Source: Branchiostoma floridae (Eukaryota; Chordata; Leptocardii; Amphioxiformes; Branchiostomatidae). From it: 64,000 nucleotides of DNA. Below are positions 1 to 64,000 of this stretch, piece after piece. The position numbers and the translations under genes were made by a program. Under the pieces are notes generated by a model. That model was not told the origin of the DNA, did no database searches, and saw only the letters and a list, made by a program, of their open reading frames with translations. Numbering within the stretch: position 1 is the stretch's first letter; the number at the start of each line of letters is the position of its first letter. The DNA lies in NCBI RefSeq assembly GCF_000003815.2, contig NC_049992.1:13431105-13495104 (forward strand), read 5' to 3'.

Positions 1-9093
<9,093 letters not shown>

Positions 9094-11870
9094 GATTGAC
9101 AGCGCCTCCTAGCGGCAGCTCGAGATACTGAAAAGAATCGTTAACAGGTGGGTGCGAGTAGACAACATGTTCTGGTTTTACAACATGGACATACTGGACC
9201 TTTGAGATTAACCATCACCACCCTAAGATAATGTATGTATATCCAGGGGAATTCAGAATTCCCCTAGAAGAGATTGGAATTCATTATCTACTAGTATTTC
9301 TCATGTCACTTGTCTCCGGCAAATGCTGAAAAGTTATTTGATCATTTCTACTTTCATATCAACCTCTCCTCACCACAAAATCAGAGACATTGAAAAGAGC
9401 AGTTTATGTCAAGTTCTAATTTTGCAGTTTGGGTTGCAATTTGCCTCGATCTTCACATGAAACTAAATCCTTCGTCCGACACATACTGTGGTCAGCCATT
9501 TTGCGTGCTCCAACTGTAAAATCAATACAATAACAACAACCGAAAGCTGTTTTGATCGAACTTCTTTCAGTTAAGTAAGGTCACTATGCAGGAGATACAT
9601 TTTGTTGCTTTTTTCCGAGGACATTCAAAAGTCCTTGATTAGTCTGTTACCAGTTTTGAGTCGGGCAAGCAACTATTCACTCCCTCAGGGCAAACGACTC
9701 TGCATGTAAACGAAGCAGTGAAAGACGAAATTTAGGTATATAGTGACGTTATATACTATACTGAGAGCACTAACACCACATCAAGCGTCGTTTTAGAAAG
9801 TTTAGTATACCGAGTATTAGACAATTTCTTTTATTTGCAGGCCTTGTCAGCAGATTCTTCTGTCCTAGCATTCTTTCATGTGTATCAAATGGATCTCCCC
9901 TCCCACAGCCAGGTACGGCGCGTAATCAATCATGTATTATTCATGAGTTCCCAAAAAACACACGCAAAGAAAACCGTCAAACCCGATGGCTTCAAAATCA
10001 ACAATAGGTCATTAGATACGTCAGATTCTGGGGGATGGGAAAGAGAATATGTCGTTGTTTTGCTTTTAAAGAAGAGCAGAGATTAGCTCTACAACTGTGT
10101 GTGTTTTGACCCTCCGGAAGTTCCCACCCAAATCACACGCTAGGGGCAAAACAACACCTGAAAATCTAACGACGTAGGTAGAAAACTACTACCCTCCCTC
10201 CCCATATCTTGAACGCCTCATATGGTGTCTATGAGTTCAAAATTTAAAAATGGTGTTGAGGACGGGATTCTCTAACAGACTAAGATTCGCAGAAATCGTC
10301 AGACAAATACTCCCGTAAGACCGGACACTGACGGTTAGACGGTTGATAAACATCATCAAGTATTGTTCCTTCACACAGGTGTGTAGCGACTAGAACACCG
10401 TTTGGGACCATTCTACTTAGCAACTTAGCGTCTAGAAAACGACACACAAAACATACGTTTGTAGTTTGGACCAGAAAACAGCCGTTTGTACGTACCTGAG
10501 GTTTGAAAATCCACAGATTGTTGCGCGAAGTAGTCTCTCCAGGTACGAACGCTTAATCCGATGACAGGACGATCCAGTATGTAAATGTAAGGGGGTGGCG
10601 GCTAGGTTGCACCACAGATGACCTCGCCGCGCGAATGCCTCCGGGCGATTTGAATTTATTCAGACGGAGAATGTTTTCTATAAACAAGTGGCTTTCTTTT
10701 GTATTGATCAGGCAAAGCACAACACATCTGCAGAAAAGAAGCGTTCATAGTGTTTTTTTTTTTGTGCCAGAGTGTTTTCAATGCCATCTATTTCGGCTCA
10801 TGATGTGTAAGACATAAGAACAGTATCTATAACTAGTAATGTGGCCAAATTGGCTGTCACATTACTTTATTGATAGTAACAACAGAACTGACTACAAAAA
10901 AAATCGTGTTTTTCCTGCATGTTGAGCCCATGTGCGTATCTTTAATAGTAACGCCACAACCAGGTACGAATCCTGCGTGGCGAATATGCGCCTATTTACC
11001 TGTGGGTACTGAAGCGTCGAACCGTGGCGCTCAGGCCTTGGAATGCGGTTGAGCAAGTATGATTGGGCATGTCTGCCTCCAGGGCCGAAACTGTCTCAAC
11101 AACGAAAAACAAACTCTAAAATCTTTCCTTTTTATTCCTATCTTAACTACTACTATCTTATCTCCCAATAATTTTGCGAGGTCGCGCAAATGCTAACGGA
11201 AAAGCTTTAGCAAAAACAAGTGTGTGGACGGTTACTGAAATGTTAGGTGGTTCCTTGAAGTGTCAATGTTTTGAGAGAACAATGGCGGGTTCTCATGCGT
11301 CACAGGTCGTCTTCAGGTGTCAGGTAACCCAATACCTATCACATTAAGGGACAAACCATTAACAACTATGGAGTGGAATGTCGGTGGATTAAATCTGGGC
11401 GCGTAGATTTGTCCCGGTGGGTTATTTTCCTATTCACAACTGCCTGTAAAGGTTTTATGCACAACAGCACTGAAAGAAAAAGAAAAGAAGCATTTGTATT
11501 ACCAGTTCGCCTATAATCGGATGTAAGTGCCCCCCATAGAAGGTAATCCTTGTCCGAAAACAAAGGTTATGAGTTGCTCGCTGAGTCGGGTCATTTTGTC
11601 TCAACTTCTTTTTGCTTTCATCGCTCTTTACCCTCACTGTGTCTCGTGGCTCTAGGCCATTTTCAGAAGAAGCAATCAAATACGAACAAATGTCACACTA
11701 TCGCATACGTTCTGTATGGCATTCTTGGAATAGTCTTTTCGTATTTCTTGCAAAGGTTAGTTGCTGTCTTAGATCCTTGTAAGCGGTCGGTTATAGCATG
11801 GCTTGCTTGAAAATGCAGTGACATAAAATTGTGTGAAAGGCATAGCCTACGACGATGTAACCGCGCCGTA
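9094..11870. other. Intergenic, upstream of gene A
   Basis: No gene recognised. Only short unconvincing open frames are present, with no splice-linked membrane segments on either strand. It presumably contains the gene A promoter just right of 9,093, but I see no TATA box I would defend. Confidence 0.5.
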
Positions 11871-11879
11871 ATTAATACA

Positions 11880-12100
11880 GTCAGGCGTGGCGTAACTGGT
11901 AGAGCTTTCGGCTCGGAATCTATGGGTCCTGAGTTCGATTCCCACCGTGCCCCCGACGTTGTGCCCTTGGGAAAGGCACTTTACACGACTTTCCTTCTGT
12001 CTATACCGTGTATGTGGCATTGATAATATAAGTTACAAAAACTTGAGTGCAGTGCCACATCGTCCTCGTCTGTCCAAAAGCAAAAATAGAAAAAAAAAAA
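11880..12100 (+). mobile_element. tRNA-derived SINE with target-site duplication
   Basis: The first 70 bp look like a tRNA gene: an A-box-like TGGCGTAACTGGT, a B-box-like GTTCGATTC, and a 3' half ending near GTGCCC. A tail with CCTTGGGAAAGGCACTTTAC follows, then an A-rich end near 12,090. The 9-bp ATTAATACA flanks it at 11,871-11,879 and 12,101-12,109, a direct target-site duplication. This layout (pol III boxes, body, A tail, duplication) defines a SINE and not a functional tRNA gene. Confidence 0.85.
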
Positions 12101-12156
12101 ATTAATACAAGACAACAAACACTAATACTGTTCTTCACGTATATTACACATAGAAC

Positions 12157-12226
12157 CAAGGAGCTTTTATCGTAATTACGGCGCGGTTACAGAACCAACC
12201 GCTTACAAGCTGATAAAAGCTCCTTG
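12157..12226. repeat. Foldback sequence
   Basis: The arms CAAGGAGCTTTTATC and GATAAAAGCTCCTTG are exact inverted copies at the two ends of a 70-bp unit. A related short palindrome with the same GGAGCTTTTATC core occurs at 50,441-50,477. Confidence 0.7.
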
Positions 12227-13040
12227 ATAGAACATGCTAGTCTCAGCCCATTAGAAAAAGAATCTCAATAGAAGTGAAATAAGCGTATGAGCTACATATA
12301 GAATTACTTATACGAAACGCAATAATCGTTAACACCATTCACTATGATCAGACACCACTACTTCTTGGTTATGTTTTTATTCGTGCAGGATAGCATTTGC
12401 CACCGAACAGTTGAAGTAAGTGAGAGGTTTGCATCATTATCCGAATTTCAATAATGAATGCAAACACCGACATAGATATCCAGAACCAAATTGACACACT
12501 AGTGACGAAATTTCATGCATAAATATGGTTACAAAACATTGAATGATTTTCATAGTTAAAGCTTATAGTTTATAGCAAGCATATCTTCTCAATGTTGTCA
12601 ATACAGTTTAACGTTTGTTAGATCAATGCTTACATGTACACAATTTGTTAAACTCATTTAACACGCATGCAATGGGATTTCTCACACCTTCGTTGTTGGA
12701 TAGGCGCTACTATTCAAAACGTGCACTGATTTAGCGTTAAATGATCGTGAATCATGAGTAATACAACTGTAATATGATCAGAAAGGTAATACGTCTCTTG
12801 TTCAACGATTTTTTGTAAAGACGCAAGCACGCGACTTTTACATGTAAAGACCCATGTCAGTAAGGACACCGTTGCTAGCTCTTGTAAAACACGATCATTC
12901 GTAAATCGATTGATTCTAGATTGTACCAAACTGCATGCATTTGTTATTAGTAATCTACAGGACTGAAAAAAACACGCATGTTTTCCTTCATTCTGTCAAT
13001 GAAGTGACAAACATCATGAGGAAGCTGGCGCCTCTCCTCT

Positions 13041-16000
13041 TCACACGGCTTGCATCTACAAAGAGTAAATCAGAAAATGTTTACAGAACAAAATGAAAAT
13101 GACAGAAGGATTGTGACAAACCCTTGTAGTGTATGTAGACGTAACTTGGCACTTTCAAATCAAAAAAGGTTGTCAGACAGGTTCATATTCCCCAATCTCG
13201 AACCCATACTACTTCCTCACTGTCTGATAAACATGTGTAGCTCATTTAAATGTCATATACAGAAATAACAACACGGGATAAGACTTAGCTATACTTAAGA
13301 CTGAATAAAACTTGAATGAGTCTTAGATGTGTGACGTACCGGGTAAGACGAGGGGTAGCCATCCTCGTTAAGTTCCATACGGAAGGAGTTGACGACCATG
13401 ATTCCGTAGATCTGAAACACATTAAATCATGCAAGTCAGTCGTTAACTGCAAATAGAACCCGTCTCATTATCTTTGCAAAGAAGGCTATCTTTTGAGTAA
13501 CGTTTGCGGGTAGAAGACCAGCATAACTCGAGACAAGACTTACCAAGAAAAAGACGGTCAGGGCGAGGATGGCGATCGTGATGTAGAAAGGAAAAAAGAT
13601 GATGGCAACAATGCCCTGTGGGAAGGTGATGTAGACAGATTAGTATATCAACCTAAAACAACAAAGGTGCATGTACATTGTAGTTAGGAGGATAGTGCTT
13701 ACTCTCCAAGCAGAGGTTAGGCTTTGACTGTTTTTTTTTCAACGTTTTTTTAGTCATTTTTATCGGGCTTTCTAATTTGTCATATTTTTTCGCTGTGTCC
13801 AACCTAACCCAGCCTCTGCCTGGAGAGTATAGTGCTAGTCTGGGTGTCACTTTACTCTTTTCATGACGGTATTTTTTAAACATTGCTTAGACAAAGCCAG
13901 TTCTGGCTAATCAGCACATGGTACATGGTAAAAGCTCTTCTTCTGTCATAACAGTACATTAACCACATCAATTATGTATGACCGGTAGACCTGAAATGAT
14001 AAGGGCATCAGGCCTTTTTTTTACAATACTACACCGTGGTCTGTGTATCCAATCATAAACGTTGTTGTGAGGGATGTACAGGAACACTGATTTGGTATGC
14101 TGATGACAGTTTTGATCGATAAGAACTGTACATTTGCACCTACGACCTAATGTTATTATTATATGTATTAATCGTCACGTTTTCTGGTTATTCTGTGAAA
14201 GGACACGTTAAGACTTTCTCTCCCAACATCTGCTAGGAGATTACTACCGTGTATCATACTCACTCCTGCGCCGGTTCCTGCGGTGACACCAACAGTAAAG
14301 AACGTAACAAAACAGGTCCACGCCAACAGGGCGATGTACAGTACCAAACAGATGCTTGACCAGATGACCCAAGCAAGGCACGCGCAGGCGTTGTTCTGTA
14401 ATATTTATTACGATGAGTACAACATCGGAAATCATAACGAGAGGCACAAGAACTACATTGCTTACTAAGAATATAAATTACTGCTCCGCTGTTGGTATGA
14501 AGAAAATTGTATATATTTCAACTGATCATGATGAAACAAACATGTACAAATCAGTTTAAAAGTAGTGAAAACAAGTGTTAAAAGTACAGATGACCGACGT
14601 AGCGGCAAGAAGCTTCAGAAAACGTAACTTTGGGAGAAAGGTAAACATTTTCAAACGCAAAATACAATATTTATAGAAATATGATACTGATGCCGAAGTT
14701 CAAAAGATAATTACGTTCTCTGTGGTTTCATGTTCGTGGTTTTAGGCCGCTTAAATTCTTGAAAGCGAACTTAAAATCCATCTCAAAATGCTTGTTCTGT
14801 TGTGTACCACCCTACCACATTGTCTCAACCGTGAACTAAAAACGAAAAATGGACTTGTCATCATTTTGTCACACTCCACTTGCCATTATAATTACTAACC
14901 TTCAAAGCACCGAAGATGAGTACGATAGAGAACACAATGGAGATGCCATAGCTAGCGATGTTGCCGAACACATTGGCAAAGACCCAACAGGTGTACCCTG
15001 GGCAAAGCACTAAGGAAGGTAAAATGATAAACATGACTCAGATATGTCTATAAGAACCCAACAACAATTAGATGTAGAATTTTACTGCAAACAATCGCCA
15101 CAAGTTATGTAGATTGATATGAGTAGCTGTTATGGCGGTTTAGACAGTAGCTGACATTCTTGACGCCAATCTCGGAAAGACAATCAGAATGTCACATAAG
15201 GAAGATTCATTTTACCTGCACCACCAGAAGCCACAATTGACCACACTTGCAAGCCTAGTCCTATCACTGACAGGATCTGTGAAGTAAAAATATCATATGC
15301 AATGACAAAATGCTAGTACGTGCTGATGTCAAAGATTATGAACCAGTACCTGATAATTCCAATTCATACTACTCCATGTTTGTGGATACTTATAGTTAGA
15401 TAAAACATTCAATCAGTATGTATGTCACATTTTCGTACTCATGTAGTGTTTTTTGTGTTATTGGGATTTTTATTCTAACAGGTTCTATATGCACATATTG
15501 TGCATTAATATTGTACATGCTCATATTGTGCATTTTGTTGTCATTAATTGAATAAAGATATACCAACTCGGATAAAACATAGATGCTAGAAATACAGATT
15601 GATAAATGCTAAACGCTGGATTCGTATACAGTAGAAGCCTCTTAACTGCACACCCCATTTGCCAGTGCATTTCGTTCAATTATCCGAACGTGCAACAAAG
15701 CGAAGTTATTAAGCTGGACCGCGCCACAACGGGATTTGGGGATTTCGTGCAGTCAACAGAAGTGTGCGATTATCCGTGGTGCAATTAAAGCCCCGGTCAC
15801 AAAGCGCGTACGATTCCTTACGATGGACTATTCCGCATATCGTACGATGAGCACAGTACATCGCAAGAAAATCGTAAGCATCGCAAGCCATCGCAACGCA
15901 TCGGATGGTGTTCAAAATTTTTTCAGCGTCGCACGATTTTTCACTTGTGTCTCTTCTGTATAGCCGTCTGACCGCTTTTGTGCTTCTTTAACCAACAAAA

Positions 16001-17035
16001 TGTGGACATAGCTGTTAAATACCTTCCTATAATATCTTTAACTGTAAAAATAAATTAAAAAAGACCATGACAACAAGAGTATTGCAAGCAAAAGTTCAAA
16101 TCAAGTGTGAGTACTGGTATGGTTATCTCGGCTTGCTTGCCGGCTCTACGTGTCAGGCTCTTTCGAAGATCGTATCATGATATGCTATCAACAAAAAGAT
16201 ACCATCATACAAAAATCATATGATAAGCATTATATCATATGTATTTCCGACTCATAGAGCCTGCCTTTATGTTCGAGTTGTCCCCATGGTTATTACGATT
16301 ATGGTAAACTGACCCAAGACCGACGAGAGCTGAGATTTGATCTAATTATAAACTCACGTGCATGAAGCGATCAAACAATTGTCTGCATCACCTGTGCGGT
16401 GCGCGCTGTTCTCTGGTTGCGACTGTGGCAGTTGCGACTGATATATTTCCCCTTTTCGTCAATATCGACAATATCAGGGAAAACTGAAACCATCACAACA
16501 TGCTAAAAAATCATAAATCTATAACCTCATCAGTAGACAAAAATTGCCGTAATGAACTCTGCTATGGGGGCAAATAAAATCTTACGACGATGGCGAAATT
16601 TTGAACATGTTCAAAATCCATTTCAGCTCTATTTTTCGCCATACGACGCTCCCCGATTTACTATGATTCACTGCGATTGACGCAGGCACGCTCTTATGAC
16701 CTCATCGTACGATGCACTACGCGCTTTGTGACCACGGCTTTATATACTTAAACCATTGCTTCCGATTCTCCCCCGACTTACGACGCACTGCGCTTATCCT
16801 GCGCATCGGAAGGAATCGCAAGGAATCGTACGCGCTTTGTGACCGGGGCTTAACTGGCTTCTACTGTTGTATTTCATAATCTCTTTCATGTGTAAATAGA
16901 ACAGGTCTTCATAACCTATCGCAATTACGTAAATGGAAAGACAGTATGTAAATCTACCAAATCGATGATCCCAACAGCGAGCGACCCCTCACGAAGTGCG
17001 CAACAACAGCAGGATTGGAGCCGGCAGCAGCACAT
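13041..17035 (-). CDS. LAPTM-like four-helix membrane protein B
   Basis: Seven exons on the minus strand: 17,035-16,958; 15,276-15,216; 15,009-14,900; 14,395-14,264; 13,615-13,544; 13,411-13,340; 13,055-13,041. All junctions are GT-AG and phases agree, giving 179 residues. Residues 1-26 hold a Cys-rich cytosolic-type start (MCCCRLQSCCCCALREGSLA) leading into helix 1. Exon 3 gives helix 2 (YGISIVFSIVLIFGALK). Exon 4 gives helix 3 (NNACACLAWVIWSSICLVLY and on). Exons 5 and 6 give helix 4 and a short tail. The 15-nt last exon encodes MQAV and a stop. The Cys pairs followed by LRxGS/T resemble the start of LAPTM4/5 lysosomal proteins; function is inferred from this only. Exon 3 carries about eight extra codons relative to gene C, and a second in-frame acceptor nine bases further in would remove some of them. 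Confidence 0.75.
13700..13828. mobile_element. hAT-like miniature element in intron 4 of gene B
   Basis: The ends are inverted (TACTCTCCAAGCAGAGG and CCTCTGCCTGGAGAGT). The 8-bp ATAGTGCT lies on both sides (13,692-13,699 and 13,829-13,836), a duplication length typical of hAT transposons. Gene C has the empty site at the same place (about 20,474-20,490, gatagtactagtttggg). Confidence 0.8.
15629..16866. mobile_element. Outer inverted-repeat element (pogo/Tigger-like ends), split by a second element
   Basis: It begins CAGTAGAAGCC and ends GGCTTCTACTG, preceded by TA. Gene C lacks this whole block between its exon 1 and exon 2, reading straight across near 22,141. The CAGT ends and TA context suggest pogo/Tigger ancestry. 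Without the nested insert it is only about 175 bp, so it is a miniature without transposase. Confidence 0.7.
15789..16850. mobile_element. Nested Harbinger-like non-autonomous element
   Basis: Inverted ends AGCCCCGGTCACAAAGCGCG continue to about 31 bp. TAA flanks it on both sides (15,786-15,788 and 16,851-16,853), matching the 3-bp TWA duplications of PIF/Harbinger. It is 1,062 bp with no transposase frame. A partial extra copy of the terminal repeat (gcgctttgtgaccacggctt) lies inside near 16,720-16,740. Confidence 0.8.
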
Positions 17036-18203
17036 GATTGGTCTCACAGCGCCCTCTTGGTATCTCTGGAATTTCTGGAGAAGTGAGGGTTTCAAACGTC
17101 GAATGTATAGATGGCAAGCAAGAGACTAGACAAGACATAAAATACAGAGACATAAAGTGAAACCTGATCAACTGTATTCAGGTATGCAACGTCACGGGTG
17201 TAGCTCACAATTACTCACGGTTGACGACTGATAATAACAAAAAAGTAACGTCCACAAACCGAGCACTTTGCATGCAAATTACAACAACAAAATATAAAGA
17301 CAACAAATATTTACCAGATATCAAGCGATAACGGAAGTCACTTAAGTTACGGCAACATCGTCCATATGAACACTACATCGAGCCGATATGTGTTATTTCT
17401 GTCCCCTGCCCCGGGCTCCGATGGACACAATGAAGGGTGCGGCGACACGAAAATTTTCACACAGATTTATGACGTTGGTAGAAATAGTTGACGACATACT
17501 AGTACACACTTTCCCTTTACATTTTTAAACTTAACGAACCGCCACTTGGTAAGAAAAAGACTTCGGTTGGTTTTCACTATTGCAGTGAGACGAACAACGA
17601 GGTACTAACTGCAATTGTCGCTCAATTAGTATAACATTTTGTGCAGAAGCTGCTAATGTCGCTTAATTGACTAGATCGAGAACCACCCTCTAGAACCGCC
17701 AGCTTTGCGGGATTTAACCGACCGTACTCACGGTGCAAAGCCTGATGTTTGATCGTTTGTAACACGCACTAGCGTTTCTAGGTAATGACGTATGGAGAAG
17801 TACCTTGGAAAGGAGAACTGGGTTCAGTAGAGCTTGACGATGTCGTGGAAGGTAGACCCTACCTGCGAGCAGGCCAATGTCGTCACGTATGCCGTCCAAC
17901 AGGTTGATAGATATGTTCGTCACGTAGACATGAACACTTGCAGTGACGTAGGCATTTTGTTCGTGTTGTAGAACTTGTTACAGCATTTTGCAGTGACGAA
18001 AGCATTTTGTGTACGTAAAAAGTGCAGAGGGGGCAGCCTAACAGCTCGAATTACGTTTAATTAAGGATTATCTTAAGTTAGAAACCCACAAACACAGCAT
18101 TTCTTTTCTGTAACGGGATTTGATAAAAATTGATCTACCCATGAACACTGTAGAAACAGCAGTAGTCCAAAATGACACGTATATTTATCCTATACCTCTA
18201 TTT
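17036..18203. other. Upstream region of gene B
   Basis: No gene recognised. It is duplicated upstream of gene C (22,289 onward), so conserved blocks such as tccgatggacacaatgaagg (about 17,418) and its counterpart near 22,726 are candidate regulatory sequence or simply shared ancestry. Confidence 0.5.
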
Positions 18204-18275
18204 TGTACTTTATGTAATAGTTGTTGCCATACTTTGTACCATGTACAATTGTCGTGCAATAAAGTTCTATTTTAT
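18204..18275 (+). mobile_element. LINE 3'-end fragment
   Basis: It contains TTGCCATACTTTGTACCATG, then TACAATTGTCGTGCAATAAAG. The same end-sequence recurs at 24,403-24,470 (minus), 29,752-29,800 (minus) and 42,860-42,925 (plus), so it is a dispersed family. The form fits 5'-truncated CR1-like LINE tails, though no coding part is present. Confidence 0.6.
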
Positions 18276-18883
18276 ATTAAGAGTCTGTAAACGCAAACGC
18301 TTAATCTCTACCTAAGCTTAAACCTGTCCACAGACGTACCAGAGGAAGCCATGTAAATCATGTAAATCCAGGAAGCCATGTAAATCCAGTGATAAGACAT
18401 CACTACTTTTTTGTTAATGTGTTTATTCGTGCATTTGCCACCGAGCAGTTGAAGTAAGAGATTTGCATCATCATCATCGATTATCCGAATTTCAATACTG
18501 AATGCAAAAACCGATATCTAGAACCAAATTGAAAGTTAAGTGCTAGTGACGAGCATAATGCTTGCAAAAAAACTAACTAAAGAACATTGAATGATAGTAT
18601 GACTTTCATAGCACATATTCAAGGCTTATAGTTTGTAGCAAACGCATCTTTTCAACGGTGCACAGTTTTAGGGTCATGTGTAACAGACAGATCACAACAG
18701 GTCAATACCGCACAAGTTATCAAACTCACTTAACACGTGCAAATTGGAATTTTCCTCACCTTCCGTGAATGTTGGATAGACCCATCTATATCGTATACTG
18801 ACGTAGCGTTTAACTAGTGAACCACTAGTAATATACGACACATAAGTAAGATAATACGTCTCTTGTTAAGAGATTATTCGTAA

Positions 18884-19077
18884 AGCCCCCTTTACAAATC
18901 AAGAATTTAGCTCGGCCGAGTTGTCAGCGAGCTCTAAACTACGATAAGGTATGACCCTGATGCCGACGAAGAAACTCTGCCATTTGTTCGTAGGCATCAG
19001 GGTCATGCCTCCTCGTAATTTAGAGCTCGATCGCTGACAACTCGGCCGAACTAAATTCTTGATTTGTAAAGGGGGCT
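18884..19077. mobile_element. Harbinger-like foldback miniature element downstream of gene C
   Basis: It is 194 bp and nearly all inverted repeat: arms of about 80 bp begin AGCCCCCTTTACAAATCAAG and return as the complement at the right end. TAA flanks both sides (18,881-18,883 and 19,078-19,080). The paralogous site downstream of gene B (about 12,814-12,824, tgtaaagacgc) is empty and has a single TAA, which confirms insertion after the duplication. Confidence 0.88.
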
Positions 19078-19321
19078 TAAGGACGCGAGCATGTGACTTT
19101 CTACATGTTAAGACATGGAAGTAAGGGCACCTTTATAAATCATACACCCTTTGTTAGGACTTGTAAAGCACGATTATTTGTAAACCGATTGATTGCTGGA
19201 TTATACCAAGTTGCATGCATTTGTTATTGGTAATGAGAGAGACTGAAAAAGATCACACTCGTCTTCCTTCATTCTGCCAATTGGCCGACAAAAATCATAA
19301 GGAAGTCGGGACCTTTCCTCT

Positions 19322-22288
19322 TCACACGGCTTGCATCTGCAAAAGTAAATCAGGAAATGTTAACAGTACAAAAAGAGCGAAGGATTGTGACATACATTTG
19401 TATTGCAGACGAACTTGGCATTTTCAAATTAAAAAAAAGATTGTCAGAAAGGTTCATATTCCCAAATTTGGAATCCACGTCACTTCCTCGCCATCTAATG
19501 AACATATATGCTTCCTTGATGTGACACACAGAAAAAGACTCGGATTTGAAATGTTTTGTGTAATATAAAGTAACTTGCCCCTTGCGTTATTTTCTTGTTT
19601 TACAACGGCCTCAAATAAACCAGTGCTCTGTTCTGTCATACACGTACACTTTGAAGTAGAGGAATAACAACACGAGATAAGACTTAGCTGTACTAATTGT
19701 CAGAATAAAACTAGAAGGAGTCTTGAAGGCGTATCGTACCGGGTAAGACGCGGGGTAGCCAGCCGCAGCCTCGTTAAGTTCTTGACGGAAAGAGTTGACG
19801 ACCATAATGCCGTAGATCTGAAACACAATAAATCATGCAAGTGAGTTGTTTAACTACAAATAGATGTAGAACCCGTATGATACTGTGATGTGTATAACAT
19901 ACTTCTTTTGTTGCAAAAATATAAAATCTCATACCTCGGTGAGTTTTTACCTTCGCGGAGAAGGTTATGTTTTGGGTAGCGTTTGTGGGTATGTGTGTAT
20001 GTGTGTAGAAGATTAGCATAACTCGAGAGTTCCTGGATGGACTGTACTGATATTTGGTATGTGAGTATGCGTAGGTCTTGATGAGACCTACAAATGATTA
20101 GATTATCGCCCTCTAGCGGCTTATTAAGGTACTGCGGTTGAACGTCTTGGCTTGATATCTCAGTTCTGAACATGCTTTAGTTGTGATGCTTGAGTGGTAG
20201 CTTATGAGTAAGTGGTGTAGCCCCCCCCCTCGAACAAACTTGAACACACATCAAGACAAATAAACAAACAAATAGACTTTAAAAGAATACCTCACTTTTC
20301 ACGGAGGTAATGAATGATGTTCTTTCTCTAAGACTTACCAAGAAAATGACAAGCACAACGAGGATGGCGATGGTGATGTATACAGGGATAAGACCGATGG
20401 CAATGACGGCCTGTGGAAACAAAATGTAGACAGATCAACATAAAACAACAATCAAGGTGTGTGTAGTAAAGAAGATAGTACTAGTTTGGGTGTCACTTTT
20501 TTTGGTACTTACAAACATTGCTTAGACAGAATTCTGGGTAATCGGCACATGATAAAAAAAACGGCTCTTCTCTTGTCATAACGGTAAATTAACCACATAA
20601 ATTATGTATGAGCTGAAATGATAAGGGATCAGGCGTTGTTTTTACAAGACCACAATGTGGTCTGAATATCCACTGACAAGCATGATGTTGAGAGAGTGTG
20701 GTTATTCTGTGTGTTTGTTTACTTCGGAAAGGACAACCCGTAACGTTAAGATTTTTCTCCCAACATCTGCCTGGAGATTACTACTGTGACAGTGTATCAT
20801 ATTCTAGCCTGGTAACGAGTCACATTATAGCTCCAGAGTGTCTTCTGTAGAGACTCGGGAGCTATGTTAATCTTACTCACCCCTAAGCCAGACCCTGCTG
20901 TGAGGCCAACAAGAACGAACGTGCCCACACAGATCCACACCAACAAGGCGATGTCCAGTGCCAAACAGATGCTTGACCAGATGACCCAAGCAAGGCACGA
21001 GCAGGCGTTGTTCTGTAACATTTATTACGATGAGAAGTCAACATTGGAACTCATTACGAGAGGCACAAGAACTGAAAAATATCAATTGCTGTTCTGTTGT
21101 TACTCAGTATGAAGAAATTGTATATATTTCCACTGATCACGATGAAACAAGCGTGTACAAATCAGATTAAAAGTATTCCTAACAATTGTTAAAAGTGCAA
21201 AACACCGGCGAGGGTAAGGAGGAAACGTAGCTTTAGGAAAAATTGTTTACAATTGTTTGCACAGATCTAATACTGGTAACGAAATTGTTTCACGTTTGCG
21301 GTTTTCTCCGTAAATTTTTGACCACAAACGTAACACGTTAACCACCACAAAATGCTGTATCATACCGGCCTACCACATTGTTTCAATTGTGAACTAAAAG
21401 CGAAGAATGGAATCATCATTATTTTGCCACACTCCACTTTGCATGAAGTGATTACTGACCTTCAAAGCGCCGAAGATGAGTATGATGGAGAATACAATGG
21501 AGATGCCATAGACACCGATGTTGCCGAACACATAGGGGTTAATGACTGGAAAGTAAAATGATAAAAAACATGACCCAGATATATCTTACGAAAAACAACA
21601 ATTAGATGTGGAATTTTACTGAAAATAGTCATGTTCTGTGAATTGATATGAGTAGTTGTTTCAGCAGTGTAGCTGACATTAACGCTTATCGTGGAAAGAC
21701 AATGAGAGTATTTGGCATTCATTTTACCTCCACTGCCAGTAGACACAATTGACCACACTTGCAAGCCAATCCCTATCGCTGATAGGATCTGTGAAGTAAA
21801 AACCATCATGTGGTTATATGTTATTACAAAATACTGGTACGTGCTGATGTTAAAGATGATAAATCAGCAATCGCGATACATTGCCAATTCACACTACGCC
21901 ATGTTTGTGGATTTAGATAAACATTCAATCATGCAGTATATACTATATTTTCATAATCGAATCATGTGTTTTTTGTGTTATTCAGATTTTTGTTCTCTCA
22001 GGTTTCAGCTCATATTGTGAATTTTGTTGTCACATTCATTGAATAAGTATATACAAAATCGGAGGAAACGTAGTTACTACAAACTGATAAATACTATATG
22101 TTACGTAAATGATAAATACGATACTAAACGTTAAATTCGTGTTTCTCATCATCTCTTTCACGTGTGAATAGGACAGGTTTTCATAACATATAAACGGTAT
22201 ATGAATCTACCAAATCGATGATCCCAACAGCGAGTGACCCTTCACGAAGTGCGCAACAACAGCAGGATTGGAGCCGGCAGCAGCACAT
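19322..22288 (-). CDS. LAPTM-like four-helix membrane protein C
   Basis: Seven exons on the minus strand: 22,288-22,211; 21,788-21,728; 21,545-21,460; 21,012-20,881; 20,410-20,339; 19,817-19,740; 19,336-19,322. Phases agree and give 173 residues. The first 26 residues appear identical to those of gene B, and the other exons are closely related. Helix segments are seen in exons 2 (ILSAIGIGLQVWSIVSTGSG), 3 (YGISIVFSIILIFGALK), 4 (CLALDIALLVWICVGTFVLV) and 5-6 (AVIAIGLIPVYITIAILVV). The last exon again encodes MQAV plus stop after a strong pyrimidine-tract acceptor. It arose with B by segmental duplication. LAPTM resemblance lies in the Cys-rich start; the role (endolysosomal membrane protein) is inferred. 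Confidence 0.76.
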
Positions 22289-24273
22289 GATTGGTTTCAC
22301 AGCGCCCTCTTGGTATGTCTGGTATTTCTGGAGAAACAACAGGGAGGGGTTCAAGCGCCGAATGTAAAAATGGCAAGCATTAAGAGCCGTAACAAGATAT
22401 AAGATACAGAGTCGTACAGTAACACCTGTTCCACTGTAGTCAGAGGTCTGAAACGTCGCAGGGTGTGGCTCACAATTACTCACGGTTGATGATTGTGAAC
22501 AACAAATCCCAATTAAGCTTGACAAACGGAGCTATTCACATGCAAATGACAACAAAATACAATGACAGGTATCAAACGATAACGGGTATGTATGCCTTTT
22601 CACGTCCCTAATACGCAACGTTATCTACACTTAAGTCATGGCAACGTCGTACGTATGAACTCTAGAGATGTCAGGAGTCGAAATGTCCGGAGCCGAAATG
22701 TGTTATTTCTGTCACCTGCCCTGCGTTCCGATGGACACAATAAAGGGTGTGGCAACGTGGCAAGTGGATCAGATCTTCACTCGGAATTTTGTCACATTTA
22801 CGACGTTGGTAGAAATATTAGACTACATACACACTTTCCATTTAAATTTTCAAACCAAACGAACCTCCACTTGGTAAGAAAAAGACTTGTTTTGCACTAT
22901 TACAGTGAGACGAACAGCGAGGCAGCTGCAGCTGTCACTCAATTACAAAAACATTTCGTCCATGGTCAGAAGCGACAGGTGTCGCTTAATTGAGAACAAC
23001 CTGATAGAATCGCCAGTTTATCCGGCTTTAACCATCCGTATTTACTGAGTAAACATGATGCTTTATCGTTAATAACACACTCTAACTTTCTAGCTTATAA
23101 CGTATGGAGAAATACCTTGGAAAGTAGAACTGTATTCAGTAGAGCTTGACGATGTCTTGGAAGGTAAACCCTACCTGCAACCAGACCAAGGCCGTATGTC
23201 GTCGGACAGGTGGATGAATATGTCCTTCTTCACGGTAAACACCAACACTTGTAGTGACGTAGGCGTTTTGTGCGTGTTGTAGGAAGTGCAGCATTTTTCC
23301 GTGACGAAAGCATTTTGTGTACGTAAAAAGTAGAGAGGAGGCAGCCAAACAGCTCGAATTGCGTTTAATCAAGGATTATCTTAAGTTAGAAACACAGCAA
23401 ACACAACACATCTTTTCTGTAACGGTATTTGATGAAAATTGATCTACATATGGGCATTGTAGGAACAGCAGTAATCTAAATGACACATTTGTCTTAAGTC
23501 GCAATTTGTAAACGCAAACGCTTAAATCAATACCTTAAACCTGTCAACAGCCGTACCAGAGAAAGCCATGTAAATCCGGTAAACCCTGGCAAACAAAGAC
23601 TGCTTTCGATTTGTTTGTTTGTTTTCTGCGTTTATTTAGAGCGTGGACTCAGCTGCCTGGCTACATATATTAAAGCCACCGACAGTGGAAACCACTACAA
23701 GCTTTTAGGGCTGACCATGGGTTGGCAGCCGTCCTGTCATACCCCCTAGCTTTGTGATATGCCGTAATATTGAGGGAGTTAGAGAGTAAAAGAGTACAGT
23801 ATACATGGCGGGGACGGAAAATATTAGTAAAAGCAGCCACAAAGAAGGCACGTAACTTAAATTGTACTCGTAACTTAAATTTCCGTCTTTCGCTCAAACC
23901 TTACTATTGCATAATAAAATCACTTGTGCTATACCAATTAGCCACGTTTCTAGATTCTAGTTATTTTACAACCTTTTGCGCTAACACTTTATGGCTAATA
24001 TAAAACTTTTTTTCTTTTGTAGATGGGAACAAATTGTTGTCTCCCTGCGGCTTTTCTCAAACCAGCTGCATCTATAAGAAGATAAGAGTACAAGGTAAGT
24101 CAACTCAAAACTAGACGATGCACAGATGAAGTCTAGTACGTGGACGATTTAACAAATGAAATTTACAACAAGCATATTGTTTTCATTCAATAGACATAGA
24201 ACAGCTCCTCTACTTTTCTTAAATACTGTTTCAGAAATGCATTTACGTTCCTGGTATGAAAGTCAGCAGTATA
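22289..24273. other. Intergenic between genes D and C
   Basis: To about 23,590 this is the second copy of the segmental duplication (upstream region of gene C). From there to 24,273 I see nothing recognisable apart from the end of gene D at 24,274. Confidence 0.5.
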
Positions 24274-26974
24274 CTACACCACAGTTGTAAGATAGGCGAT
24301 CAGCACCTCGTATGGAGTTGAGCGCACTTCCGGCGAGTCCTTGAGATCTCGGTAGTGGGAGCACACAACTATGATGCCGTACGACTGAAAACACAACAGG
24401 AGAATGAATGAATGAATGAACTTTATTGCCCGACATTTGTACATGGTACAATTGTAAGGCAACAATAATAGGTCAATTAATACAATGATACTTGTCTAAG
24501 GTCTATAACTACATACATGTATAGTACAGGAATGTGAACATGAGAGAGGGAATTAATTGTAGACTATAGAGAGCGGAAACTAGAACGAAAGAGGGCGTGG
24601 GTCAGATATTACGTAAGAAAGACACGGTAGGTAGATTCATAGATAGGCACGATAAAGAGCGAGGAATATATATATGCATAATAGGGGAGACTGACACATC
24701 ACATGAGAAAAATACACACGATGGTTGGAAATTATTTGTTGACTAAAGTGGAAATTTTGTCATGAAAAGTCCATGTGAAGGTTATGATCCTTTCATACTT
24801 ACCAGGACAACAATGATGACGCCGGCAATAGCCATCAGGGCTATGGTAAGGAACCGTATGAGATCCACAAATCCACCCTATTTGGGGAAAAGGCTCTAGG
24901 TTAGTTGGTCTATCAAAATCAAATGTAAATATACACATGTACTATGTGCGCTTGCGTACTTTTGTGTGTTCGAGTGTGTCTAGGAATTACTCTCCAAAGA
25001 TTAGGCTCCGGCTGTTTTTGAGGTTTTTTAAAGGCTTTTTGGGGCTTTCTATTTTGTACCGTTTTCTTTATGTCTCGTTCAACCAATTCAAGAGACATAA
25101 AGAAAACAGTACAAAATAGAAAGCCCGATAAAATCGCATAAAAAAAACGTCAAAAACAGCCAGAGCCTAACCTCTGCTTGGAGAGTACGATCAGAAACTA
25201 CTTTTGAAAGACAACTAAATTCCCACCTTTTCTTCAAAATGTATATATTCATTCAGTTTAAGAGCTATCGTATAGACTAATACATTCATTTATTTCGTGT
25301 TTGGAAAAGGGGCTGGGCACAAAGAGACGTGAATGTAACAACGTCTGGTAGTGTCTCAATGATACGACAGGGCAGTGACTTCTCTGTGATCGTGCTGCGA
25401 CCTAAAATCTGACAGATCGCTCAACGAACTTCAAAGATAAAGGAACTTTTTTACGCTTTGTAACCTTTTTAGTCATACTTCTCAAATTTTGTAAAATCGT
25501 GCATAATATTCCAGTTATGAAATCAAGAGTTACCCAAATCAAATTTAGGTCGCAGCGAGGTCTCACCATGATCGTTACTTACTGCGTCATTTGGTCCTAC
25601 ACTCAGGGCAAACGTGACCACTCCTGCATAGATAGCCAAGGCGATCGCCAGGGCGAGATGGAGACCTGCCCAGATAACCCAGATCAGGCAGAGCGTGGGA
25701 TTGTTCTGTAAACGTTAACAACAGTAAAATTGAGTCAGGTACGCAGCCTATATACAAGTTGGAATGGGTACAGAAGGCCTACATATATATCGAATACTAG
25801 TACAATCCACCAGGGTGTTCTCGAATTATGCTGGTCTTAATTGATAAGCTTTTGCCACCACCCCCACAAACTACCCTAGTATACCGAAAACATAACCTTC
25901 TTGGCGAAGGTAAGACGATTTATAGACTTCTCAGGCACTAACGAATTGATTGGTAAACTTAGATCACAAAAATGCGCGTGAGTGATGCTAACGGTATGAA
26001 GTTTTGCAACGTCATCAAAATTTGATTTGCATTTCTGATAACGTCCTGAGATTTGACTCACGTGGGTTGCACCAATGATGAGCAGGACTGCCACCAGTAC
26101 GGACACACCGAACACAGCCACGCCGACGAACACCTCTTCAGTGGGAACGACTGGATAACAACAAAACTTCGGTCATCTTTTGTATAGCGTAGCCATGAAA
26201 GCTTTTATTATTAATCGGGCTGACTCCATCTTTGAACCAAATTTTGTTAGAAATTCTTTCAAACTGTGCAATATAGAAGTTTATTTGCAAGGTCGTGCTC
26301 AAGTGCTAATTACAAGTTCATTGTATAAACATTGATATACAAGTGACAATGGACAGTTATGAACAATATTATTCTACTATAATACCAGTGTTGTCTATTT
26401 CTAAACAGGTTGGGTTTGACTTCTTTTTTTAAAGCAGAGGGAGACGAAAAGCCCAACCTTTTCTAAAATTTGTGGGTTCTGCGATTTCAAGAGAAAAGTG
26501 GCTTTCTGTTCGTCTGTCGATGTGGAGACGTTGGGATAAGTTTCTAAACAGAGTGATTCTTTCGGTTTGGTTGAATGGACATTTGGAAATAAAATGTGTA
26601 AAATATATAAATTACGCTAAAAATATAGATGTACTCTATTATATTCATACAGAAAAATGTATATAAGTCAATATGGATTTCTTACCATCACTCCCCATGG
26701 CTCGAATCCATCGGTACACATAGAAACCACCGGTCACAAATGAGAGAACCTGCAATATGTAACGTTAACGTTAGCTATCAAAACCAAACAGTGTATTTGT
26801 AGTTAAGCGTACGTTATTTGAGGTAAAAATGCACAGTGACATTGAAAAAATACTGTACAATCGGAAAAGGGACAAGAAAACACGCATTTTTACCAAATGC
26901 AGGACTCCTATAACTATCGATCCGGTCCGGAGACTGCAGCAGCCACAACAGCTGGCTCGGAGACGAATGCACAT
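24274..26974 (-). CDS. LAPTM-like four-helix membrane protein D
   Basis: Six exons on the minus strand: 26,974-26,894; 26,749-26,686; 26,150-26,062; 25,705-25,583; 24,877-24,803; 24,384-24,274. GT-AG junctions and phases agree, giving 180 residues. Exon 1 encodes MCIRLRASCCGCCSLRTGS, the closest in the cluster to the LAPTM4 start (Cys-Cys-Gly-Cys-Cys then Arg-Thr-Gly). An upstream in-frame ATG at 27,031 would add 19 residues; the inner one was chosen to match paralogues. Helices fall in exons 1-2, 3 (VGVAVFGVSVLVAVLLIIGA), 4 (LIWVIWAGLHLALAIALAIY) and 5-6. Exon 6 runs through SYGIIVVCSHYRDLKDSPEV to a stop with no micro-exon, giving a longer tail that ends TTVV. The tail has PxY-like and TPYE segments but no clear PPxY. 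Confidence 0.76.
24403..24470 (-). mobile_element. LINE 3'-end fragment in intron 5 of gene D
   Basis: Read on the minus strand it ends GGGCAATAAAGTTCATTC followed by four or more ATTC units, a short-repeat tail as in CR1-like LINEs. It belongs to the same family as 18,204 and 29,752. Confidence 0.65.
24988..25187. mobile_element. Foldback miniature element in intron 4 of gene D
   Basis: It is 200 bp of inverted repeat. The left end TACTCTCCAAAGATTAGGCT and right end AGCCTAACCTCTGCTTGG, then AGAGTA, are the same terminal family as the element at 13,700. The centre folds on GAGACATAAAGAAAACAGTAC. I see no convincing target duplication. Confidence 0.8.
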
Positions 26975-28690
26975 GACGGTGCCACAGCGCCGACTAGCGG
27001 TATCTAGAAATATAGCAGTTATCAAGGTCAAGAGTTCACCGTTCAGACAACACTAATATGATATCAATTTTACCGTATATTCAGCAAGCATGACATGGTA
27101 TTTTCAGTGTGTAGGTCAAACTAACCAACACAGTGTCCAAGGAGACACAATAGCCCCGTTACATACCATTCGAATCGTTTGCCTTGCAATGCGTGTTAAA
27201 TTTTGCAGCACTAATTGAAAACGGCAACGAACTATGCCCTTTCCACTAAGGTGGTAACCGGTGACATTATGTATATCGCGTCTGTCTTTCAGTTGGATGC
27301 ACAACTCCCAGCCCTGAACTGACACGGTTTCTAGAATGTGTGAATGTTCACATTTCTCACGGTAAGCACTGTTCAAAGTATCGGTTGAAGGTGCTTTGCC
27401 CAAAATGTTATGGGGCATCAAGAAACTTACTACAACCATAGGATATGCTATAAAATCATTAAACAGTGTATCTAATGTACTCAAATTGTATACACATAAA
27501 GTCTCAAGTCATGGTCATATATACACAACGTACTTTACGAATCAACTAGCTTGAAGCGTGCACTGTAACAGTATGACTTACCAAGAACGTTATATCCTTG
27601 GACTTACATACAATACGTATAAGCTACTGACTATTGTGATAACGGTTGACACAAACCTCAGAGAAGTTGTACAGACAGATCCCACCGATTGAAGACCAAA
27701 CCTTGCTCGTGAAAGACTCGGTCTGGCCAGGAATGCCGTCGAACAAGTTCACCGGTGATCACACAGCAGTGACAGTTATTGTTGTATTATGGGAAGGGGG
27801 CAAAACTCGGCCAAGGCCGATGTCTGACTGTATCTAGCTTTAGAAGCGGTGTTGTGTGATAGAACATCGTTCTGTCTATATCCTGGCTTCCTTCCAGGAC
27901 CATACTCTGGTGTGTGGAAGCATATGGAGCTAAGATTTCAGATTGTCAGAATATAAAAACTGATAGAATTATTTTCCATTCAAAAGTTCCCTACAAATGT
28001 GTTGACAATATTTACACTACTATTCTACCATAAAATATCCAAGATCAAAGACACTCTGAGTGTAATGCGTGTTGAAACGTTTTATTACAGAGGCATAGCG
28101 TGGTGGATGTCAACTTGGAAAGTCCACAACACGACTTCACAGTAATAAATATACATCAAAACAGATTAAAGTTTACCATTTGTGGATATTTACACCAGTG
28201 TAACTCTCCAGAAAAAAAAGACAGAACACAGCCCAGTCACCAACCTTCTCCGTGCTTACAGCTACATGTACTGCACTGTTCAGTTGGTATGTAAATTTAG
28301 ATGAACAGTGAAATTACTGTACTGGACTGCTAAATAAGTACATTGGATTCAATACCAGGACTATCAGCTGCACATCCTTTCGATAGAGAAACTCAAATCC
28401 ATGTCACAAGACGTGTATTTATAATTCCGGAACATATACTACTGCGATAGTGCTACATTTTTGTCATATCAGTTGGTACGTCTGGTCTCAACAACTTTCA
28501 AGGGCACGTTACTTGAAACCGTTTATTTCAAATCGCCGTATACATGTACCATTCGCTGTAAACGCTGCGCCTGTGTTTGACAACATAAAAAAATTGGACT
28601 TTGGAGAAATTCGGCGATGGATCTGTCTTATTTTAAGCTGACGTTGATTTAAATAAAAGAAAACTAGAGAAAATCTGGAGTTGTCTTCCC
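26975..28690. other. Intergenic between genes E and D
   Basis: No gene recognised. Short frames on both strands lack splice partners or recognisable domains. It includes the presumed promoter of gene D and the 3' UTR of gene E. Confidence 0.5.
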
Positions 28691-30918
28691 TTACACAGGC
28701 TGTACCTGTAAAATGACAAAGGATGAAAATTACTATGCTTATTTGTAGAAAGCCATGCAAATATACTGTTTGATGTTTAATACTGGGCGTTTAAAGTAAG
28801 ATTTGCAAAAAAAATATGTTCACAGTGTTTATCTTCAAAAACAATGAAAAGCAGGGCAAAATGCAATATGCCAAAGAAGCAGCAGGTTATGTGAAATGAG
28901 TTTTTCTAAATTTATTTGCATTTAGGACGAAAATGTGAAGATTCCACAATCAGAACAACTACCTGTTGCCCGTCCCTGAGTTCTTTGTAATATGAGCACA
29001 CAATCACGATGCCGAAAATCTGAAATAAAACATAAAGTTACGAATCAGACATAGGAAGTATTGCGCTATGTTATTCATTTCATAACATGGCATTCAACGG
29101 AAATTAGAAGAAAATACGCCTGAACACAAGGTTAACTGCTGAGAAGATCACTTGGAGCTAGGTTTAAAAAAAATGAACATGGAAACATAGCAAAGCGAGG
29201 ACACATAACGAGCTGAAAATATCAAATGTACACTTTCTAAAGACCACCAGCCTGGTTACTGCACAGAAAAGGACAACGTCATTTCCGCCAATATTCGAAC
29301 GTGTTCGAATACGATTCCGTTCGAACGGTTCGAATGTGACGCACGCGCGTACGTTGTTGGAACACGTTCAAATGTTGAATGTCATGGCGTGCGCCCCCTG
29401 TACATGTGGCACGTCTCGTGTATTGTTGCGCTCATAAAGTAACATAATAGTATGATCTTCAAGATCTAAAGTCACTTACCAAGAAAATGATGATAATGAC
29501 GGCGATGACGAGGGTGATGATGGCGGGGATGAGGCTGATCGGGATGAAAACTCCCGTCTGTTGGAACAGATCATAAGTTAGACTGACTTTAAACGAGCTC
29601 AGTAGATCTTGGAGAGGCGTAAAAGTTTATCTTTTCTTCATGACGTCACCTGGTGACGTCGCGTGCTCACAAAAATCTTCAGAATAATTCATATATGTAC
29701 AAAAGATATGTTAAAAGTATGAAAACATCATTCAACTGCAAATGTAATTATTTTATAACTTTATTGCACAACAATTGTACGAGGTACAAAGTATGGCATC
29801 TACATAACTGCAGTTCTATAGCTTAACTTAAGGCTTATTATTATGAATATCTACCAGCAATACGACAGATCCCGCAACAGCCAGTCCAAAGGCCCCGCCG
29901 ATCGAGACCACGCCCACATAAGCACCCAGGCCGATCTCTATGGCCAGGTGCAGGAACGCCCAGATGATCCACACCAGACACAGGCCCCGCCTCTCCTGTA
30001 CAGGGCAAGCACAGGGTCATGCCCTTGGCGTTAGAATCGCCTAGTCCTTCTCACATAAAAACTCTAATACACAGGTACATGCACAACATGTTGATTTAAC
30101 CTTTATATTGATTCCGTAAAAATGTTGCTCATTCAAAGAACTATGAGAGACAGAAGATTGTGGTTATCTTTGTCATTTTGATAACACATGTGAAGAGGAA
30201 GATGAGATACGACGTACCTTAGCCACACCGACGATCAACACAATGGCGATGGCGGCAGACAGGCCCATGACACCGATGCCAGCGCTATCATACGCGATGA
30301 CTGGATGTTAGAAAAACAACGACGGGTCTAGTCACACTCGTCTGTACGACTCCATAACATTTCGTATTTATAACAAAGTATGAAAGAAACTCAAAGAAGA
30401 CTACATCATCGATCAGATCACATTAACCAGGTAGCGAAGAAGCAGACAAACATGTTCATCCAAGTCACCAAGAACAGTGTGTGATAAGACTGGTAAAACA
30501 GTGAGGTGTTTTTCCATACCAGTGGTAAGGTCATGGTCAATGTTCTGGTACAGTTCCCAAGCGTAGAATCCTCCTCCCAGTAATGTTAGGAACTGTCAAG
30601 TTGAAAAAAAAAACATCTTAGTTTTCCTTCATTAGACGGAAATCTCCGATCAATCCATTGCGTACATTACACTTGTATTGCAAGGGAAGAGCAGATTGTT
30701 TCATGTCGAGTGAGAGGACTATGCCCTGTGGAATGTGTTCGACTGTGCTCACAAACACCGAACTTACTACCCACTACTTTGCCTATTTCTACTAAGTGAA
30801 TTAGGGATGTGTGAAAGAAGGAACAACTTCTTACCAAATAGATGATCGCGACAATAAGGGATCCGCTGTGAAGACTGCAGCAGCAGCATTTAGTAAGACG
30901 ACAACAAGCCATGGTCAC
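28691..30918 (-). CDS. LAPTM-like four-helix membrane protein E
   Basis: Seven exons on the minus strand: 30,918-30,835; 30,592-30,520; 30,300-30,218; 29,995-29,855; 29,557-29,480; 29,019-28,963; 28,705-28,691. Phases agree and give 176 residues. The start MTMACCRLTKCCCCSLHSGS has the family Cys cluster; the second ATG (30,912) is an equally good start. Helix segments: exon 3 (GVMGLSAAIAIVLIVGVAK), exon 4 (GLCLVWIIWAFLHLAIEIGL), exon 5 (ISLIPAIITLVIAVIIIIFL) and exon 6 (IFGIVIVCSYYKELRDGQQ). The last exon is 15 nt and encodes VQPV plus stop, parallel to MQAV in B and C. This independent match supports the micro-exon call. The role as an endolysosomal membrane protein is inferred from resemblance. 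Confidence 0.76.
29752..29800 (-). mobile_element. LINE 3'-end fragment in intron 4 of gene E
   Basis: On the minus strand it reads GCCATACTTTGTACCTCGTA, then CAATTGTTGTGCAATAAAG. It is the same tail family as the copy at 18,204-18,275. Confidence 0.6.
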
Positions 30919-32273
30919 TGTATGTTTTTTTCAACGGTGCACTTCTAGAAAAATAAGAACACGTTCAGTGGAACATTCGAAGGAACGAGGTTCGAACAGT
31001 CGGGTTCCATAGTCGTGATCGATTCCACGGCACGTAGGGAACACTGGGAACGAGGGCATATTTTTTACGTATTTGAGAGTCTTTACGGTCATATTTCCGA
31101 CTAGTCCGGAAAATCAATGTTTCAAAAACGTTCTGTATTTCGTTACCATCACCTAACTGATTACCTGTATGCGCAGCAAACTTGTCATTCTCTTCAGCTG
31201 TAAACACCACAGATTGACTAGGAGATCTCTGATGAGTTCCTCGGCAAAGTCACAACAGAAAATATTTGATCGTAATCTTATACTGTTTGCACAAAATGTG
31301 TACTTGAAGGTATAAAATGATATATGTACCAGATAGATATACTTGAAGGTATAAAACGCCGATATGGATCTGTTACCTGCTGTAGTTTCACACTTATCCA
31401 CAAGGCGTCTTGTTTAGGTTTCCATACTCTGAGTGGGAGGGGGGCGTAATGTTTTTATTGTAGTCATGTGTACAAGGTCAGGGGCCAGTATTAGCACCAT
31501 TACTGCCCATGTAATATAATGTTACCCAGTACTTCTCAGTTTACATGGACTTCTATATGGATATCTTCTCACGTCACACACCCACCATTGTTTAGCACGT
31601 AGAGAGTCCAGCAAACAAAAACGAGGAGAAACATGATAGTCTGACGAAAGGAGTGGGTGTAAGGAATTTGGGAAGTTTATTCACATGTACTAGTATGTAT
31701 CGCAACAAATGCCGTGTAGATGTTGGTAATTACACTCGAAATCATTATTGTCAACAAATACACTATATCAGGACGCAAGCGTCAGCTGTTACTGGGGCAT
31801 AATTGTAAGAATAGACAGTCTATATTTTACACTTATCATGCATGATCATATGCAGAAAAAAGTTTAATATTATATCTGAAAAATATAGGGTAAGGTAAAC
31901 ATAGCGATTTTGTCGTTTATTTTTCTGATTGCAACACATAAGGTAAACCAGGGCACTTGTGATGAGTACATGACGAATGTTCTAATCGGACTGACAAAGA
32001 GTAAAACACTAATCACAATCACGAAGAATGAACAAAGTTGTCTGTTTGCAACATAGCGTGATATTGGGGTCAGGGTTGGTGGTGGCTGATACGAACAGTT
32101 TGTATTTGTAATTTCATTTCTAAGGTACATTCTCAATACAATTGATATAACAGACTGCCTTGTTACAGTGTTTTCCTAGTTCGACATGCGTGTTTGTTTG
32201 TACGGATTCTAACGTTATGTATGATTGCATTTATCATATATAGATGGAAACTGATGGTTGTTGTCGAGTTGGT
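30919..32273. other. Intergenic between genes F and E
   Basis: Nothing recognised beyond the presumed gene E promoter. Short minus-strand frames here are not supported by splice context or domains. Confidence 0.5.
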
Positions 32274-34300
32274 CTAGGCATATGCATCATCACCTCTGAT
32301 CTTCCGGTAGTAGGAGCACACAACCACGATGCCGTACATCTGAAACATGGGAAAGTAATCAAATATGTTGTAGTACGTGACAAATAAAGTGCCGTATAAA
32401 AGCTAGAAGAACCGCAACAAAAAGAGAGAACTAGACGTCGATCAAAATAAGAGCGCTAGCATTGTCCCGAGGTTGAAAAAGTGGATAGTACAAATATTAC
32501 TTACTACCGTTATCTTTAAAAAAACTATATATATGTACTCACACATTAAGTAAAATCTTACCAAGAAAGGGCTCATCACAAAAAAGAAGACCAACGCCAG
32601 AACGGCAGCCACCAAGACGACAGTTCCATATGACGCTGACAGCGTGGTCCCCTCCGTCTGTTGAAACATGATCTGTCAGTTTTGTTCAATACCAGCCACT
32701 CCAAAGAAAAGAAGTGAGTGAGGTATATCATGAACTCACATTGCTGTGGTTTTGCGGTAGTTCATTTCTATTCATGCAGTCTATGTCTATCACACCTCGT
32801 CTATGTCTATCACATCTGGCGTCTATAACACCGTTACAGTTTTTAAAGGCATGCTGAAACGCAAAGCTTATGAACTTTCTTCTCTCTTTCAATAATGCTT
32901 TGGAAATGATTTTTCAGATAACTTATTATGATGGGGCATGGTAATGCAGATATTACAGTATAAATATGTCTCTCTCTTGTGCATAACAAGTTAATAAGTA
33001 CCTGAAGAGTTATTGCCTCGATGACTGCCCCGCCAGACACATGTACCAGTAAGGCTATCGCCAAGGCTGTCGCAACGAGCAGATGGAAAATCGCCCATAG
33101 GATCCAAACCAAACATAGGGCGTAGTTTTTCTGTAAAACACATTTGAGTGATTAAGCTGTAAAATAAAGACTAGAGATTTGTATACTTACGCTTTATTTT
33201 TAATCATAAACTAGAAATCTGAGATCTCATACCTCCGTGGAACAGTATGCTTTTATTTCCTTGTTCTATTCATTTTGACTTTATCGCTAATCCTGTCTAA
33301 AAATATGTGGACCCAACTTTAAACCAAGACAACATTTTGATCCTGGGTCTGACAGTCTCCGCAACACACTATCTTTCGCCTCACATACTGTCACTCTAGA
33401 CAATATGCAAATAGCTAAGGACACACACCGTGACAAACAAACACACGCCCCGAAAACAAAAATTAATGTCTCCGTTTTCAAGGAGATAATAGTATACTGT
33501 GTTTAGTTGCCTATCTGTTAGTTTGATAGAGATGGTACAGAGGTCCAATTTCACCACGTATGTCACACTACGCACTCCAAGTTGTGAGGACTCGGATATT
33601 CCTCTACTTGACAAACGGCATGTCAGTTGACCCCCATTTTTATGACCTCTAACTCACCTTCAGCACCCCAACGATGAGGACAATGGCGGCCAGGATGGAT
33701 AAACCGTAGAAAATCACACCGGTGATCTCAGCAGGTCGAATGGGTTCTAGGAAGAATCATCACAGGAAATGCTGTTAATTTTGTTTGATATCGCATAGTC
33801 TAGAGCACAAACAAAAGCAGTGAATTGAGAATTTGTATGACGGAATGACGTATGCATGATAACTGTATTGCAACAAGAATACCTTTACCTGCTTTAAATA
33901 TAACGCCATACAAGGAGAACGCTGCCAGGCCACCTAACATAGAGATGATCTGTAAAAGGAATGAGTAACACAGATTGGATAAGCGTGAATTAATGTCATA
34001 ATTCTTCTGGATCATGCAGTGCATCTTTTAATTATGTTTTAAGTTTCCAAAGACGTAACTGGACAACAAGCATTCGGGTAATGTCGAAAAGATGCATGTG
34101 GGTTAGCATCTAGCATACATTTTGTCTAAATTCTTTAAGAAAAAACAAAACAACAACAAAATTCGCTTCTACATACGAATTTTTTACTGATAAAGAAGAG
34201 CACCGTTTCAAGTTACCAGATGGACGATCCCTACAAATACTGAGCCATGGCGGAGAGTACAGCAGCCACAGAAGCTGTCCTGCAGACGGCAACGACACAT
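32274..34300 (-). CDS. LAPTM-like four-helix membrane protein F
   Basis: Six exons on the minus strand: 34,300-34,217; 33,949-33,889; 33,746-33,658; 33,130-33,002; 32,657-32,562; 32,339-32,274. GT-AG junctions and phases agree, giving 174 residues. The start MCRCRLQDSFCGCCTLRHGS shows the Cys pairs followed by Leu-Arg-x-Gly-Ser. Helices: exon 2 (IISMLGGLAAFSLYGVIFKA), exon 3 (GVIFYGLSILAAIVLIVGVL), exon 4 (CLVWILWAIFHLLVATALAI) and exon 5 (GTVVLVAAVLALVFFFVMSP). Exon 6 (MYGIVVVCSYYRKIRGDDAY) ends with a stop in the same exon, so there is no terminal micro-exon. It is the upstream-most member of the cluster on this strand. Confidence 0.76.
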
Positions 34301-34415
34301 CGCTACAAATCAGCGCCACCTATGTTCCTATAGAGGAATAACAAGCACGTCATATGTTTCTGTGGTCATACATAGAACAACTATCTTTGATAACTTCCAT
34401 CATTAAATCATATCG

Positions 34416-34458
<43 letters not shown>

Positions 34459-36291
34459 GTAGAGATATATCAGACAAAGATCATGTATGTGTGTTTTCTG
34501 CACGCCAAATGTCATCGGGACGCCTTTAAACACAGCAGATTCGCAACGCAAATTGAAGTAAAAGTCATATTTCAGTCGAGCTTGTCATGGGCGTTGACCA
34601 AATTATGGATTATGTGCTTCATTGAGTGTATACAATGAACGTTGTCTGTTTACAAAATGCCTGCAAAATACAAACATAACCGTCTACTCAAACTCTACGC
34701 AATATATACAGACATTGTAACAGGCTGAGAGTTGAAAACATCAAATCAAATATGAAGTAAAGTGTGTAGCTTTAGATCTGTGTAGTATTCTTTTGATATG
34801 TTCCATATCTACATGACATACACGTAGCATGATTTTTGTCTAGTTGAATGTAAGTTAACATGGACACCGTCCGTACGTGTCCTGTAGCTACATTTGTACT
34901 TTATGCTCCAAGATCACTGCGAGAGAACCATTGTTTGGATATCGAACATTTTCTGTTCCTCTAGTCGTCTAGAATTTTCCTGCAAATGGCAAATGTTGAC
35001 AAGAAAAGAAACTTAACAGCATATTTGTACATACAAAAATTTGGTCGCCATTTGTGTTAAAAATAGACTGATGAAAGTACACAGTTCCGAAGCCAAATTG
35101 TAAAGGAGTCACTAGAAAAAAACACTCAATTGTCAACGTGTTTTCAGAGGCTGATCTTATCGGTTACTACATCTGGATATTCAATACAAAAGAAGTCTAC
35201 TAGCAAATAAAAAAGCTACAGTTAGAAAGAACGCTCTGCACGTGCACCTACCAAATTCCGAGTCTGTCTCCTTGACAGAAGAAGCCCCAAAGGCCTTGAA
35301 TCAAAGCAAGTGTTCACACTGCACTTGGAGTTCTATGTATGGTTTCTAGGAGATTACAGGATATGATCGACACATTCAGAACGGTCGTGATTTTATCTGT
35401 AATGGCCGACCAGTATAGTTGTTGGGCCGGTCAAGTGCTAAATCTACTTGATCAGACACGTAGTTAGAAAAATATGTAGTGCATGGGTTGGGCTCACGTA
35501 CTTTTGTGTGGTAGGCGTTCAGTCAAGAATGGAAGCAAGAACGCTTGTAATTTAGTACTTAGTGTAGTAATTAAGGCTCGTTGGCTCTCTCTATAATATC
35601 ACTTAACAAGAGTTGAGAAAACGATTTGAATTCAAGTCCTTTGCGAATTCGGTTTCGCACTATTTTGCGCCAGTTTGGCTTCTCCTTACAATACAAAATC
35701 GCTTCAACATGAACACATATAGTCTGTGTAACACAAACTCCGCTGTCCAGGGCTCTAACTGGCCCCTCCCCGCGGAGGCCGGCGGATGTTTGGCGGGCTG
35801 CTATAAGCGAGATTTAATCAGGCTAGAACACATACATTTTAACAGCAAAATATCAACTTAGATGGACGTGTTTTGTTCTGTACACATTCGGCACGAGGTC
35901 CCCACGATCGTACGAGACTATATACATAGAAGTTGACCGAGCAATGTTCGAAGGGTACAATTTGTCCGATAAGGAAGGGTTCAAATCTACGGGCATGTCA
36001 ACGCACAACGATAATATCCACCTCGGTAATTTTCTTCAGAGAGTGCCATTATACAGTAATAATGATAAAGTATATTGAGTATGAGCAAAGCAAGCAATGC
36101 ATTTGGTTATTAACTTAAAGCAAAATCTAGTGGTGCAAGTATGATATTGATACATCCATCCGCCCCCCTCCAGTTTCGTTTGGAACAGCCCTAGATGACT
36201 GTAGCTACCTCCTCTCGTACGGTCAAGGCCGAGGAGGCACAACAACGACCAAAGTACATCATTGCAAGAAGGACAAGGGTTACATAACATC
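34301..36291. other. Intergenic between the membrane-protein cluster and the first chlorophyllase-like gene
   Basis: The two gene families diverge from here (minus to the left, plus to the right), so it holds both upstream regions. Apart from a TA microsatellite I see nothing recognisable. Confidence 0.5.
34419..34457. repeat. (TA)n microsatellite
   Basis: About 38 bp of uninterrupted alternating A and T, ending at tatatacg. Confidence 0.95.
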
Positions 36292-39200
36292 ATGATTGCT
36301 CCGCATCGAGTTAGCGCTGTGCTAAGTTTGGGAGTTTTCTTCATACTCACAGGTACGTCAAGTTAACTACCCAAACACACCATTAGGTACGTGTAATTGA
36401 AAATACTCAGTCTTCAGTTGATCCCTTCTTCCTTCTTAAAACTTACGTGGAGAAGTGATAAAGATAATAAACATTGACAGAAAAATCGAAGTCGCGACAG
36501 GTTTTCATGCTAAATATCCCTGTATAACTTCACATATTCATTCAGGCACAACTAGCCATTATGTGGACGAAGGAAACCCTTACAAAACTGGGCCGCTTCC
36601 TGTCGAAAACTTCAACTTGTCAGAATCTGAGGATGATGCACCACGTCACGCCATCGGTAGGTGTCGCTCTCTAAGTTTAGACAGACCGTTTCAGACAGAC
36701 ATGTGCAACAACAGACCGCCTACATGTACATAACTGATTGTCTTTTGTAGATCTACCATTATGATAATCATATCAAAGGTGTGGTGCCGAATATGGCTAA
36801 ATATTTTATGAACACCTAAATGTATATGTGGTGGATATCTCAACTTATTTCAAGCTGTTCAAAGCAACATGTTCTTGTTTTGTTTCGGAATATAGATCTG
36901 TAAATGCATGTATGTCCTTATTAGTGTACTACCCGGCACGACCAGGAGTGTATGCCGTGCTGCTGTTCGTCGGAGGTTTTGACGGCGCCATTCGAGTTGA
37001 GATGGGATATACAGGTAGAGCAGAACTGCACCACAATAAAATAGCTGGGTCAACACTGCCCTGTCCAGATATGCCTATGGATTCTGAAAAAAAATGGATT
37101 CGAAGATGTATTCAAAACAAAATCAAATCAAAAAGTTTCTTCTGTAGGTCGAAAACGCAAATATTGCCAATAATTTGCATGCGTGAGTAGAAACAACGCA
37201 CAGTAATCATGGTCAGTCCATCAGGTCAAGTAAGCAAAATATGCTGCTTGTTGGAAGTGATTATACATAATAATGAATGTATGGATATTTTCTAGCTCAA
37301 ACGTTCTATAACGTTGCATATGTTTAATGTATGAAGTCGCTTACAATGTTATCAGTTTGGTCATGTTTAGCATACGTATTTCATTATCATTAATATATTA
37401 GTGGCCAAATTTGGACAGATGAAAAGGGTTTCATGGATATTCCTTTTGGTGTACAGGGCGGTGCCCATCTCTGTTTCTATAGCCCTTAGGTCACACAGAG
37501 TCACTGCAGTAGGGGACTAGTCCACCGGTAGTGGTATAATCTTATGTAGTTAGTACTATAGTAACAAACAGTAAAAGTGCACTTTCCGCAGACTTGCTGA
37601 GCCGTGTATCGGCACACGGGTTCGTGGTGATGGGGGTGGACATGCGGTCCGCTCATGGGACCGGCGGGCTTACCAGAGTCAGGGCTGCCTCACACCGGGG
37701 GAACCTCCCAGCTTCCCCGGCGCAAACGTTCTTACAGCAACTGGACTGGGTGAGACGCCTAATACATCTCAACTCTCCGGGTGTTCTGGATATGTAATAT
37801 GATGACTGTTGTAGCTCTAATTGAGTATATGTCTATGCAAGGACCTTATGTCCTTGACGATGTATGACTGGTAAACATTGACAGCAAGAAAATACAATAA
37901 AGAACATGATACTATAGACAATGAATTATAACACAGGGTAGACGAATACATGGCCAGCGATCTAGGCCCAGGTATATGAAAATACAGAAATCAATGCTTT
38001 CTGTGTCTTTCAGGCAAGGAAACACCTGAACGCTTACCTGTCCAACCAAACGGCAGGTGTGTCAGTGGACTGGGAGAAAACTGGTATCTTCTGTCACTCT
38101 GCAGGGTGTGCCATCACATTGGACATGATTCTACTCAATCACACGGGAGTTAAAGTAAGTTTACCGAAGTTTAGTAAAAGTAAAGGTCTAGATCTCCAGG
38201 TTCAACATCGCATCTTCAAGTTTCAACGAATCAAATTTTACATCTGCTAGCACAGAATTTCCATTTTGTTTACCAGTAGACATTCATGTAGATTATATTA
38301 AAGGAAGTGTACGCTCAAATCAGAGCACTCATTAACGTATCTATATGTATCCCGATTCTCTTGCAAGTCGACAGCGTTCCTCGAGCCGTTCAGTTTCGCC
38401 CTGTCCAGAGGCAGTTCCGTGGATTTCCGCCTGCCGGCGCTGATGTACGGCACGCAGTTTTGTGAGGATTTTCCTTTTTGCTGTGTCAAAGGTATGGACT
38501 GGAATCAAATCTACGACCACTGGTCCTGTCCCAAGACACTGTTGGCAACAAAGGTATGACGATAGATATTTCATTGTGGATATTACATATATGCGGTTTT
38601 ATGCGTACATAGCTTCAGGGAAGTATACAACAATGTATCATAGATGGCTCAAACTCTAGAATCCTGGGCACTGTGTACAAATTCTCTTCAATAACGATCA
38701 GACCAAGGAGCCTATATTCGGCAAAGTTAACGTTACGTATATATATATAATGATAATGGCAGCGAAAAGGTAACATAGAGTGAAGTAAATAAAACCAATG
38801 GTCAAACTACATGTTAGCAGCTAAATTTATGCTGTTGCTTTTACAGAATCAAGGACACTGTGATATTCTGGACCACACGATGTGGGAAAGTATGTATGAT
38901 CCTTATAACTACCACGGGAAATTCAGTTCTGCCTAATCATTTTTGTCGTTTGATCTATATCTAGGTTCCCTGCATCTGTCTTCCCTTTTGGTATCTTCGC
39001 AAGAATTATGAGTACAAGTTATCAAATATAAGACATATGGCAATGGGGTGAATAGTACTTCCCTCATCTCCAAGCAGATGTGAGATGACAAGTTGGGAAG
39101 GATAAATCATCACGCTATCCTCGCTGACATCGACATAAACGGGCAGCTAAAGAAAAACTAAGCTCCCTAACATCTGCTTGAAGAGTGGTGTCCTTCCCTT

Positions 39201-39735
39201 CTCTCTAGGTTTAAGTAGGGGATTGTTATAATTTTTTCTGAGGAAAGTAGATGTAACTGGTCGGCGGTGAGAAACCGTGTGCCAATCAGAATAATGTATC
39301 AACCCCCTTTAATATCTGTTCGGAGAGTGGTATTCTTTATTTTTGTCCTCTCACATCTTCTTTTCTGACTTTGGCATTATACGTCATTAGCACCCATTGT
39401 CGATATTTTTTTGCAAGATGTAGTATATATTTGCTCATTTTACGATCCAAAGCCTATTTATTTTTGGAAACGGCCTAAAATGGATGCTCGTGCGGATGTC
39501 ATCCATACACTCAAATCTAACATGGCCTAACTTTGACATTTCAGTATGCCACACCACACACTTCTGTAAGACGGGAGATGTTGACAACTGGGCGGAGTAC
39601 CACACCTTCATGCAGGGGTTTGTCTCCGCCTTCTTCATCAGTACTCTGCAGGGGGTCGACGACTGGCGATACCTCAGCAACGTCACTGACATCCCCATCG
39701 GGGTGATGAACGCCAAAAACGACACCAACTGTTAG
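36292..39735 (+). CDS. Secreted chlorophyllase-like hydrolase 1 (divergent)
   Basis: Eight exons: 36,292-36,352; 36,546-36,656; 36,925-37,014; 37,592-37,749; 38,014-38,154; 38,368-38,553; 38,847-38,889; 39,545-39,735. Phases join throughout and give 326 residues. Exon 1 is a signal peptide (VSAVLSLGVFFILTG). The alpha/beta-hydrolase core shows VYAVLLFVGGFDGA, SAHGFVVMGVDM, and the nucleophile elbow FCHSAGCA with its Ser. The C-terminal part has LMYGTQFCEDF, QGHCDI with a likely catalytic His, and CHTTHFCKTGD then FMQGFVSAFF. This matches plant chlorophyllases in order (PALVIG, GHLDM, then CK and VGG-AFL). Extra Cys suggest disulfides. The AATAAA at 39,799 fits as poly(A) signal. The natural substrate is unknown; hydrolysis of a chlorophyll phytyl ester or another lipid ester is inferred. 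Confidence 0.82.
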
Positions 39736-40978
39736 AGACGCCACCTGGCGATTTTGATACGTGCCGGTCAAATATGTAGACTTGTGTCAAGGAGTCTGAA
39801 TAAATCTAATCAAATTGTACAAGACTCGTAGATTGCAGCCGTCAGCGTACGTGGATCGTGTCACCCATATACATGTGGTCTACTTCATTTGTAAGCTAAC
39901 CGAAGCTATATGCATGTGGTCTACCTCATTTGTAAGCTAACCAAATCTTAAACTATTCTGTACATTGATTCTAAATACCCCCTTCTCACAACTTGAAAAC
40001 AACCTTCAACATCTTCGTCTTGTGCACAGTGAAAGTTTCCCTAGCTAGTCTATTTACAAGTGCTGGGTAGACAACAAAGAAAACACAGAAGTATGGCATC
40101 TGGAGATTCCCTTCGGGGCAATTAAACAAAAATGACACACAGCCAGAATAATCAATCATTCTGCTATACACATGTGACAAGAAAAATGCCTATGGGACTT
40201 TGTTAAAGTGCGGAACCAAGTCATAACATGAGATAGATATCAAAGGCTTTTTATGTTCAGTTGTTGTGTATACGACGTTGGAAACATGGCAAAACGAAAA
40301 GGCCTGTAGCATTCGCTCAATTACCACAAAAGTCCAATTTGTAGAATTACGTCAGAATTACAATGACAACCTGTTTTGCAACATGGCCCGTTCCTGCTTG
40401 TGTGTTAACAGTGCTAGTGTGTGTTTGTGTGTAATGGAATGGGAGTAAGAGGTTCTGTTATACTGGGTAGTTAAGTCAAATCGTCTCGGCATTTTGAAAT
40501 GCAAACAGAACCCGACAATATCCGTAAATGTTGTTAAGTATACACAAACCTGTATATACAAAAAGTAAACTTCGAGACGGCACATCAGTAAATGCTGTCT
40601 TTACTCTGCCTGAGCTGATCTCGCAACGTTTTGTCCGAGTATCGCATGATGGTTAAGAAAAGTCTTGTATCCTTCTTCGTGTTGTCAAATATGGACATTA
40701 CATATATATCAAAAATATTTCTACAGTGTCCTTTACAGCGTTGACAGGTAGGTTGAGGACGTACGGGATTATACCGCGCCGTCAGAGATTTCAGCAACAC
40801 TACTATAGCTATCTGAAGCCGCCGATGTTTTTCTATGCTGGGTACAGGTGTTTTACAACACGGTTTTACCAGCATGCCTGTGACACACAGCCCGGTCACA
40901 TGGTGTCGGTCCCGTCACGGGAACGGGTCTGTTTGCAGCTCTGCCGGAACGGAGAAATGTGCCGCGCCTTTGTGTAAC
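39736..40978. other. Intergenic downstream of chlorophyllase-like gene 1
   Basis: It contains the 3' UTR and a short direct repeat (tgtggtctac(t/c)tcatttgta, 39,875 and 39,917). No gene recognised. Confidence 0.5.
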
Positions 40979-41937
40979 CGTAGGTTAGGTAGGACTGAAA
41001 CACACCCCGGGGCATGTTTCCCCATTCCCACACGGCCGCGTCTTCTTCTGGTCCTAGCCATTTAGAGCCATTTTTGTTAGGTTTAGAACAGACAGCCATT
41101 TATGAAATGGGAGTTCAAGTCGGACCTTCTCTGTTCTACTGTTCACTAAGCGTAGGAAGGGTAGGATAGAAACACATCCCGGGGCATTTTCCCCATGCCC
41201 ACACGGTCGCGTCTTCTTATTGTCCTAGCCATGAGAATAGACAGCCAATGATGAAATGGAAATTATCAATTCAAGCCGGACCTTCTATTTTACTGTTCAC
41301 CAAGAGTAGGATAGAACCGTGACATTCCGGGGCATGTTTCCCCATGCCCACACGGCCGCGTCTTCTTATGGTCTAGCCATGAGAACAGACAGCCAATGAT
41401 GAAATGGAAATTATTAATTCAAGCTGGACCTTCTATTTTAATGTTCACCAAGGGTAGGATAAACCCGTGACATTCCGGGGCATGTTTCCCCATTCCCACA
41501 CGGCCGAGTCTTCTTCTGGTCTTAAAAATTTAGAACCATTTTGTTAAGGTTTAAAACAGACAGCCATTGATGAAATGGGAATTCAAGTCGGACCTAGACT
41601 CTACCAGGCTTCGTGGATCGGTGGTCTAATTGTAGAAATTGGACAAATAGAATCTATAGTACGCTAGGGGAGTTAGCCGGCCAGAAGAGTACGTTTCCTT
41701 CGTGGTGAGGATAATGATTCTACCGATCCACGGAGCCCGGTAGAGGCTAAGTCGGACCCTCTATTTTACTGTTCACCAAGGGTAGGAAGGGTAGGATAGA
41801 AACACATCCCGAGCCATTTTCCCCATTCCCACACGGCCGAGTCTTCTTCTAGTCCTAGCCACTTATCTATAGCCATTTTATCAGGTTAAGAACAGACACC
41901 CATTGATGAAATGGGAATAATTCAAGTTTCATCTTAC
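40979..41937. repeat. Tandem array of about 150-170 bp units
   Basis: Five imperfect units share (g)gggcat(g)ttttccccat then cccacacggccg, followed by gtcttctt and gacagccantgatgaaatgg. The shared cores begin near 41,008, 41,180, 41,330, 41,476 and 41,806. The larger last gap is explained by an inserted element. No coding frame persists across units. Confidence 0.88.
41595..41748. mobile_element. Inverted-repeat miniature element inside the tandem array
   Basis: It is 154 bp with ends TAGACTCTACCAGGCTTCGT and the complement ending GGTAGAGGCT. AAGTCGGACC, itself part of the array unit, is present on both sides (41,585-41,594 and 41,749-41,758), giving a duplication of 9-10 bp. A related element lies at 48,863-49,030. 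Confidence 0.8.
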
Positions 41938-44900
41938 TGTTGTTATTGGCAGATACAATCGCCAATAGTAGGAATTTTGTAGGCAAATTTCATCTATATC
42001 AAATTTCAACCAGTAAGTTTTGTCTTCATTTTTTTCAAGTCCATCGGTTGAGTTTATTCTACGTTGGTAAACACATCGTCGTTCAGAACCAACAATGTTA
42101 CTTGTGGTGACTTCAGCTTTAAAGTGTTTGATACCCTGTTAAGTTAGAATGCACACAACGCTGGGAACAAACAAATAAACTTTAATCGACGTCATCTTTT
42201 ATCAGAATCCTTTGACTCTTAGTTTGAGCTCTGTTTTAACCGTTCAAACTGACTGTCACGAGTATGGATATTTGCTTCCTTGTTAGTAGAGTTCGAGCAA
42301 AATGTTGACTCCTGTACATGCGTCACTTAGAGTTGTTGTTTATCGCCTACCCTTCTGAAAAACACACGGCGATGAAAATGAATAAGTATACTTTTATATT
42401 AATCAATCATTTAATAAACTTCACTATTTACTTATCATTCAATTACTTTGATTATCGTCATCGTTGTTTGTCGACATTGCCTTTAGACCGTGTTAGCTTT
42501 AGAACATATTGCAAGTAGGGCGTTGACCTCTCTCTGTCTATGCGTGCTCCTAAACATTAGTCATATTGCCCAACTTATGATAGAGAGATACAGTCTATCA
42601 AATACAAATCTGATACAATGATAATAAGACAGAAATGTTTAATATGTTACTATCATGTCCTGCTGATATATCTGCCCACGTCGGTCAATTTATATATAAC
42701 TCATTTAAAAAACGAGACAATATTATACTGTCCTGAACCAGCACATAATGCTAGCCTGATTGTCAATACTATATACTAAGTACCATGTGTAAAATAGATT
42801 AGTTTCCTAGATCTTTAGATACTATTAACTCATGTAGTTAAACTGTTCTGTATGTATGTATTGTATGTACAAGTTGCCATACACTGTATCCTGTACAGGT
42901 GGCATGCAATAAAGCTCTATATATATAACATCATTATCTATATATATACGTAACAGTGACTTAGCCTGGGTACCATACGGGTAGTAGTTGTCTCCTATGT
43001 TCTCTTCTGCAGAGAATAGCAGTGGTGATGTATGTGGTGTTTGATAAAGGTCGGAGTGAAAAGCGATTATACATGTATATGGTGTATAATAAACGTCGGA
43101 GCGAACTACTGTTCGGATGGTACCCAGGCTACCAAGAAACGAGTTTTTGTTTTGTTTTTAGAAGGTTCGTGGCTTAAATGAAGACACTTTTGTTATGACA
43201 GGTGTACCAAGCAACGTTCCCAAATACTGGTCTAAAAAGTAGTCAACCATGTAAGAAGCTAATGGAAACCCACCTCACAGGCTTAGAAGGGAGGTTACAG
43301 GGGATAAGAACTGACAGGAAAGAGAGATAAACAGTTATGAGACCTGTACAATAGTCTATAATTGAAGCTTTAGTGTGACATATACCTTCCGTTCGTGGTG
43401 AGATTGTTCAACAAGGCAGTAATTATGTTAGGACTGATCTCCCTTCTAGTGGCATCTTGTACCCCGCGCACACTGAAACACCTGTGCCTTAAGACAAGCT
43501 TGGCACAGGGTATTGTAGTACATTCCTTCTGAAGTGTTCAACCTCCAGTGTTCCAAAATAAAAGAAACCTGCGCTTGTTTAGGCTTAGGAAAGCGATACG
43601 GTGGGGTTCGAGGAAAATGTTCTTAAAACTACAAACGTTACACAGGATATCCGGAGCCTTGTATTCTCAGTACGCTTTTCTGACTAGACCGGTCACGACA
43701 CTAGCATGGTCTAACAATTTCGTAAGTTGTGCATGACACAAGGGAATATTTGTCATGCAACAGGAAAAAATATGTTGGCAACTAGCCGTTGAAAAGTCAG
43801 GTGAAAGTAGCAACAGTTTTTAAGTCATTAAAAACTGGGTACCTAATCAATCATTAGCTCTAATTAAGCGGTGTTTGGAGGTGGATGGCAAAACACAAGC
43901 TGTGCTTCAGCCTTCAGGGCTAGTTCACACTTTCAGTGGAATTGCATCTTTGTATACACGGACTTTCACAGCCGCAGTTATACAAACACTGGCAAGACAA
44001 TTGATATATAACCGACAAGCATTGTACAACGTGTAGATCTTTAGTGACTCTCAGCTATATGGTGCTAACATCATTTGCCCACCAGGAGAGTTATAGGGGC
44101 TCGTAATCCTTGAAGATTTGCTTATCCCCTTGGACGAGATAAGGTGATGTTGATGAATAAAGAAAGGTGTTTGGAATCCTTAAAGTCTCAACTTTCACTA
44201 TACCCTAGTATGGGTCTGAGATAGCAATCTATCTTCTGTTCCTTAACAATTCTACATTCTAAATTTTGCTGGGTAAAAAGTAGTATTACAATGTCACCAG
44301 CAAACTACATAACGGAACTTCGTGCCTTATATGCCATCCTGAATTAGCACTTCTGTCTTCCAGGCTTGTTGCATGCATTTTGTTGGAGTAATTTGCATGC
44401 AGATTTCTGACGCCTTGATTAGAAAACAACCATTGTGCGCTGTTGTAATCAGCGGCTTCTATCGTAATGAAGTAGATGTCCATAATCCATGCCAAATCCT
44501 ACGTACATGTCCCAAATTAAAACGCCCAAGGCCAGACACCAGTATACATTTTACAAACATATTTAACATTTGGTAGTATATGAGCAAATTTAGGCAATGA
44601 GTTCACTCGGCGGGATAACGAACAAACTACATGTACATTGTTACTTGATACTTTAAGGACAGACTACTACACTTAAATCGTTTTGTAGTTCTTTGTACAA
44701 GAAAAGGGGACAGGTCAACCTGTGCTAGTAAAAGCAACATGACTAAGTGTTGTTCACCTGTAAGGAATGCCAGCTTCCAATTATAGGTAGCTTTTGTGTT
44801 AAACCTGGGAAATTATTTTAGCTCCACATAGCGAGCACGATAAATAATGTCAGTAAGTCGGTTGATTGTATGTTTGCGTGAGAATAGCGTTCCGGTCGAT

Positions 44901-45571
44901 TGTGCTGATGTGATGTGTAATTCGTGGTGTCAGCGATTGTGATTCTAACTGTATGGACTGAGTGCTTTACCCGTGCAACAAGTACATGCGCTTCAATTAG
45001 TATGAGTAGTTTGACAGTTCCTCTATGTGGGGCATGACTGGTTTGACACATGCTTTACAGAAGCACTACAGACGTGACGGACGAAAACGTTTTCGTCTTT
45101 TCTCGATAACATTTTGTCCTTACGTCAGTGCGAGTGACATGTCCTAGGAGTCTGTATTGTGATTGACAGGTGGATGCAGGCAAGGGCGTGGCCAAACAAG
45201 ACCATAATAACCACGCGCGCGCCCCACCGTCACGGTACCAAGCGAATGTGGGGATTGTTGTTAACACCGACAGGAGAGTACTACGAGCCATTGTAGAGAC
45301 ATGTGGGGTGTGCTGTGCTACACGTAGCACGGTGTGACTGTGTAGGTGTACTTACTGACGGTGCGTACTGTGTACGGAACTGAGAGACTACAAACAGTCG
45401 GTCGTCACAAAGGCCCCGGGTCTCGGTGATAGCTAACATCGCAGCAGGGCGCCGGACAGGTTGTTTTTGTCTGTTACTGCACTATACTCATGGCTACGGT
45501 AATCATGTGAGTTTCACCACCGAGTCTTGTCACAGTGAAGAACACTTGACAACCTACAACATCGCACTTCA
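41938..45571. other. Intergenic
   Basis: No gene recognised. It contains a LINE tail at 42,860-42,925. The last few hundred bases are the likely promoter and 5' UTR of the intronless gene at 45,572. Confidence 0.5.
42860..42925 (+). mobile_element. LINE 3'-end fragment
   Basis: It contains AAGTTGCCATACACTGTATC, then CTGTACAGGTGGCATGCAATAAAG. It is a diverged member of the tail family at 18,204. Confidence 0.55.
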
Positions 45572-46612
45572 ATGGTGTTTAAGAACGGGAGGACAACATC
45601 TCTTATTTCGAAGATCTCCCAGCACGGTGAAGTGAAGACAATGGCCGTAGGCGCATCGGAGCTATCCGCCGGGACCGGGCCGAAATCAGGCGACAACACG
45701 TCCCGACCGCCCTCACGGAATAGGAACGCAACTGTGCCGATTCTACCGCGAACAGACAACAACAGCAAGGTTCTGAACACGAAGAAGGCATGGGGGATCG
45801 TCACAGAACCATCACCTAAAACCGCCGGTCTTCAAGGAAAAACAAAACAGCCGCTAGCCAAGTCCCACAGCCTTCCGGAGAAGGGAGGATCGACACCCCG
45901 TCTCGGAGAAAGTGACCCCAAGACAGGGAACTACTTCTACGACAGGGAACATTTCTTAAAGACTGGGAGACATCGTTATAGACTAGTTACTCATAAATCT
46001 AGCGAGGAGTTTAAACAAGTGGTTGAGGACATGTTCGTGGAAAAGCACGGTTGTCCCGGGACAGTGGAGAAGAAGAAAATCAATCGAGGTAGATGGGGCC
46101 GGGCCATGGGACTGAGTTCAGCGGCAATGGGCTTCAAAAATATCGCCAAGCTGGGAGCGAACCGACGAGCGATCTCAAGCAGCAACCTGTTGTCTAAGTC
46201 TCCGAGGGAATCAATTCTTATGAGGGCCACCTCTAAAATATTCTCCGTACCAGAGGAGATAAAGAGTGATACAAACAATGCTAAATTTAGTGACAAGTTC
46301 AAGAAAAGTTTTTACAACATCAAGGAAGGGAAAGGGTCGCCAAGATCTCAAAGCGACACGTCAGAGTCTTTCACAAGACCACGGCCACAGCGGAGGGCTT
46401 CAGTGCTGAGCATTGGGAGCAGGCCCCAGAGTAGGGCGTCGGAGGACCGGGTAGACCCGGCTACACGCGGATGGAACATGTTAAAATCCAGTCTCAGAGA
46501 CTCCGCAGCCATGGAAAGGGCCAACATAAAGACTCCGGCGGACCTGGAGCGGGCTAAAAGCGATTTGTATGAGAGATACGCATCTCCTTCACCTGGGAAA
46601 GCTGTGGAGTGA
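45572..46612 (+). CDS. Intronless gene, 346-residue basic low-complexity protein of unknown function
   Basis: A single open frame from ATG 45,572 (context cttcaATGG) to TGA. An inner ATG at 45,641 (MAVGASELSAG) is an alternative start. The product is rich in Ser, Arg, Lys and Pro. The first 110 residues look disordered. A more ordered middle (NYFYDREHFLKTGRHRYRLV, EEFKQVVEDMFVEKHGCPG) has mixed aromatic, acidic and hydrophobic residues. A basic Ser/Arg-rich tail (PRPQRRASVLSIGSRPQSRA) offers RRxS-type kinase sites, and the C-terminal section (PADLERAKSDLYERYASPSP) could be helical. There is no signal peptide or membrane segment, and I recognise no family. Codon use and absence of stops over 1 kb argue that it is real. 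AATAAA at 47,078-47,083 fits as the poly(A) signal. Confidence 0.7.
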   Translation: MVFKNGRTTSLISKISQHGEVKTMAVGASELSAGTGPKSGDNTSRPPSRNRNATVPILPRTDNNSKVLNTKKAWGIVTEPSPKTAGLQGKTKQPLAKSHSLPEKGGSTPRLGESDPKTGNYFYDREHFLKTGRHRYRLVTHKSSEEFKQVVEDMFVEKHGCPGTVEKKKINRGRWGRAMGLSSAAMGFKNIAKLGANRRAISSSNLLSKSPRESILMRATSKIFSVPEEIKSDTNNAKFSDKFKKSFYNIKEGKGSPRSQSDTSESFTRPRPQRRASVLSIGSRPQSRASEDRVDPATRGWNMLKSSLRDSAAMERANIKTPADLERAKSDLYERYASPSPGKAVE

Positions 46613-47077
46613 TGGCTTAAAGGTAAATTCCGTCGGCATTGCTATCTACAGACGCGAGACGAATTCCGTGCAGCGTTTGTTTACCTGCGGGGTAAGGCCG
46701 GCAAATGGGGCGAAGTAAGACACACAAACTGTCCCGACGAATCCTTCAACCAAGTCAATATTCCAGCAACTCGGACGGACTACCAAAACAAACCTTTTGT
46801 GTTGGTATCGCTGCTTCTCCATTCATGATGTTTTCCTTGCTCTTCGACTATGACTGAATGGTTCTTATTTGCCGGCGGTTTAATACAAACTGGATGGAAG
46901 AAAAAAAAAAGAATCGTCCGTCACTAGCATATGTGTGTAAAAGTTCATGTGGAACGAATCTTGACAAGTTGGTGTCGCCCCTTTTCACAACATCTGTAAG
47001 TTTGTTTATACGTAAACTTCGTTCTCCATACAAGGCAGTGCCTGAATGTTATGTAAAGTTTGTAACTTCCGATAAAA

Positions 47078-47083
47078 AATAAA
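47078..47083 (+). terminator. Poly(A) signal AATAAA
   Basis: It lies about 470 bp after the stop of the intronless gene. No other gene on this strand is nearby. Confidence 0.45.
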
Positions 47084-48795
47084 GAACAGCTGTACAGATT
47101 GAAAGACTTGTTGCAAATATCTATTGGATTAAATATGCATATCTCTGTTATGATCTGAACATTTCTAATTCTATTTCTGTCTCCTTTGTAACAGATGTGT
47201 TCGCCCTGCAGACAAAGAAAGGTCCTTTGAGATTTGAACAAAATAGCTTTCAGTTAACAATAGGACATCTGTGTTAGCTCTTTACTCTCTCCTGACGTTA
47301 TTTGATATGAATGTGTACACTGTCGAGATCAGGACCACAAGCGGATCTTGCAGTCACAGATATGCGTTAAGCGATGTTTTGGTTTTGTATAGTATGTCTT
47401 AATTTGTATTTTGAGGGACTAAGCCCTCGGGCTTGTTGGGTACAACACCGCATGTTGGAATGTTTTGCGGTTTCGCAAAGCTCAAACGTCTGTAATTACA
47501 TACCATATACTTTTCGACTGTCACAAAATTACAAAGATCCATCAGAATGTATATCAAATGCACTTACTCGTTTATAATATCAGAAATGATACAGCTGAAG
47601 CTCAATCTTTATAAGTTCTACGACCAGCTCCATTGGCAGCTAAAGGTTGACTATTCCGATGTAAAAAAAAACAATAACCCGTAAATGGCACACCTCTTTT
47701 CACTTTGCGTGGAATTGAGTCTTTCAAGATATCTGCAAATATCAATCTAAAAGCTTAGAGCAAACAACAGATGGAACATGATAGTTTGCAATAGGCACTT
47801 ACTGTGATTACAGGGTGTTCGGTTGTACAATCTATCACGCGACAATGATGAATCATTTTGAGTGATATCTTGATATTGCCTACCCTTAACACGGGTATCA
47901 GCGTATCTTCATTATCTAATGGTGATCATATATTGCCTATCGGTAACAGCGTTACGTTGAATCCGATAATCTTACTACCTGCACATGAATGGAATGACCT
48001 GGGTAATCGCCTTTCATGGCTGTATTTCTATGGATCCTCATTATACTCTCCTGGTCCCATTATGGAGTCTAAAAACGGAAATTCGTTATACACAAGAGTT
48101 ATTTATTATCGTTTTACAACCCTTCGAGCAAACATACGGTACTCAAGCGTCATGTTTGTGCCAAACAGTGTAAACTTGAGAAGAGATTTACTGTGGTGTG
48201 TTAATGCCTTGGTTAATGAGCTAGCAGAGCTGATAATACCAGCCCTACAGCGTATTGATTCCGCGTCGGTGCGCCTGGCACATTCGCACGCTCCCTGTCA
48301 CTGCTACCCCTGACCCTTACTCTTCTGTACGGTAGACTTCACCCAGTTATGTCAGAATGTGACGGATCTGTACACAACAATGAGAATCATTGTGTTTATC
48401 CTGGACTTCAGCAATCTTTTAACAATGTTGGTTTCGTCTATGGCAACGGACGATACCTTAAATGCACTGCATAGGAAGGCGACGTATCTGTCAACATTGC
48501 TACTTTATACATGGGAAATCACATCTGGATGCGACATTGATACAAAAAAAGAAGGGTTGGTGTTTGTTATCAACGGTAAGACGACATTTGTTAGTCATCC
48601 CTTATACGTGGCATCATTGTGCATTGACGAGTATGGACAATATAAACAAGTCAATGGCGTTCGCGACATTCAAACCGAATGGATAAGACGAGCTCTAGTC
48701 CTGTGGTTATATTCCTACTATATAATCTAAAGCACGGTAGGCTAACTCAACACACGTTTCCAGAACGATTCATTAGTGTGTCTACGGTAGTAAAG
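47084..48795. other. Intergenic
   Basis: Two open frames of 151 and 123 codons occur (47,858-48,313 and 48,359-48,730). Neither shows a domain, signal peptide or splice partner, so I do not call them. Confidence 0.4.
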
Positions 48796-49085
48796 GTGCG
48801 TTCACATGTGCGTATATATGCCGCCCCGTATACAGGCCCCGTATGAGGTCCGTATGTACGTCTTAGCCTCTGTCAGGCTCCCCAGGCCGCTCGAAAAATA
48901 CTAGAAATTGGAACCAGACAACACGCTAGAGGATTAAGCTGGTCAGCTAGCTCCTCTGGCATGTTATGTGTCGATATTTGTCTAATTTCTACTATTTTTC
49001 ATCGACATGTGGAGCCTGGTGGAGGCTAAGAATTCATCACACGGACCTCATACGGACTAAAATATATACGCGTGTGCGTGAGCTC
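48796..49085. mobile_element. Nested pair of inverted-repeat elements
   Basis: The outer arms GTATGAGGTCCGTATG and its near complement (cacacggacctcatacgg) lie at about 48,840-48,856 and 49,038-49,055, with wider similarity to 48,796 and 49,085. Between them is a second inverted-repeat element (48,863-49,030) with ends CTTAGCCTCTGTCAGGCTCC and GGAGCCTGGTGGAGGCTAAG, related to the one at 41,595. Confidence 0.65.
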
Positions 49086-51774
49086 GGCTTCAGGCGGGAT
49101 ATAGTAGCCAGCAGGCCAGTGAAGGGATGACAGAAGAAGAGCGACACATGTCTCGAATAAGTTAAGCGGTAGTTACCGACACCACGAAAGCAGTTGATGT
49201 AAAGACATCGTCAGTTCAAACAATTTTACAACTACTCCTAAGTTGTCTAAAATCAGATAAAAATCAATTTGCATCTTTAATCAACAATGGTTCTTTGTAA
49301 ATTGTTGATTGTTGACTGCATGGGGAAGAAGGGACCTAGATTTGATAAATAGTGGGGCGCCATTACACGATAACATAGCATATGATATTCCACACAATAT
49401 GTATAAGTTGAGGTTATCCTAACTTTCGCTTTACCAACATTTCTAAGTTGGTTGAAAAAAAAGAACTGCACATAACTTTTTGAAAATCCGATACTCTTTA
49501 TAGTACTGAAATATTAAAAAAATGGTACAGGCTCTGATTCAGAATCACAAGCTTTTTGTTGGGCGTATGCTATACAACAAACATGAGTAAGAAAAGCGCG
49601 CCCATCAATAATTAGCAGGTGGAAGTGTCATACAGTAGTGACATGTTAACGCTATCTGGTAAACATGTTAGCTGAGTAACAAAGCTGTGCGCGGATGTTT
49701 GTACTACATATTTTGAAAAAAGAAGAAAGCATAACGTGTGATACAAGACGACACATTGTGTTTTTTCACCACGGCACGGCAGCGGCCTGATCGGACCACC
49801 AACGGCTTCGCGCATGCTTTACGGCGAGTTGGCAATATCCCGGCAAAGTGCAGCTTGTTTTTTTTGTCGCGACACGGGGCTGTACTCATGACGAGCTCAG
49901 CTATTTGCGCTGACTGGGGATTTGATGACACTGTGACATGTCAACTATGTCGTAAGCCGCCACTAAACAAGGTGTTTCGTCTCTTGTTCTTTGTTGGTGC
50001 CTTGTTAAGACCTGGTTCTAAAGCGCTAATCGCACGCACTGTGCCACAAGCATGACTGGGTGGCAGAACATAGCGCAGCGATGACGTCATTTTCAAACGA
50101 CCGACTTGCACTTATTTATATAACCTGGGGTTATGTCACATCCATAGCACACATTCACACGGGCTGAGAATGAAATATTTTTTAGGGTTACACACGGACC
50201 CATTCTCAATTTTGGGCTTTGAGAGTTCAACTTTTTCAAAACTTTGTCCTTGTGTAGAGATCAGTTGATGGAGTAGAAATGAATAACCTCTGCTTTAACC
50301 CCACAGGACTGTTGACTTACCAGCACACCGAGGTCATAGCTACTGTTCGTATTCCAATTGTAATACGGCCCTAAAAGCTGTCCTTCGTGCATCAGTAGGT
50401 TCACCCACAGCAAACAATATTACCTCAAGGACAGAGTCCATCAGATCAAGGAGCTTTTATCAAGCTACTTGATCTGATAGGACCATGGAAAGGAGAATGG
50501 GTAGTCCCTAAAAGACTTCTCTACGAGCAGGCGAAAAAGTGCAAATGTTAAAAAATTCAGAATAGCTTTAATGAATAGGAATTGTTCAATTTGCTTCCCA
50601 TTGTATTCGCATAAGGATTTGATGCAGGCAAGGCATGGTAACCCGATCTATATGGTACCCCTATGCAGAAGTGTCCATCCACGAAAAAAAATGCTTCAGA
50701 TACCAATACATGGGAAATGTTGTCACACTGACGGGGTTTGAGATTCTGCATGGCAGGACAGAGCTTCGTGGTAACCCATGCAGAATACCCCCCCCCCCCA
50801 AAAGTTAAGCTTCAGATATATAGTTCATGTTTATACCTTAGAACCAATAGTGTAAATGACACGCTAGACCTATCCATTTATATAGATACATGTATTCATA
50901 TATGTCTGTTTATATGTACTGTAAATAGTTGCTATAAACCTTACGAAAGTCGCTGTACTTTTACTACTGTTTGTCAAGAAAGATTTCATATTCATCATAG
51001 GGACTTTTGCAGTTATGATCGATGTCGGTAGAGGCGCTGTTCATCAATTGAAGAATGTCCCATTTTGCCCTGGCTGTGAGTGCCGATTTGGGGGACAAAG
51101 AGGTATGGTTGTATATTAACAGCAACTGTACTGTATTCAGACGGAAAGAAAGATAGGGACGTATCTTTTCGTTTATTACCAGGAAAAAAAAGAATATCAG
51201 ACTTGATGTATTTCCAAAGGAGCACACACATACATACATACAAACGAACACACACATACAGACCACTCCCTGTAAAGATACTAAGTGTTAGGTTTTATAC
51301 ACATTTTATCACTTAACCCAGGCTAGTGGCCGTAAGTTAGATACAGATACAAGCGGACCATAGCTTTTGAAAAACGACATCAATTTTCTCAACTGTTAAA
51401 AAATCTGCTTCCACGTGAAGAAAACGTGCGCAATGATTAACACATGAAGAAAATGTGCACAATGATTGACACCTTCCAACGATAAATATCTGTGTCCCTC
51501 GGAAGGGGTACGCAAAAACTCTGATAGACAGATATGTAAAATCTCTTTTAGATTGGTGTTTCTTCAACACTGTCAGCGTTTTATTATCAAAATCTGTTAA
51601 TACGGTCTGGTTTGTCGTGTATATGCACAAATTGAAGAGCAAACCTTCGGGAGGCGCTGATTTTACCTGAAGTGGTTACGGCATATCCCCCATGTTGACC
51701 ACATTCTCACCAGGCAAATAAAGTCGACGTGTTTAATTTTATAGACTTAGGGGCGTGGCTGACCTAATTTAACT
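49086..51774. other. Intergenic, upstream of chlorophyllase-like gene 2
   Basis: It holds a short palindrome at 50,441-50,477 and a C-run at 50,791-50,800. From about 50,990 it resembles the stretch from about 58,410, upstream of gene 3, so the tandem duplication unit includes this flank. No gene recognised. Confidence 0.5.
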
Positions 51775-51780
51775 TATAAA
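51775..51780 (+). promoter_or_regulatory. TATA box of chlorophyllase-like gene 2
   Basis: TATAAA lies 56 bp before the ATG, within a duplicated upstream block that also has GGGGCGTGGCT at 51,751-51,761. The matching block of gene 3 keeps the GC element (about 59,126) but shows no TATAAA. Confidence 0.55.
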
Positions 51781-51835
51781 GGGCACAACACGTATGGTCA
51801 AACAGGTGGTAATTTGTAGCCAGTTAGTATCCAAC

Positions 51836-54800
51836 ATGTCCCGACTTTCGTGGTTTGTACTCTTTGTCACGTTTCTCACGAAGCTGTGGACCACAGGTGA
51901 GTTTTAGAGGTTGTTCTTTTTATGATGATTGTCGTATCACTTGAAGTATTTGGTATTCCTGGAAAGTAATTGCACTATGCGTTAAAATTTGTTAAAGAAG
52001 CAATTTTTGCACAAGCATTTTCGTTAAATCACGGTCTGTGTCGGAGAGCCAAGACCATATCCATCCAAAGTCAAAACTTAGTTTAGGCCACCTTTCCACG
52101 GACGTCGATCAATGACGGCCGGTGCGGTTACATTCGTCATGAGGTCGTCTTACGATTTTAATGTTGAAGGATTTTCTATTCTCCAAGCAGAGGTTGGGTC
52201 GCTCAGTTAGCAGTGGTTGGGATTTTTCCCGACTCCCTCCCCTCACAAGCCGCCCGACCACTGCTATCTCCGCGACTGTGACACAACTAACCCTGCGGCA
52301 AGGATCTAAGACTGTGTTTTTAGTAACAAGACAGTTGACATTCACACGACACATAAAATGTACGGCTATCTCAAGAATAACCTCAGTTCCCGATCGATCG
52401 ACGATCGTACGACGAGTGTAACCGCCCTGAGCTACAGTACAGCAACCAAAAGTGTAACCCTTGATTTCAAAACTATGATATGACGCATGGAAAAAGAAGT
52501 CGAAGCATATAAAATGACTGGGGTTATTTCATTGACTTTCAATTGTGGCCTTTTGTACGACATGAGCAAGACTATACACGGAATGCCAACAGTTGCGAAT
52601 GTGACAGGGTCCTATAAGGAAAAAAAGAACCCCTTACCGACCCATCTGTTTGGTGACAAGTGTAACGAAGACCTCTCAATCAATGATTCTTAACATGTCT
52701 GACAAACTTTACTTGAACCATCCTTTCAATACTTAACTCATCGCAATTCGTCGTTTAGGATGATGGGGCGTGAAACCAATGACTTAGGCCTACGTCACAT
52801 TTCCAAACCGGGACCGACTGGACAGCTTTCGGGAACGAAAAGTATGATATACAAGACACCAAACTACACAAGACTTAAAAGAAAGTCGTGGGCATTTTTT
52901 GTATACATTTTTACGAATATCTATTTGTCGTTTTCACCAAGGACATCATATAATATCCTTGTTTCCACAAACAATCCCGTCGGGCGCAGGTTTGGAAATG
53001 TGACGTTAGCCTTAGTGTGCAGGCGTGAGCTTCAGGGGTAAGCCTAGGGCGTCAAACCTCTGCACACAGAAGAACTCAGCACACTAGAGAAGAGTTAAAA
53101 TGCGAGCCGTATCGAAGCTGCACTGTACTAAATACATCTTCCTTCACCTTTAAATGCTTGAACTTTATCCAGTCCTTGACACATTTTAGAGGTACTCGAA
53201 AGTACGGATGCCTCATAACCGAGAGTAACCCCGTCAGAGTATGACGCCATTAGAATACTGTGCAAATAACAGAGACAAGACAGGGCCTGGCAATGCATTG
53301 GCCTTTATGTAGTTTGGGAAGATTCATTCCGTACAAAATATGTTAAGAATATTAGTGTGATACATTCGAAGTGCGCCGGGTTTGGAACTCCTCTGGTTTT
53401 CAGTTCTCTTCCCTCTGAAGAGCTGCAAATCCCGACTGAAAGTTTCAGTCGGGAAGTTTTTGGCAAGGTGGGCGACTAGGCCCGGATTCGGACCCACGTT
53501 GCAGGTCATTTGCTGGGTCATATTTGACGTTAGTAAGCGGGTTTCCAGCGATTGTGTTAGGCAATATTTGAACATTCACCACAAGACTTTTGCTGACGGC
53601 CTGGAGTTTGGACCCCTGACCTCCACATGCGTGCACGACATTGAGTGACAAGGTGACAAAGAGAGAGTGTGAAAGTTTTATAGTCCATAGTCTGAGGCAT
53701 GATTATATATACATATAAGAGGATTTTTTGCCAGAGGTATTAGCCAGCTATGGGAACTTCCTCGAGAAAGCTATCATTCTATTTTGTTTTGGCTCTACAA
53801 TAAAACAACAAATCAGAAGCCAAACAACGACTCGCAACAACTACGAGACTTTGGTGTTCCGTAAAAGAAAAAAAAGTGCCCTTAAGTCGCTATTGAAGCA
53901 TTTTGTATGTCTCCTGTTGTATCTTGTCCCTTTAAATTTGTTCTTTTTGTCTCAGCCCAAGCCGTTTACGTGGACGATGGAAATCCGTTCGAAGAAGGGG
54001 ACCTGGACGTCCTTACGTTGTCTATCAGCCAGAATGATGCTCCTATGCTAACCAAAGGTAATGCAGATATACTTCTACTTCTACTTCTACTTCTACATCA
54101 ACATAATACAGGGCCAAGTGCCTCAAGGTACATTGCGTCCTAGAGGCATAAATACAAATGTGCTTCTATATAAAATCTATATTTAAAAAATGACTTCCAC
54201 ACTTTTGCAATGTGATTTGAGCGACGATCAATTCACGACCACTCCTCTAAAATGCTCTACAGTTTATTACCCGACGAGAATCGACACATACGCCGTCCTC
54301 TTCTTCACTGGGGGGTACCAAGGCGACATCCCTTCCGAACTATACAGCGATGTGTTAGTGCGGATTGCCAGACACGGGTATGTGGTCATCGGTGTAGACT
54401 ACATGCCCATGGAAACGGTACAAGCTAACGTAAGAGACAGGACTCCGAGGCTTGTAGGCGACCACACACAGAAATACATGGAAGAACTGCAGTGGGTATG
54501 TAGTATATAAACTTTATCAGCTTGAATTGTTGATCGTAAAGACAGGGACCTCAGACCTGTCATGCGCTACAGAGTTATCTGGAGGGACTTCATAGTGTCA
54601 CCAGATGGATGAACAAGCTTGAATTTAGGGAATATGGTCTTTTCTATACCTGGGAGTTATCACGATAATCAGAAACGCGTCCCCTGCCCCCCATGTACTC
54701 TTCTACCTGCTTTCAAAGTCATTGCTCGTTAAAAAAATGCCAATACGTCAATCATCTAACGTTCAAAAGGAGCGGATGGGTGCGTCAGTTTTCTTTACTC

Positions 54801-57800
54801 AGCGATCACTTATTGTTGACTTAGGCTTAATAGGTCCCATTTCCGAAACAGGGGCCGGCCGGGATGTTTACGGAAGCGAAAAATAAAAGTTTTTATCAAG
54901 GAAAATACAGAAAGTATGCTCCTGACTAATTATTTTACTTTCTGTGTGTTTTGTTTCCTTTCTTATAATATATTTCGTTTCCAAAAGTTTCCCGACCGGG
55001 CCCCGGGTTCAGGGAATTAGGACCTAGGCCTTAGACCTCAGGCCGCACACGGGGTTCAAAAAGTTTTTGTAGAAAACATAGTCTTTGTAGTAACAAAGCA
55101 CCTGTAACATACAGGTAACAAAACACCTGGAGGGAAGAATCGCCAAGCAGCTGAACCGAACCGGACTGGTGCCGGACTTCAGCCACCTGGGGATCGGCTG
55201 CCACTCAGCGGGATGTGACCCACTGGTTAAGATGACCCTGCAGCATCACACCTTCTCAAAGGTTAATGACAATGACAATGATGATGATGATGATGATCTT
55301 TATTTGCATGACCTTGCCCATATGGGCTAAATGCAGTAGTTACATAAAACTTTGCTGTAAAGAATCTTTACAGTGGCAGTGGGAGAGACAGAACAACTAA
55401 GGCTATGCTACACTATAAGTACATCTATCGTTTACAAAATAGTCAAATATGTAATGCTATACTATTCTACAATTTACATGTCTCTTTCCTCTTCTTGAAA
55501 CAAGTGTATATGAATTCACAGAGTTTTTGCAGTACAATGTTGTCAGATGATTTCATTATGTATACAAAAAGCTCATCTTTTACTAACTGTTTAGCTCGTG
55601 TATCAAAATTCAGGGCATTAATAAAAGAATTACGTATATCACTATATAACTCACACTCCAATACAAAATGAACTTCATTTTCAATATCTTTGGCGTTACA
55701 AAGTGTACAGATTCTATCACTCGGAGGAGTCCGGTTGTATCTTCCTACTTCTATTTGTAAAGGGTGATCACTAATTCTTAATTTAGCCATGGCTCGGCGA
55801 TGGCTGAAATTATGTATATTTAGGTACTGTTCTCTTTCGTAGGTGTCTTTGAACTTCCTGTATGTTCTTAGTTTGTTTCCTTGATTTTCCTTTTTTTCCA
55901 TTAGAGTTGAGTTCGGAATTGAAAGTCTGTAGATATATGTCTTTCAATCTTTGTTTCACTTGCGACTGAGCTGATGGTATATTATAGTCTTGGTTCAACA
56001 GTAGGTACCCATAACCAGACTCCTCGAGAATCTTACTTACATTTGAAAGCCAACATGGTACCTTACGTCGGTGTAGATGTTGTTGTACAAGGAGTGCTTG
56101 ATATTGTAAACTATTTGTTGGTACTTCTCTAGTTAACCTGCTATAATAAGAGTAGAGCCTGCTGTAAGCCTCGATCCGCAAAGGAAACCTGCCAAGTTCC
56201 GCTCTTGTGGCGAGGTTACTAGCATTTCTTCTTACTCCAATGATAGCTTTACAGAATTTCAAATGTGCTTGCTCTAGTGGGGAATTATCATTTAAACCAG
56301 CATTGCCCCACACTTCTGCACCATACAACAATATAGGTACAATACATGCATCAAATAACTTACATTGCAGTGATACTGAGGGATTATTTTCGCCCAGAGT
56401 TGTTCTAATGCTAAACATCGCTCTTAGCGCCTTCTTTTGGAGGGTTTTCATGGCTGTGCTGAAGTTACATCCCGCTGTGAATACCACGCCTAAATAACAA
56501 TATGAGGAGACTACATCTAGGTCTTTGTCTAATAAATAGAATTTAAAGTTTGACAATATTTCTCCTTTTCTATTAAAAATGATAATTTTTGTTTTCTTGA
56601 GGTTTACTGATAGTTTCCACTTGCTGCAGTAGAGACCGAGAATATTGATTGCATTCTGTAGGCCACGTTGACTTGATGATAAGATAACAACGTCATCGGC
56701 ATAAAATAAACTCGATACTTGAGATGAATGGAGAATAGGAGCATCCAGGTCTCCTGTATTGAGATCGTTTACTAAATCGCTAATGTACAGATTAAATAAT
56801 GAGGGGCTTAATACACAGCCCTGTCTCACGCCGATTTCTATTTGTTAATAAATAACAAAGCAGCAGTAGATACGCCTAGATGTATGACTTTTAGAACTAT
56901 TGGCCGATAAGAAGGGACAGCGGTTGGCAAATGGAAGCACCATCTGGTACAATGATTTTGGAAAGCGGGCTATGATATTAGACATAAATGGTCAGGATTG
57001 TTTCCGAAAGACAACCCCTGCCTGGTTTTTAAGCACATTTACGATGATTCGAAACGTTTAGCAAATTCGTAGGAATTCCTTAGCATGCAATATAAGAAAG
57101 TAAGTCACTTAGATGTTAATGCACTCAGATTTACAACTGTTTTAAGAAGTGACAAGAATTTGAATTTGCGCATAATGATATACATTAGACTTTATACATT
57201 TATTAAGATACAACGTTCTTATATCACTCATTGTACTTAGCTCTTAATCATTCATTCTTAATTTTGTATCAATAGGCAGCCCTATTGCTAGAACCATTCA
57301 GCTTTAACTATGCAACCCCGGTGACGTTCAAAATGCCTGCCCTCATACTCGGCACGGAGTTGTCGACCCAACCACACGTTTGCGTCCGTCCTGGACAGGG
57401 GTACAATCACTTCTACGACATGTGGAAGTGTCCACGAATGCTGATGGAAGTCAAGGTAAGCATAAATTATGCAGATTTTTTACCTGGAACTTTATACGAA
57501 GAAGGGAGATTCCGATCAGGCAGTTATACATACCAAACTTCCAAGTGAGATTGAATATGAATGTCACTTGTTCAAAACTGGTCCCTTTTCATACATTTTT
57601 ATGCTTTTTCTATCTTTTCTATTTTTATTTCGATGTCTAATTTTCATCTTGAATTTTGATAGGGTCATGGCCATTGCGACATGTACAACGAAACGTGGTA
57701 CAAAGGTAAGATACAATTTTCGTTTCCCTTCTCCTAACACCGTACCCAAAGCGACAACCGAAACTCAATCGGTCGCTGCTCGTAGTCCTACAGACGATTA

Positions 57801-58154
57801 GATTGAAACACTAAAGCTAAAACGTTTGATGCTAAAATAATCTATAGCAGAAACGTCAATGTTCTATCCCGGTACAAAAAAGTATGAGATTAGCACGAAA
57901 TTAATATGAGATGTTGTACAAGTCAACCAAGCATGTGTGTCATGTTTGCTGTCTCGTTCCTAGCGTGCCAGTTAACCCACTTCTGTAAGACCAACCCAGA
58001 CGTTGACATCAACAAGTACCACGGCTTCGTCCAGGGCATCAGCGCGGCCTTCCTCACCACCACCCTACAGGGGCGGGACAAGCTGCAGTACATCACCAAC
58101 ACTACCGCACTACCTGTGGAGCTGATGGAGTTTAAGATAGACATGAACTGTTGA
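51836..58154 (+). CDS. Secreted chlorophyllase-like hydrolase 2
   Basis: Seven exons: 51,836-51,896; 53,956-54,057; 54,263-54,495; 55,115-55,261; 57,276-57,455; 57,663-57,705; 57,964-58,154. GT-AG junctions and phases agree, giving 318 residues. Signal peptide in exon 1 (LSWFVLFVTFLTKLW). Core segments: YAVLFFTGGYQGDIPSELYS, RHGYVVIGVDYMP, nucleophile elbow GIGCHSAGCDP, MPALILGTELS, GHGHCDMYNETWYK with a likely catalytic His, and LTHFCKTNPDVD then HGFVQGISAAFL. These align in order with plant chlorophyllases, which have a GHSRGG elbow, while lancelet-type proteins have Cys before His-Ser. Exon 3 equals fused exons 3 and 4 of gene 1. Intron 4 carries a LINE. Substrate inferred as a pigment or lipid ester in the gut lumen. 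Confidence 0.87.
52782..53017. mobile_element. Inverted-repeat element, copy 1, in intron 1 of chlorophyllase-like gene 2
   Basis: The left end ACTTAGGCCTACGTCACATT is complementary to the right end (aatgtgacgttagccttagt). Its sister copy is at 54,819-55,034 in intron 3. Confidence 0.7.
54819..55034. mobile_element. Inverted-repeat element, copy 2, in intron 3 of chlorophyllase-like gene 2
   Basis: The left end ACTTAGGCTTAATAGGTCCC is roughly complementary to the right end (gacctaggccttaga). Inner arms share GGGCCGG-type sequence with copy 1. No transposase. Confidence 0.65.
55268..56843 (-). mobile_element. 5'-truncated LINE (reverse transcriptase part) in intron 4 of chlorophyllase-like gene 2
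   Basis: On the minus strand, one frame (56,829-55,810) gives GVRQGCVLSPSLFNLYISDL, LFYADDVVIL (YADD catalytic site) and LSVNLKKTKIIIF, which are reverse transcriptase motifs of non-LTR type. A second overlapping frame (55,901-55,467) gives CTLCNAKDIENEVHFVLECE, a Cys/His C-terminal motif of several LINE clades. The two frames are joined by a frameshift, so this copy is dead. It starts inside the RT domain; endonuclease and ORF1 are missing. The 3' end has AATAAAGATCATCATC repeats. GTTAAT flanks it (55,262-55,267 and 56,844-56,849), and gene 3 has the empty site at 60,917. CR1/Jockey-like is likely, clade uncertain. Confidence 0.88.
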
Positions 58155-59244
58155 TGTTGAAAGTTTGGAATCTGGAGAACAAAATATCCAGTGTCGAATG
58201 ATTGCATTACACTGGTGTGCATATTTTATTCAAATATTTATAAAGTCAAACGAGTGGTTAACACATGCGGGAATGATTTTGAAAAAAAGAACTTATATAT
58301 ATCTGTATACTGTCACTGTGCTTCTAGATTGATAACATGTCACTTATCATAAGCAAATTGGCTTTTTATTGTAACCATGTGCAGGACACATGTAGTATAA
58401 ATTGGTGAGACCTTTGCAGTTATGATCGGTGTCACAAGAGGCGCTTTTGGGCAATCGTTAAAGAGGCCCTGTTCTTTGACCAGGGCAAGTCTTGTCAATT
58501 TTGGGACTACAAATGTGTAGATAGGTATATGCGTAAGAACTACTGTGCATCTTCTAGAAAGGAATGATAAAGAGTATATTCTAGTATGTTATCGGAAATA
58601 AGAATGCCATACTCAATTCATTTTCAAAGGAGCAAACTAATAAACAGACCATGAAACTATACTGCAACAAAGCTCCCGTGTCAACATACATTTGTATCTG
58701 CAGCACCTCAGGCGTCTGTACTTTAGACTCCCAGGTTATATCATCGCTTAACCCATGATAAGATAGTTTGGATAAAGATACGCGAGGATCTGAAAAAAAA
58801 CAACAAGCATCGATCGATGATTAACGTTTGTTGTCTCTACGGAGTTGTTTGCAAGAGAACAGAGCGTACACTTGTAATGATTGACATCTGGCAAGGACTT
58901 ACATCTGAGGACCCCCGAAGGGGCAATAAAGATTGGGCAAAACTTCTGATGACTTTATGTTTCTGCTAACGTTGTCGGTATTTTGTTATTAGAATGTTAT
59001 GGTTTGTCGTGTAAATACAAAGACCTAACAAATATGAAAGGCGCTCTTTTTACATGAAACGGCATGTCACATCTCCATATAGACCATAGTTCACCAGGCC
59101 AGTGAGTGGTCCATTTTGTAGACTTGGGGCGTGGGTGATCTAGTTAAAGCTATTTGTTTAAACTAAGATGACGACACGGGGGTGGGGGTGGGGGCTGGAT
59201 TGTCTATCTCTGACACTAGGCCATTTCTATCAAAAGTATCCACC
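58155..59244. other. Intergenic between chlorophyllase-like genes 2 and 3
   Basis: It holds the 3' UTR of gene 2 and the upstream region of gene 3. From about 58,410 it resembles 50,990 onward (for example ttgcagttatgatcggtgtc), so the gene plus its upstream flank formed the duplication unit. No other gene. Confidence 0.6.
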
Positions 59245-61822
59245 ATGTTTCGACTTTCGTGGTTTGTACTAGTCGGCACCTTCATCACCCAGCTGTGGAC
59301 CCCAGGTGAGTTTGTAGAGACAGTTCATCGTACGATGAACTTGCTTTCACATGATGGCTTTTTCTTCCGATTTTAAACTATTTGGTTCAGCTGTATGTTG
59401 AAAAATCAAATCAGAGACCAATAGACCAATAAATTTTGAACATGCGACATTCAATGTGTATCTTACTTCGCATGTCGCACATATAGCTGTCGGAATCGGC
59501 CTCGTCATCTGGAATTCCAGGTAAAACTCTCTATACTTTATAGTTTACGATTACCTTAACTTCCATCAGCAATCGTGGACACTTCCACATGTCGTAGAAG
59601 TGGTTGTACCCCTTCCCAGCTTGGACGCAAACGTGTGGTTGGGTCGACAACTTCGTGCCGAGTATGAGGGCAGGCATTTTGAACGTCACCGGGGTTGCAT
59701 AGTTAAATCTAAATGGTTCCAATAATAGAGCAGCCTGTTGATACAAATTTAGTGATTATTATTTTATATGGTTCACGGTAAGGAATTTTAAAGATTTCGG
59801 TGTATACGTTTCAAAATATATATACCCTAAACTAAATGTAATCTCCAAGCAGATCCTACAATGGCATAAGATAGTTCTGAACTGGCCAAGGAATGTTTTC
59901 AGCCAAGAGGTACCCGTGTACATTTGCCACGTAGACACACACACACACACTCTTGGGCCGGCTTCACTCCTCTGTAAAGAGTCTGTGGAGTGTCGTAAAA
60001 GAAAAAAAAAAGAAACATTGCAAAAGTTGTCATTGAAAGTACTTGGTAATATGTCTCCTTGTGCATCCCGTGCTTACTTTTTTTTTCAGCCCAAGGAGTC
60101 TACGTGGACGATGAGAATCCATTCGATACAGGGAACCTAGGAGTCCTCACGTTGACTATCAGCCAGGGAGACGCTCCCATGCTCACCAAAGGTAAAGCAG
60201 AGATAAACCTACATGTATATGATACACAAGTGCTTCTAATAAAAGATTACAACACCTAACTTTTATACTGTGCATTTTACGACGATCAATCCATGACAAC
60301 ATTAAGTTCATACCAAAATGATCTACAGTTTTTACCCGACGAGGATCGACACATACGCCATCCTCTTCTTCACCGGAGGCTACCAGGGCGACATCCCGTC
60401 AGAAATATACAGCGATGTGTTAGTGCGCATTGCCAAACACGGGTATGTGGTCATCGCCGCAGACTACGTGCCCTTGGTAACGAATCAAGCTAATGTGAGA
60501 GACAGGACTCTAAGGCTCGCAGGCGATCACACACAGAAATACTTTGAAGAACTGCAGTGGGTACGTAACTTAAATCAGCTTGAATTTGAGGCATTTGGTC
60601 CTTTCTATACCAAGGAGTTCTCATGATAATCAGAAACGCGTCGTCTGCCCCTCTTAAACTCTTCTACCTGCTTTCAAAGTCATAGCTCGTTGGAATTTGG
60701 AATAATGTCAATACGCCTATCCGTAACGAGTGGATGAGTGTGTAGTAATGAGTCACCTGCCACCTACAGGTAACAAAACGCCTGGAGGGAAGAATCGCCA
60801 AGCAGCTGAACCGAAACGGACTGGTGCCGGACTTCAGCCACCTGGGGATCGGCTGCCACTCAGCGGGATGTGACCCACTGGTTAAGATGACCCTGCAGAA
60901 TCACACCTTCTCAAAGGTTAATAAATAATAGCGCAACTGTAGATAAACGTAGATATATGACTTGTAGAACTGATGACGTCACGACCGACAAGAAGGGATA
61001 GTCTGTGGTTGTTACATTGAGACATTGTATTGTACAAAGATGACATGATTCTGGAAAAGCAGAGTATGCGATAAGTTTGAGGGCATGAATATCGCCCTAT
61101 TGAAGTAGCAATTGTATCTGGAAGTGCAACTGCGTATGTCACTTGTTCTCAAGCAGATCCTACGGTAGCATAAGATAGTATCAAAAGCTGCCAGAGGAGT
61201 GAAGCCGGCCCAAGAGTGTGGGTGTGTGTGCCTACGTGGCAAATGTACACGGGTACCTCTTGGCTGAAAACACTCCTTGGCCAGTTCAGTACTATCTTAT
61301 GCCATTGTAGGATCTGCTTGGAGATTACATTTACGGTATATATGTTTTGAAACGTATACACCGAAATCTTTAAAATTCCTTAGCGTGAACCATATAAAAT
61401 AATAATCACTAAATTTGTATCAACAGGCTGCTCTATTATTGGAACCATTTAGCTTTAACTATGCAACCCCGGTGACGTTCAAAATGCCTGCCTTCATACT
61501 CGGCACGGAGTTGTCGACCCAACCACACGTTTGCGTCCAAGCTGGGAAGGGGTACAACCACTTCTACGACATGTGGAAGTGTCCACGAATGCTGATGGAA
61601 GTTAAGGTAATCGTCAACTATAAAGTATAGAGAGTTTTACCTGGAATTCCAGATGACGAGGCCGATTCCGACAGCTATATGTGCGACATGCGAAGTAAGA
61701 TACACATTGAATGTCGCATGTTCAAAACTGGTTCCTTTTCGTATTAAAGATTTTGAATGTTTGTCTTGAATTTTCACAGGGTCATGGTCACTGCGAGATG
61801 GTCAACGACACATGGTATAAAA
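59245..61822 (+). CDS. Secreted chlorophyllase-like hydrolase 3 (last exon not in window)
   Basis: Six exons: 59,245-59,305; 60,090-60,191; 60,307-60,560; 60,770-60,916; 61,427-61,606; 61,780-61,822. The sequence parallels gene 2: signal peptide (LSWFVLVGTFITQLW), YAILFFTGGYQGDIPSEIYS, GIGCHSAGCDP, MPAFILGTELS, GHGHCEMVNDTWYK. Exon 3 is unusual. The acceptor used in gene 2 has an equivalent at 60,329, but it would be one base out of frame; an upstream AG (exon start 60,307) restores the frame and adds eight residues. The exon with CKT and VQGISAAFL is not found before 62,220. A LINE begins near 61,985 within what would be intron 6, so the last exon probably lies beyond the window. Read-through of exon 6 would stop at 61,956. 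It could be functional or a young pseudogene. Confidence 0.75.
59440..59971 (-). repeat. Inverted partial duplication of chlorophyllase-like gene 3 (exon 5 and flanks)
   Basis: This block in intron 1 is the reverse complement of about 61,190-61,726, with few differences. It contains an extra, wrongly oriented exon 5 copy (LLLEPFRFNYATPVTFKMPA on the minus strand), its acceptor and donor, and part of introns 4 and 5. The two copies could pair as a long hairpin in the transcript. The copy keeps an open frame. Confidence 0.88.
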
Positions 61823-61984
61823 GTAAGACACGGTCTTTCATGTTCCCCTCTCCTGATAGGCTCTGCAAAGAAACACACGCTGCTCTTTGTCTTATGAAAC
61901 GATTGGGGAAGAAACACGAAAACAGTGATAAACGAATACCGTTGACGCTAAAATGATTTATAGTAGGCACGTACAATCACGGCT

Positions 61985-64000
61985 TCCACATTATAGATGG
62001 CGGCGGAGGTGGTCACGCCGATTCCACGCTCCTGCTGAGATAAGTTTAAAAGTGTTCTTACCGAGCAGATCTACAATATTTTCCAACCAAAAGACTCTGT
62101 ATATATATTTCCATCAACTCTGATTTATATCGGGTGCCTTTTTCCCTTATTCTTGGATATCTTGACGAATTTACGATTTTCCGTGAAACCCAAGCCAACC
62201 CAAGCCAACTTCGGACGCCATGATGACCGACCCAAGCGCTCACGAGGATTTGTACTCCGTACTTGGTGTATCTTCTTCGGCAACTCCTGATGACCTTGTG
62301 GAAGCGTACAAAAAGGAGGTCAAGCTGTACGAGAACGCGTCTAAACTCGGCAGAAGTAAGGAAGCGTCCAAAGAAGCTTTGACAAGACACAAGGAGGTAA
62401 GCAGATCGTTCAGTATACTATCCGACGTGTCCCGAAGACAACGGTATGACAACAGCGGCTCTGTAGCTGTCCCTACCAAAATCACAAAGAAGTCACGCAA
62501 ACAGTCAGCAGATTACTGCATTAACAAGAATGAGCAAAGTGTCACGATATTTTTACCCCCGAACCTTGCAACCTCTTGGCTCTCCAAGTGCGAAGAACAT
62601 CACTCAACCCGAGCAACGAGAAAGGCACCGGTAAATAACCGAGTAGCAAAGGGCAGGGTCACTGACAATGGCCACCAGATCAAAACCGTGTTCACAGATA
62701 CCCAATCTCAAGACATCGTAGGTTCTGTCAGTATCACGGTCTATGAATCTACAAACAAGATTCTAGTTCAGGGTTCCGCTTATCTGTTGTGGTTCACGGA
62801 AGTATTCCCTGTTCTAAAAGAGGCAATTGACACTGCGTGTACCGACAAAATCAAGGCTCAATCATCCTTGACAGAATCGGAAGAACCCAGTCTAGTTGTA
62901 TCGTTGGACACAGCAGATAGCCCCCCCTTGTGCCCAGTATGTGAACAACCTATGTTGGCTGGCGTTTGCGCTTCGTGTGAAACTGTGCCTAAAGTCGTGC
63001 TAGACTGCAACAGTAATGATTTGCGTCCTGTTGAACTTGAGGAAACGGTAGAAGACACAAGTGCTCCTCCTAGCCATATCACGGCTAACAAGTCCACTCC
63101 TGTCATCCCTGCCGACTACTCTATTCTTCAGGAAAATGTGAACAAACTGGAATCTTGTCTTGTTGAGTCAATTTCAGTTCAAAAAAACTCTGAGACCTCA
63201 ATCCTGCAAAGACTGTCTTTACTGGAGGACAGGCTGAAAGCCCGTGATCAAAACCATGTCTGTGACGGACTATCTGCCCTTGAGAAAAGGAAACTCTTAG
63301 AAGATGTTGCGCGTTTGGAAAGTGTAAAATGTGAGCTCGAGAATCAAGTTCAGTCACTCCAACGCAAATACAACGAGCTGTCAAGTGCTATGCAGAAGGT
63401 TCAATTGTCGGGTTCACACGGTCAGACAAAATCGACGGAGACGCAAACCACCCAGGAGGCCTCAGATCGCGCCGACAATTTACTGTATGAACTGTCTAAT
63501 CATATCAGCGTCAGCAACAGATTTCAAGTTCTAGATGAGGACAACAATAAGAACAGCCCCGACAATACATTTTCAAACCCTGGTGCAAAACGCCGTCGCC
63601 AAACACACAAAACAGGCGCGAACATGTCTCCCGTTCAGGACAAAGCGGAATACAGGATCTCTGAATCAACAATCACACAGCATCAGCATTGTAAAGACAT
63701 GCCGCCGGATGTGTTAATCTTGGGTGACTCCAATACAAAGCCAATCAAGCCAGACGTCATGTATCCAGACAAACGCGTAACAAAAGAGATAACCTACAAC
63801 ATAACACAAGCTACAGACCACATCCAACAATCAACCATGCCCGCCCCCAAAGTTATCCTGTTTAATGTTGGAACAAACGATGTCAGAGATAAGCGGGATC
63901 CAATGGCTGTTACTGAGAGTTTTCGAAAACTCATTCAGACTTCCCGCGATAAGTTCCCACACACTCCCCTAGTTTTCTCCGCCATTCCCCCCAGACGTGA
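61985..64000 (+). mobile_element. LINE, 5' part, inserted in intron 6 of chlorophyllase-like gene 3
   Basis: Similarity to intron 6 of gene 2 stops near 61,975. A GC-rich leader starting near gatggcggcggaggtggtca (about 61,996) follows, then a long ORF1-like frame to the edge. The identification as a LINE rests on the ORF1-like protein; the reverse transcriptase would be right of the window. The left boundary is approximate. Confidence 0.6.
62220..64000 (+). CDS. LINE ORF1-like protein: J-like domain, zinc-ribbon-like cluster, coiled coil, SGNH hydrolase-like domain (runs off window)
   Basis: Open from ATG 62,220 to the edge, 593 codons without a stop. Residues 9-75 look like a J domain (EDLYSVLGVSSSATPDDLVE, then SRSFSILSDVSRRQRYDNSG), but the HPD needed to stimulate Hsp70 is replaced (KLYENAS). 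About 108-204 is a domain seen in LINE ORF1 proteins (VTIFLPPNLA, LVQGSAYLLWFTEVFPVLKE). Residues 238-253 carry CPVCEQPMLAGVCASC, a zinc-ribbon-like pair of CxxC. About 300-390 is coiled coil (LQRLSLLEDRLKARDQ, LENQVQSLQRKYNEL). A basic patch follows (GAKRRRQTHK). From about 499 an SGNH hydrolase-like domain has block I LILGDSN (GDSN near 502) and block III LFNVGTNDV (551). Esterase-bearing ORF1 proteins are known in CR1-like LINEs. A domesticated host gene is the alternative. Confidence 0.72.
   Translation, partial: MMTDPSAHEDLYSVLGVSSSATPDDLVEAYKKEVKLYENASKLGRSKEASKEALTRHKEVSRSFSILSDVSRRQRYDNSGSVAVPTKITKKSRKQSADYCINKNEQSVTIFLPPNLATSWLSKCEEHHSTRATRKAPVNNRVAKGRVTDNGHQIKTVFTDTQSQDIVGSVSITVYESTNKILVQGSAYLLWFTEVFPVLKEAIDTACTDKIKAQSSLTESEEPSLVVSLDTADSPPLCPVCEQPMLAGVCASCETVPKVVLDCNSNDLRPVELEETVEDTSAPPSHITANKSTPVIPADYSILQENVNKLESCLVESISVQKNSETSILQRLSLLEDRLKARDQNHVCDGLSALEKRKLLEDVARLESVKCELENQVQSLQRKYNELSSAMQKVQLSGSHGQTKSTETQTTQEASDRADNLLYELSNHISVSNRFQVLDEDNNKNSPDNTFSNPGAKRRRQTHKTGANMSPVQDKAEYRISESTITQHQHCKDMPPDVLILGDSNTKPIKPDVMYPDKRVTKEITYNITQATDHIQQSTMPAPKVILFNVGTNDVRDKRDPMAVTESFRKLIQTSRDKFPHTPLVFSAIPPRR

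Follow-up and report, generated by a model that had tools for sequence, protein, structure and literature searches.

The window, which comprises 64,000 nucleotides of the Branchiostoma floridae genome (contig NC_049992.1, positions 13,431,105 to 13,495,104 of the forward strand), contains three copies of a chlorophyllase-like gene, referred to here as A (53958-58154), B (60092-61824) and C (36560-39732), and a long open reading frame that follows copy B and runs to the right-hand end of the sequence. The name chlorophyllase-like is weakly supported by Pfam, where the two chlorophyllase matches (E 2.4e-5 and 0.062) both lie below the cut-off. The exons are numbered after the five mapped exons of copy B followed by the final exon in copy A; there may be a further first exon. 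The exon matches found with tblastn begin at the following positions.

Copy A: 53958, 54265, 55112, 57279, 57666 and 57963
Copy B: 60092, 60327, 60767, 61430 and 61783
Copy C: 36560, 36927, 38011, 38377 and 39544

No match to the small fifth exon was obtained in copy C at E 1e-3. The sixth and last mapped exon is present in copies A and C, starting about 255 bases past the fifth exon in copy A and lying about 990 bases from the fourth exon in copy C. In copy B no such exon was detected with tblastn at E 10 as far as position 64000, some 2390 bases past its fourth exon. The frame of interest begins at 62220, which is 396 bases past the fifth mapped exon of copy B, and hence sits roughly where the last mapped exon of this copy would be expected. 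Copies A and B can be aligned in their last intron for part of this distance: the BLAST match between them ends at 57735/61854, a further short match covers 57826-57860/61942-61977 (E 0.003), and a forced global alignment beyond 57860/61977 gave no clear match.

The fourth exon of copy B and its surroundings are also found in reverse orientation. A part of this exon together with the next intron (61500-61727) is 98.7% identical to an inverted copy at 59434-59661, upstream of the first mapped exon of copy B. The fourth exon is repeated in full, again inverted, at 59549-59731 and, since the search began at 61500, the arms of the inverted repeat must extend further. The inverted copy, close to copy B, shows that rearrangement has taken place at the locus.

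The frame itself, the leader presumed to precede it and the parts of its protein are listed below with the evidence for each.

61978..62219, + strand: presumed 5' untranslated leader, some 240 bases long, with an approximate left boundary (end of the A/B intron match)
62220..63998, + strand: open reading frame of 593 sense codons (ORF list, stop counts, shuffles)
62247..62450, + strand: J domain, residues 10-77, with the HPD motif absent (PF00226, PDB DnaJ and NCBIfam DnaJ matches)
62520..62870, + strand: middle region, about residues 101-217 (family searches below cut-offs)
62931..62978, + strand: CxxC-x8-CxxC zinc-ribbon-like knuckle, residues 238-253 (sequence)
63300..63419, + strand: possible coiled coil, about residues 361-400 (LIVM heptad score)
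63588..63599, + strand: basic KRRR stretch at residue 457 (sequence)
63690..63998, + strand: first part of a putative SGNH hydrolase domain, with GDSN and GTND (PF13472, 4c1b)

An in-frame stop at 62184-62186 precedes the frame, which then stays free of stops up to the window end at 64000, so that 593 codons is a lower bound for its length. The remaining five frames across 62220-64000 hold 22 to 38 stops apiece, and in 1000 shuffles of the bases of this interval, read in all six frames, the longest stop-free stretch reached 216 codons. The uninterrupted frame of 593 codons described in an earlier, sequence-only reading of this DNA is thereby borne out, and no intron is in view within it.

The length of the frame bears on whether it could be an ordinary or transposon-derived host gene, with J-like and SGNH domains, downstream of a chlorophyllase copy that was truncated. 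The intact frame and the rearrangement at the locus would fit such a gene, as would the texim-like SGNH genes reported in amphioxus in the available text of PMC4021074. Moreover, the 64 kb window holds no second copy of the frame: a search with the protein returned, besides the match to itself, four or five matches of 10 to 62 residues with E values of 2.6-9.7. Against a host gene stand the 593 intronless codons, where the longest mapped exon of the adjacent gene family has 78, and the start of the frame just 396 bases beyond the fifth mapped exon of copy B. A host gene is considered quite unlikely.

The locus is most simply read as copy B having received, within its last intron, an insertion of some 2 kb or more, a reading supported by the absence of the last mapped exon of this copy up to 64000 and its presence in copies A and C. 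The alternative is that copy B has been truncated or rearranged instead of interrupted. As the frame is located about where the last host exon should be, and ends in what resembles the start of an esterase, it probably encodes a protein of a mobile element.

The best-defined part of this protein is its N-terminus. PF00226 matches residues 10-77 over the entire profile (positions 1-63 of 63) with an E value of 6e-8 and 33.1 bits, above the gathering cut-off of 27.8. Solved J domains also match by sequence in a PDB search, the best being 2dmx_A (E 1.6e-6), and the matching residues extend along the domain as far as its closing YD. The NCBIfam DnaJ models match within residues 1-99 only; the families recovered are DnaJ and other J-domain families, together with one weak match to an RNA polymerase family. 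By its profile, then, the J domain of the frame is a real one, and the DnaJ-like signature noted from the letters at the start of the frame has been confirmed; a profile search that returned no J-domain hit would have spoken against it, and the match obtained is significant.

The HPD motif, which lies between helices II and III, is required for the stimulation of Hsp70 by J proteins. A sequence search found this motif nowhere in the 593 residues, in agreement with its absence as first remarked. In the alignment with 2dmx the HPD position is occupied by N39-A40-S41 instead, and in the alignments with two DnaJ2 chains by E38-N39 plus K42, the latter set off by a gap in the J chain. Whilst the protein shares the whole J-domain profile with the DnaJ/Hsp40 proteins, it differs from them in this motif, and the usual driving of Hsp70 is not expected of it. 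Since HPD is needed to stimulate Hsp70 and is absent here, the protein is best termed J-like and not a working J protein. Tim16/Pam16 are HPD-less J-like proteins in which a J fold without HPD serves for docking; the likeness is in this feature, drawn from general knowledge, and concerns another protein in another setting. The loss of HPD could also mean that the domain does not serve as a fold, being either a remnant in decay or a likeness due to chance. This is extremely improbable given the match to the whole PF00226 profile (E 6e-8), in which agreement continues as far as the closing YD.

Relatives were sought in viral, prokaryotic and phage collections, which gave at most J-domain matches. 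No relatives were found among viral contigs with the whole protein and the middle region as queries, or among prokaryote genome contigs with the whole protein, each being a single-protein query that detects close relatives only. The phage collection returned 32 records and, among the 20 listed, every match starts within residues 7-12 and 18 end by residue 90; the other two of these 20, both from uncultured phages, reach residues 128 (E 3e-4) and 145 (E 0.8).

The region that follows the J domain has no assigned family. Nothing in Pfam matches the middle region above cut-off, the best being PF17961 Big_8 (E 0.0018, 18.8 bits against a cut-off of 22.9), and Big_8, Enas and similar matches, all of them below their cut-offs, were set aside. 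No NCBIfam family was found at E <= 1, the best PDB sequence match has an E value of 1.3, and the best PHROG match is weak (E 0.046). The region may form an alpha/beta domain, to judge by eye only. Beyond it lie the CxxC pairs that had been picked out from the sequence, and these are indeed present as C238/C241 and C250/C253; a Pfam search of the piece 62871-63200 that contains them gave no family match.

Around residues 361-400 the sequence shows a heptad pattern that hints at a coiled coil, the element proposed for this part of the protein. The best LIVM heptad score was, however, matched by 37 of 300 shuffles of the whole protein, and when residues 300-410 were shuffled 1000 times, 26 of the products reached it. 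The basic stretch at residue 457 is a possible nuclear-localisation or RNA-binding peptide, to judge from its composition.

The C-terminal piece looks like the start of a putative SGNH hydrolase. GDSN is found at residue 502 and GTND at residue 551, as expected for the SGNH esterase proposed earlier, but the support from PF13472 is partial and below the cut-off of 32.9 bits: the E value is 4.2e-4 with the whole protein and 1.6e-5 with the 103-residue piece, and the match spans the GTND part only, leaving out GDSN. The OSK and Lipase_GDSL models match the same piece below their cut-offs as well (E 0.0052 and 0.0059). When the piece was searched against the PDB, two sequences reached E 1. The better of these is 4c1b, the esterase encoded by ORF1 of the LINE ZfL2-1, which matches over the GTND part with an E value of 0.012, above the usual 0.001. 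The second is a platelet-activating-factor acetylhydrolase subunit (E 0.52), in which the GDSN of the frame aligns with the GDS block; taken singly, neither match reaches significance. The end of the window cuts through the putative SGNH domain, whose catalytic His block would fall beyond 64000.

SGNH domains are carried by several kinds of mobile element. According to the available text of PMC3905857, the ORF1 protein (ORF1p) of ZfL2-1 contains a coiled coil, its SGNH domain binds membranes and shows weak activity, and esterase ORF1ps are present in many animal phyla, in CR1, RTEX and Penelope-like elements. The ORF1 domains named in the portions of PMC4120745 at hand are few: RRM, CCHC, PHD, esterase, zinc finger/leucine zipper and CTD. 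The frame is probably the ORF1p, a gag-like first protein, of a retroelement, most plausibly of an esterase-bearing LINE, that inserted into copy B within its last intron. The whole PF00226 match, 4c1b as the best solved match and the long intronless frame all count towards a LINE ORF1. One point against it is that no endonuclease or reverse transcriptase accompanies the frame in a window that ends inside the SGNH domain; further points on this side are that the window contains no second copy of the frame, that copy B may be truncated or rearranged, and that the SGNH match is partial and below the Pfam cut-off. The missing host exon, as a sign of insertion, and the weak match to an ORF1 esterase lend support to the ORF1 part of the original suggestion, that of a recent LINE, whilst for its being recent the intact frame is the single indication.

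The element need not be a LINE, as Penelope-like elements, LTR elements and Helitrons may also carry SGNH domains. Penelope-like elements with such domains are described in PMC3905857, bdelloid LTR and Athena elements in PMC5408684, and Helitron-borne fish texim SGNH genes in PMC4021074, so far as the accessible parts of these papers go. The best solved SGNH match is, however, to the esterase of a LINE ORF1, though a weak one, and the available text of PMC4021074 gives no Helitron tie in amphioxus and assigns multiple introns to the texim genes. An origin from one of these other elements is judged unlikely. The texim hydrolases resemble the frame in being chordate SGNH genes, tied to Helitrons in fish, and are set apart from it by their description in the same partial text, with multiple introns and no mention of a J domain.

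For the LINE ORF1p, the closest known class is that of the type IV (esterase) ORF1ps of CR1/L2 LINEs such as ZfL2-1, whose layout resembles that of the frame, where the putative SGNH domain comes behind the possible coiled coil and the KRRR stretch. A zinc finger/leucine zipper, with a possible counterpart here in the CxxC pairs, is described for some type IV ORF1s (PMC4120745, in part). In contrast, an N-terminal J domain and a middle region like those of the frame are not described for type IV proteins in the text available. Within the Jockey superfamily the esterase-type ORF1 is limited to vertebrate L2 and CR1 subgroups in the accessible part of PMC4120745, which disfavours a CR1/L2 element in a lancelet. 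The likely position is that the class, an esterase-type retroelement ORF1, is a known one and that the addition of an HPD-less J domain is new. No J domain in an ORF1 protein was found in the literature searched, which consisted of titles and the starts of abstracts, mostly without subscription papers, and such a scope leaves absence unproven. There is likewise no mention of one in the available portions of PMC3905857, PMC4120745, PMC5408684 and PMC4021074; the string 'DnaJ' in PMC4120745 is a false match to 'DNAJ Virol' in the reference list.

The arrangement of the protein allows a role to be proposed for each part. The ORF1p may self-associate via its putative coiled coil and hold the RNA of the element via the zinc knuckle and the basic peptide, and the SGNH domain, by analogy with the ZfL2-1 esterase, would make contact with membranes or lipids. 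With HPD missing, a trigger of the Hsp70 ATPase is not expected of the J domain, which would most likely act in docking or assembly, as a helical module. The role of chaperone decoy, also suggested from the letters, finds no support in the analysis. It is conceivable, though doubtful, that a LINE clade acquired a J domain from a host, placed N-terminally in an esterase-type ORF1p, lost the HPD motif, and now uses the domain to dock on, or compete in, the Hsp70 or J-protein network so as to build or release RNA particles. If so, this would be a retroelement with a built-in co-chaperone mimic. Little is understood about how LINE ORF1 proteins work, and a J-like domain in one of them would implicate chaperones in the retroelement life cycle.

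A YY1-like motif near the 5' end of a LINE can be a promoter sign. The YY1-like ATGGCGGC at 61997, close to the presumed left boundary of the element, was considered in this light and dropped, as three such motifs occur in the window and 8 of 100 shuffles equal that number. Across the window, Rfam gave no match at gathering scores. Elsewhere, an open frame of 346 amino acids at 45572-46612 (+ strand) has no Pfam match at E 0.1, and the same is true of a frame at 55467-55901. The latter adjoins a reverse transcriptase fragment from another retroelement (PF00078, E 4.2e-16; 55810-56829, - strand), which falls within copy A, after its third mapped exon and before its fourth.
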